From a virus: DNA of 40,368 bases. Shown here in pieces: positions 1-40,368 of this stretch. Location: IMG/VR virus record IMGVR_UViG_3300024348_000105, positions 1 through 40,368 of that record, one strand, 5' to 3'. Every line of letters starts with the position of its first letter. Position 1 is the stretch's first letter. The translations under genes were made by a program, and so were the position numbers. Under the pieces are notes generated by a model. The model was not told where the DNA came from. It saw only the letters and a list, made by a program, of their open reading frames with translations, and made no database searches.

Positions 1-157
1 AGAAGGCTTTGTCGCCAAAGGCGTGTCCACCTACTACAACGCTGAAGGCAAAGCGGCGGGACAATGGGTTAAAGCATCACTTAGCCAAGAGGCGCTTGTA
101 GAGGCCATGCGAGAGGCCGTTGAAGGCTTTAAGGGTAACATAGACCCAGCAACGCCT
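1..157. repeat. Left copy of terminal direct repeat (circular-genome overlap)
   Basis: These 157 bases recur at 40212-40368 in the same orientation. Only two differ: position 16 (C here, T in the right copy) and position 31 (C here, A there). The reading frame of the metallophosphoesterase gene runs unbroken across the join, so this is the overlap of a circular or circularly permuted molecule and not a duplicated gene. The two differences look like population variants in a metagenomic assembly. True terminal repeats would usually be identical. Confidence 0.93.
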
Positions 158-961
158 ATCGTTGCCCCACAGGGCTGTGAGGAGCATTTGTGCAACCTCT
201 ACACGTTTACTGACTACCATCTTGGAATGCTGGCGTGGCATAAAGAAGGTGGCAGTGATTGGAATGTGTCAATTGCAGAAAAAACTATTGTTGCTGCCTT
301 GGCTCAAATGATAAACCAAAGCCCTAAAGCTCATGCGGCTGTCCTAAACATCCAAGGTGACTTTCTTCATACAGATGGCAAGATACCAGTAACTCCAGTG
401 TCTCGCCATGTTTTAGATGCTGACACCCGTTTTCCTAAACTTCGCAAGTCAGCTATTCGGGTTATTCGCTCACTGGTAGCAATGTCATTGGAACGCCACC
501 AAAATGTTCATTTGATTATTGCAGAGGGTAATCACGATGAGGAAAGCAGCGGCTGGCTGTCAGATTTGTTTGCAGTGCATTATGAAGAAGAACCTCGCAT
601 TACTGTCAGCGATAGCGTCTTGCCATTCTACGTTTTTGAGTGGGGCGCTACAATGCTTGGCGTTCATCACGGTCACAAGGTTAAAAACGAAAGCCTACCT
701 CTTTTGTTTGCAGCACAGTTTCCGCAAGAATGGGGCAGGACTACTCGCCGTGAGATACATTGCGGACATCGCCACCACAGGGACGAAAAAGAGTATAATG
801 GGGTTACGGTAGTCCAGCATCCAACTCTTGCTGCTAGGGACGCTTACGCCGCCCGTGGTGGCTGGATAGCAGACAGGGCGGCATGGGCTATTACTTATCA
901 TAAAAAATACGGCGCTGTGGGCAGGGTAATGATTACCACTGAAATGCTTGAGGTCGCTTAG
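2..961 (+). CDS. HTH-metallophosphoesterase, 3' part (gene begins at 39994 and wraps)
   Basis: Calcineurin-like metallophosphoesterase; the family hydrolyses phosphomono- or diesters with two metal ions. Joined to its 5' part at 39994, the protein is 392 aa. This part holds the metal-binding motifs in family order (full-protein numbering): TDYH near 143-146, QGD near 191-193, GNHD near 249-252, HHGH near 295-298 and GHRHH near 328-332. A GTG at 23 is only an internal codon, because homologous reading continues upstream through the terminal repeat. The stop overlaps the convergent gene at 958 by 4 bases. Substrate is unknown; phage members are variously annotated as nucleases or phosphatases, and a DNA or nucleotide target is my inference. 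Confidence 0.88.
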   Translation, partial: EGFVAKGVSTYYNAEGKAAGQWVKASLSQEALVEAMREAVEGFKGNIDPATPIVAPQGCEEHLCNLYTFTDYHLGMLAWHKEGGSDWNVSIAEKTIVAALAQMINQSPKAHAAVLNIQGDFLHTDGKIPVTPVSRHVLDADTRFPKLRKSAIRVIRSLVAMSLERHQNVHLIIAEGNHDEESSGWLSDLFAVHYEEEPRITVSDSVLPFYVFEWGATMLGVHHGHKVKNESLPLLFAAQFPQEWGRTTRREIHCGHRHHRDEKEYNGVTVVQHPTLAARDAYAARGGWIADRAAWAITYHKKYGAVGRVMITTEMLEVA

Positions 962-1164
962 TATTTCTTTTGCAATGCGCGGACTATCTCCACAGCCCTT
1001 GCTGATGTTATAGACTTCCATTCACACCATGCGCCACAGCCGCACTCGCCTTCATTACGGGCAAAGCAGTCGCATTGTTTGGCATCAGTTTCTAGCGCCT
1101 TGGCAGCTTCTTCAACGCCGCTGTTAAATCCTTTTTGCCATCTAGATAGGGGTTCATTGGTCAT
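958..1164 (-). CDS. Small cysteine-rich hypothetical protein
   Basis: A 68-aa protein I do not recognise. Its middle carries a cluster of five cysteines in a short span (CDC, CGC and AWC), which could bind a metal, flanked by basic and alanine-rich helical stretches. It is the last gene of the long minus-strand operon. Its start lies inside the end of the preceding gene (11-base overlap), a sign of translational coupling. Its stop overlaps the stop of the convergent metallophosphoesterase. No signal peptide or membrane segment is visible. Confidence 0.6.
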   Translation of the reverse strand: MTNEPLSRWQKGFNSGVEEAAKALETDAKQCDCFARNEGECGCGAWCEWKSITSARAVEIVRALQKKY

Positions 1165-1387
1165 TTGCTTTTGTCCTTATCTCTAGACCACGGGCATCTA
1201 GTGCAGCGCGAAAGTCATCAGCATCTGGCATAAACCCGCCAAAATCTTTTAACACATCCGCCAGAGGGTCATTCTTGGCGCGTTCTTCTGCCAAGTCATG
1301 CTCCAGCATCATTACCTTTGCTTCCAATGCCAGCAATGCTGCGCGAACAGGCCCAGATGTTCCTTCAGCCAATTCTTTGATATTCAT
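1154..1387 (-). CDS. Hypothetical protein with short coiled-coil segment
   Basis: A 77-aa acidic protein starting MNIKELAEG. Residues about 15-40 are rich in A, L and E with heptad-like spacing, suggesting a short coiled coil. I chose the ATG at 1387 over an upstream TTG because it overlaps the stop of a preceding tiny ORF (ATGA), the pattern used throughout this operon. The 3' end overlaps the next gene. No family is recognised; a small early phage protein is the most that can be said. Confidence 0.55.
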   Translation of the reverse strand: MNIKELAEGTSGPVRAALLALEAKVMMLEHDLAEERAKNDPLADVLKDFGGFMPDADDFRAALDARGLEIRTKANDQ

Positions 1388-1458
1388 TGTTCCCAATCCT
1401 TATGATTGATAAACATACGGTCTATAAACCAATCAATGATGCGGTGAATTATTCCCAC
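1384..1458 (-). CDS. Possible 24-aa micro-ORF
   Basis: A GTG-initiated 24-codon reading frame rich in aromatic and isoleucine residues (MGIIHRIIDWFIDRM...). It fills the space between two small genes, overlapping the upstream one by 10 bases and the downstream start by the ATGA pattern. The packing is the only support: the start codon is weak and no clear ribosome-binding site is seen. It may only couple translation. Confidence 0.3.
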   Translation of the reverse strand: MGIIHRIIDWFIDRMFINHKDWEQ

Positions 1459-1577
1459 CAATCTTCCTCCATTTCTTTGCGCTCCTGCGCGGTTGTATCA
1501 GGGGCTGTCGCAATCAGATAAGCGGTCAACGTCCAGACTGATATGACCAATAAAAAAAGCCAGTTGTCTGCGGTCAT
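1449..1577 (-). CDS. 42-aa single-pass membrane protein
   Basis: Starts MTADNW and has one hydrophobic segment at about residues 6-25 (WLFLLVISVWTLTAYLIATA) followed by a charged tail ending in EEDWWE. That layout suits a small inner-membrane protein with a cytoplasmic or periplasmic acidic tail. Its ATG overlaps the TGA of the preceding 43-aa gene. Function is unknown; small early membrane proteins in phages can act in superinfection exclusion or host takeover, but nothing here proves that. Confidence 0.5.
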   Translation of the reverse strand: MTADNWLFLLVISVWTLTAYLIATAPDTTAQERKEMEEDWWE

Positions 1578-1705
1578 TTGTTTTGCTCCCGTTCTTTACG
1601 GCGTTCTGCAAACGTCTTGCCATCCAACCCTCTAAGCGGCCATGCGCTGTCAGATGATACGCGATACGTCTTGCCTAAAGGCGCTGCTTGTTTTGCCTTA
1701 ATCAT
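1574..1705 (-). CDS. 43-aa basic hypothetical protein
   Basis: A basic 43-aa protein (MIKAKQAAPLGKTYRVSSD...) ending in a strongly charged helix (FAERRKEREQNK). Its start lies inside the last codons of the upstream gene (ATGATTAA) and its stop overlaps the next start (ATGA), so it sits squarely in the coupled minus-strand chain. No domain recognised. Confidence 0.5.
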   Translation of the reverse strand: MIKAKQAAPLGKTYRVSSDSAWPLRGLDGKTFAERRKEREQNK

Positions 1706-1886
1706 CTGCCAATACCTCTGGTGCTGGCTGTAAGCCTTCCATGAACTTTGCCCAAACTGCCAAAGCGCCTGTTATGAAAGGGCCATCATCCTGCTCACCA
1801 TTTCTAATTTGGCGGATAAACTCTACATTGCCATGCGTCATTTCTACATGGTTAGCGACTACATTTCTAAGCTCTATAAGAGTCAT
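1698..1886 (-). CDS. 62-aa hypothetical protein
   Basis: Starts MTLIELRNVV and is a small, probably helical protein with a charged middle (IRNGEQDDG) and a C-terminus containing an amphipathic stretch (ITGALAVWAKFMEG). No signal peptide. It lies between a 29-aa membrane ORF (1 base away) and the 43-aa gene that overlaps its stop. Family not recognised. Confidence 0.55.
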   Translation of the reverse strand: MTLIELRNVVANHVEMTHGNVEFIRQIRNGEQDDGPFITGALAVWAKFMEGLQPAPEVLADD

Positions 1887-1887
1887 T

Positions 1888-1977
1888 TTAAAATGTCCTT
1901 TCTGTTGCCAGCATAATTATCAATAGGGTAAGCCATGCGGTCACTGCCCAAAATTGAAGCTTTGTTATCTTAGTCAT
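1888..1977 (-). CDS. 29-aa single-pass membrane micro-protein
   Basis: A tiny ORF (MTKITKLQFW...) consisting of a short basic N-terminus, one transmembrane helix at about residues 9-24 and a short charged end (TERTF). Its ATG overlaps the TGA of the preceding 55-aa gene. Positive-inside topology predicts an N-in orientation. It is below the size most gene callers accept, and the evidence is the overlap pattern plus the clear hydrophobic helix. Confidence 0.42.
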   Translation of the reverse strand: MTKITKLQFWAVTAWLTLLIIMLATERTF

Positions 1978-2141
1978 TTTACACCCCTTGTCGTATAAAA
2001 ATCATAACGGCCACCATCGTAGTCATCATCTGCAACATCTACGTCAGCGTCTAAGCCTTCTTTTTTCATGAGCTCCATGAGGCTTTCAGTTACCTTCTTG
2101 TAAAACTCACGGCGTTCTTCAACGGTAAGGACTTTTCTCAT
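1974..2141 (-). CDS. 55-aa acidic hypothetical protein
   Basis: The N-terminal half is a basic/acidic helix (MRKVLTVEERREFYKKV...). The C-terminal half is strongly acidic (VADDDYDGG) and ends YTTRGVK. It overlaps both neighbours by 4 bases, consistent with translational coupling. It could mimic nucleic acid or bind a basic host protein, but that is speculation; no family is recognised. Confidence 0.5.
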   Translation of the reverse strand: MRKVLTVEERREFYKKVTESLMELMKKEGLDADVDVADDDYDGGRYDFYTTRGVK

Positions 2142-2494
2142 GCGCTTAACTCCGTGCGGCTAACAAGTTTAAAACCAAAACTATCGCAAACAAAAACATA
2201 CATCGCGTCATCTTTAATGGTAAATATATCGCCTACCATTGAGGAGCGGTGTCCAAGGTCACTTTCTAGTGGCGCTGGTGTCACGTTAGGGCTGTAATCT
2301 TCGTTGCGCTCACCGTTTGGAAAATACTCTGGCTTGCTCCAAGAACCAAAAATGTTTTGTGTCCGTGCAAACGCATATTCAAGAGCGTCTTCATGTGGGT
2401 GGTGCTTAAAGCCAATCTGGTGGCTAGGTGCATAAACAGCGGCAACTTGCTGCAAACCTTCTTCGCGGTCTTTATACCAAACATTTACAATCAT
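2138..2494 (-). CDS. 118-aa hypothetical protein
   Basis: The first gene of the downstream half of the minus-strand cluster, behind its own hairpin and Shine-Dalgarno cassette. I chose the ATG at 2494 (MIVNVWYKD) over an upstream in-frame start at 2536 because GGAG lies 7-8 bases before it and the 2514-2526 hairpin lies outside the resulting gene. The protein is globular, has no membrane segment and is rich in aromatics. Not recognised. Confidence 0.62.
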   Translation of the reverse strand: MIVNVWYKDREEGLQQVAAVYAPSHQIGFKHHPHEDALEYAFARTQNIFGSWSKPEYFPNGERNEDYSPNVTPAPLESDLGHRSSMVGDIFTIKDDAMYVFVCDSFGFKLVSRTELSA

Positions 2495-2530
2495 TAACTT
2501 TCTCCACATTGGCGGGGCGTTGCCCCTCGT
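2495..2530 (-). promoter_or_regulatory. 5'-UTR hairpin plus Shine-Dalgarno cassette (copy A)
   Basis: Reading the minus strand, CGAGGGGCAACGCCCCGCC forms a 5-bp GGGGC/GCCCC stem (2514-2526) with a 3-base loop. It is followed by AATGTGGAG and the start of the gene at 2494. The arrangement and flanking bases match copies upstream of 8343, 8801 and 9039 on the other strand, so this is a dispersed element and not a chance hairpin. Confidence 0.6.
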
Positions 2531-2597
2531 TGTCAATATCCATTTACTAGCGAAGCCTGTTTTATATGTAAAGAACTTTTTTCATAATAATAACGAT

Positions 2598-2628
2598 TAT
2601 GGCGGGAAGCGCCCTGCAACCCGCCATA
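2598..2628 (-). terminator. Hairpin, possible terminator or attenuator in minus-strand operon
   Basis: A perfect 9-bp inverted repeat, TATGGCGGG at 2598-2606 and CCCGCCATA at 2620-2628, with a 13-base loop. On the minus strand it follows the stop of the gene at 2632 and is followed by a T/A-rich stretch (TTATTATTATG), resembling a weak intrinsic terminator. It separates the recombination genes from the small-gene tail of the operon and could reduce read-through. Confidence 0.45.
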
Positions 2629-2631
2629 TTC

Positions 2632-2886
2632 CTAGAGAAATAAATTATTTAAAAGCCTATATTGCCAGCCATATTTTTCGGCAATCATTACAAATGACTC
2701 GCGTGTAAGGTTATGTTGTCCAGCTATAAGCTGCGCTTTCAAAAGAGCCTTTGTGCTTTCAGCAATTTTTGTGTTTGCTTGATTATAAAGGCGCTCCAAA
2801 CTCTCGCTTGGCTGCTCTATTTTTTTAATACGATTAGGTAATTCACTTCGTTTTTTTACTGGCATTTTAGAATGGAACGTCATCAT
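2632..2886 (-). CDS. 84-aa basic hypothetical protein, coupled to ssb
   Basis: A basic, probably helical protein (PVKKRSELPNRIKK... then SLERLYNQANTKIAES...) with no recognised domain. The start at 2886 (or 2883) lies inside the end of ssb and has AAAGGA at a good distance. An ATG at 2865 just after the ssb stop is an alternative without a visible ribosome site. Coupling to ssb suggests a role near DNA replication or recombination, but this is context only. Confidence 0.55.
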   Translation of the reverse strand: MMTFHSKMPVKKRSELPNRIKKIEQPSESLERLYNQANTKIAESTKALLKAQLIAGQHNLTRESFVMIAEKYGWQYRLLNNLFL

Positions 2887-3244
2887 CTAAATCCTTTGTG
2901 TTGTCCCATGAACTGTTAGGGTCAATGATGGCTGTTGAATTGCTTGTGCCAGCATCAGAGCGCGGCCCCGTATCAATGCTACCAACGCGCACATTATATT
3001 GCGGCTTACCTTCATATTCATCATGAACAAGGTCGCCAATGATAAACACCTTGGTTCCTTTTTTTAGACTGCCAGAAAATGACTCCGCCGCCTTGCCCCA
3101 TAAGCTGCAACGATACCAAACGCTTCCAGCATCCTTGCCAAATCCGTTCTTTACGCCAACATTGAAACTTAGAACCTTACTGTCACGGGTGTCCCGTAAT
3201 TCAGCATCTTTGCCTACGTTTCCTGATATAGTAATATTTTGCAT
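2867..3244 (-). CDS. ssb: Single-stranded DNA-binding protein (SSB)
   Basis: A 125-aa protein with the OB-fold layout of bacterial and phage SSBs: MQNITISGNVGKDAELR at the start, FNVGV around residue 28, VWYRCSLWGK around 42-51, KGTKVFIIGDL around 63-73, and YNVRV near 84. A disordered Ser/Asn-rich linker follows, then the acidic tip DDDVPF, equivalent to the DDDIPF tail that recruits partner proteins. It coats single-stranded DNA during replication and recombination. It sits downstream of NinB, the exonuclease and ERF, as expected for a recombination module. Confidence 0.93.
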   Translation of the reverse strand: MQNITISGNVGKDAELRDTRDSKVLSFNVGVKNGFGKDAGSVWYRCSLWGKAAESFSGSLKKGTKVFIIGDLVHDEYEGKPQYNVRVGSIDTGPRSDAGTSNSTAIIDPNSSWDNTKDLDDDVPF

Positions 3245-3295
3245 TATCTTTTCCTTAATTGATTGTTGCGTCTAAATATGCGTTGCAAGTCATAA

Positions 3296-3673
3296 TTAAT
3301 ATTCCTCACTCCACTTGACTTCGTTCTTGCTTCCGTAGGCGTAAATAAACTCAATTAAATCGCGCATTTGCGGCACGGTTAATTGTGAAGTCCTAAACCC
3401 TATGGGAAACGGCCTACCATCTAAATCATGTTCAAATTTTGCTTCATAGCCAAAAGATGCCATAAACACTGCTTTCCAAACCTCTGGCGTATGCTTTCGG
3501 CCTTGCGGTCTTTGGCGGCTTACATCTGAAAGCATCGCCCACATTTTATCATTTTGTGCTGGCGTTCTTTTTTCTGGTGACACTTTGACTACCGCATTTA
3601 ATGGCGCTTTGTCGATTAACTGATGTGCTAACCTACGTTGATAGTCACCCCTAATGTGGACAGTCTGTGTCAT
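3296..3673 (-). CDS. ninB: NinB-like recombination protein
   Basis: 125 aa with the signature of the lambda NinB (Orf) family: an N-terminal strand region, then a central P-x-x-R-T-x-x-Q-N-x-K-M-W segment (PEKRTPAQNDKMWAML, about residues 34-49). A W-K-x-x-F segment and an FRTSQLT segment follow before the C-terminal helix, as in family members. NinB binds single-stranded DNA and helps load recombinases past SSB in the phage recombination pathway. Its ATG overlaps the stop of the upstream HNH gene (TAATG). The lambda nin order (ninB near nuclease genes) supports the call. Confidence 0.85.
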   Translation of the reverse strand: MTQTVHIRGDYQRRLAHQLIDKAPLNAVVKVSPEKRTPAQNDKMWAMLSDVSRQRPQGRKHTPEVWKAVFMASFGYEAKFEHDLDGRPFPIGFRTSQLTVPQMRDLIEFIYAYGSKNEVKWSEEY

Positions 3674-4002
3674 TAACTCCGCGCCTCCTTAATCTCTTTT
3701 GCTTTTGGACTAGCTTTGCAAAACGCCTCAATCAAGGCTTCTATGTCAACGCCTTTCCAGAATGTTTGCTCACCAACACTGTGCTGTTGAATATGGTGCG
3801 TTCGGCATAATGGGACTACTCGCCAATCATCTGGCTTTTGTCCCATGCCTGTCCCGCTGCCAAAACGAACATGGGCGCATTCAATAGGCATATCTTCGCA
3901 GCCATTTATGCTGCAATGAAAACCCCTAATAAAATTAAGGTGTCCTATTGAACGCCACCTAGATGCCCGTTTTGGTTTCTTGGCAATGCGGTTAGGAAGC
4001 AT
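3673..4002 (-). CDS. HNH/DUF968-like nuclease
   Basis: A 109-aa protein with a basic N-terminus and a zinc/HNH-type core: CSINGC around residues 30-35, then IECAHVRFGSGTG, a KPDDW segment, VPLCRTHH around 74-81, and QH...GE. The CAHVR...PLCxxHHxxQH pattern is that of the DUF968 and related HNH endonucleases found next to NinB in lambdoid and other phages. It probably cleaves branched or flap DNA in recombination. It overlaps the upstream winged-helix gene by 11 bases and the ninB start by 1 base. Confidence 0.78.
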   Translation of the reverse strand: MLPNRIAKKPKRASRWRSIGHLNFIRGFHCSINGCEDMPIECAHVRFGSGTGMGQKPDDWRVVPLCRTHHIQQHSVGEQTFWKGVDIEALIEAFCKASPKAKEIKEARS

Positions 4003-4213
4003 TTTCTAACTCTAAGCTATATTCCGCAATAAGAGCTGGCTCACCAAAACGATTAACCACTTCAACCCGCCTTGTATCTATTTTGTGGCCCTCCTGCCGC
4101 AAGTCATAAATCACGGCGCTAAGGCGATAAATGCCAAGGTCACGCCATGCTTCTAATGGTTGAATTGTTCTCTTAGTTTTAAGGTGCGATAAAACTCGTT
4201 CCATCTGTGCCAT
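3992..4213 (-). CDS. Small winged-helix DNA-binding protein
   Basis: 73 aa in the form of a compact helix-turn-helix domain: MERVLSHLKTKRTIQPLEAWRDLGIYRLSAVIYDLRQEGHKI gives three helices, followed by the two-strand wing (DTRRVEV...GEPALIAEYSL). This is the common small phage protein read as a helix-turn-helix or winged-helix domain. It lies between the exonuclease and the HNH gene, overlapping both. It may bind DNA or regulate this operon; the exact role is unknown. Confidence 0.65.
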   Translation of the reverse strand: MAQMERVLSHLKTKRTIQPLEAWRDLGIYRLSAVIYDLRQEGHKIDTRRVEVVNRFGEPALIAEYSLELENAS

Positions 4214-4842
4214 TATGATACTACCCTTTCGTTTAATGCGTTTAATTGTTCATTTACTTCTTTTAAAAACTGTGAAACTTCTGCCTCAAGATACACCTCC
4301 ATTACAGGGTCACGCTCAATACGCTGGACGTAAAGCGTAAGGTGGTCTGGCATCCTTGGGTCAAAGCTTACAAAATCGCACCATTGGCGGTCAGCGCAAA
4401 TCATCTGCCATTGCATTTGAAGTAGGTATCTATGTGCAATTTGATTTGTTTTGAGCACCTCAATATGTGCAAGGCTATTAGGACACTTTATTTCAAGGCA
4501 ACCATCATGCGCTACAAGCCCGTCAGGGCTGGCGTGAGAGCCAACAATGGTAGGATGCTTGTATAGGCCCACCTCTGTTACTTCACGCCCTGTAAAGAAA
4601 CTGTAGGCCGTTCTAGCGTCATCCTCTTTATCAACGCCCCATTGCATTGCAGTGCTAGAAAAGTTTTCCTCTTGGCGACCCGTTAGGCGCTCAAGAACTA
4701 ATTTGGTTTGCAAGTTAGCGCGTGAAGCCGCCCAACCTGATTTGGTCTTAGCCAATGCGTCTGCAAGCTGGGAAGCGCCAAGGCTTCCCAAACGTGCTGC
4801 AAACCACTCTGGGCTTCTTTGAATTATAGTAGCGTCCGTCAT
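4213..4842 (-). CDS. YqaJ/lambda-type 5'-3' exonuclease
   Basis: A 209-aa member of the YqaJ viral recombinase family (PD-(D/E)xK fold), which degrades one strand of dsDNA ends to give 3' overhangs for annealing. Visible motifs: SPEWFAARLGSLGAS (9-24), WGVDKEDDAR with acidic residues (68-77), SPDGLV with the catalytic Asp near 107, LEIK with Glu117 and Lys119, and the QMQWQM helix near 142. The ATG overlaps the stop of the ERF gene (ATGA), so exonuclease and annealase are translationally coupled, as in other two-component phage recombination systems. Confidence 0.92.
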   Translation of the reverse strand: MTDATIIQRSPEWFAARLGSLGASQLADALAKTKSGWAASRANLQTKLVLERLTGRQEENFSSTAMQWGVDKEDDARTAYSFFTGREVTEVGLYKHPTIVGSHASPDGLVAHDGCLEIKCPNSLAHIEVLKTNQIAHRYLLQMQWQMICADRQWCDFVSFDPRMPDHLTLYVQRIERDPVMEVYLEAEVSQFLKEVNEQLNALNERVVS

Positions 4843-5387
4843 GCTAGTTTCTTTTCTAATGCAGCTTTTACAGCATCAAAACGAGCCTCTGGTAATTCGC
4901 TAAGTGCGTCAATTTTGTAATGCTTGCAAAGAACCTCTAGGTCAGTTTTGGTATCATTGACTAGGTTCTGTAGTTCAGCAAACTGCCGTGCGTTAATGAA
5001 AGCATCTTTGTCGCTGCCAGTTGTAGCATCAAGAGCATCATGCTCAACAATGCAAAGTGCCGCTGTCCATAGGTAGCGGGTGCTGTATGTTTCACAAGCG
5101 CCAATGTTTTGTATTTCATGGCAACCTTTAAGGTTAGCGGAACCCATTGGGCTGTGAATAATAATTTGTGTCCCATCCTCAACATCAACAATGTGCATTG
5201 AGGCAAATTTTTCTGCAAAGCTTACTACAGCGCAAAGCCCTACATCATTAAAAATTTTAAGGGCTGGGACTAAAAAATCACCAAGCTCAAAATATTTGTA
5301 GCCAGCAAATTTATTATGTCCTGACTTTTTTAACGGCATGGCATGAAACGCCAATCTTGCCTCATTAAGTTTTTTATAAACAGGCAC
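4839..5387 (-). CDS. erf: ERF-family single-strand annealing protein
   Basis: 182 aa with the ERF superfamily core. A helix-rich N-terminus leads to GYKYFELGDFLVPALKIF (about 29-46), hydrophobic strands around AVVSFAEK and TQIIIHSPMG, and the ETYSTRYLWTAALCIVEHDALD segment (about 98-119) typical of the family. The Asp/Glu/Lys-rich C-terminus is probably a separate helical unit. It anneals complementary strands after exonuclease resection. The start is GTG at 5387 with AGGAGA 7-8 bases upstream. The pairing with the YqaJ exonuclease directly downstream makes the function fairly secure. Confidence 0.87.
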   Translation of the reverse strand: MPVYKKLNEARLAFHAMPLKKSGHNKFAGYKYFELGDFLVPALKIFNDVGLCAVVSFAEKFASMHIVDVEDGTQIIIHSPMGSANLKGCHEIQNIGACETYSTRYLWTAALCIVEHDALDATTGSDKDAFINARQFAELQNLVNDTKTDLEVLCKHYKIDALSELPEARFDAVKAALEKKLA

Positions 5388-5399
5388 TTTTTCTTCTCC

Positions 5400-5606
5400 T
5401 TATTTAAAACGGGGTGAATTAATTTGCATTGGTTCTTTGGCCCAATTTCTGTAGGCCATAACGTCACCAATTAATTGTGCTAACCGCTCACCGTAATTAG
5501 GGTGGCAAGCGCCAGCATTGATTGCGGCTTCAACAAAATCACACGGTAGGCACTCAAAGCCTTCGGTCATGTTATGTCCGCAAACTGTGCATTTTTCTTG
5601 TGTCAT
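5400..5606 (-). CDS. Small zinc-finger-like protein
   Basis: 68 aa, first gene of the minus-strand operon. It begins MTQEKCTVCGHN and continues to ECLPCDF, giving a CxxC...CxxC zinc-ribbon pattern in the first 25 residues, followed by a helical region (ERLAQLIGDVMAYRNW). Such small zinc-ribbon proteins are common in early phage operons and may bind DNA, RNA or a protein partner. The function is otherwise unknown. Confidence 0.62.
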   Translation of the reverse strand: MTQEKCTVCGHNMTEGFECLPCDFVEAAINAGACHPNYGERLAQLIGDVMAYRNWAKEPMQINSPRFK

Positions 5607-5696
5607 TGCGTATCCTTAGTTTTTTTGTATAACCCCTTGTAAGCATATTTTTGGACATTAAAAGCGTTTTTTATTAAAACTAGAAAGAAAATTCAA
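5607..5696. promoter_or_regulatory. Divergent intergenic control region (early promoters)
   Basis: A 90-bp, very AT-rich gap separates the minus-strand recombination operon from the plus-strand regulator gene, so promoters must leave it both ways. On the plus strand TTGGAC (5651) and TAAAAC (5675) have an 18-base spacer and are a plausible sigma70-type pair (four of six matches each). On the minus strand TTATAC lies within CAAGGGGTTATACAAAA, but a matching -35 is weak. The adjacent HTH protein could bind here. Confidence 0.5.
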
Positions 5697-5909
5697 ATGA
5701 ACTATACCGCACAGGCTATTGAAAATCTTTATGCGCTGGCAAAAAGCCACAATATCAGGGCTTATCAAATAGCAACTGAAGCTGGATTGACCCGTGTTAC
5801 GCTTTCAAATTGGAAAAGCCATAGGAACGAGCCTACGCTAAACGCATTTCTGGCCGCGCAGCACGCGCTTGACCGCCTAGTCGCATTGAAGCAAGCCGCA
5901 AAAAAATGA
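5697..5909 (+). CDS. XRE/Cro-type HTH regulator
   Basis: A 70-aa protein with a single helix-turn-helix: IRAYQIATEAGLTRVTLSNWKS (about residues 20-41) matches the XRE pattern of helix 2, turn and recognition helix, followed by HRNEPTLNAFLAAQHALDRL. It is Cro-sized. It lies at the divergence point of the two early operons, the usual place for a lytic-switch or early repressor, and probably regulates the 5607-5696 region. Without an integrase in the genome I would not infer lysogeny from it. Confidence 0.72.
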   Translation: MNYTAQAIENLYALAKSHNIRAYQIATEAGLTRVTLSNWKSHRNEPTLNAFLAAQHALDRLVALKQAAKK

Positions 5910-6250
5910 AGGGATTTGGCAAATACCGTGCAGTAAAGATGCAATGCGATGAAGGGCATACCCATGACAGTAAGCGCGAAGCTGTGCGCTGCAATGAACT
6001 TCACGCATTACAAGCGGTAGGCTTGATAAGCAATCTAACCGTGCATCCGCAATATTGGTTCATTATTAATGGCAGACAATTGAAGCACCAGAATGGTCGG
6101 CGCGTTGGTTACAAGTCTGATTTTGAATATATTGAAAACGGTGTTGCTATCACAGAAGATGTCAAAGGTGTCATTGTTCGTGATTGGCCGCTGCGCCGCG
6201 CAGTTTTTATTGCTTTGTTTCCGCAGCGCAATTTGCGTGAAACCAAATAA
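5906..6250 (+). CDS. DUF1064 nuclease-fold protein
   Basis: 114 aa with the DUF1064 pattern: HDSKREAVRCNELHALQ (about 20-36, with the helix Glu), HPQYWFI, a basic loop, VGYKSDFEYI with Asp near 71, and ITEDVKG with Glu/Asp-x-Lys near 82-86. This E...D...ExK arrangement is that of a PD-(D/E)xK nuclease fold. Family members are phage proteins of proposed endonuclease or Holliday-junction-resolving activity. The start overlaps the regulator stop by 4 bases. The enzymatic role is family-based inference. Confidence 0.76.
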   Translation: MKGFGKYRAVKMQCDEGHTHDSKREAVRCNELHALQAVGLISNLTVHPQYWFIINGRQLKHQNGRRVGYKSDFEYIENGVAITEDVKGVIVRDWPLRRAVFIALFPQRNLRETK

Positions 6251-6294
6251 TTGATAAATTCTCTTTTATTAATTCGTTTGCTGTTTATAAGAAT

Positions 6295-6335
6295 GGGCGG
6301 GTGATGCGAAAAATGACAAAAGCACCAACCCGCCC
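6295..6335. repeat. Strong hairpin upstream of replication gene
   Basis: GGGCGGGT (6295-6302) pairs perfectly with ACCCGCCC (6328-6335), and GATGC/GCACC inside can extend the stem with a bulge and one mismatch. It lies in a 160-bp non-coding gap before the replication-initiator gene. There is no T-run on either side, so it is not a classical terminator. It could be a transcript-stabilising or leader structure, or part of an origin. A second small hairpin (GCCT...AGGC, 6343-6360) follows. Confidence 0.5.
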
Positions 6336-6412
6336 TAACAACGCCTAACCCCCGAAAGGCATCGTTAAATGATTACTACAATCCCCAAATTTATAAGGCA
6401 AGGGGTTATGCA

Positions 6413-7135
6413 ATGAGCCGCCACAGCTTTGACCCGATGATTGCTAAACAGGTTGGTGTAAACGCAGCCGTTATCTACCAGAACATTCTTTGGTGGGCAG
6501 AAAAGAACGCCGCCAACGGCAAGCATGAGCATGATGGTCTGTGGTGGACGTATAACAGCATAACCGCATTTGAAGAACTTTTTCCATACATGACAGCAAA
6601 GCAGATACGCACTGCATTGACCAAGTTGGAAGACGATGGGCTGGTGGCTGTTGGCTGTTATAACAAGTCCCAATATGACCGAACAAAGTGGTATTCTCCC
6701 ATTTGCCCTACAGGGCAGATGGACTTGCCCATAGGGGCAAATGGATTTGACCAGAAGGGCAGACCTATACCAGATAGTAAACCAGTTGGTAAACCAGTTG
6801 TAATTATAGAAGGCTATCCCCTCTGGTTGCCAATAGATGCTTGGCAGGGTTGGGTGGAGATGCGGAAGCAACGCAAGCGCCCATTAACAGAAAGAGCAAA
6901 GACAAGGGCGCTGAACAAGCTGGAGGCTTTGCACTTAGCGGGACATGACATTAACGAACTGCTAGACCGTTCAACAATAAACGGCTGGCTTGATATTTAC
7001 GAACCGAAAGGAACGCAAAGTGCAGGAAGTAGCCAACATTCCACAGAGCCAACCAACGCAATGGTTAGAGCCGTTTTTGCCAGCCAAGCTAGACGAACTG
7101 TTGATGGGCAGCGAAATGCCAGTGATTGGCCCTAA
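6413..7135 (+). CDS. Replication-initiator-like protein (winged-helix N-terminus)
   Basis: 240 aa. The N-terminal 90 residues (FDPMIAKQVGVNAAVIYQNI...TAKQIRTALTKLEDDGLV) form a winged-helix domain of the type in phage replication organisers. After a variable linker containing a Val/Pro-rich stretch, the C-terminal part (LPIDAWQGWVEMRKQR...TRALNKLEALHLAGHDINELLDRSTINGWLDIY) matches the small conserved tail found in lambda O-like and other phage replication proteins. It probably binds the origin and recruits host replication factors. AAGGGG lies upstream of the ATG. No helicase gene is visible beside it. Confidence 0.75.
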   Translation: MSRHSFDPMIAKQVGVNAAVIYQNILWWAEKNAANGKHEHDGLWWTYNSITAFEELFPYMTAKQIRTALTKLEDDGLVAVGCYNKSQYDRTKWYSPICPTGQMDLPIGANGFDQKGRPIPDSKPVGKPVVIIEGYPLWLPIDAWQGWVEMRKQRKRPLTERAKTRALNKLEALHLAGHDINELLDRSTINGWLDIYEPKGTQSAGSSQHSTEPTNAMVRAVFASQARRTVDGQRNASDWP

Positions 7136-7562
7136 GTCGGCAGAGGTATTGCAGCAATTTGTAAACGCCGCACGGCCACCAATGCCAGAGCGGGAACAGG
7201 TTGACGTTATGATTGCCAAGCTATCACTAGCAACGGCTAACCAGAAGCGCAGCGTGCAGGAAGAAACAGAGCGGCTAGAACTATACTGGTTGACCCTTCG
7301 CATTTATCCGCTGGTAGACTTACGCAGCGCGTTCATTAAGCTTTTGCGGACTTGTAAGTTTATGCCAACGCCAGCCGAAATTGATACGGTAGTGCAAGAG
7401 GAAGGTTATGGTCGCAGACGCAGGGTAGCCAGAGCCAAGCACTTGATACAAATTCATGTGCGTGACTACGAGCCACCAAAAGAGTATGTAACAGCACAGG
7501 AGCTGGCAGACCTAAGGAGTAATCTAGACATTGGTGCGGAGCATAGACAGCGCAGCGACTAG
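7020..7562 (+). CDS. Replication-associated hypothetical protein
   Basis: 180 aa starting at GTG 7020, chosen because AAAGGA lies 7 bases upstream; the gene overlaps the replication gene by 116 bases in another frame. The protein is mostly helical. The central segment TLRIYPLVDLRSAFIKLLRTCKFMPTPAEI is typical of phage proteins that sit directly after the replication initiator, where a helicase loader is often encoded, but I see no Walker motif. A basic patch (GRRRRVARAKH) follows. Role in replication is inferred from position. Confidence 0.6.
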   Translation: MQEVANIPQSQPTQWLEPFLPAKLDELLMGSEMPVIGPKSAEVLQQFVNAARPPMPEREQVDVMIAKLSLATANQKRSVQEETERLELYWLTLRIYPLVDLRSAFIKLLRTCKFMPTPAEIDTVVQEEGYGRRRRVARAKHLIQIHVRDYEPPKEYVTAQELADLRSNLDIGAEHRQRSD

Positions 7563-7566
7563 GTTG

Positions 7567-7698
7567 ATGTGTGACCTAGCTAAGTATCAACGAGGGGCGA
7601 TATCACTAGATGATATACGTCAACGCTGGTCAAAAGGAATCTATTCTAAAGCGCCTCAAGAATGGGCGCTGGCCGCTATTGCTCACGCAAGACAATAG
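7567..7698 (+). CDS. 43-aa hypothetical protein
   Basis: A short gene (MCDLAKYQRGAISLDDIRQRWSKG...) five bases after the preceding stop, with AGG just upstream of the ATG. The sequence looks like a small helical domain with a conserved-looking WSKGIY turn. It ends three bases before the bidirectional terminator. Not recognised, but the spacing and composition support a real gene. Confidence 0.5.
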   Translation: MCDLAKYQRGAISLDDIRQRWSKGIYSKAPQEWALAAIAHARQ

Positions 7699-7700
7699 AA

Positions 7701-7728
7701 ATAGCCCCGCCAGTTACGGCAGGGCTAT
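7701..7728. terminator. Bidirectional intrinsic terminator
   Basis: ATAGCCC-C-GCC (7701-7711) pairs with GGC-A-GGGCTAT (7718-7728) around a 6-base loop, with a single C/A mismatch. On the plus strand CTTATTATT follows, and on the minus strand TTCTATTGTCTTG follows. It lies between convergent genes ending at 7698 and 7733, exactly where a shared terminator is needed. Confidence 0.75.
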
Positions 7729-7732
7729 CTTA

Positions 7733-8113
7733 TTATTCGTGTTCTTTTGCGTAACGCTTTAATTCGTTTATAGTGTTATCACTCAAGCAATTATCCCAGC
7801 AAAGCGTGTCGCCAGAATAATCACCATCAAATGCCCTTTTTGCTACATCTTTCAATGTTTGTCCAAGGTAGTTTCCAGCGGCATCATAGCAAGCTAATAA
7901 CTCTGGCTCACTTTTACCTTTGGGCCAAATAAATTGTCCCATGCCGTTTACTTCAGTGCCTACAGCGCCTTGGTAAACTAGGTAAACGTCACCGCTGCCG
8001 CCGTGGTTTCCTCTTGCGGAAGCTATGGCGTGTAGCTCACTGTCCTTGTGCCACCCTGCCGACCAGTAAATTGGGTCTGGCGTTCGTGCGATGTAAAGAA
8101 CTTCTTCTTCCAT
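7733..8113 (-). CDS. 126-aa hypothetical protein
   Basis: A lone minus-strand gene in an otherwise plus-strand region. The protein (MEEEVLYIARTPDPIYWSAGWHKD...) is acidic and globular with several aromatic and glycine-rich turns (SARGNHGGSGDVYLVYQG) and a charged helical C-terminus. No membrane segment. The start has AAAGGAT upstream and is preceded by a GGGGT/ACCCC hairpin. It has its own promoter region (8114-8342). An early accessory or moron gene is a fair guess; no family recognised. Confidence 0.58.
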   Translation of the reverse strand: MEEEVLYIARTPDPIYWSAGWHKDSELHAIASARGNHGGSGDVYLVYQGAVGTEVNGMGQFIWPKGKSEPELLACYDAAGNYLGQTLKDVAKRAFDGDYSGDTLCWDNCLSDNTINELKRYAKEHE

Positions 8114-8342
8114 TGGTATTATCCTTTATTCAATTGTCAAAGAGCGGGGTCGTAACCCCATCGGTCAAGCTTTCCTTGCCGACATTATGTAGTAGCACAG
8201 GTCTATATTAATGTCAAGAGCTTTTTTCATATTAGATAAAAATAATAATAAATGAAAAAAACATTTGACAAGATAATTGATTGCTGCTAGTCATTGGATA
8301 TTGAAAACGAGGGGCAGTTGCCCCGCCATTTGGAGAATGACA
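8114..8342. promoter_or_regulatory. Divergent promoter region with 5'-UTR hairpins
   Basis: A 229-bp gap between divergent genes. The plus strand has TTGACA at 8265 followed after 17 bases by TAGTCA. The minus strand has TTGACA (8217-8212) followed after 17 bases by TACTAC. Both -35 boxes are perfect and both -10 boxes are partial. Each transcript would start with a small hairpin: GGGGCA/TGCCCC at 8311-8324 before the gene at 8343, and GGGGT/ACCCC at 8146-8159 with a TACG loop before the gene at 8113. Between them the sequence is very AT-rich (8221-8262). Confidence 0.6.
8311..8335 (+). promoter_or_regulatory. 5'-UTR hairpin plus Shine-Dalgarno cassette (copy B)
   Basis: GGGGCA-GT-TGCCCC is followed by GCCATTTGGAG and the ATG at 8343. 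It shares the sequence GAGGGGCA...GCCCCGCC with copy A on the opposite strand at 2495-2530 and the GCCATTTGGAG spacer with copy C. The hairpin sits just before the ribosome site and probably affects transcript stability or initiation. Confidence 0.6.
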
Positions 8343-8765
8343 ATGATTACCAGACCTTGGATTGCAGAACGCACAGCAGAAATTAATGCTGACGCAGATG
8401 CCATAAGCAGCTTGACTATTGGCGATGGGGTTAGTGCTTCTGGATGGACTGATGTTACTGCTTACACGATTGTAAAAAAGACACCAACCACCATTACTAT
8501 TCGCGCTGACAAATGCACCCTGATTAACCGTGAGGAGTTAAAATTTCACGCTGGCGGATTTGCGGCGCACTGTTCCAACCAAGAAGCACAGCGTTACAGC
8601 TACGAGCAAGACGCTGACGGCCATGTGATTAAGATTAGCTTGCGTAAGTGGCTGGACGAAGAAGGTAACGTGAGGCGCAAGTGGAAACGGGCTGGAACCA
8701 GAACCTTTGAAATGGGCGGCAATGCCTACGCTGGACGCAGAGCCTATTACGATTTTAACTTTTAA
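8343..8765 (+). CDS. 140-aa hypothetical protein
   Basis: I start it at ATG 8343 (MITRPWIAERTAEI), 7 bases after GGAG; longer in-frame starts would run through the hairpin. The protein is mixed alpha/beta with a central strand-rich region (GWTDVTAYTIVKKTPTTITIRADKCTLI) and a basic segment (LRKWLDEEGNVRRKWKRAG). A C-terminal Gly/Tyr/Arg-rich piece ends YYDFNF. It resembles small phage early proteins with a beta-rich fold. No function can be given. Confidence 0.6.
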   Translation: MITRPWIAERTAEINADADAISSLTIGDGVSASGWTDVTAYTIVKKTPTTITIRADKCTLINREELKFHAGGFAAHCSNQEAQRYSYEQDADGHVIKISLRKWLDEEGNVRRKWKRAGTRTFEMGGNAYAGRRAYYDFNF

Positions 8766-8768
8766 CTA

Positions 8769-8792
8769 GAGGCAAGGCCTCGCCATTTGGAG
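8769..8792 (+). promoter_or_regulatory. 5'-UTR hairpin plus Shine-Dalgarno cassette (copy C)
   Basis: GAGGC-AAG-GCCTC (8769-8781) followed by GCCATTTGGAG and the ATG at 8801. It is nearly identical to copy D (9008-9020) and keeps the same hairpin-spacer-Shine-Dalgarno order as copies A and B although the stem bases differ (GAGGC against GGGGC). That pairing-preserving change supports a structural role. Confidence 0.6.
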
Positions 8793-8800
8793 TAAGTTTT

Positions 8801-9004
8801 ATGTTAGTTAAATTTTCGACCCTACGCGATGGCGTTTTTATTGAGGTTGGCGATGGTGAAAGCTACCATCCTAATGCTAGATGCTTTCGATTTGATAAAT
8901 ACGGCAATGCAGAATATGCTTTTTTGCATGACCTTGTAAGCGAGAATCCATTCCCAAGATGGTTTGGACATTGCTACAAAGAAACCGCATTTACGTTTGC
9001 ATAA
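8801..9004 (+). CDS. 67-aa hypothetical protein
   Basis: A small protein (MLVKFSTLRDGVFIEVGDGESYHPN...) that looks like a compact beta-rich domain. It contains two cysteines and several aromatics (ARCFRFDKYGNAEYAFLH, then RWFGHCYKETAFTFA). It is preceded by a hairpin/GGAG cassette and followed by another one, so it is probably a separate cistron with its own translation control. Not recognised. Confidence 0.52.
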   Translation: MLVKFSTLRDGVFIEVGDGESYHPNARCFRFDKYGNAEYAFLHDLVSENPFPRWFGHCYKETAFTFA

Positions 9005-9007
9005 ATA

Positions 9008-9031
9008 GAGGCAAGGCCTCGCTAAAAAGGA
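9008..9031 (+). promoter_or_regulatory. 5'-UTR hairpin plus Shine-Dalgarno cassette (copy D)
   Basis: TAGAGGCAAGGCCTCGC repeats copy C (GAGGC/GCCTC stem, AAG loop), then AAAAAGGA leads to the ATG at 9039. Here the spacer differs from GCCATTTGGAG but a strong ribosome site is kept. Confidence 0.58.
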
Positions 9032-9038
9032 AATGATT

Positions 9039-9302
9039 ATGATATACGCAGATACAAACCAACCAGTTCCAGAAACTATTAATTTTGATATGCAGCCTTA
9101 TGGACAGCTTGTTTTAGGTGAACTCAAATGGGGTAGATATAACGGCGCTCCAACATTGACAGGCGTAGTAATAGACGGCGCAGAAACCTCGCGCCTGTTT
9201 CACCACAGCTTGACAAGAAGCGTGGTTGGGCAAAGCCGAACCATTTACGGAATTAAGCAGCACGAAGTAGAGCAAGGAAATGCAGTGCGAATTGCAATGT
9301 AA
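9039..9302 (+). CDS. 87-aa hypothetical protein
   Basis: Starts at ATG 9039 (MIYADTNQPVPETINFD), 7 bases after AAGGA; an ATG at 9033 is too close to the ribosome site. The protein appears to be beta-rich (GQLVLGELKWGRYNGAPTL, then VVIDGAE), with a basic C-terminal part. Part of the run of short accessory genes between the divergent promoter and the ParB gene. Family not recognised. Confidence 0.52.
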   Translation: MIYADTNQPVPETINFDMQPYGQLVLGELKWGRYNGAPTLTGVVIDGAETSRLFHHSLTRSVVGQSRTIYGIKQHEVEQGNAVRIAM

Positions 9303-9307
9303 TGTAT

Positions 9308-9335
9308 GGTCAATTTTGACCGCCCTAACAGGAGA
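9308..9335 (+). promoter_or_regulatory. 5'-UTR hairpin plus Shine-Dalgarno (copy F, diverged stem)
   Basis: GGTCAA-TT-TTGACC (9308-9321) is a perfect 6-bp hairpin, followed by GCCCTAACAGGAG and the ATG at 9342. The position relative to the ribosome site equals copies B-D but the stem sequence is unrelated, so the structure and not the sequence seems to matter. Confidence 0.5.
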
Positions 9336-9341
9336 CATTTT

Positions 9342-9605
9342 ATGACTGATGAAAATTACAGCGGTTGGACAAACTACCAGACATGGCGCGTAAATATAGA
9401 AATGTTTGATGGCGCAGATTATGCAAGCAAAAATGAATTAGACGCATATGACTTAGGACTTGTGCTGCGCGAACACGCCATAGAGTTAATTGATTCCCAA
9501 GGACATGGATTTGCATTTGACTATGCTTATGCGTTTCTTAACGAAGTTAATTGGCGTGAAATTGCAGAGCATCAAATTGATGATTATCGGGAGAAATTAA
9601 AGTGA
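9342..9605 (+). CDS. Small phage protein of the SGWTNYQTW type
   Basis: 87 aa starting at ATG 9342 with GGAG upstream. The N-terminal YSGWTNYQTWRVNIEMFDG stretch is a hallmark I know from many short phage and plasmid proteins of unknown function (possibly catalogued as DUF7249; not checked). The rest is helical and acidic (LDAYDLGLVLREHAIELI, then FLNEVNWREIAEHQIDDYREKLK). No enzymatic motif is visible. The stop overlaps the GTG of the next gene. Confidence 0.65.
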   Translation: MTDENYSGWTNYQTWRVNIEMFDGADYASKNELDAYDLGLVLREHAIELIDSQGHGFAFDYAYAFLNEVNWREIAEHQIDDYREKLK

Positions 9606-9892
9606 CACCAAGAGCGCAAAATTTAGCAGAAATTGACGCAATAGCAGAACTATATGATTTTACGTTTTTAGATATTTTGGGTAAATCAAAGACCAAAGCA
9701 CTTGTTGCAGTAAGGCGAAAATGCGTTGTAATGCTGCGGGACAAAGGCTACTCAACAACAGAGATAGGCAGAATTATGCAGCGCGACCACAGCACGATTG
9801 TTCATGCTTTAAATATGTATAAGCGTGATGCTGCTAAAGCTTTAGCTATGTATGAAATGAAAGGTAGTCAACATGACGCCATCCAAACTTAA
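9602..9892 (+). CDS. DnaA domain IV-like HTH protein
   Basis: 96 aa, GTG start overlapping the previous stop (GTGA). Residues about 24-70 read like the DNA-binding domain IV of the bacterial initiator DnaA: DILGKSKTKALVAVRRKCVVML, then the GYSTTEIGRIMQ helix-turn-helix and the signature RDHSTIVHAL. DnaA uses the equivalent RDH(S/T)T(V/I) segment to read DnaA boxes. There is no AAA+ domain, so it cannot replace DnaA. It may bind DnaA boxes on host or phage DNA, or regulate transcription. Confidence 0.72.
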   Translation: MTPRAQNLAEIDAIAELYDFTFLDILGKSKTKALVAVRRKCVVMLRDKGYSTTEIGRIMQRDHSTIVHALNMYKRDAAKALAMYEMKGSQHDAIQT

Positions 9893-10091
9893 ACTAGCCA
9901 GACAATATCTAGGTTACAGTTTAAATGATATGGCTGACGCACTGCGCTTGTCAGAAACAACTGGTGCTACTTCAATACGCAAGATGGAAGCTGGCAAAGT
10001 TAACATTAGCGGCCCGATTGCAGTAGCAGTAGACGCTATGTTAAAAGGCTATGACCCATTTGAAGATGAAAACGATGATGACGCACCCTAA
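9873..10091 (+). CDS. XRE-like HTH protein
   Basis: 72 aa with an N-terminal helix-turn-helix: KLKLARQYLGYSLNDMADALRL (about 5-26), then TTGATSIRKMEAGKVNISGPIAVAVDAML. This is the pattern of small phage regulators of the XRE superfamily, although the recognition helix is interrupted by a short TTGATS insertion. The C-terminus is acidic (DPFEDENDDDAP). It overlaps its upstream neighbour by 20 bases and the DUF3310 gene by 14 bases. Confidence 0.62.
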   Translation: MTPSKLKLARQYLGYSLNDMADALRLSETTGATSIRKMEAGKVNISGPIAVAVDAMLKGYDPFEDENDDDAP

Positions 10092-10308
10092 TGAGCATCA
10101 AATAGGCGGAAGCCATTACACTTCAAAAGAAGTGCAGCCGTGGGAAGCTATGGAAGCGTGGATGTCAGCAGAAGCTTTTGCGGGATATTTGCAAGGTAAT
10201 TGCATAAAGTATTTATCCCGCTATCGTGATAAGAACGGCATTGAAGATTTATGGAAGGCGCAGCATTATTTAGCCAAGCTGTGCGAGCATGAGGGCAAAA
10301 ATGATTGA
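10078..10308 (+). CDS. DUF3310 family protein
   Basis: 76 aa starting ATG 10078 (MTHPNEHQIGGSHYTSKEVQPWEAMEAW...). The family signature is complete: GGSHY near the N-terminus, QPWE, then the GNCIKYLSRYRDKNGIEDLWKAQHYLAKL helix region. DUF3310 proteins (sometimes called SaV-like or nucleotide-kinase-like) are very common in phages; their biochemical role is unsettled. It overlaps the ParB-like gene by 8 bases. Confidence 0.8.
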   Translation: MTHPNEHQIGGSHYTSKEVQPWEAMEAWMSAEAFAGYLQGNCIKYLSRYRDKNGIEDLWKAQHYLAKLCEHEGKND

Positions 10309-10882
10309 AGAACTAAAAATAGAAACGCGCAACGTATCAAATTTGATACCTTATGCAGCCAACAGTAGAACGCACAGTGACGCGCAAGTGGCTCAAATAG
10401 CCGCAAGCGTTACAGAGTTTGGCTGGACTAACCCAATACTGATTGACGAACTAAACAACGTCATAGCAGGACATGGGCGCATCTTAGCAGCTAAGAAGCT
10501 TGGCTTTGAGGAAGTGCCGTGCATTGTGCTTGATAACCTTACCAGTGACCAGAAAAAAGCACTTGTTATTGCTGATAACAAAATCACAGACAACGCAGGG
10601 TGGGATACCAAAACGCTAATCGCTGAACTTGAAAGCTTGGCTGATTTTGATTTTACCAACTTTGGCTTTAGCACTGACGAATTAGACGCTCTGCTAAATG
10701 AAATATACACACCAGAATACACACCGACTTTCACAAACAGCGGTGTTACTGAAAACCAACTTTCAAGGGCCGCTGATAGCATGGCCTCGCAGATAGACGG
10801 TTTACAGTCAGACAAAGCAAATAGGGCAACGGAAGTTATGTGTCCTTACTGCGCTGAAACATTCCAATACAGCGGAGGCTAA
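10301..10882 (+). CDS. ParB/Srx-fold protein with C-terminal CxxC
   Basis: 193 aa, ATG 10301 behind GAGGG. Residues 1-100 are a ParB N-terminal-like domain: NLIPYAANSRTHSDAQVAQIAASV, FGWTNPILID, the GHGR motif at 57-60, then VPCIVLDNLTSDQKKALVIADNK. In many phages this domain is fused to a DNA methyltransferase. Here the methyltransferase is absent and the protein ends with a CPYC zinc-finger-like tail. ParB-fold proteins of this group can bind nucleotides or DNA. It heads the modification-like cassette, and separate methyltransferase-like and ParB-like genes follow within 4 kb. Confidence 0.82.
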   Translation: MIEELKIETRNVSNLIPYAANSRTHSDAQVAQIAASVTEFGWTNPILIDELNNVIAGHGRILAAKKLGFEEVPCIVLDNLTSDQKKALVIADNKITDNAGWDTKTLIAELESLADFDFTNFGFSTDELDALLNEIYTPEYTPTFTNSGVTENQLSRAADSMASQIDGLQSDKANRATEVMCPYCAETFQYSGG

Positions 10883-11152
10883 ATGGATTTAGAAACTGTA
10901 GAGGCGTTAATACCGCAAAAAGAATGGCATTTTGCAAAATCAATGCCTAAAATACCACACTACTACGCTAGAAAATCAGAATGGGGCAACGACGAGGAGT
11001 TTCTTGCAGTTGCCAAATTTATGAGAGACAACAGCGTAGGCGAAAGGTTTTTTAGAACCACGTTCTATTATTTTTACGCTGGCCCGTGGAAATACTGGAC
11101 AATGGATAAAGACGTAGCAGACGTTGAGATTATTAACAGGGCAATGCGATGA
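10883..11152 (+). CDS. Conserved-looking phage protein (IINRA type)
   Basis: 89 aa, starting directly after the ParB-like stop. The sequence (WHFAKSMPKIPHYYARKSEW, DEEFLAVAKFMR, FYYFYAGPWKYWTMDKDVAD, EIINRA) resembles a small family I have seen next to ParB and methyltransferase genes in phages. I cannot name a domain. It is aromatic-rich with no membrane segment. Its 3' end overlaps the glycosyltransferase start by 4 bases, so it is part of the same coupled unit. Confidence 0.6.
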   Translation: MDLETVEALIPQKEWHFAKSMPKIPHYYARKSEWGNDEEFLAVAKFMRDNSVGERFFRTTFYYFYAGPWKYWTMDKDVADVEIINRAMR

Positions 11153-11700
11153 GATACATCATGCGAACCTGTGCAGGGCGTGGACATTATGCTGAACAGC
11201 TTATTGACCAATTGCCAGAAGTAGAGGTTTGCTTTGATGACATTGGCGGGGCAATGCAATGCTTTATTAAGTCGCTAAAAATGGCTGGCAATGATGCTGT
11301 TGTTAATATGGAAGATGACATTATTCTTGCCAGTAACTTTAAAAGCAAAATTGAGTCAGCAATTGCGGAGCGACCTGACAGCGTGATACAATTTTTTAGT
11401 ATGAGAAAAACAGACTTGACTATTGGTAGTAGATGGGACGCTGGCCGCAATTACCTTATGGCACAATGCACATATTTTCCAGCTAAAATATCAAGTGGCA
11501 TTTTAAGTTTCTCAAAAAAATATGACAACATTGGTCATAAGTCACATCCGCTGGATAGCATGGTGGCAGATTATTTAGCGTCAACAAAACAAAAATACTG
11601 GATTAACTGCCCTAGCTTAGTTGACCACATAGTAGGCAAATCAATGATAGACCCAAGACGGGCATCAACTAACAGACAATCATTTACGTTTGTAAAATAG
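11149..11700 (+). CDS. GT-A-like glycosyltransferase
   Basis: 183 aa. The features suggest a small GT-A glycosyltransferase: an N-terminal strand with RTCAGRGHYAEQLIDQL, a strand-loop ending VVNMEDDIIL with an acidic EDD (55-57) in the position of the metal/nucleotide-sugar DxD motif, then QFFSMRK, an AQCTYFPA strand, and a C-terminal DSMVADYL...YWINCPSLVDHIVGKS segment. Similar phage proteins are annotated as glycosyltransferases. The acceptor is unknown; DNA bases, surface sugars or host proteins are possible. Genetic linkage to methyltransferase-like and ParB-like genes makes DNA the most interesting option, by inference. Confidence 0.66.
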   Translation: MRYIMRTCAGRGHYAEQLIDQLPEVEVCFDDIGGAMQCFIKSLKMAGNDAVVNMEDDIILASNFKSKIESAIAERPDSVIQFFSMRKTDLTIGSRWDAGRNYLMAQCTYFPAKISSGILSFSKKYDNIGHKSHPLDSMVADYLASTKQKYWINCPSLVDHIVGKSMIDPRRASTNRQSFTFVK

Positions 11701-11701
11701 C

Positions 11702-12304
11702 ATGGAACTGTATCACAGCGCCCTTCTAAAAGGTTACGTCACATTCAATGATGTAAAGCCAACTTCATTTGCACAGTTGCCTAATGGCATAATTATGCAG
11801 AATGATTTTATTAAAAATGGTTTGCCACAACAATTTGACAACTGTGACTTTTTATATGCTGAACCACCTTGGCCGCATGGCTTAAAAGTATTTAACAAAA
11901 GAGCGGGAATTGATGATTTTCCCTATGAAAGATTGGTAAATTCATTTAATCAGCTTTTGCAATCTACTGATAAACCAATTTATATGTTTGTTGGTTTACA
12001 AATTTTAAAAAAATTAATTCAGCCAAAGCAAGTTTTTGATACCAAACTAAATGGTGGTGATGGTTTCATGGCAGTATGGAATGACAGCTATAATGGTAAC
12101 CATGAAAGCACAGTCGCTATTTGTGAAAACTTGGGTAAGCGATACGCTGTAATGGGGGAGTTTATGGCTGGCTATGGAGCGTCAGTTAAAAGCTTTTTAA
12201 GGGGAGGCGGCAAAAGATTTGTGGCGGCTGACTTTGATGGTAAATGCGTAACAGTTATGGCTTCACAAATAGGGCGGTTCAATGAAAATCTATCTAAAGA
12301 GTAA
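11702..12304 (+). CDS. Amino-methyltransferase-like protein (beta-class order)
   Basis: 200 aa. CDFLYAEPPWPHG (49-60) looks like catalytic motif IV of N4-cytosine/N6-adenine methyltransferases ((D/N/S)PP(Y/W)), with Glu in place of Asp. GEFMAGYGAS (152-161) looks like SAM-binding motif I (FxGxG), followed by KRFVAADFD. Motif IV before motif I is the beta-class order. No long target-recognition domain fits in 200 aa. Either a compact methyltransferase or a decayed or repurposed one. It overlaps the IbrA-like gene by 23 bases. Confidence 0.66.
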   Translation: MELYHSALLKGYVTFNDVKPTSFAQLPNGIIMQNDFIKNGLPQQFDNCDFLYAEPPWPHGLKVFNKRAGIDDFPYERLVNSFNQLLQSTDKPIYMFVGLQILKKLIQPKQVFDTKLNGGDGFMAVWNDSYNGNHESTVAICENLGKRYAVMGEFMAGYGASVKSFLRGGGKRFVAADFDGKCVTVMASQIGRFNENLSKE

Positions 12305-13469
12305 TGTCTTTGAAGCTGCGCTGGAGCGCATAAACCGCATATTTGATGACTTTGACAACGTGGTTATTTCGTCAAGCGGTGGCAAGGACAGCACGGTAAC
12401 AATGCAGCTTGCCCTAATGGTGGCAGAGCAGCGCGGTAAGCTACCACTAAAGATGGTATTCCTAGACCAAGAAGCTGAATACCGCATGACCATTGAGTAT
12501 ATGCGTATCGCAATGGCTGACCCCCGTGTAGAGCCTATATGGATACAATGCCCCATCAAGCTGTTTAACGCTACGTCAATGGATGACCCGTGGCTAAAGT
12601 GCTGGGAGGTGGGCGGTGATTGGATGCGGCCCAAGGAAAGCTTTAGCGTCACAGAGAATGTTTTTGGCACTGACCGCTTTCACGATATGTTTCCCGCTGT
12701 CTTAGAACATTATTTTCCCAATGAAACGGCTTGCTACCTTGCTGGCGTAAGGGCGGAAGAAAGCCCAACTAGATTGGCTGGCCTTACATCTGGTTCCACA
12801 TACAAAGAAATAACGTGGGGCAAAAAGCTTAACGAGAAAAAAGGACACTACACCTTTTACCCGTTGTATGATTGGACACTGTCAGACGTATGGAAGGCTA
12901 TACACTCAAACGGCTGGGACTATTGCCAGATATACGATGAACTATACCGCTACGGCATTGCGCCGCACAAAATGCGGGTATCAAACTTGCACCATGAAAC
13001 TGCCGTGCATAGCCTGTTCTTTTTGCATGAAATAGAGTCTGACACATGGGAAGCGTTGTCAAATAGGCTTGGGGGCATTAATCAAGCCAAGCATATGTCA
13101 AAAGATGAAATGTTTGCAGTGCAGAAGTTGCCGTATATGTTTGCATCATGGCAGGAATACCGCGACTACCTGACTGAAAAGCTAATTACGATACCAGAAA
13201 ACAGGGAAAAGTTTGTCAAAATGTGGGCAAGGCACGATGCCTACTACGGCGACATGAACTTTGCAGAGGATTTGCATAAGAAACAAATATCATCCTTGCT
13301 GGTAAATGATTGGGAGTTTGTGAAGCTGGCTGGTTTTCTGAATAGCCCACCTATGATTGTCTACAAAGAGTGGAAGAAAAATCAGTTGCACAACAGGCCA
13401 AGGACAGAGGCCAACATGAAATATATCAAAAGGGAACTTGTTCATGCATCCTATACACTCAATAATTAG
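12282..13469 (+). CDS. ibrA: IbrA-like PAPS reductase-family protein (PP-loop, DUF3440 type)
   Basis: 395 aa. Residues 27-40 hold the PP-loop SSSGGKDSTVT that binds the adenylyl group in PAPS reductases and DndC. FLDQEAEYRMTIEYM and GVRAEESPTR follow as in that family. FYPLYDWTLSDVWKAI and the C-terminal region from about 250 match the IbrA arrangement with a DUF3440-like extension. E. coli IbrA acts with IbrB to regulate surface-protein genes; its biochemistry is not settled. The gene directly downstream is an IbrB homologue, which strongly supports the call. A genuine sulfur reaction cannot be assumed. Confidence 0.85.
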   Translation: MKIYLKSNVFEAALERINRIFDDFDNVVISSSGGKDSTVTMQLALMVAEQRGKLPLKMVFLDQEAEYRMTIEYMRIAMADPRVEPIWIQCPIKLFNATSMDDPWLKCWEVGGDWMRPKESFSVTENVFGTDRFHDMFPAVLEHYFPNETACYLAGVRAEESPTRLAGLTSGSTYKEITWGKKLNEKKGHYTFYPLYDWTLSDVWKAIHSNGWDYCQIYDELYRYGIAPHKMRVSNLHHETAVHSLFFLHEIESDTWEALSNRLGGINQAKHMSKDEMFAVQKLPYMFASWQEYRDYLTEKLITIPENREKFVKMWARHDAYYGDMNFAEDLHKKQISSLLVNDWEFVKLAGFLNSPPMIVYKEWKKNQLHNRPRTEANMKYIKRELVHASYTLNN

Positions 13470-14103
13470 TGCTGAAATGTCCAATATGACGGACTTGGAG
13501 AAGATAGAGTTCCTTGAGGATATTAAGCAATACATTCACCTTGAAAGCCCATTGCAAGAGCAGCCTGTCAACTTTGTGCGCTGGGTGGACATAAATGACG
13601 TTGAGGCTAACGACTACAACCCCAACAGCGTGGCAAAGATTGAGATGGGGTTGCTGTATACATCTATCCTTCACGATGGCTACACACAGCCCGTGGTTAC
13701 GATTTGGGATGATGAACGTAAAAAGTATGTTATAGTAGATGGGTTTCACAGATACTTCACCTGTAAAACCAACGACGATATTAAGTCACGCAATCATGGC
13801 AAACTACCCGTGGTGGTAATAGACAAAGACATTAATGACCGCATGGCATCAACGGTGCGTCACAACAGAGCGCGTGGTAAGCATAGCGTGACAGGTATGA
13901 GCAGCATGGTCTTTTCAATGCTAGACAACGGGTGGAGTGATGAAGGCGTATGCAATGAGTTAGGTATGTCTGCCGACGAACTACTACGCTTGAAGCACAT
14001 TACTGGATTTAGTAAGCTATTTGAAAACGCTGAATACCAAAAGTCTTGGATGAGCAAGAAGCAAATACAATTAAAAAAAGAGGTTGAACAAAGTGAAGCC
14101 TGA
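13444..14103 (+). CDS. ibrB: IbrB-like ParB-fold protein
   Basis: 219 aa. After a short N-terminus, VRWVDINDVEANDYNPNSVAKIEMGLL, DGYTQPVV, VDGFHRYF (GxHR-type ParB motif near 99-105), KLPVVVID and RMASTVRHNRARGKHSV are all characteristic of IbrB and related ParB-like nuclease-fold proteins. A helix-turn-helix follows (EGVCNELGMSADELLRLKHI). I favour ATG 13444 because AAGGGA lies 8 bases upstream, inside ibrA; ATG 13477, just after the ibrA stop, gives a better-aligned N-terminus but has no ribosome site. It is the partner of the preceding IbrA-like protein. Confidence 0.84.
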   Translation: MHPIHSIISAEMSNMTDLEKIEFLEDIKQYIHLESPLQEQPVNFVRWVDINDVEANDYNPNSVAKIEMGLLYTSILHDGYTQPVVTIWDDERKKYVIVDGFHRYFTCKTNDDIKSRNHGKLPVVVIDKDINDRMASTVRHNRARGKHSVTGMSSMVFSMLDNGWSDEGVCNELGMSADELLRLKHITGFSKLFENAEYQKSWMSKKQIQLKKEVEQSEA

Positions 14104-14524
14104 TTGGGAACGTATTAAGACGCAGTTTATTAATGGCGGCGGCACATATGCGTCACTAGCCAAAGAGCATGACGTTAAGGAAACTGCCATACGCGCACGG
14201 GCAAGCCGTAACAAATGGATAGAAGAACGTAACCAAGCGTCACTGATTGTCACAGAAAAAGCCGCTAACGAAATGATGAACGAACGGGCAACGCAATTAG
14301 CCCGATGGAATGATGAAGATATACAACTGGCACGGGCAATACGTTCACGCGCTGCAACGCTTATGGTGGGCAAAGGTGACACACTGTCAGAGACAGAGTT
14401 AAGAACTATTGCCAGTGTAGTAGACACAGCACAAAAGATTGCGCGTCTGGCCTTTGGCGCTGCAACTGAAAACAGCATTGTAAGCAACAGGGAACTACCG
14501 TCATCTATCCATGAGTTTGTTTAA
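14093..14524 (+). CDS. Terminase small subunit
   Basis: 143 aa, GTG at 14093 with AAGAGG 9 bases upstream; a TTG at 14084 is too close to that site. The N-terminus (PDWERIKTQFINGGGTYASLAKEHDVKETAIRARASRNKW) is a helix-turn-helix DNA-recognition domain like that of small terminases. The rest is helical with a long central segment suited to ring oligomerisation. It binds the packaging site and presents DNA to the large subunit encoded one base downstream (TAATG overlap). The identification leans on this position. Confidence 0.8.
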   Translation: MKPDWERIKTQFINGGGTYASLAKEHDVKETAIRARASRNKWIEERNQASLIVTEKAANEMMNERATQLARWNDEDIQLARAIRSRAATLMVGKGDTLSETELRTIASVVDTAQKIARLAFGAATENSIVSNRELPSSIHEFV

Positions 14525-15756
14525 TGGGTCTTACCCCTACTCAAATGGCATTTGCCACCTGTAGGGAGCCTTTTCCCGCCTTTGTTGGTGGCTTTGGTTC
14601 TGGCAAGACAGCCGCTGCTATGGCTAGGGCAATGGCGCTAAAGACAATGGATAAAAGCTGTGACATTGCTTACTATCTGCCGACCTATGGCCTAGTATCA
14701 GACGTTGCCTTTAAACGCTTTCCCGAACTGTTAGAGCGCCGTGGCTTTGCATACAAATTGCATGAGCATAAAGGTTACATAGAGTTTCCCAATGCAGGGC
14801 GTATTATTTTTAGAACAATGGAACGTTCTGAACGCATTGTTGGTTATGAGGTAGCGCACAGCATAGTCGATGAACTTGACACCCTGCCTATCCACAAAGC
14901 CCGTGACGTATGGAACAAAGTGATTGCGCGTAACCGCCAGAAAAGCACAATACCAAACACAGTCGCTGTAGCAACAACACCAGAAGGCTTTCGTTTTGTC
15001 TATGAACGGTGGGTAAAGAATGGCGGGGCTGGCTATAAGTTGTTTAAAGCACGGACAATTGAGAACGCAGCCAACCTACCAGAAGGCTACATTGACAACC
15101 TTACAGCCTCATACCCGCCAGCACTGTTATCAGCATACCTAGACGGTGAGTTTGTAAACCTTACAGGCGGCGCAATATACGCAGAGTTTGACAGGCTGCT
15201 TAATCAAACATTTGAAAAAATAGGCGTTGGCGAACCATTGCACATAGGCATGGACTTTAACGTTATGAACATGAGCGCGGCAGTTGGTGTAATGCGTAAT
15301 GGTGTCCCGCATTTTGTGGATGAGATAACAGGTGCGCGTGATACGCCACAAATTATAGAAATTATACGCAACCGCTACGCAGGGCATCCAATATTTATTT
15401 ATCCAGATGCCAGCGGTAGTGCGACCAAGAGCGTAAATGCCAGCCTGTCAGATATAACGCTACTGCGAACGGCTGGCTTTACAGTGCTGGCACATAACCG
15501 CAACCCAAGCATCAAAGACAGGGTTCTTGCAGTAAACCAAATGATATTGCGGGACGGTGAGCGCAGATTGTTTGTAAACCCTGACAAATGCCCAACTTTA
15601 ATTGAGTGTTTAGAGCGCCAAATCTATGGAAAAAATGGTGAGCCTGACAAAACTTCTGGCTTTGACCACTTAAACGATGCCATTGGCTACCTAATTGCCT
15701 ATAAGTATGGTATTGGTCGGGGAACAGTTTCATTTGCACAAATTGCAGGGGTTTAA
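14524..15756 (+). CDS. terL: Terminase large subunit
   Basis: 410 aa with both enzymatic domains. The ATPase has Walker A GGFGSGKT (22-29) and Walker B HSIVDELD with the catalytic Glu (112-119), plus a TTPEG coupling motif (151-155). The RNase H-like nuclease has GMDFNV (Asp244), YPDASG (Asp295) and FDHLNDAIGY (Asp381/Asp385). It drives ATP-powered DNA packaging through the portal and cuts the concatemer. The length is typical. Nuclease and ATPase residues are all present, so it should be functional. Confidence 0.95.
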   Translation: MGLTPTQMAFATCREPFPAFVGGFGSGKTAAAMARAMALKTMDKSCDIAYYLPTYGLVSDVAFKRFPELLERRGFAYKLHEHKGYIEFPNAGRIIFRTMERSERIVGYEVAHSIVDELDTLPIHKARDVWNKVIARNRQKSTIPNTVAVATTPEGFRFVYERWVKNGGAGYKLFKARTIENAANLPEGYIDNLTASYPPALLSAYLDGEFVNLTGGAIYAEFDRLLNQTFEKIGVGEPLHIGMDFNVMNMSAAVGVMRNGVPHFVDEITGARDTPQIIEIIRNRYAGHPIFIYPDASGSATKSVNASLSDITLLRTAGFTVLAHNRNPSIKDRVLAVNQMILRDGERRLFVNPDKCPTLIECLERQIYGKNGEPDKTSGFDHLNDAIGYLIAYKYGIGRGTVSFAQIAGV

Positions 15757-17286
15757 ATGGCCGTTGATACATTCCACAAAGAATACGACGCTAACCGCTA
15801 TAAATGGCAGCGTTGTCGTGATGTTATACAGGGCAGAGATGCGCTTATACAGCAAGTAAAATACGGGGCTAAGGTTCAGTATGGCGCAAAGTATGCTGGC
15901 AGTTTGTATAACCCAGACTATACAGGCAATGACTATTTGCCGCGACTGCTTAACCAAACTGACCCTGACTACATTGCATACCAAGAGCGTGCAGGGTTCT
16001 TTAATGCCACAGGGCGCACCTTAGATGCGTTTACTGGCATGATATTTGCTAAAGACCCAACCTATAAGCTACCAACTGCCATAGATGCTTTTGCTGATGA
16101 CATTACACTGTCAGGCATTAACTTACGCGAGTTTAGCGAACAGGTAGTTGAGCAACAGATTGCTGTTGGTCGCGTAGGCATAATGGTTGATTACCCGTCT
16201 AATATGCCAATTGACCTAACGGTAGCGGCGGCAGAGGCTATGAACGTGCGGCCCTTCTTGCGCTGGTATTCAACTGAAAGCATTATTAACTGGCGCACAA
16301 ACTATATCAACGGCGCAGAAACTCTTGTGCTTGTTGTGCTGCGTGAAGTTGAGGACGTTTACCAAGACGAGTTTACGGCAGAAGAATTTATAAAGTATCG
16401 CGTGCTTGACCTTACGGAACAAGGCTATCGCGTCCGTATATTAAACGACAAGAACGAACTGCTAGAAGAAGTATTTCCGCTTCAACAGGGTAAGCCCATG
16501 CGCTATATCCCGTTCAGCATCTTGGGAGCCAACAGCGTAGCGTCTACAGTGACCAAGCCACCATTGCTTGACCTTGTTGACACCAACCTTGCCCATTACC
16601 GCAACAGCGCAGACTATGAGCATGGCTTGCACTTTACTGGCTTGCCTACTCCTTATGTAGCTGGCGTGCAGTTAGCAGAAGGCCAGACGCTTTCCATTGG
16701 CTCAATGACAGCATGGGTATTTCCAGACCCTTCCGCAAAAGCAGAGTATCTAGAATTTAAGGGCGATGGCCTAAAGACTTTGCAACAGGCGCTAAAGGAC
16801 AAAGAACAGCGCATGGCAGTGCTTGGCGCACGGATGCTGGCAGACGATAAGCGCACGGCAGAAGCATTTGGCACATTAGAGTTGCGGACAGCGGGTGAAC
16901 GCTCTGTGCTGGCTTCTATCAGCCGTTCAGCATCTGATGCTATACAACGCTCACTTAACTGGATGGCAGAGTGGGTAGGCGCACCACAAGACGCAGAGTT
17001 TAGCCTTAACACTGACTTTGGTGCAGCGCGTATGGCTCCACAGATGGTATCAGCGTTGCTTGGTGCATACCAAAACGATGCAATGCCATTGTCTGTATTA
17101 TTTGACAACTTCCAGCGCGGCGAACTTGTTAATCCGCAAATGGAGTTTGAGGAATACGAAGCGCAGCTTGCAGACGCTGGCCCATCCTTTGCACAAGAAG
17201 CTGTGCTTGAACCAGAAACTGACAACGCAGATGCAGCGGCAGAACAAAGCTTAATCACCAACATACGTCAGAGGCTTGGACTCTAA
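15757..17286 (+). CDS. Portal protein (DUF4055 type)
   Basis: 509 aa, starting immediately after the large terminase stop. The N-terminal part (YDANRYKWQRCRDVIQGRDALIQQ, LPRLLNQTDPDYIAYQERAGFFNATGRTLDAFTGMIF) is characteristic of the DUF4055 phage protein family, which forms the portal ring in phages with this gene order. The middle is strand-rich with the crown/stem helices in the last third (GLKTLQQALKDKEQRMAVLGARML). An acidic C-terminus ends ITNIRQRLGL. It forms the dodecameric DNA channel at one capsid vertex. Confidence 0.86.
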   Translation: MAVDTFHKEYDANRYKWQRCRDVIQGRDALIQQVKYGAKVQYGAKYAGSLYNPDYTGNDYLPRLLNQTDPDYIAYQERAGFFNATGRTLDAFTGMIFAKDPTYKLPTAIDAFADDITLSGINLREFSEQVVEQQIAVGRVGIMVDYPSNMPIDLTVAAAEAMNVRPFLRWYSTESIINWRTNYINGAETLVLVVLREVEDVYQDEFTAEEFIKYRVLDLTEQGYRVRILNDKNELLEEVFPLQQGKPMRYIPFSILGANSVASTVTKPPLLDLVDTNLAHYRNSADYEHGLHFTGLPTPYVAGVQLAEGQTLSIGSMTAWVFPDPSAKAEYLEFKGDGLKTLQQALKDKEQRMAVLGARMLADDKRTAEAFGTLELRTAGERSVLASISRSASDAIQRSLNWMAEWVGAPQDAEFSLNTDFGAARMAPQMVSALLGAYQNDAMPLSVLFDNFQRGELVNPQMEFEEYEAQLADAGPSFAQEAVLEPETDNADAAAEQSLITNIRQRLGL

Positions 17287-17985
17287 ATGGCTGTCAGCGA
17301 GGAAATTGTCACCTCGCTAGTCGAGGCTGTTGCCGCGCTTAATTTGCGTGTCAACGATGCAGCTTCAAGGGCAATGATACAAGGGCCGCAAGGTGACGCA
17401 GGGCCACAAGGGGAGCGCGGGGACGATGCAACGCCTATTAGTGACCAACAAATTAAAGACGCTGCTGAAAATTGGTTACGGGACAACATTACCCAGCCAG
17501 CAAACGGCATTGATGGCGCAAACGGAAAAGAAGGCGCACAGGGAAGGCCACCTAGCGATGAAGAAATACAAACTGCCGTCAATATATGGTTTGACCTCAA
17601 CCGTGAAACATTGCGTGGCAGTGACGGGCGAAATGGTGTTGACGGTGCTGATGGTGCTGATGGTGTTGCTGGCAATAATGGTCGGGATGGCCGCAATGGT
17701 TCCGATGGTGCTGACGGTGTTGGCATTGCGCTTGTGGAACAACGTGACGATAAATCGTTTTATATAACACTTACTGATGGTCAAGAAACGCAAATTGAGT
17801 TACCTACTTCTAAAGTAAGTGGTTTCTTTGGCGGTGGCGGCGGTGGTGGCGGTGCAAGTAAATTAGCAGACTTGGATGACGTAGCAATTTCTGGCATTTT
17901 AGATTTAGACATTTTGCAGTATGATGCGGACGCATTAATTTGGCGAAATAGTGTTGGTATTTTAGATGGCGGCACGTTTAATTAA
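17287..17985 (+). CDS. Collagen-like fibre/appendage protein
   Basis: 232 aa. Residues about 36-48 (GPQGDAGPQGERG) and 120-149 (DGRNGVDGADGADG...) are Gly-X-Y collagen-like triplets broken by a helical spacer. A glycine run of about ten residues (near 177-186) then leads to LADLDDVAISGILDLDILQYDADALIWRN, a motif common in phage adhesin stalks (LxDLxDVxxxx...G..LxYD...WxN). It is probably a trimeric structural or receptor-binding component. It lies between the portal and the S74 spike, inside the head-gene block. Confidence 0.72.
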   Translation: MAVSEEIVTSLVEAVAALNLRVNDAASRAMIQGPQGDAGPQGERGDDATPISDQQIKDAAENWLRDNITQPANGIDGANGKEGAQGRPPSDEEIQTAVNIWFDLNRETLRGSDGRNGVDGADGADGVAGNNGRDGRNGSDGADGVGIALVEQRDDKSFYITLTDGQETQIELPTSKVSGFFGGGGGGGGASKLADLDDVAISGILDLDILQYDADALIWRNSVGILDGGTFN

Positions 17986-17996
17986 AGGGAAGTTAA

Positions 17997-18449
17997 ATGG
18001 CACGGATACAAATTAAGCGTGGGTTAAAGGCTAACTTGCCGACCACAGGAATGCTTGCTGGTGAGCAGCACTTTACCACAGATAGAGCAACCCTACACGT
18101 TGCCATAGACCCTACCACATCTAAGGGCATTGTTCCTGCCGTTGATGACCTTGGTTCAATTGGCGCAGTTGATGGTGCAGCCGATTTGCTAATGATACAT
18201 GACGCAAGTGCTACAGGCGTTAAAGAAAAGAAGATTAGCATTGCCGATTTCAAAACGGCGCTTAACATTCCTAATGGCGATACCGATGAAAAAGTTGCTG
18301 TTGTCGCTGGCGGCACGGCTGGCTACATTTTTGGCACTGATGGCAGCAATGGCGTAATACGCATGAACGCATCAATGGAAATGACTAAAGATGCCAGCAA
18401 TGGCTTTGTAACACTTGCTGTAGGAACTGTTGACTTAGGCACGTTCTAA
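17997..18449 (+). CDS. Fibre/tropism-determinant-like protein (MTD-type N-terminus)
   Basis: 150 aa, ATG 17997 with AAGGGA upstream. The first 45 residues (MARIQIKRGLKANLPTT..., LAGEQHFTTDRATLHVA) resemble the short N-terminal module shared by Bordetella phage Mtd and many phage adhesins (strand, KRG, loop, GE, T/D turn). The same module begins the next gene and the gene at 35857. The remainder is Gly/Asp-rich beta repeats (VVAGGTAGYIFGTDGSNGV). Likely a small receptor-binding or head-decoration fibre. Confidence 0.66.
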   Translation: MARIQIKRGLKANLPTTGMLAGEQHFTTDRATLHVAIDPTTSKGIVPAVDDLGSIGAVDGAADLLMIHDASATGVKEKKISIADFKTALNIPNGDTDEKVAVVAGGTAGYIFGTDGSNGVIRMNASMEMTKDASNGFVTLAVGTVDLGTF

Positions 18450-18488
18450 ACAATACCACCCAGCTATATAGCAATAAAGGGAAGCCAC

Positions 18489-21400
18489 ATGGCACTATTG
18501 AAGTTTAAGCGCAGCGCGGTTCCTGCAAAGATACCAAGCATTGCAGACCTTGCATTGGGCGAACTTGCTATCAATACCTATGATGGTAAGGTTTACACCA
18601 AGAAAGACGATGGAACTGCATCTATTGTTGAGGTGGGCGGTAGTGGCGGCATCACCACCATAACATCGGCTGATGGTTCGGTTACTGTAACTGGTAGTGG
18701 CGCAACCCGCGACCTTTCCGTTGCTGTTGCTGGTTCCACCACTAATGTCGTTGCGCTTGTTCGCAACAACACTGGCGCGACATTGGCAAAAGGCACTGTC
18801 GTTTACATAAATGGTTCGCTTGGTCAAAACAGCACGGTTGCCAAAGCCATTGCAAACAGCGACTCAACGTCTGCCCAAACGCTTGGCTTGATGACCGCTA
18901 ACCTTGCCAATAACGCAACGGGCTATGTCACTGTCATTGGCGTCCTAACAGGCATGGATACGTCTGCATTTACGGATGGGCAACAGCTTTACCTAAGTCC
19001 AACAACGGCTGGAACATTTACGGCCACTAAACCTTATGCTCCACAGCATTTGGTATATGTTGCCGTTGTTGAACACGCCCACCCTTCGCAGGGCAAGCTA
19101 TTCGTTAAAGTGCAAAACGGCTATGAGATGGATGAATTGCACGATGTATCGGCGCAAAATCCAGCGAACAATGATGGCCTGTTTTACAACACAACGTCTG
19201 GCCTCTGGGAAAAGAAGTCTATTGCTACGGCCCTTGGCTACACGCCCTACAACGCCACTAATCCAAGCGGCTACACTACAAACGTAGGGACAGTCACGTC
19301 AGTAGCTGGCACAGGAACTGTTAGTGGGCTTACGTTAACAGGTAGCGTTACTGGCTCTGGCTCACTGACGCTTGGTGGAGCAATAACGGGCTTTCTGCCC
19401 CTTACTGGCGGAACACTTACGGGCGCACTGACTGTTCCTGTTAACAGCGGAACAACAGGTGGCGGCATCAATTTTGCTGGTGCGGGAAGCACATTCATTC
19501 GGGGAACAAGCGGGGACGGTGCAAGCAGCACTACATCTAACCTACAGCTTCAATCATGGTTTGGCATTGGCTTTGGCCCAAGCATTACGGGACAGACTGT
19601 CCCTGTAGGCGAAAACGCAGTGTGGATTGATTGTCGTGCTGGCACTTTAAATGCCAGAACATTTCTTAAAGCACCTAACACTTACACAGGAGCCACGGGT
19701 AGACTTTATGACGATGGGAACTTCCACATAGATGGAATTGGCTCTCCTGTCTGGATTAACTCTCTAAGCAACAGCACTATTGAACTGAACACACAGACCA
19801 CTGGTTATGTGAATATCGGAAACAGCGCCCGTGCGCCTATCTACTACGATAGCGCCAACACTGCGTATTATATTGACGCAGCGTCTAACTCGGTTCTGAA
19901 TACGCTGACACTTGGTGGCCGCGCTACAACAAATGCCGTTTTCTATTCTGGCTTTACGCTTGACGCTAATACCATGCTAACAAACAGCACGGGCTTCACA
20001 TACGCCCTAAATGCGCCGTTTACTGGCCCTATTGTGCGGCTAGGTCACGGCGCATACGACTTGTTTTTCAATGCGCCTTACAGCGAAAGCGGTTACGCAC
20101 TCGCTTTCCGCACTCAAAACGGTGACACGGCTACAAATAACCCGTGGCGTTATTCTGTAGTTTATGACGTTAACCGAGCTGCAAACATATACGGTTCAGC
20201 CTTTTACGACAGCAATAACACTGCGTTCTTCTTTGATGGAGCCAGCACAACGAATATTAACACGCTTTCTGGTAACAATAAGACCGCTCTTGAAACTGCC
20301 GACAGCTATCTTCGTATCAATCAAAGTAGCACATTTTCTAATGGTATATGGTTAGGTAGCAGCCACATTGGTGGTAGTGGCACAACGCTTCATCTTGGTA
20401 GCAACGGCGACTCCACTTTAGCTCGCATTCGCCTTATTAGTGGAACTTACAGCGGCAGCACAGTAATCACTCTTAACGGTGCTGATGGCATTGGAACGTC
20501 TACTGCTAGTTGGCGCGCACCAATCTTCTACGACAGCAACGACACTGGCTACTACATAAATCCCAACGGTGACAGCAACCTTAGCAAGACCTTTACCTAT
20601 TTAGGCGGCAAGGACACAAACGCTAACTGGAATACTGGCTTCCAAAATACGCCGCCACAAGCCTATAACTTTCATGGCGACATTTCTAGCGGTGGCCCCG
20701 CTGGAACATGGTGGTTCTACGAAAGTATGCGGCACTCAAACGCAAGCAATTATTGGGGGACGCAAGTTGCTTGGGGTTGGGAAGATAACGAAAGGCGGCT
20801 GCTACAGCGCAACGTAAGCAATGGCACGTTTAGCGCGTGGGTTGAGTATCTAAACACCAGTGGCCGCACATACTCTGGCAACCTTACAATGACTGGTTCA
20901 ATTATATCGTCAGCAAGCGATGTAAGAGCGCCGATATTCTATGACCAGAACAGCACTGGTTACTACGTTGACCCGAATAGCAATTCGGTTCTCTACAGTT
21001 TTGACAACATAAATCAGCGTTGTTCTTATAGCCGTCAATGGGAAAATTATCCTGGAATTTCAGTATATAACACTACTGACCAAGGGCCACAGGCTGATTT
21101 CCGCATCTTTGGTTCTCCTGGCGCTAATGGTGGCGATTTCTCTGTTCGCTTGCTTGTTGATGGCGACATCCAGACACTAAACGCGCTTCGTGCAGGAAGT
21201 TTAGCCTCTGCACCAATTTACTACGACAGCAACAACAGTGGCTATTATCTTGACCCCAATGGTGGCTCATATTTAAACGGCGCTACATTTACCGACCTAA
21301 TAACTGGCCGCAATAGTCCTTCCACAGACGTAAACACTGCCAACGACACTGGCTCTATCTCCATTAGGGGTAGCACTACAACGGTGGCGGCTGTGTCGTT

Positions 21401-21818
21401 CCACCGCGCTGGTGCGTATGCCATTAACATGGGACTTGGAACTGATAACGTGTTCCGCATCGGTGGTTGGTCAGCCAGCAGCAACGCTTTCCAAATGGAC
21501 GGCAGCGGCAACCTTACCATGCTTGGTAACGTCACGGCATATTCAGACGCTCGACTAAAAAAAGACGTTTTAACCGTAACCAACGCGCTTGAACTTGTCA
21601 GCAAGATGCGTGGCGTTACCTACACTCGCATAGATACGGGTGAGGCTGGCGTTGGCGTTATAGCTCAGGAAATGTTGGAGGTTATGCCCCAAGTTGTTCA
21701 ACAAGGTATTGGTGAGGATGACACTCTGTCTGTTGCCTACGGAAACCTTGTCGGCGTGTTAATTGAAGCTATAAAAGAATTACGAGTTGAAGTAGAAACA
21801 TTAAAAAATAGGAGTTAA
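18489..21818 (+). CDS. Large tail-spike/fibre with S74 endosialidase-type chaperone
   Basis: 1,109 aa. The N-terminus has the MTD-like module (LLKFKRSAVPAKIPSIADLALGELAINTYDGKVY). A middle structural part includes VRNNTGATLAKGTVVYINGS and TGYVTVIG. Five copies of a 23-residue motif of the type APIFYDSNNTGYYxDPNxxSxL follow between about residues 446 and 927, typical of beta-rich spikes. The C-terminus (about 1019-1109) is a peptidase S74 intramolecular chaperone (SDARLKKDV, GVGVIAQEMLEVMPQVV, SVAYGNLVGVLIEAI) that folds the trimer and then cleaves itself off. The primary receptor-binding candidate. Confidence 0.88.
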   Translation: MALLKFKRSAVPAKIPSIADLALGELAINTYDGKVYTKKDDGTASIVEVGGSGGITTITSADGSVTVTGSGATRDLSVAVAGSTTNVVALVRNNTGATLAKGTVVYINGSLGQNSTVAKAIANSDSTSAQTLGLMTANLANNATGYVTVIGVLTGMDTSAFTDGQQLYLSPTTAGTFTATKPYAPQHLVYVAVVEHAHPSQGKLFVKVQNGYEMDELHDVSAQNPANNDGLFYNTTSGLWEKKSIATALGYTPYNATNPSGYTTNVGTVTSVAGTGTVSGLTLTGSVTGSGSLTLGGAITGFLPLTGGTLTGALTVPVNSGTTGGGINFAGAGSTFIRGTSGDGASSTTSNLQLQSWFGIGFGPSITGQTVPVGENAVWIDCRAGTLNARTFLKAPNTYTGATGRLYDDGNFHIDGIGSPVWINSLSNSTIELNTQTTGYVNIGNSARAPIYYDSANTAYYIDAASNSVLNTLTLGGRATTNAVFYSGFTLDANTMLTNSTGFTYALNAPFTGPIVRLGHGAYDLFFNAPYSESGYALAFRTQNGDTATNNPWRYSVVYDVNRAANIYGSAFYDSNNTAFFFDGASTTNINTLSGNNKTALETADSYLRINQSSTFSNGIWLGSSHIGGSGTTLHLGSNGDSTLARIRLISGTYSGSTVITLNGADGIGTSTASWRAPIFYDSNDTGYYINPNGDSNLSKTFTYLGGKDTNANWNTGFQNTPPQAYNFHGDISSGGPAGTWWFYESMRHSNASNYWGTQVAWGWEDNERRLLQRNVSNGTFSAWVEYLNTSGRTYSGNLTMTGSIISSASDVRAPIFYDQNSTGYYVDPNSNSVLYSFDNINQRCSYSRQWENYPGISVYNTTDQGPQADFRIFGSPGANGGDFSVRLLVDGDIQTLNALRAGSLASAPIYYDSNNSGYYLDPNGGSYLNGATFTDLITGRNSPSTDVNTANDTGSISIRGSTTTVAAVSFHRAGAYAINMGLGTDNVFRIGGWSASSNAFQMDGSGNLTMLGNVTAYSDARLKKDVLTVTNALELVSKMRGVTYTRIDTGEAGVGVIAQEMLEVMPQVVQQGIGEDDTLSVAYGNLVGVLIEAIKELRVEVETLKNRS
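19827..21272 (+). repeat. Five diverged copies of the YDSNNTGYY motif inside the spike
   Basis: Copies lie at about 19827-19895, 20193-20260, 20512-20582, 20921-20993 and 21201-21272. Each encodes (R/S)AP(I/-)(F/Y)YDSxNTxYYxDxxxxSxL. Spacings are irregular (about 280-410 bases), so they mark the starts of larger structural units and are not a simple tandem array. Confidence 0.75.
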
Positions 21819-21822
21819 TTAA

Positions 21823-22206
21823 ATGGCACTAACTTATGTATATGCAGTAACATCGCTTAAAAAGACCACTGATGGCAGCATCAACAATGTTGTGGTTCAA
21901 ACAAATTGGACTTGCACTGGCACTGATGAAGATGGTGACAGCGGCGTATTTAACGGCGCTACTCCTTTTCCATTGTCAAGCGTTGACCCTGACAATTTCA
22001 TTCCTTATGAGGAATTGACTGAAGCAGACATTATTGCATGGATACAAGCAGTGGTAGTTGGTTCTTATAAAGACCACATTGACGGGCAAATTAATAAGCA
22101 AATTGCCTTAATCAAAGACCCTGTTGTTGAAGTGCCAAGCAATGAACTGCCTTGGTCGCCACCAACTGAACCAGAACTGGACGCTGTAAATGAACCCGCA
22201 ACTTGA
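21823..22206 (+). CDS. Small phage virion-associated-type protein
   Basis: 127 aa. ALTYVYAVTSLKKTTDGSINNVVVQTNWTCTGTDEDGDSG at the start and LTEADIIAWIQAVV...HIDGQINKQI in the middle match a widespread short phage family usually located among tail-fibre genes (possibly DUF7936; not checked). The C-terminal PPTEPE tail is probably disordered. It likely assists fibre assembly or forms part of the virion. GGAGTTAATTAA precedes the ATG. Confidence 0.65.
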   Translation: MALTYVYAVTSLKKTTDGSINNVVVQTNWTCTGTDEDGDSGVFNGATPFPLSSVDPDNFIPYEELTEADIIAWIQAVVVGSYKDHIDGQINKQIALIKDPVVEVPSNELPWSPPTEPELDAVNEPAT

Positions 22207-22381
22207 TAAATTGGTAGACGCAGACGAACAGCCACAAGAGCCAACATTGGCGTTGAATGTAAGCATCAACGAAATTAATGTTATCTTGGCTGCTCTTGCT
22301 GAATTGCCTCATCGCGTATCTGACCCCATTATGCGTAAGCTAATGGAACAGGCGCAGAGCCAGTTGCCCAAGCCTAATTAA
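22190..22381 (+). CDS. 63-aa small protein coupled to preceding fibre accessory
   Basis: A small protein ending in the segment INEINVILAALAELPHRVSDPIMRKLMEQAQSQ, a helical motif I associate with short phage proteins encoded after the preceding family. Its ATG lies 17 bases before the preceding stop, and its stop overlaps the next ATG (TAATG). Role unknown; probably structural or an assembly factor. Confidence 0.6.
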   Translation: MNPQLDKLVDADEQPQEPTLALNVSINEINVILAALAELPHRVSDPIMRKLMEQAQSQLPKPN

Positions 22382-23412
22382 TGAATGCATCAGACCAACT
22401 CCTTGACCTTTTAACAATCCGACAGCTTCTGTTGGAGCGCATTATTGCTGGCGAGAACATTGCCATTAATAAACAGCTTGATAACATTGCAATAGCAATC
22501 ACTAAGGCGTTAAAGGGCAAGGAGTTGACTGAATACCAAGGCAAGCGGCTAGACAAGGCTATTGCTGAACTAACAATTATTATGAGTATTGAAGCGCCTG
22601 ACCTTGCTGGCATTGCCGCATCAGAAGCTTCTTTTATGAACGCTGCATTTGCCAGCGTAGGCATTGACGCTGTATTGCCGCCTACTAGCGTTATAAACGA
22701 GATAGCTAAATCATCGCTTAGTCAAGGCGCGACCATTGGTAGCTGGTTTACACAATTAAATGAAACCGCAAGGTTTAATATTAACCGCGAGATAAAAAAT
22801 GGCATTAGCCTTGGCTTAACCAATAGCCAGATTGCCAAAGCTATTATTGGCAAGGGCGACAAGGGCGGTGAGCCGCTTGCTAAGGCACGGCGCGATGCAA
22901 TGACCATTACACGCACAGCAACGCAGACTGTAGCTAATGACGTTCGCCTAGCGGGGTATTTAGAGAACGCTGACATCATTAAAGCGGTGCAATGGGTAGC
23001 CACACTGGATAGCCGCACCTCTGACGTATGTATTGCACGCTCTGGCAAAACATGGTCGTTTCCAGACTTTAAACCTTTAGGCCACAGCATACCTTGGAAC
23101 GGTGGGCCACCAGCACACTTTTCATGCCGCTCAACATCTGTTCCAGTTACGCGCTCTATGTCTGAAATAACGGGCAAGGCTGAAGACCAAATAGCTCCGC
23201 GCACCCGCGCAAGCATGGATGGTGCAGTTGCCCAAGACTTAACCTTTGACCAATTCCTAAAGAACAAGCCACCCGCTTTTGCAGATGAAATGCTAGGCAA
23301 GGGCCGTGCTGACTTGTGGCGGTCAAAAAAAATAACATTAAGCCAGCTATTAGACCAGCGTGGCAATCCTTTGACATTAACACAACTGGAAAGCAAATAT
23401 GGAAAACCATGA
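22381..23412 (+). CDS. MuF-like head morphogenesis (minor capsid) protein
   Basis: 343 aa. The N-terminal 160 residues are helical. The C-terminal part holds the Mu F/SPP1 gp7 signature: RTATQTVANDVRLAGYLEN (about 180-198), WVATLDSRTSDVCIARSGKTWSF (207-230), then PWNGGPPAHFSCRSTSVPV (238-258). The Cys and His residues there are typical of the family. These proteins sit inside the procapsid near the portal and aid assembly or DNA ejection. Its location after fibre genes and not directly after the portal is unusual. Confidence 0.84.
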   Translation: MNASDQLLDLLTIRQLLLERIIAGENIAINKQLDNIAIAITKALKGKELTEYQGKRLDKAIAELTIIMSIEAPDLAGIAASEASFMNAAFASVGIDAVLPPTSVINEIAKSSLSQGATIGSWFTQLNETARFNINREIKNGISLGLTNSQIAKAIIGKGDKGGEPLAKARRDAMTITRTATQTVANDVRLAGYLENADIIKAVQWVATLDSRTSDVCIARSGKTWSFPDFKPLGHSIPWNGGPPAHFSCRSTSVPVTRSMSEITGKAEDQIAPRTRASMDGAVAQDLTFDQFLKNKPPAFADEMLGKGRADLWRSKKITLSQLLDQRGNPLTLTQLESKYGKP

Positions 23413-23481
23413 CGATATGGTCAACCATTTCTAAATGTGTTAATAGCAAGCTGATGCAAAGGCAGAGCCGATGCGTTACCC

Positions 23482-23510
23482 GCCCCAGAGGGGCAACAAT
23501 AGTCCAGAGG
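23482..23510 (+). promoter_or_regulatory. Hairpin plus Shine-Dalgarno before scaffold gene (copy G)
   Basis: GCCCC-AGA-GGGGC (23482-23494) followed by AACAATAGTCCAGAGG and the ATG at 23519. It repeats the GGGGCAAC word seen in copy A, with the complementary arm on the 5' side. It could control scaffold expression relative to the MuF gene. Confidence 0.5.
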
Positions 23511-23518
23511 ACAAACTT

Positions 23519-24112
23519 ATGAGCGAAGAAAGAATCACGGAGTTAGAAGCAGCTATCGAAGTGCTGAGCGCCAAGAACAACCAGTTGCTAGGTGAAGTTA
23601 AAACATTCAAGGCTAAAGCTAAAGGTGTAGACATTGACCCTACTGAATACGCAGCGTTGCAGAATGAAAATGACGCGCTGAAGTCAGAACTAACCAAGAC
23701 CACAAAGGATAGCGCAAAGACAATTGAAGCCTTGCAAAAGAACCTGACCGAAAAAGACGGTGCATTGCAATCTTATTTAATTGATAATGGGCTAAACGAT
23801 GCGATGCTGAAGGCGGGTATTAAGCCAGAGTTTATGTCGGCTGCAAAGGCGATGTTAAAGGCAAATACCAAAGTAACGGCGGAAAATGGTCAATATTCTG
23901 CGCTTATGGGTGAAAAGCCGTTGTTTGAAGCAATTACTGAATGGGCCGCTAGTGATGAAGGTAAACACTTTGTTTCTGCTCCCGCTAATTCTGGTGGTGG
24001 AGCCACTGGCGGAAACGGTAATGGTTCACCTATCGCGCCCAAAGGTAACTTAGGTGGTGATAAAGGGCAGCGGGTAAACGCAATTAAAAATATGTTCCCT
24101 GATTTAGCATAA
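23519..24112 (+). CDS. Scaffolding protein (candidate)
   Basis: 197 aa starting at ATG 23519, which has AGAGG at good spacing; an earlier in-frame start would encode the hairpin. The N-terminal 110 residues form a long coiled coil (ERITELEAAIEVLSAKNNQLLGEVKTFKAKA, then NDALKSELTKTTKDSAKTIEALQKNL). The C-terminus is Gly/Asn-rich then basic (GGATGGNGNGS, KGQRVNAIKNMF). A coiled-coil protein immediately upstream of the major capsid gene is the classic scaffold position. It would guide procapsid assembly and then leave. Confidence 0.75.
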   Translation: MSEERITELEAAIEVLSAKNNQLLGEVKTFKAKAKGVDIDPTEYAALQNENDALKSELTKTTKDSAKTIEALQKNLTEKDGALQSYLIDNGLNDAMLKAGIKPEFMSAAKAMLKANTKVTAENGQYSALMGEKPLFEAITEWAASDEGKHFVSAPANSGGGATGGNGNGSPIAPKGNLGGDKGQRVNAIKNMFPDLA

Positions 24113-24124
24113 GGATTTTTAGTT

Positions 24125-25096
24125 ATGTCACTTTCGCAAATGAAAGTATTCAACGAATATGTAATGCCAGCCACTATCGAGACACTCTCGCAAATGGTTG
24201 ACAAATTTAACGGTGCATCCAACGGCGCAATCCGTTTGACCACCACTGGCTTTGACGGTGACTTTTATCAAGAGTCGTTCTTCGCTGCCATTCACTCCGC
24301 GCAGCGCCGTGTAGACCGTTATGCGGCACAAGCCGCTGCTTCGCCAACTGACCTTTCGCAGCTTCAAATCAGCGGCGTTAAAGTTGCTGGTGGCTTTGGC
24401 CCAATCCGTTTTGAGCCTTCGCAGCTTACTTGGTTGCAGAAGCCTACTTCGGAAGGCATTGAAGTTGCATCGCGTAACTTTGCTGAAGCTTTGATGGCTG
24501 ACCAGTTAAACACTGCTATTGCTTGTCTCGTGGCTGCAATTGCTAACCAAAGCACAGCAACAACCGTTGACGTTTCTGCTACTGCCGCACTTAGCTATGC
24601 AACAATGAACAGCGCAAATGCTTTGTTTGGTGACCATTCGTCAAACATCGTTGCCAATGTCATCAACGGCGCAACCTACCACAAGCTTATTGGTCAGAAC
24701 TTGACCAACGGCGCACAGTTGTTTGTTGCACAGAATGTTCAAGTTGTGGACATCCTTGGTCGCCCTGTTATTGTTACTGACGCTCCTGCGCTTTATACCG
24801 CTGGCTCGCCAAACAAGGCACGCGCACTTGGCTTGGCTGATGGTGCGGCTGTTGTTTATGATGGCGGTGACGTTATCAGCAACATCGAAACCAACAACGG
24901 TCAGACCCGCATTGAAACGACGATGCAAGTTGATTACACCTTTGGCGTAGCTGTTAAGGGCTACACTTGGGATGTTACCAACGGTGGCAAATCGCCAACC
25001 GATGGAGAACTTGCAACTGGCACGAACTGGGATAAAGTAGCAACATCCATCAAGCACACCGCTGGTGTTCTTGCTATCGGTGACGCTGCTCTGTAA
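24125..25096 (+). CDS. Major capsid protein
   Basis: 323 aa in the MCP position after the scaffold gene. It is compact, Ala/Asn/Thr-rich, has no low-complexity, and includes FDGDFYQESFFAAIHSAQRRVDRYAAQAAAS, GGFGPIRFEPSQLTWLQKP, and the C-terminal GQTRIETTMQVDYTFGVAVKGYTWD strand region seen in many HK97-fold coat proteins. Codon use is noticeably cleaner than its neighbours (CGC/CGT for Arg, GTT for Val), consistent with very high expression. AAGGA precedes the ATG. A hairpin after the gene (25108-25131) may protect or limit the transcript. Confidence 0.82.
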   Translation: MSLSQMKVFNEYVMPATIETLSQMVDKFNGASNGAIRLTTTGFDGDFYQESFFAAIHSAQRRVDRYAAQAAASPTDLSQLQISGVKVAGGFGPIRFEPSQLTWLQKPTSEGIEVASRNFAEALMADQLNTAIACLVAAIANQSTATTVDVSATAALSYATMNSANALFGDHSSNIVANVINGATYHKLIGQNLTNGAQLFVAQNVQVVDILGRPVIVTDAPALYTAGSPNKARALGLADGAAVVYDGGDVISNIETNNGQTRIETTMQVDYTFGVAVKGYTWDVTNGGKSPTDGELATGTNWDKVATSIKHTAGVLAIGDAAL

Positions 25097-25107
25097 GTAA
25101 GGGAAAC

Positions 25108-25131
25108 GGGGCTGTCCAGTTGGATGGCCCC
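25108..25131 (+). terminator. Stable hairpin after major capsid gene (attenuator or stabiliser)
   Basis: GGGGCTGTCC pairs with GGATGGCCCC across an AGTT loop, giving ten pairs (two G-T). No T-run follows (CTAACCTTAATG), so it is not a strong intrinsic terminator. It lies between the most highly expressed gene and the small gene at 25155. Partial attenuation or 3'-end protection are both reasonable. Confidence 0.55.
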
Positions 25132-25154
25132 TAACCTTAATGAAAGGATTGTTT

Positions 25155-25406
25155 ATGGCTAAAATTATTTATGAGCCACATCCAGTAAGCGTATCGCGCA
25201 AAGCAAAGCTTCAAGCTGAAGGCTACAAAATTATTGATGCTATCTTTGCACCCGCTGGAACACCTATTCACGTTAGGCTGGAAGAAGAAGTTGAGCCAGT
25301 AGAGCCAGAAGTAGAAGCTGAACCAGAAGCAGAAGATACGCTAGTAGCGTATGAAGAAGAAGCTGAAGATGCTCCTGCAAAGCGTGGTCGTCCAAAAAAG
25401 GGTTAA
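25155..25406 (+). CDS. Small acidic protein with basic AT-hook-like end
   Basis: 83 aa from ATG 25155, which follows AAAGGA; an ATG at 25140 overlaps that site. The N-terminal half (MAKIIYEPHPVSVSRKAKLQ, IIDAIFAPAGTPIHVRL) may be a small fold. The second half is strongly acidic (EEEVEPVEPEVEAEPEAEDT) and ends KRGRPKKG, an AT-hook-like GRP core. It follows the capsid gene where head-decoration or connector proteins are found. Function is unknown; DNA binding by the tail is inferred. Confidence 0.55.
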   Translation: MAKIIYEPHPVSVSRKAKLQAEGYKIIDAIFAPAGTPIHVRLEEEVEPVEPEVEAEPEAEDTLVAYEEEAEDAPAKRGRPKKG

Positions 25407-25410
25407 TTAA

Positions 25411-25923
25411 ATGGCATTCGTAGTCGAAACAGGGGCTGGTGTCCCAAACGCCAATAGTTATGCTAGTGTTTCGGATGCGGATAGCTATGTAGCTGACCGT
25501 GGGATTACTGGTTGGTCAACGCTTACTAATACCATTAAACAACAGGCGTTGATAAAAGCAACCGATTACCTTGAGGCTACCTACCGTGATGCTTGGAAGG
25601 GTAACAGAATAACTGTAACCCAAACATTATCATGGCCGCGAACTAACGTAATTATTGATGGCTTTTTGTTAGACGCTAATGCAATTCCATTTGCAGTAGA
25701 ATATGCCTGTATAGAAATGGCGCTTCGTGCTTCTACTGGTGAAACGCTAATTGCTGACCAAGGCCAAAAAGTAAAACGTGAAAAAATTGATGTTATTGAA
25801 ATTGAATACCAAGATTACTCTGACCCGTCACAACGCTATATATTTGTAAACCGTATGTTGTCTCCATACATTCTTTCTTCCGTTGATGGTGGTTTAGGTC
25901 AAGTAAGAATTATGAGAACTTAA
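25411..25923 (+). CDS. Head-tail adaptor (DnaT-like/connector family)
   Basis: 170 aa. The start (AFVVETGAGVPNANSYASVSDADSYVADRG) and the helices that follow (IKQQALIKATDYLEATYRDAWKGNRI, LSWPRTNV, AIPFAVEYACIEMALRAS) match the phage connector family often labelled DnaT-like. In that group the protein is the adaptor bound under the portal. Position directly after the capsid genes agrees. It should not be taken as a replication protein. Confidence 0.77.
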   Translation: MAFVVETGAGVPNANSYASVSDADSYVADRGITGWSTLTNTIKQQALIKATDYLEATYRDAWKGNRITVTQTLSWPRTNVIIDGFLLDANAIPFAVEYACIEMALRASTGETLIADQGQKVKREKIDVIEIEYQDYSDPSQRYIFVNRMLSPYILSSVDGGLGQVRIMRT

Positions 25924-25943
25924 CTTTAATTGGAGTGAATTAA

Positions 25944-26291
25944 ATGGCAAATATTGTTTCTACAAGCGTTCAAGGCAGCGGAGCACGAGTTGTTAACCGC
26001 ACTACTCTTTCTGCATCTGATACATTGGTTTATAACGCAAGTGCATCTTCAGTGCTTATTCTTGATAACGTAACTGGCGGCGCACTTACTGTTAACATAG
26101 ACGGTGCAGATGGCACTACAGTGCCTGTGCAGGGCATTGGAAGCGTTAGTGTAGCGGCTGGCTACTCAACTGGCTCAATTGCCGCTTCTGCTTGTGTTGC
26201 TATCCCGCTTGACAGCATTGACCAGTATTTGAAGGGTGTCATTACTGTCACTGGCGGCACTGGTATCAAAGCCACATTGATTGAATACTAA
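25944..26291 (+). CDS. Beta-rich virion protein, unassigned
   Basis: 115 aa (MANIVSTSVQGSGARVVNRTTLSASDTLVYNASASS...). It is Ser/Thr/Gly/Val-rich with alternating strand patterns and no charged helices. That composition suits a small head-decoration or tail-associated beta domain. AATTGGAGTG precedes the ATG. I do not recognise a family. Position between the adaptor and the next connector suggests a structural role. Confidence 0.58.
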   Translation: MANIVSTSVQGSGARVVNRTTLSASDTLVYNASASSVLILDNVTGGALTVNIDGADGTTVPVQGIGSVSVAAGYSTGSIAASACVAIPLDSIDQYLKGVITVTGGTGIKATLIEY

Positions 26292-26295
26292 GTAA

Positions 26296-26649
26296 ATGAT
26301 TAAACAGGCTCAAACAGCGGCTAATTTACTTGCCAAATTTGGTGAGCCTGTAACTGTCACATTTACAAAAGGGGTATTGTATGACCCCATAACAGGTGAG
26401 GCCAACGGCGTTAGTGTCACAAGCACAATTGATGCCGTTGGCTATCCCTCACAATACAAAACAAAAGAAGTAGATGGGGTCGTAATTCAAGCGGGTGATA
26501 TACGACTTATCCTTCAACTAATTACGCCAACTCCTGTCATTGGTTGCCATGTGTCTGTAAATGGCACAGATTACCGCATTATGAACATTCAAAGTATAAG
26601 GCTGTCAGGCCAAGACATTATCTTTATTTGTCAGGTAAGGGCTAACTGA
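26296..26649 (+). CDS. Head-closure/stopper-like protein
   Basis: 117 aa. The sequence (LLAKFGEPVTVTFTKGVLYDPITGEA, VSVNGTDYRIMNIQSIRLSGQDIIFICQVRAN) is the beta-barrel pattern of small head-closure proteins, which usually lie between the adaptor and the tail terminator. In this genome those neighbours are at 25411 and 26806. The stop overlaps the start of the 56-aa gene. The function is inferred from shape and order, not from a diagnostic motif. Confidence 0.62.
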   Translation: MIKQAQTAANLLAKFGEPVTVTFTKGVLYDPITGEANGVSVTSTIDAVGYPSQYKTKEVDGVVIQAGDIRLILQLITPTPVIGCHVSVNGTDYRIMNIQSIRLSGQDIIFICQVRAN

Positions 26650-26819
26650 TGCAAGTAGGCACGCGAGTTTGGTTTCCTTGTGAATGGAATGTAGGAACGC
26701 TTGACAGCATACTGCATGATAACAATGGCGGTATTATTGCTTACATTCTTTTGCTAGATAATGGCGAAAAAGTGGCGGTAGATATGCAAGTAGCGGAGCC
26801 GTTTGATGAGCCTTACTAA
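26649..26819 (+). CDS. 56-aa small beta-barrel-like protein
   Basis: A short ORF (MQVGTRVWFPCEW...) starting in the stop of the preceding gene (TGATG) and ending 14 bases inside the next. The sequence GTRVWFPCEWNVGTLDSI, then YILLLDNGEKVAVDMQ, looks like an SH3/KOW-type strand arrangement. It is coupled on both sides, which supports it. It may be an assembly factor for the connector; unknown. Confidence 0.52.
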   Translation: MQVGTRVWFPCEWNVGTLDSILHDNNGGIIAYILLLDNGEKVAVDMQVAEPFDEPY

Positions 26820-27201
26820 AATTGGCGCTGCGCTATCTACGCAACTTGCAACTCTCAAGCTACCAACGGCGTGGGAAAACGTTCCTTTTAAACCAACGTC
26901 AGGCCAAGCATACCTTGCTGAAAGCCTAATTGCTGGCAACACTATTCCTGTTGGCTTTGCTAACCAAGCCTCTGATGAATTTGGCGGCATATACCAAGTG
27001 CTTGTATATTCCCCTTCTGATGTAGGAAAGGGCGTTGGCCGTGCTACCGCTGATGCCGTGGCCGCTGCATTTGTGCGCGGTCAAAGAATTACCTATGGGG
27101 GCGTTACTGTAACCATCTTATCAACGTCACAGTCCGCCGCTTTTATGTCTGGTGAACGCTGGGTTGTTCCAGTGTCAATTACATACAGAGCATTTGTATG
27201 A
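26806..27201 (+). CDS. Tail terminator (DUF4128/gpU-like)
   Basis: 131 aa, ATG 26806 with GGAG 7 bases upstream. IGAALSTQLATLKLPTAWENVPFKP at the start, GGIYQVLVYSPSDVGKGVGRATADAVAAAFVRGQ in the middle and VPVSITYRAFV at the end match the phage tail-terminator family (DUF4128-type, related to lambda gpU). It caps the growing tail and joins it to the head. It is followed, with a 4-base overlap, by an HK97 gp10-like gene, as in other siphophages. Confidence 0.76.
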   Translation: MSLTKIGAALSTQLATLKLPTAWENVPFKPTSGQAYLAESLIAGNTIPVGFANQASDEFGGIYQVLVYSPSDVGKGVGRATADAVAAAFVRGQRITYGGVTVTILSTSQSAAFMSGERWVVPVSITYRAFV

Positions 27202-27584
27202 CCACATTTGCCTTAGACATTAATAAGTTTATTAAAAAAACAGGCGGTAACGCAGACAAAGTTGTTCGTGAACTATGCTTTAATTTACTCAAAGACATAG
27301 TTTATAACACGCCAGTAGATAGCGGCAGGGCTAAGGCCAACTGGTTTACATCTATTGGCTCACCATCTAATCAAGAAATTGAATTTGCTGGTGGCAAGAG
27401 TGCGGCTGAAGGATTATCTATTGGCCGTGCAATGCCAGATGTTGCCAAAGCTACTGGCAATGTATTCTGGATAAGTAACAACCTTCCCTACATATACCGC
27501 CTTGAGTTTGAAGGCTGGTCTAAACAAGCGGAAGGTGGTATGGTGAGAATTGCTATTGATAACATGAAGCGCGATTTGCGGTGA
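27198..27584 (+). CDS. HK97 gp10-like tail-completion protein
   Basis: 128 aa. The conserved IVYNTPVDSGRAKANWFTSIG (about 35-55) and the later ISNNLPYIYRLEFEGWSKQAEGGMVRIA segment are hallmarks of the HK97 gp10-like family, which helps complete or join head and tail. The ATG overlaps the stop of the tail terminator gene. The order here (terminator, then gp10-like, then tube) is slightly unusual. Confidence 0.8.
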   Translation: MTTFALDINKFIKKTGGNADKVVRELCFNLLKDIVYNTPVDSGRAKANWFTSIGSPSNQEIEFAGGKSAAEGLSIGRAMPDVAKATGNVFWISNNLPYIYRLEFEGWSKQAEGGMVRIAIDNMKRDLR

Positions 27585-27640
27585 TTTGTTTGTCATTCGC
27601 AAGGGTTTTATTTTAGTTTCTTCGTGCATGGAGGTTTTTA

Positions 27641-28093
27641 ATGTCTGATATTGTTTCTTCAGTCGGGACAGTTGTTTCCGTTTCGGTTACTGCTCCCGCT
27701 ACTTATGATGCTACTGGTTTTGCTGCTCTAACGTGGTCTGCCTGTGGCGAACTTGCTGATTTGCCAGCGTTTGGTGCAGAAGCTGCGCTTGCTACTCACA
27801 CGCCTCTTAAAACTGGCGTTGTTGCAAAGCGCCGTGGTTCGCTAAACTATGGTTCTGTTACTTTGACAATGGCTTTGTCTGACACAGACGCTGGTCAGGT
27901 TATTCTAGCAACTAAGGGCAGCGCCGCCGCTGGAGCCAGCGCAAGCGTTTCCGTTAAGGTTGTGCTTGTAAACGGTGACATCCAGTATTTCACTGCTCAA
28001 GTTATGTCTTACAAAACGAATGTCGGCAATGCTGATGCCATCACTATGGCAGAAGTTACGCTTGAAATCGACAATTCGGTCGTTAAGGTTTAA
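27641..28093 (+). CDS. Major tail tube protein
   Basis: 150 aa, GGAGG before the ATG. The protein is Ala/Val/Ser/Thr-rich with strand patterns (GTVVSVSVTAPATYDATGFAAL, HTPLKTGVVAKRRGSLNYGSVTLTMALSDTDAGQ, VTLEIDNSVVKV). These are usual in siphovirus tail tube proteins with one short helix after residue 80. It lies upstream of the tail-assembly chaperones and tape measure, as expected. Codon use is again clean, fitting abundant expression. Confidence 0.8.
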   Translation: MSDIVSSVGTVVSVSVTAPATYDATGFAALTWSACGELADLPAFGAEAALATHTPLKTGVVAKRRGSLNYGSVTLTMALSDTDAGQVILATKGSAAAGASASVSVKVVLVNGDIQYFTAQVMSYKTNVGNADAITMAEVTLEIDNSVVKV

Positions 28094-28104
28094 CGACATA
28101 AAAG

Positions 28105-28159
28105 CTTCCCTGCCGTGGCTGCGTCCGACTACGGCAGGGGAGAACTTTAATCGGACGCA
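28105..28159 (+). promoter_or_regulatory. Predicted RNA pseudoknot (or switchable hairpins) before chaperone gene
   Basis: Stem 1 pairs 28105-28116 with 28131-28142 (12 pairs, one G-T). Nine bases of its loop, 28120-28128 (TGCGTCCGA), are exactly complementary to 28151-28159 (TCGGACGCA). Together they give an H-type pseudoknot layout with very short loops, or two mutually exclusive hairpins. The second arm lies 6 bases before the GGAG site (28166-28169) of the ATG at 28177. That placement suggests control of translation or of transcript processing after the tube gene. Confidence 0.6.
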
Positions 28160-28176
28160 TCGGATGGAGTTTTAAT

Positions 28177-28584
28177 ATGTCTTTTGACCTTAATTCATTA
28201 AAGCCAGTTATGGCTGACGATGGCGCTATTCTTAATATTGTGCATCCCGAAACGGAAGAACTTATTAAGGGTATGACTGTGACCCTGCTTGGACAGGACA
28301 GTAAAATTTACCGCAAGCTTCAACTTGGCAAGCAACAGGCCGCATTGAACCGCATGGCTAAAGGCAAAAAGGCGCTTGACCTTGATGCTGAAAAGCTTTC
28401 GGAAGATAGCATTGACGATTTAGTCAAGCTTACAATTGCATGGTCTGGCTTTGAACTAGATGGCAAAAAGCTTGAATGCAATCCAGAAAACGTCCGCAAA
28501 GTATATGCTGACTGGGCTTGGATTAAAGAACAAGTGCAGGAGTTTGTCGGGAACCGCGCTAACTTTTTTCGCGCAAACGATTGA
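28177..28584 (+). CDS. Tail assembly chaperone, G-like
   Basis: 135 aa. Opening residues SFDLNSLKPVMADDGAILNIVHPETEELIKGMTVTLLGQDS and a helical middle (KLQLGKQQAALNRMAKGKKALDLDAEKL), ending in a typical IAWSGFELDGKKLECNPENVRKVYADWAWIKEQVQEFVGNRANFF segment, match tail-assembly chaperones of the lambda gpG/HK97 type. In the last codons the sequence AAC-TTT-TTT-CGC can shift +1 into the frame that carries the downstream T-like domain. The 0-frame product ends in RAND. It coats the tape measure during tail assembly. Confidence 0.8.
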   Translation: MSFDLNSLKPVMADDGAILNIVHPETEELIKGMTVTLLGQDSKIYRKLQLGKQQAALNRMAKGKKALDLDAEKLSEDSIDDLVKLTIAWSGFELDGKKLECNPENVRKVYADWAWIKEQVQEFVGNRANFFRAND

Positions 28585-29008
28585 ACAACTATCAACTTTC
28601 GTTAAACACGCAGCGTGGTTGAACACAATACCGTCAAAGGCCAAGCGCCCAAGACGAGAAACCAAGTCGGATGCCATGCCTCACGTTGAGGCTGGCACTC
28701 ACTTGCTAGAGATTTTATTTGAAGTTGGGCCATCCAAGCCATCTGGCATGGGCGGTCAAGTTGGTATTGATGAGATTGACCTAGTAGCGTGGCAATATAA
28801 TCAGGGTGTCAACCTTACACCTTGGGAAGCCAAGACGATACGCAGTCTTTCTAAGGACTATGCGTATATGCTGGGACAAGCCAGTGATGCTAATTTTCCG
28901 CCACCTTGGGTAGACCCCAACATTATGACTGACGCAAGGCGAAGTAAAATTGCTGAAGCAATGTCATCATGGGCTGATAGTTTTAATGTGGGCAAGACAA
29001 GTCAATAG
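28562..29008 (+). CDS. Tail assembly chaperone, T-like domain reached by +1 frameshift
   Basis: In the +1 frame the reading runs TFFAQTIEQLSTFVKHAAWLNT on to TEVGPSKPSGMGGQ-like text (actual: FEVGPSKPSGMGGQVGIDE, then LTPWEAKTIRSLSKDYAYMLGQA). The PSGMGG...DLVAW...LTPWE pattern is the second half of siphovirus chaperone fusions. There is no good start codon or ribosome site inside the frame before that text. TTT-TTT-C at 28564-28570 lets Phe-tRNA move from TTT to TTC (+1), as in influenza PA-X (UUU-CGN). Fusion would be about 276 aa (131 plus 145). Confidence 0.78.
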   Translation, partial: TFFAQTIEQLSTFVKHAAWLNTIPSKAKRPRRETKSDAMPHVEAGTHLLEILFEVGPSKPSGMGGQVGIDEIDLVAWQYNQGVNLTPWEAKTIRSLSKDYAYMLGQASDANFPPPWVDPNIMTDARRSKIAEAMSSWADSFNVGKTSQ

Positions 29009-29048
29009 TTTTGCGCTATAAGCAATCACCATTCAGCGAGGTCAAAGC

Positions 29049-32000
29049 GTGGCAGATTTAGCAAACCTAAGAATTGGCGTAGATAGCCGCGAAATTAAGT
29101 CTGCCACAGCTGACCTAAATGCTTTGGGTAGCGCAGCTTTAGGCGCTGAACAAAAGTCAAATGGCCTCACAAAAACATTCGGTAATTTGCGCGGCGCATT
29201 AGCTGGCATAGGCTTTGGCTTAATTGCCCGTGAATTAGTAACAATGGCTGATACGTTTACTAATATGCAAAGCCAAATTAGATTGGTTACTTCTAGCACT
29301 TCTGAATTAGCCGCTGTTCAAGGCCGCTTATTTGAAATGGCGCAGAATAGCCGTGTCAGTTATGAAGGCACTGTAGACTTGTATGCGCGGCTTGCGCGTT
29401 CAACTAAGTCACTAGGCGTTAGCCAAGAGTCAGTTTTAACGGTTACTGAAAGCATTAACAAAGCGTTGCTAGTTTCGGGCACAAGCTCAACCCAAGCTTC
29501 TGGGGCATTGATGCAGCTAGGCCAAGCCTTTGCATCTGGCACGTTGCGGGGCGATGAACTAAATTCAGTCATGGAAGGTATGCCTCGCGTTGCCACCATG
29601 ATTGCTGAAGGCATGGGCATTACTGTTGGTGAGTTGCGGAAGCTGGGCGCTCAAGGCAAGCTTACAGGCGCTGAAGTATTTAACGCCATTATGAAAATGA
29701 AAGACAGCGTTGAGGTTGAGGCGGCTAAAATGCCCATGACCTTTGGGCAGTCAATGACCAAGCTTCGCAACGCCTTGATACAATTTGTCGGCGGTAGCAA
29801 TGAGGCGCTGGGCATAACCAGAACGCTTGCATTGTTTATATCTAAGCTATCAGAAAACCTTGATGTTCTAGCGGTGGCCGCTGGGGGCGCTGTGCTGGCT
29901 TTTGTGGCATTAAAAGCCAGTATGGGCATAAGCTTTATCGCAACTTACATTCGCTCTGTAGTGGGGCTGCAAATGGCTTTAGGGGCTACTGGAACGGCTT
30001 CGGCTGTTTTTAGTGCTGGCCTTAAAATGATACAGACATCTTTTGCATCATTAACGGCGACCATGATGCTCAATCCTTTTGTTGCTGTAGCGACTGCAAT
30101 CATAGCAGTTACAACATTGCTATACGCTAATCGTGACGCACAGGTTCAAGTCCAAGGCCAAACGGTGCGGCTTGGCGATGTGTTTGTTGGCATTTTTGAA
30201 GTTATTAAACAGGTCGTGACTTTTGCCGCTAAAGTTTTTCGTGAAGGCTGGTCTTCAGCTATAGGCTCAATAGCGCCAAGGCTTGCGTGGCTGGGCGGTG
30301 TCTTTGACAGTGTATTCTCTGCAATTGGTAGCTTTATTAAAGGGTTTATCAATAATCAAATTGGCTTCTTTGCGGGGCTTTGGGCGGCGGTAACTGCTAT
30401 CTTCAAGGGTGAAGATATTACAGACGCTTTTGGCGCAGCATTTAAAAAAGATTATGTTGGCGGATTTACTAAGCAAGTTGGCGACGGAATTGTTGCGTTG
30501 GCAAACCTTGGCGCAGAAGCAAACAAAGCTAACGATGCGGCTGTCAATTTAGGCGAAAATGGATTTGCCAAGGCTGGTGCAGGCGCTGATGCCTCAAAGA
30601 AAAAGACCAAAGAGGCAACAGATGCCTTAATGGAGTATTACAAGGGTTTAGTAGAAACAGGCAAGTATCTTGGCATCACTAATGAATATGAAATAAAAGC
30701 GGCTATGGCTCGTGAAGCTAATCGCGGTGCGCTTTCTGCACTTATTTTAACGCAGGGCAAGGCCAATGAAGCAAAACAACTAGAACTTGATAACGAAAAA
30801 AAACGCCAAGACTTTATTAAAGGCACGTTGGCTGACCTGTTATTTGAAAACACATTAATTGGCATGGGCGCAAAAGAACGTGAAAAAGCTATTGCCGTTC
30901 GCGCTTTGGAAAATGCTCAATTAGCTAAAGGCACGGCAGAGTATGACAAATACCTAGCCGCTATTTCAACTGGCTCTGACGCTAAGGTTTTGGATGACCA
31001 AAACAAGCGCATAAATGCGTTACAACAAGAAATTATACTAATGGGATTGCTTGGCGATGCCGCTGTCCTACAGGCTGCAAAATTTGCTGCTTTAGCCGCT
31101 GGCCTAAAAGAAGGCACGGATGCCTATGAGCAGTTTATTGCCAAGGCTACCCAAGAAGCTGGTCTTCAAAAAACCGTTGATGGTTTACAGGCTATTAAGG
31201 ATGCTATGCAAGAGGTCAAAGATATGACCTTTGACATTGACCTTGAGGGTGTCTTTGGAAATGTTGGCAAGGCTGTTGGTGGCTTGGTCAATGTTTATGA
31301 TGATTTTGCCAAGCGCCAAGAGGTTCTTGCCAAGGCAATGAGCAAAGACAACAAAGATGAAGTTGGTCGCCGTATGGCGCAGCAAAAATCATTCCGCAAC
31401 GAGATTAACCTTTATGGAAACTTAGCGGCATCAGCCAAGGGCTTCTTTAAAGAAAAGTCTGTAGGCTATAAAGTGATGCAAGCGGCTGAAACTGCTTTCC
31501 GTGCTTTTGAGTTTGCTATGTCAATTAAGGCAATGGCAATGAACACGGCTGAAGCTACAAGCACAGTTGCTACAGAAGCAACTAAGACTGCGGCGCAAAC
31601 AGCATCTGGCGCGTCAAAGATGTTTAGCCAGCTTGGTATTTATGCTTTCCCCATTGTTGCTGCAATGATTGCTGTCATGGCAAGCTTGGGCGGCAAGGGT
31701 GGCAGCGTAGCAACTCCAAGCATTCCTACGGCAGAAGATATGCAAGCTGCACAAGGCGCTGGGAGCGTGCTGGGTGATAGCACGGCCAAATCTGACAGCA
31801 TTAACCGTGCGCTGGAGATTATGTCTGAAAACAGCAACACAGACCTTGAATACAGCAATCAAATGCTGTTGTCGCTTCGCTCTATCCAGAACAACATGGC
31901 TAACCTGTCAAACAATGTAGCCAAGCAAATATCTGTCAGCGGCGGTATGTTTGACACATCTGGTCAAAAGCTAGGCGCAAGCGGCTCTGGTGGCTTCCTT

Positions 32001-34370
32001 GGCATTGGCGCGTCAAGCACCACACGCTCATTGCAAGACCTTGGCATTGACATTGTATCATCATCTATTGCAGAAATTATTGCTGGCGGCATTAGTGGCA
32101 GCACATATCAAGTTGTTGAACAGGTCAAAAAGAAGTCTGGCTTCCTTGGCATCGGTGGCGGCACAAAGACAAGCTATCAAACCACAACTGGTTCTATTGA
32201 CCAAGACGTTCGCAATTCAATTACGGGCGTTATCATAAGCTTGCGTCAGGGCTTGATTGATGGCGCTGATGTTATTGGCTTGGATGGCGCACAAGCCATT
32301 CTTGATAGCTTTGAGGTTAGCATTGGCAGAATAAGTTTGTCAGGCTTGACGGGTAGTGAAATTGAAGAACAGCTTAACGCTATCTTCTCAAAGGTTGGCG
32401 ACCAAATGGCTGGGGCTTTGTTGCCGTCCTTGTCAACAATGCAGAAAATTGGTGAAGGTCTATTTGAAACCTTTGCGCGGGTGGCTCGTGAGTATCAAGT
32501 TGTTGATGTGGCACTGCGCTCCATTGGCAAAGAGTTTGGCGCTGTCGGCATTTCTAGCGTGGCTGCACGCAGCGCATTGGTGCAAATGTTTGAAAGCCTT
32601 GACCAATTTGTTGAGCAAACCAATTATTTCCGTGACAATTTTCTAACAGAAGCAGAGCAGCTTGCGCCTATTACGAAAGCTGTTTCTGACGAATTGCAGC
32701 GCCTTGGTTTATCTTCCATCTCTACCATTGAGCAGTTTAAGTTGGCGGTGCTTGGGCTAGACCTTACAAGCACGGCAGGACAAGAAGCATATTTTGCAAT
32801 GCTGCAACTGGCTCCAGCGTTTAAAAAGGTAGCTGATGCACAAGCTGAAATTGCTGAAAAGCAAGTGGCGGCTGCAAAGGCTGTAGCTGATGCTGCGGAA
32901 AAGTCTGCCAAAGCAGTCCAAGATTTGCAAAACAAACGCGCATCAATGGAAATACAATTGCTTGAGGCGCAGGGCTTTGCAAGTGAGGCTTTAGCTGCGC
33001 GGCGTAATGCTGAACTTGAAGCAATGGATGAAAGTTTGCGCGGTCTGCAACTGCAAATATATGCAGCGCAAGATGCCAAGCTTGCTAATGATGCTCTTGC
33101 TGCGGCTGCAACGGCTGCATCTGCGGCTGCTAAAGTAGCGGCTGATTTGCAAAAGAGCAGAGTTGACCTTGAAATTCAATTGATGGATGCACTTGGTAGG
33201 TCAACTGAAGCCTTATCAGCACGCCGTGCAATAGAATTGGCTGCACTTGATGAAAGCTTGCGTAGCCTACAGCTACAAATTTACGCAGCGCAAGATGCTA
33301 AGGTTGCCAGTGAAGCGGCTGCTGAAGCTGCAAGAACTATGGCCGCTGAACAACAGCGCGTGTCGGAAGAAGCATTGGCTCTTGCTCGTGACCAGCGTTC
33401 GCTTGAAATTCAACTGCTAGAAGTGCAGGGCTTTGCGCTTGAAGCGTTGGCCGCTCGTCGTTTAATGGAAATTGAAACGATAGATGCAAGCTTGCGTGGC
33501 CTACAATTGCAGATTTATGCCGCTGAAGATGCACGGGTGGCAACTGAAGCTGCGGCTGAAGCTGCTAGGGCCGCTGCCGACGAACAAGCTAGACTTGCTG
33601 AACAAGCTTTGTCTATTGCTCAACAGCGCCGTGTTCTTGAAATTGAATTGCTTGAAGCGCAAGGTTTTGCCGTAGAAGCATTGGCGTTGCGCCGTGCAAT
33701 GGAATTAGAAACTATTGATGCAACGCTTGTTGGTCTTCAAGAGCAAATTTGGGCAGCGCAAGCTAGGGCGGAAGCAGATGCAATTGCTGCACAAGCTGCG
33801 GAAGATGCGGCTGATGCACAAGTCAAAGCTGCGGAAGATGCGGCGCAAGCTATGCAGAAATATGCTGACACACTGGCAAGCGTTAGCCAAACGGTTGTTG
33901 AGGAAATTAACCGTCTGCGCGGCATTAATGCGTCATCATCTTCTGTTCTGTTAAAGGCTCAATTTGCTACACTTACGGCGCAAGCACGGAATGGCAATCT
34001 TGATGCACTTGGCAAGCTTCCAGAACTAAGCCGTTCAATTGAAGAAGCAACGCTAGGCAGTGCAACATCTGCGCTTGAAGTAGCACGGATACGCGCATGG
34101 CTTGATGCAAGCCTTAGTGAAACTTTGGCATCAAACGCTTTGTCGGGTGGCATGATAAACGCCACTAGCACTGACTTAACCTTTGACGGCAATAACACGG
34201 CCTCTGCTAATGCAGACCAAACATCTGGTGAACTATCAAATATGAGTAATGTGTTGTATACGGCCCTATATCAAGTCGCTAAAAACACGGGCAAGTCTTT
34301 TGAATTGCTTGACCGTTGGGATGGTGATGGTCTGCCAGATATTAGGGAGGATGCCAGTGATTATTATTAA
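29049..34370 (+). CDS. Tail tape measure protein
   Basis: 1,773 aa, GTG start with AGCGAGG upstream. Residues 1-60 are LRIGVDSREIKSATADLNALG-type. The family N-terminal region (about 60-230) includes YEGTVDLYARLARS, LQLGQAFASGTLRGDELNSVMEGMPRVATMIAEGMG and GEVFNAIMK-like text. Hydrophobic helices lie near 272-300, 338-358 and 858-880. Four 74-78-residue coiled-coil repeats occupy about 1290-1590. It sets tail length and is threaded into the host on infection. At roughly 1.5 angstrom per residue it predicts a tail of about 265 nm, long for a 40-kb phage. Confidence 0.93.
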   Translation: MADLANLRIGVDSREIKSATADLNALGSAALGAEQKSNGLTKTFGNLRGALAGIGFGLIARELVTMADTFTNMQSQIRLVTSSTSELAAVQGRLFEMAQNSRVSYEGTVDLYARLARSTKSLGVSQESVLTVTESINKALLVSGTSSTQASGALMQLGQAFASGTLRGDELNSVMEGMPRVATMIAEGMGITVGELRKLGAQGKLTGAEVFNAIMKMKDSVEVEAAKMPMTFGQSMTKLRNALIQFVGGSNEALGITRTLALFISKLSENLDVLAVAAGGAVLAFVALKASMGISFIATYIRSVVGLQMALGATGTASAVFSAGLKMIQTSFASLTATMMLNPFVAVATAIIAVTTLLYANRDAQVQVQGQTVRLGDVFVGIFEVIKQVVTFAAKVFREGWSSAIGSIAPRLAWLGGVFDSVFSAIGSFIKGFINNQIGFFAGLWAAVTAIFKGEDITDAFGAAFKKDYVGGFTKQVGDGIVALANLGAEANKANDAAVNLGENGFAKAGAGADASKKKTKEATDALMEYYKGLVETGKYLGITNEYEIKAAMAREANRGALSALILTQGKANEAKQLELDNEKKRQDFIKGTLADLLFENTLIGMGAKEREKAIAVRALENAQLAKGTAEYDKYLAAISTGSDAKVLDDQNKRINALQQEIILMGLLGDAAVLQAAKFAALAAGLKEGTDAYEQFIAKATQEAGLQKTVDGLQAIKDAMQEVKDMTFDIDLEGVFGNVGKAVGGLVNVYDDFAKRQEVLAKAMSKDNKDEVGRRMAQQKSFRNEINLYGNLAASAKGFFKEKSVGYKVMQAAETAFRAFEFAMSIKAMAMNTAEATSTVATEATKTAAQTASGASKMFSQLGIYAFPIVAAMIAVMASLGGKGGSVATPSIPTAEDMQAAQGAGSVLGDSTAKSDSINRALEIMSENSNTDLEYSNQMLLSLRSIQNNMANLSNNVAKQISVSGGMFDTSGQKLGASGSGGFLGIGASSTTRSLQDLGIDIVSSSIAEIIAGGISGSTYQVVEQVKKKSGFLGIGGGTKTSYQTTTGSIDQDVRNSITGVIISLRQGLIDGADVIGLDGAQAILDSFEVSIGRISLSGLTGSEIEEQLNAIFSKVGDQMAGALLPSLSTMQKIGEGLFETFARVAREYQVVDVALRSIGKEFGAVGISSVAARSALVQMFESLDQFVEQTNYFRDNFLTEAEQLAPITKAVSDELQRLGLSSISTIEQFKLAVLGLDLTSTAGQEAYFAMLQLAPAFKKVADAQAEIAEKQVAAAKAVADAAEKSAKAVQDLQNKRASMEIQLLEAQGFASEALAARRNAELEAMDESLRGLQLQIYAAQDAKLANDALAAAATAASAAAKVAADLQKSRVDLEIQLMDALGRSTEALSARRAIELAALDESLRSLQLQIYAAQDAKVASEAAAEAARTMAAEQQRVSEEALALARDQRSLEIQLLEVQGFALEALAARRLMEIETIDASLRGLQLQIYAAEDARVATEAAAEAARAAADEQARLAEQALSIAQQRRVLEIELLEAQGFAVEALALRRAMELETIDATLVGLQEQIWAAQARAEADAIAAQAAEDAADAQVKAAEDAAQAMQKYADTLASVSQTVVEEINRLRGINASSSSVLLKAQFATLTAQARNGNLDALGKLPELSRSIEEATLGSATSALEVARIRAWLDASLSETLASNALSGGMINATSTDLTFDGNNTASANADQTSGELSNMSNVLYTALYQVAKNTGKSFELLDRWDGDGLPDIREDASDYY
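32925..33785 (+). repeat. Four tandem repeats in the tape measure gene
   Basis: Units begin around 32946, 33168, 33402 and 33636 (spacings 222, 234 and 234 bases). Each encodes (L/M)EIQLLEAQGFAxEALAxRRxxE(L/I)ExxDxSLxGLQxQIxAAxxA followed by an Ala-rich helix. Bases have diverged more than the encoded pattern, so the repetition is old. The repeat unit lengthens a coiled coil. Confidence 0.85.
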
Positions 34371-35256
34371 GCCAGCGACTGTCACGGCTGCAACCTTAAC
34401 TGCAACTAATGTTGCTGAAACTGACTATGCAGTATGGTCGGCTGGGACTTATACTTTAGGCACTCGCCGTATTTATGACCACAAAATCTATGAAGTTGTT
34501 GCTGCATCTACAACTGCCCAACCAGACGTAGGCGCGGCGGCGGTTCCTGCATCATGGCTTTATGTAAGCGCAACTAACCGTTTTAAAATGTTTGATATAT
34601 CTGTAGGCTCTGGCACTACAAATGCGAGTAGTATTAACGTAACTATTACGCCAGCTACAGTATGCAATTCTGTTGTCTTGTTTGACGTTGATGGGGCTAC
34701 TGCACAGTTAATTGTTCGCACATCTGGTGGCACAATAGTTTATAACCAGACTGTCAGTTTAACTGACTATACTGGCTTAAACAGCTATTTCAATTATTAT
34801 TTTTTGCCAATAGCTGAAACAGGCGCAACAGAACTGGCCTTTATAGATATTCCAAATTATTCTGGAGCCACATTTCAGCTTATTATTAGTGCAGGGGCTG
34901 GCACGGCTTCATGTGGAGAAATGATAATAGGACAAAAATCTGTGTTAGCGGTTACTAACTTTGGCACATCTGTTGGAATTAAAGATTATTCTGTCAAAAC
35001 TATTGATGATTTTGGCAATGTTAGCATTACAACGCGACCATATAGCAAACGTGCAGATTATGATGTCACTGTTGAAACGGCAGATGTTGGGCAGTTTAAT
35101 AAATTTCTTGCCTCTATACGTTCAACGCCAGCAGTTTATATAGGCGACCCAGATAGAGGCGAAACAATTGTTTTGGGGTATTACCGCGATTTCAATGTTG
35201 TGTTATCTAATCCATCTATATCTGAATGCTCACTTTCAGTAGAAGGGTTGATATAA
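34357..35256 (+). CDS. Tail protein after tape measure
   Basis: 299 aa. GTG 34357 (MIIIKPATV) fits the strong AGGGAGG at 34344-34350 (6-base spacing); an in-frame ATG at 34351 is adjacent to that site. Content is beta-rich: ETDYAVWSAGTYTLGTRRIYDHKIYEVVAAS, TPATVCNSVVLFDVDGATAQLIV, and a C-terminal FNKFLASIRSTPAVYIGDP...LSNPSISECSLSVEGLI. The latter resembles distal-tail-like phage proteins. It overlaps the tape measure stop by 14 bases, the usual slot for the distal tail protein. I can only call it a tail protein. Confidence 0.62.
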   Translation: MIIIKPATVTAATLTATNVAETDYAVWSAGTYTLGTRRIYDHKIYEVVAASTTAQPDVGAAAVPASWLYVSATNRFKMFDISVGSGTTNASSINVTITPATVCNSVVLFDVDGATAQLIVRTSGGTIVYNQTVSLTDYTGLNSYFNYYFLPIAETGATELAFIDIPNYSGATFQLIISAGAGTASCGEMIIGQKSVLAVTNFGTSVGIKDYSVKTIDDFGNVSITTRPYSKRADYDVTVETADVGQFNKFLASIRSTPAVYIGDPDRGETIVLGYYRDFNVVLSNPSISECSLSVEGLI

Positions 35257-35864
35257 TGCCATATACTGCAATCTCAACACTTCCAGTTTCGCCATCACGC
35301 CTTGGCGACCCTACTAATTTTATTAGTGAAAGCCTTGCTTTTCTTGATGCTCAAATAAACTTTGCAAGCAACTGCAATACAGTCGCATCATATTTTAATG
35401 CTGCAAAATTTGACCCTTATAATTGGGGCGACCTTTCTGCGGTTAGTGGAAGCTCACCTGTATATATTTCATCATTTATAGCTGCTCCACCTACTGTGCC
35501 ACCAATGCTTGGAACTGAATTAGCAGACTCAATTGATGGTCTTTTATCAAGCATGGTTGCATTTGTTCCAGATGCTAACATTGTTGGCACTTGGATTGAC
35601 ACTCTGGTAAATCCATCAGCGCCTGTTATTGTTGACCCGACACGGCCAACAATTAGCACTGTTAACGCCACGCCATTGCGTAATGATGGGCAGTTGACGT
35701 TTGAAAGCAAAGCTATATCTTTTTATGGAAGTGCGCGTTCATTTTCATTATCGCTTCAACAGTTTGCTGATTATGTAGCTACATTTTCTAGCGGGTTGGA
35801 AGATTGGAATGGCATTGAAGTTGTATATACGGACACCGACGATTGGGGATTGATAAATGAGTAA
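35256..35864 (+). CDS. Tail protein, unassigned
   Basis: 202 aa, ATG 35256 overlapping the previous stop (TAATG) with AGAAGGG upstream. PYTAISTLPVSPSRLGDPTNFISESLAFLDAQINFASNCNTVASYFN is a helical start that recurs in phage tail proteins. The middle is Pro/Ser-rich (IVDPTRPTISTVNATPLRN) and the C-terminus ends VVYTDTDDWGLINE. It sits between the distal-tail-like gene and the fibre gene, so tail tip or fibre attachment is likely, by position. Confidence 0.6.
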   Translation: MPYTAISTLPVSPSRLGDPTNFISESLAFLDAQINFASNCNTVASYFNAAKFDPYNWGDLSAVSGSSPVYISSFIAAPPTVPPMLGTELADSIDGLLSSMVAFVPDANIVGTWIDTLVNPSAPVIVDPTRPTISTVNATPLRNDGQLTFESKAISFYGSARSFSLSLQQFADYVATFSSGLEDWNGIEVVYTDTDDWGLINE

Positions 35865-37170
35865 ACAGGTAAAAATGCGGCGCGGAACCGCTACGCAGCA
35901 CACAACCTTCACGGGAGTTGTTGGTGAAGTTACTGTTGACACAACCAACTCTGCATTGCGGGTTCACGATGGCGCAACTGTTGGAGGACGGGCTATGGCC
36001 CGTGCAGATGGCACAAACGCATCTGGTGCATGGCCTATTAGCGTTGCAAACGTCAGCGGCATTGTCGCGCTTGTTAACGGTGGCACTGGCGCAACAACAG
36101 CGCCTAATGCACGAACTGCGCTTGGACTTGGCTCACTGGCAACCCTTTCGTCTATTAATAACTCCAACTGGTCTGGCACTGTTTTAAGCGTAGCTAATGG
36201 CGGCACTGGTGCATCAACGGCATCTACCGCACTGACTGCGCTTGGTGGAACACCTTTAACGGGTGAGGGTGTCAGCGGCACTTGGAACATTAACATATCA
36301 GGCAACGCTTCTGGTAATGCCGCTACAGCTACTCTTGCTACAACGGCAACCACAGCCAACGCAACGGCGGCGGCGGTCACTTTTAACAACGGCGGTGCTG
36401 GCGCAGCAACTGGAGCTACTTTTAACGGTTCTACGGCGCGGACTATTAGTTACAATACCGTTGGCGCTCCATCAACAGGCGGTGCTAACGCTACAGGCAC
36501 ATGGGCAATTGCTATTAGCGGCAATGCGGCTACAGCAACTAGCGCGACAACGGCTGGCAATGTAAGCGGTGTTGTTGCAATTGCTAATGGTGGAACAGCG
36601 GGTAATACCGCTGCTATTGCTCGTTCAAACTTAGGTCTTGCCATTGGCACTGATATTCCATCACTGACAGGCACTGGCGCAAGTGGCACTTGGGCAATCA
36701 ATGTTACTGGAAACGCTGCAACTGCTTCCAACTCAACCAACTTAAACGGCCAAGCCGCTGCTTACTATGTCGATATTCCTGCGCGGCTTGGTTACACGCC
36801 TGTCCAACAGAGCGGCGGCACAGCGCAACTAACAAACAAAATTTACATTGGTTGGGGCTCTGGTTCAGTATTGCGACTTCAAGTAGACGCAACCGATTTT
36901 GGTTCATCGTGGCCTATTAGCGTTACGGGCAATGCTGCAACAGCTACATCCGCGACTACTGCTACATCTGCAACCAATGCAACCAATGCAACAAATGCGA
37001 CCAATGCTACTAACGCAACCAACGCAACAAGCTTAGTCGCGGCAAACTTTACTGTCGTTCAAAGCGGCACTGACTTACTGTTTCGCTATAATGGCGTGAC
37101 TATTGCCAAACTTAGCAGCGCGGGTGCATTTACAGCTATTGATAACGTCACTGCATACGGGACTGCATAA
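35857..37170 (+). CDS. Tail fibre with MTD-type N-terminus and NGGTGA-type repeats
   Basis: 437 aa. The first 50 residues (VKMRRGTATQHTTFTGVVGEVTVDTTNSALRVHDGATVGGRAM) are the clearest copy of the adhesin N-terminal module in this genome. The body has repeated VxNGGTGAxTAxxARxALGLG units (about residues 70-95, 110-135 and 240-265) alternating with Ala/Thr/Ser-rich NATATSATT stretches, as in many phage fibres. A Asn-Ala-Thr run (about 370-395) leads to the C-terminus, which ends VTAYGTA and lacks an S74 chaperone. Likely the distal fibre. Confidence 0.8.
   Translation: MSKQVKMRRGTATQHTTFTGVVGEVTVDTTNSALRVHDGATVGGRAMARADGTNASGAWPISVANVSGIVALVNGGTGATTAPNARTALGLGSLATLSSINNSNWSGTVLSVANGGTGASTASTALTALGGTPLTGEGVSGTWNINISGNASGNAATATLATTATTANATAAAVTFNNGGAGAATGATFNGSTARTISYNTVGAPSTGGANATGTWAIAISGNAATATSATTAGNVSGVVAIANGGTAGNTAAIARSNLGLAIGTDIPSLTGTGASGTWAINVTGNAATASNSTNLNGQAAAYYVDIPARLGYTPVQQSGGTAQLTNKIYIGWGSGSVLRLQVDATDFGSSWPISVTGNAATATSATTATSATNATNATNATNATNATNATSLVAANFTVVQSGTDLLFRYNGVTIAKLSSAGAFTAIDNVTAYGTA
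36950..37030 (+). repeat. Short Asn-Ala-Thr tandem repeat in the fibre gene
   Basis: About nine imperfect copies of a 9-base unit (AACGCAACC-like: aatgcaacc, aacgcaaca) encode (NAT)n, preceded by SATTATSAT-type copies. Being short and imperfect, it could gain or lose units by slippage and so vary fibre length. Confidence 0.7.
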
Positions 37171-37172
37171 CC

Positions 37173-37637
37173 ATGACACTGCCAAGTGGAACTATATCAA
37201 TGAGCCAAGTCAACACTGAACTTGGAAGGTCTAGCACAACTGTTATTTCGCTAAATGAGGGCGTAGTAAGAACGCTTGCTGGCGTGGCATCTGGCACGAT
37301 TTCTATGAATAATTTGCGTGGTAAAACTAACGTAAGCTTTTCGCCAAATGGTGGTGCAAATGCTGGCACTGCCGTTTATCTTTCAAGTGATGTGGCATAC
37401 GATACCGCTACTATTACAATCACTTGCAGTCAAAGTGCTGTTTGGAGTTGGACAAGAAGCGGCAGTGGAACACCCGCTGCAACTGCAAGCATAGCTAACG
37501 GCGGTTCTGGAACAACAATGGTGTTCACGCTTGACCGCTATGATGGCGGTATATCACAATATACTTACACTTTAAGCGCAACAGCAAGTGGCGTTACCAA
37601 ATACTGGACAGTTTATCTGCGCGTTGAGAATGTTTAA
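37173..37637 (+). CDS. Small tail/virion protein with ISM-LNxxxVRxLxGxASG motif
   Basis: 154 aa. TLPSGTISMSQVNTELGRSSTTVISLNEGVVRTLAGVASGTISMNNLRGK is a motif block found in many phage and prophage tail genes, followed by a beta-sandwich-like C-terminus (FSPNGGANAGTAVYLSSDVAYDTATITITCSQSAVWSWTRSGS, then KYWTVYLRVENV). It follows the fibre gene by 2 bases and may be a fibre cap or host-interaction protein. No enzyme motif. Confidence 0.65.
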   Translation: MTLPSGTISMSQVNTELGRSSTTVISLNEGVVRTLAGVASGTISMNNLRGKTNVSFSPNGGANAGTAVYLSSDVAYDTATITITCSQSAVWSWTRSGSGTPAATASIANGGSGTTMVFTLDRYDGGISQYTYTLSATASGVTKYWTVYLRVENV

Positions 37638-37649
37638 GGCTATTATGAC

Positions 37650-37958
37650 ATGACCGCACCAGACGTTCTTTCCGTAAAACTTGAAATGCTTCACAGCGAT
37701 GTTGTGGAGGTCAAAACCGCGCTTAACAAACTATCGGAGGCAATCACTAAATTGGCACTGGTAGAGCAACAACAGTTTCAAACGGCAGAAGCTTTGGAGC
37801 GTGCGTTTAAAACCATCTCTAAGATTGATGACCGCCTGTCTGCGCTTGAGCTTGCCGCACCTAAATCCAAAGAAACGTCTGGCTGGATAGATAAGTTTTT
37901 TCTTGCGTTAATTATGGCCGTAATGGGATTTGTTGGCACAAAGCTTGGGGCGCTTTAA
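37650..37958 (+). CDS. Coiled-coil protein with C-terminal membrane helix (lysis-associated)
   Basis: 102 aa. N-terminal 75 residues are a charged coiled coil (LSVKLEMLHSDVVEVKTALNKLSEAITKL, LEQQQFQTAEALERAFKTISKIDDRLSALE). One hydrophobic segment, about 84-100 (FFLALIMAVMGFVGTKLGAL), ends the protein. This is the shape of XhlA-type/accessory holin proteins found at the start of phage lysis cassettes. Its stop overlaps a minus-strand gene convergently by 4 bases. Confidence 0.6.
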   Translation: MTAPDVLSVKLEMLHSDVVEVKTALNKLSEAITKLALVEQQQFQTAEALERAFKTISKIDDRLSALELAAPKSKETSGWIDKFFLALIMAVMGFVGTKLGAL

Positions 37959-38098
37959 TAAGCAATGGCGTAATATATGACGTAAAACCAACCAAGGCAT
38001 CCGTGAGCTATAGCCCATAAAATGCTTTGGTTGACGCTCCAGCTAATTACTACAGCAATTATGGTTCCAAGGGTATTTACCCATTCAGCTAATGTCAT
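37955..38098 (-). CDS. 47-aa membrane protein on the opposite strand
   Basis: Reading the minus strand: MTLAEWVNTLGTIIAVVIS..., then WSVNQSILWAIAHGCLGWFYVIYYAIAY. Two hydrophobic helices flank a short polar turn. A ribosome site (AAAGGTG) lies a few bases upstream of the ATG at 38098. The ILWA(I)(H)G..GWFYVIYYA stretch is familiar from tiny phage membrane proteins. It is too short for ordinary gene callers. It could modulate holin timing or exclusion; unproven. Confidence 0.62.
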   Translation of the reverse strand: MTLAEWVNTLGTIIAVVISWSVNQSILWAIAHGCLGWFYVIYYAIAY

Positions 38099-38224
38099 TG
38101 CATCACCTTTTTCTCAAATCGCTTTTGTTGTGTCTAAATTAAAATTCTGCTATGGCCTTGTCATATTAGCAGAGCTTATGGCTGGCAAGCTGCAACAGCA
38201 TAATGCCAGATAAAGGATAATCTA
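38099..38224. promoter_or_regulatory. Divergent intergenic region in the lysis cassette
   Basis: A 126-bp gap between the minus-strand membrane gene and the plus-strand holin-like gene. It carries AAAGGAT for the plus gene at 38225 and AAAGGTG for the minus gene. No perfect promoter boxes are visible, though AT-rich words (ATTTTAATTTAGAC, minus strand) occur. I see no other feature. Confidence 0.35.
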
Positions 38225-38698
38225 ATGGGCTTTTTAAACGAATTTGAAAGCAAACAAGATGGTATTAATGATACCGTCGAATTTGTTGTGCGTGTAGCTA
38301 TTGTTACATTGTCAGCGGTTATCCTTGTTGTTGTTCTTGCGCTTGCCATTGGGCTGTTTGTTCCTAATGACGTTGTAGATAGCAGTGCTGTTCTAGAAAT
38401 GATTAACCCTGCGTTTCAAACAATCATTGGTGCGCTGGTTGGCCTTCTTGGTGGCTTGAGCTTAAATGCTAATGCGCGTGACAAAAAGCCAGAAGAACCA
38501 GAAACGCAACCAGAACCACCTAAAGTTTATGATGACCCTCAAGGCACGGTGTTTATTGATACACCTGACGAAGACGATGAAATGGAGCCTTGGGAAAAGT
38601 ATCGCAATGACTTGCGGTATGATGCCAATGGCGATGGTGTAGTAGACGAAAACGATTTTCCAGATTGGCGCAGTGCTGGTGGCGTAAATGGCGGGTGA
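38225..38698 (+). CDS. Holin-like membrane protein with C-terminal EF-hand-like motif
   Basis: 157 aa. Two hydrophobic segments, about 23-47 (RVAIVTLSAVILVVVLALAIGLF) and 61-80 (AFQTIIGALVGLLGGLSLNA), fit a class II holin or similar pore protein. After a Pro/Glu-rich linker, residues about 133-150 (YDANGDGVVDENDF) match the calcium-binding DxNxDGxxDxxD loop of EF-hands and dockerins. That extension is unusual in a holin. The stop overlaps the next small gene by 11 bases. Function in lysis is inferred from topology and neighbours. Confidence 0.62.
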   Translation: MGFLNEFESKQDGINDTVEFVVRVAIVTLSAVILVVVLALAIGLFVPNDVVDSSAVLEMINPAFQTIIGALVGLLGGLSLNANARDKKPEEPETQPEPPKVYDDPQGTVFIDTPDEDDEMEPWEKYRNDLRYDANGDGVVDENDFPDWRSAGGVNGG

Positions 38699-38855
38699 CC
38701 TCTCTACCGTTGAACTAATTGGGCAGCTTTGGCCTATTGTTCTGGCGTTCATTTCGTTGACCATCATTCTTGCCAAAATGGACGTTCGTCTTGGTGTTGC
38801 GGAAGAAAAGATTAAAACGCTGTTTGAACTTTGGAATAAGGGTAAAGACAAATGA
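38688..38855 (+). CDS. 55-aa single-pass membrane protein (lysis-associated)
   Basis: MAGDLSTVELIGQLWPIVLAFISLTIILAKMD... one hydrophobic helix at about residues 12-29, then a charged helix (VRLGVAEEKIKTLFELWNKGK). Membrane helix followed by coiled coil recalls accessory holin or XhlA-like partners. Its start lies in the end of the preceding gene and its TGA overlaps the endolysin ATG (ATGA), so it is translated with both. A likely component of the lysis timing set. Confidence 0.58.
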   Translation: MAGDLSTVELIGQLWPIVLAFISLTIILAKMDVRLGVAEEKIKTLFELWNKGKDK

Positions 38856-39463
38856 GCCTTGCAAAACTTCAAGCAAAGATTGGCATTGCGGCAGATGGCG
38901 CTTTTGGCCCTAACACTTTAAAAACAGCGGCAGCTTATTATAAGTTAAGCGGCAACCGTGCGGCTCATTTTTTTGCTCAATGCGCCCATGAAAGCGGTAA
39001 CTGGAAAGCTACTAGTGAAAACCTTAACTATGGCGCAGCGGGATTGCGCGGCATATTTGGTAAATACTTTCCAACTAACGCATTAGCAGCGGCCTATCAA
39101 CGCAAGCCAGAAAAGATTGCTAACCGTGTCTATGCAAACCGTATGGGCAACGGGCCAGAAAGTAGCGGGGACGGTTATCGTTTTCGCGGACGAGGCTTTT
39201 TGCAATTGACGGGCCATGATAATTTCAAGGCATTTTCGCAGTATATCAACCGTCCTGATGTTATGGAAAACCCTGATTTGGTAGCTGGTGAACTAGCAAT
39301 TGAAAGCGCCCTTTGGTTCTTTGACCGCAATAAACTATGGTCAATTTGCGACCAAGGCGTAAGCGATGCTACCATCCTTGCGTTGACAAAGCGCATAAAC
39401 GGTGGAACACACGGTCTTGATGACCGCAAAGCTAAGACAAAGAAGTATAAGCAATGGCTTTAA
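38852..39463 (+). CDS. GH19 chitinase-like endolysin
   Basis: 203 aa. After a short N-terminal piece (LQAKIGIAADGAFGPNTLKTAAAYYKL, possibly a degenerate peptidoglycan-binding helix bundle), the GH19 catalytic domain begins: AHFFAQCAHESGNW with catalytic Glu47, SENLNY with Glu56, GDGYRFRGRGFLQLTGHDNF (107-124) and the closing ALTKRINGGTHGL. Phage GH19 enzymes cut peptidoglycan glycan bonds. No signal peptide is visible, so it needs the upstream holin-like proteins. It overlaps the i-spanin start by 10 bases. Confidence 0.91.
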   Translation: MSLAKLQAKIGIAADGAFGPNTLKTAAAYYKLSGNRAAHFFAQCAHESGNWKATSENLNYGAAGLRGIFGKYFPTNALAAAYQRKPEKIANRVYANRMGNGPESSGDGYRFRGRGFLQLTGHDNFKAFSQYINRPDVMENPDLVAGELAIESALWFFDRNKLWSICDQGVSDATILALTKRINGGTHGLDDRKAKTKKYKQWL

Positions 39464-39834
39464 TTCCTAATCCAATAATGATTTATGCGCTGGCGGGGGC
39501 GCTCATTATTGGTGCAGCATCTGGATACAAAGTCCGTGATTGGCAATGTGACGCAGCGTATGCAAAAGCTTTAGAAAAAGCTGAAAAGCTACGGGTCAAA
39601 AAACAAGAGGCGGTAGACAATGTTTCGCAAACCTATGAATACGAACGAAATCAAGCCGATGTGGTGGCAACCGAACGAACAAACACCATTCGTGAAATAT
39701 ACAAAACGGCTCCTGCCATTCCTGTTGATTGCTCTGCTCCTGATGCTTTGCGCGGGTTGCTCGAAAGCAGTGTCCGTGATGCCAATGCCGATGCCACCAG
39801 CAAACCTAGCGTCAAAGTGTCCGACTCTCAATAA
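39454..39834 (+). CDS. i-spanin (Rz-like)
   Basis: 126 aa. One N-terminal transmembrane helix (about 8-24, YALAGALIIGAASGYKV) followed by a long periplasmic coiled coil rich in A, K and E (AKALEKAEKLRVKKQEAVDNVSQTYEYERNQADVVATERTN). That is the usual layout of an inner-membrane spanin subunit. A Pro/Cys element (IPVDCSAPDALRGLL) follows. The o-spanin is nested in another frame inside its 3' half, as in lambda Rz/Rz1. Confidence 0.8.
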   Translation: MALIPNPIMIYALAGALIIGAASGYKVRDWQCDAAYAKALEKAEKLRVKKQEAVDNVSQTYEYERNQADVVATERTNTIREIYKTAPAIPVDCSAPDALRGLLESSVRDANADATSKPSVKVSDSQ

Positions 39835-39964
39835 TCCGCCAGCCGTATTGATTGACCCAGAACGGGCGCTTTGGGAAGCTGACATTATTGCCAAATACGC
39901 AGACTGCAACATAAAGCATCGCCTCACAGTCAAGGCGTGGAATGATGCTGCATCTATAAAATGA
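39620..39964 (+). CDS. o-spanin lipoprotein (Rz1-like), overlapping the i-spanin
   Basis: 114 aa in the +1 frame relative to the i-spanin, with AGAGG 9 bases upstream of ATG 39620 (an ATG at 39659 is an alternative giving a more usual signal peptide). Hydrophobic segment LLPFLLIALLLMLCAGC is a lipoprotein signal with the Cys of a lipobox (the residue three before it is Cys, less common). A Pro/Met-rich segment (VMPMPMPPANLASK) follows, typical of Rz1. It would be lipidated into the outer membrane and pair with the i-spanin. Confidence 0.78.
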   Translation: MFRKPMNTNEIKPMWWQPNEQTPFVKYTKRLLPFLLIALLLMLCAGCSKAVSVMPMPMPPANLASKCPTLNNPPAVLIDPERALWEADIIAKYADCNIKHRLTVKAWNDAASIK

Positions 39965-39993
39965 TGCGACTATGATTGTCCGAAAGGCAAATA

Positions 39994-40368
39994 ATGGCCT
40001 ATCCGCTAACCATTGATGAAAAGCTTTTTGAGTTTTGCACGCCAAGGCAGCTTGAGATGCTTAGAGCAATCCAAACACATGGGAGCGCAAAAGCTGCATC
40101 CATTGCATTAGGTATAAACGTAGGCGCAGCAAGTGACGCTTACGTTGCAGTCAAGAAAAAAGCGGCACTAAAGGGGTATGCGCCAGAGCATAACTTCACA
40201 CGGCCAGTGCCAGAAGGCTTTGTCGCTAAAGGCGTGTCCACATACTACAACGCTGAAGGCAAAGCGGCGGGACAATGGGTTAAAGCATCACTTAGCCAAG
40301 AGGCGCTTGTAGAGGCCATGCGAGAGGCCGTTGAAGGCTTTAAGGGTAACATAGACCCAGCAACGCCT
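39994..40368 (+). CDS. HTH-metallophosphoesterase, 5' part (continues at position 2)
   Basis: True start of the gene split by the window: ATG 39994 behind AAAGGCA. Residues about 14-50 (FCTPRQLEMLRAIQTHGSAKAASIALGINVGAASDAYVAVKKKA) form a helix-turn-helix, suggesting DNA binding. A linker (KGYAPEHNFTRPVPEGFVAKGVSTYYNAEG) leads into the phosphoesterase domain at 2-961. A DNA-binding domain fused to a metallophosphoesterase hints at a nuclease or regulatory role. The last 157 bases duplicate positions 1-157. Confidence 0.88.
   Translation, partial: MAYPLTIDEKLFEFCTPRQLEMLRAIQTHGSAKAASIALGINVGAASDAYVAVKKKAALKGYAPEHNFTRPVPEGFVAKGVSTYYNAEGKAAGQWVKASLSQEALVEAMREAVEGFKGNIDPATP
40212..40368. repeat. 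Right copy of terminal direct repeat
   Basis: Matches positions 1-157 with two differences (T for C at the equivalent of 16, A for C at the equivalent of 31); both are third-codon-position changes that keep the encoded residues (Ala and Thr-type serine context unchanged in reading). It marks the circular overlap. Confidence 0.93.

Follow-up and report, generated by a model that had tools for sequence, protein, structure and literature searches.

A probable programmed +1 frameshift at UUU_C in a phage tail assembly chaperone gene and its relatives

The phage contig examined here (G000) is the complete virus record IMGVR_UViG_3300024348_000105, the 40368 bases of which are referred to as the window. 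It raises the question of how the two parts of a putative tail assembly chaperone are joined. Frameshifted tail assembly chaperones are classical, and most phage tail chaperones slip one base backward (-1). In the window, the ORF at 28177-28584 ends as AAC TTT TTT CGC GCA AAC GAT TGA (28561-28584), and the following C-terminal domain is open in the +1 frame through 29008. A sequence-only reading of the contig had proposed TTT-TTT-C as a candidate +1 programmed frameshift site. This proposal is supported by every sequence-based test available: the gene is very probably a chaperone gene of the phage lambda G/GT type, the long form of which is predicted to be made by programmed +1 frameshifting at UUU_C.

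The chaperone gene and its genomic context

The window exhibits an ordinary structural module of the long-tailed phage type, with genes for the terminase large subunit (14524-15756), the portal (from 15757), a head morphogenesis protein (from 22381) and the major head protein (from 24125). Among deposited terminases, the nearest is from Caulobacter phage DMCA (56% identity). The G/T gene, on the + strand like both of its neighbours, occupies the position expected of a tail assembly chaperone. Upstream lies the major tail (tube) protein gene (27641..28093; PHROG 158 major tail protein, E = 1.7e-12), and downstream the tape measure protein gene (29049..34370, 1773 aa, GTG start; Pfam TMP_3, E = 4.1e-67; PHROG 3336). 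No tRNA gene was found in the window. A phosphoadenosine phosphosulfate reductase gene (12282-13469; PHROG 2302, E = 4.9e-80), a sulfur metabolism gene of host-like type, is located upstream of the terminase. An ORF for a 1109-aa tail-fibre-like protein (18489-21818) is found between the portal and head morphogenesis genes, the usual place of such genes being after the tape measure.

The zero-frame product G (28177..28584, 135 aa, stop TGA at 28582-28584) matches PHROG 313, tail assembly chaperone (E = 3.1e-14). Its AlphaFold model (pLDDT 76) matches predicted structures of several phages in BFVD labelled "tape measure chaperone" or "tail assembly chaperone", among them the tape-measure chaperone of Caulobacter phage Sansa (E = 1.9e-4); against solved structures, neither the G nor the T model gave a significant match. 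The T domain exhibits weak hits to PHROG 18915, 4966 and 20700. In a second family of relatives described below (family B), G and T align to consecutive stretches of a single tail assembly chaperone family, PHROG 8233. A distant blastn search of the G/T region against annotated phages returned no match. The junction to T falls out of frame close to where G ends, an arrangement kept in the relatives. From position, family and fold matches we infer that the gene at 28177-29008 encodes a tail assembly chaperone of the gpG/gpGT type.

The frame relation differs from that of a canonical -1 chaperone, in which an X_XXY_YYZ heptamer gives access to a T in the -1 frame: here T is in +1. The shift site AAC_UUU_UUU_CGC (28561..28572, + strand) places a Phe codon in the E site (28564-28566), UUU in the P site (28567-28569) and CGC in the A site (28570-28572), and offers a UUC codon in the +1 frame (28568..28570). 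Skipping one base at TTT_C, join(28177..28569,28571..29008), gives a predicted GT fusion of 276 aa spanning 28177..29008, in agreement with the length of about 276 aa given by the sequence-only reading. T itself, read only after the shift, corresponds to 28571..29008 (145 aa and the stop) and is a conserved protein in an alignment of 16 rows.

That reading had also seen no convincing start for T. In the window, the T frame extends without a stop back to 28460 and does hold ATG codons at 28460 and 28505 and a TTG at 28544. None of the three is preceded by a usable ribosome site, the AGGAG near 28539 standing only one base ahead of the TTG. The absence of a usable start thus held, and several relatives described below have no start codon at all; the window's frame is not devoid of them.

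Conservation of UUU_C in two families of relatives

Close relatives (family A) were collected by IMG/VR scans with G, T and their alignments, plus one scan of GTDB genomes. Both parts were found at 157 loci, with T in the +1 frame in 157/157. All 72 distinct sequences carry TTT in the P site and a C directly after it. The preceding codon is TTT in 45 and TTC in 27. The T6C string proposed as the conserved element is therefore not kept as such, and what persists of it is UUU_C. The A-site codon is CGC in 64, CGT in one, CGA in one, CAC in three and CAA in three sequences (the last two codons in L127-L129, L133, L136 and L137), i.e. CGN in 66/72. The stop of G lies 2, 5, 8 or 18 codons from the P site, a variation indicating that the stop is not part of the signal.

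The family-A alignment columns point to a switch of coding constraint exactly at the site. Column entropy follows the zero-frame third positions up to the base before the P-site codon, then come the four invariant bases TTTC, and from there on the variation is at third positions of the +1 frame. The conservation of T extends right up to the shift site. In L012/L037 and L016, a T-frame stop is found 18 nt upstream of TTC and is followed by no ATG, GTG or TTG. On the tree of the 72 sequences, the P-site Phe codon has undergone no synonymous change, whereas Phe codons elsewhere that are wholly or largely conserved have undergone 10, 4 and 7 (in G) and 9 and 8 (in T); an N-terminal Phe codon present in 43/72 also shows none. 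The invariance of the P-site third base could in part come from dual coding, because this base doubles as the second base of the Phe codon in the +1 frame.

Family B is centred on Limnohabitans phage DC31 (PQ492658), the G protein of which is about 32% identical to that of the window. Its site reads AAC TTT CGA TCC GAG TGA, with T in +1. A scan with the DC31 G returned 61 loci; T could be placed in 58 of them and in DC31 itself, and is in +1 in all of these (59/59). Curvibacter phage P26059A (KY981271) exhibits the same site pattern. In 46 distinct sequences the P-site codon is TTT (46/46), preceded by AAC or AAU and followed by CGA in 28, CGC in 12, CGT in four and TGC in two, so that CGN occupies the A site in 44/46. 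The two TGC sequences (L223 and L224) have UUU_UGC in place of UUU_CGN, where re-pairing would be from UUU to UUU. The P-site Phe codon again shows no synonymous change; in G, the seven remaining well-conserved Phe codons have 5-7 each, and the well-conserved ones in T have 1-7. In most members the T frame is closed two codons before TTC and contains no start codon. The shift must therefore fall on AAC or UUU, of which only UUU (to UUC) re-pairs. Since the +1 frame is closed just upstream, the dual-coding objection is removed in this family.

Both families appear to favour particular Arg codons in the A site: CGC in family A relative to its own Arg usage (p = 2.5e-16) and CGA in family B (28/44 Arg codons against 70/575 elsewhere, Fisher p = 6e-14), p values that are overstated because the sequences within a family are related. 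The overlapping T codon may account for part of this preference. CGN is favoured in the A site without being required. These data bear out the suggestion that the site resembles the UUU_CGN shift to UUC of influenza PA-X. We also sought among the relatives an in-frame G-T fusion or a separate T start with a ribosome site, either of which would have spoken against a frameshift; neither was found.

Proposed mechanism and rival explanations

In the simplest reading, the Phe-tRNA (anticodon GAA) in the P site would slip from UUU to the UUC of the +1 frame while the A site waits. Shifted ribosomes would read on through GCG CAA ACG to make the 276-aa GT, and the remaining ribosomes would stop at UGA and release G, of 135 aa. 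If the proteins act as in lambda, the tape measure protein would be coated by G, and the tube protein brought in by T. A single tRNA reads both UUU and UUC, and P-site slippage from UUU to UUC is the favoured model for influenza UCC_UUU_CGU, where the +1 shift was established by mass spectrometry (PMC3498833). Firth et al. also noted the CGN preference and predicted a class of UUU_CGN-type sites (PMC3498833). We infer a translational event of this kind, its efficiency and the tRNA re-pairing included. The predicted +1 junction peptide of the window is ANFFAQTIEQLSTFVK. Two members are isolated, so the junction peptide is directly searchable; the predicted +1 tryptic peptide of the DC31 GT is EAVVEESGQILNFDPSEIEEAVAFAK.

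No conserved stimulator was found in either family, which counts against the +1 explanation in that the expected efficiency is then hard to predict. No downstream RNA structure was detected (RNAalifold, -0.5 kcal/mol in family A and 0 in family B), and relative to the rest of the gene, local folding is reduced in family A (z = +0.7) and no more than slightly increased in family B (z = -0.8). The last 24 nt before the site contain no Shine-Dalgarno-like motif in family A, and the GAGG/AGGAGG of family B is too far upstream (21-24 nt) to be retained as a stimulator. No Arg codon is used more often in the window than CGC (15.4 per 1000), so a pause at a rare A-site codon is not obvious in family A either.

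Two other explanations had been raised by the sequence-only reading itself, and the comparison of relatives disfavours both. A -2 slip on the U6 run would reach the same frame with one extra Phe (ANFFFAQTIEQLSTFVK being the predicted junction product in the window). UUU_UUU_C permits it, and the chaperone of phage Mu is a natural -2 case (PMC3498833). A Mu-type site must allow re-pairing after the -2 move; the Phe-tRNA would instead be brought onto UCU in the 27/72 family-A sequences with UUC_UUU_C, and onto ACU or AUU at the AAC_UUU or AAU_UUU of family B, none of them an acceptable pairing. Moreover, a C is retained after UUU; its identity bears on re-pairing after a +1 shift but is irrelevant to a -2 slip. 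We thus regard -2 slippage as very unlikely. A one-base assembly or sequencing error in T6, splitting one continuous gene, was a natural concern for a reading that saw one contig only, homopolymer runs being error-prone. Its probability has become vanishingly small: the same frame break recurs at 157 family-A loci from many metagenomes, some of them without a T6 run, and in the deposited genomes of the two family-B isolates (PQ492658 and KY981271).

RNA polymerase slippage on the T run would yield mixed mRNAs; T runs are its usual substrate, and bacterial type III secretion genes provide known examples (PMC5009743). The run here is six T at most, is interrupted as TTCTTT in 27/72 and is reduced to three T in most of family B, which renders this explanation extremely unlikely. 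The break of T6 by TTC in those 27 sequences means that neither assembly error, nor -2 slippage, nor transcriptional slippage explains the join. A T gene with a start codon of its own, or translation of T by re-initiation past the G stop, is likewise very improbable. The two T-frame ATG codons of the window would be compatible with such a start, but they lack a ribosome site, L012/L037, L016 and family B offer no start between the last T-frame stop and the conserved part of T, and the conservation of T reaches right to the shift site.

Changes of frameshift direction and comparison with known systems

Phages related to family A or B have T in the -1 frame, with ordinary heptamers close to the corresponding position. 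Read by eye from the frame relation, these heptamers are A_AAU_UUU in Acinetobacter phages Effie, MD-2021a and HHU4, A_AAU_UUC in sewage phage 438212, G_GAU_UUU in Roseobacter phage CRP-6, G_GGA_AAC in Pasteurella phage Pm86, G_GGA_AAG in Mannheimia phage 1152AP2 and U_UUU_UUC in Rhizobium phage RHph_X2_24. T is also in the -1 frame in Burkholderiales prophages, and a scan for further relatives of this group returned three loci only, all -1. A tree of 42 fusions groups family B with the Pasteurella and Mannheimia phages (99/98), and family A with the Acinetobacter phages and Burkholderiales prophages (96/95). A single +1 clade uniting both families was rejected (AU p = 3.6e-8), within the limits set by the root and the long branches; two direction changes are still needed after removal of the three longest rows. 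The direction of frameshifting has changed at least twice, and the UUU_C +1 site seems to have arisen twice, the choice between two gains and one gain followed by a return depending on the root of the tree. Thus the direction can change near one site with the fusion protein kept. We think it likely that UUU_C is a minimal +1 cassette, operating without RNA structure, Shine-Dalgarno element or adjacent stop, which two lineages adopted independently at one and the same position of a homologous chaperone where their relatives use -1 heptamers, selection acting to preserve whether and how much GT is made, not which way the ribosome slips.

The locus shares with lambda gpG/gpGT the order tube protein - G - T - tape measure, a short and an extended form with a common N-terminus, and a shift near the end of G. 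The lambda shift is -1 at G_GGA_AAG, whereas here it would be +1 at UUU_C with no tandem -1 heptamer. SPP1 gp17.5/17.5* (UUUUUUC) and RHph_X2_24 have the same U6C string at the G-T join, but shift by -1. In RHph_X2_24 (L233, 2360-2375) G is in the other phase of U6C, a mirror image of the window site; the phase in SPP1 is taken from a published description (PMC6316719).

With influenza A PA-X (UCC_UUU_CGU) and the UUU_CGN sites of amalgaviruses and related viruses, the phage site has in common a P-site UUU followed by C, the CGN preference and the lack of an evident stimulator. It differs in being used by bacterial ribosomes, in having Phe or Asn rather than UCC in the E site and in tolerating CAC and CAA; there is no homology. 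Reportedly, E. coli argI undergoes +1 shifting at UUU-pyrimidine (Fu and Parker 1994; Schwartz and Curran 1997), UUU_Y being intrinsically +1-prone in bacteria as at the phage site. The argI shift is an incidental error, whereas the present site is retained in many phages and leads into a conserved domain. FseA of ICEMlSym-R7A (msi172-msi171) exhibits a conserved +1 shift at UUU that fuses two overlapping ORFs, likewise in proteobacterial elements; it is an unrelated protein, a transcription activator, with a suggested WG nascent-peptide stimulator.

Programmed +1 shifts in bacteria are few, and the majority of known cases depend on a stop codon or a Shine-Dalgarno element. Two deep families in which UUU is invariant, the C after it nearly so, and no stimulator visible would offer a natural test, with replication, of what suffices for useful +1 shifting in bacteria. 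Whether motifs of this kind serve cellular genes was left open by Firth et al. (2012; PMC3498833). The earlier remark that +1 is less usual than -1 in phage chaperones is fair, but the direction is not unique: a +1 frameshift was predicted for the tail assembly chaperone of the haloarchaeal virus HSTV-2 (PMC5009743), and the PRFect training set, mostly chaperones, contains 350 forward sites (PMC10885494). The likeness of these HSTV-2 and actinophage sites to the present one is one of direction. Frameshifted and predicted +1 chaperones were therefore already known; a UUU_C +1 chaperone with a replicated evolutionary record is new in the literature searched, which covered few subscription papers and described none. 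The papers describing isolates DC31 and P26059A mention no frameshift.

Deposited annotations in this phage group commonly overlook or truncate the T domain. In DC31 (L070, 3415-3891; PQ492658) no gene is annotated in the T region, and in P26059A (L230, 2412-2876; KY981271) T is annotated only from an internal start, as P26059A_0023.
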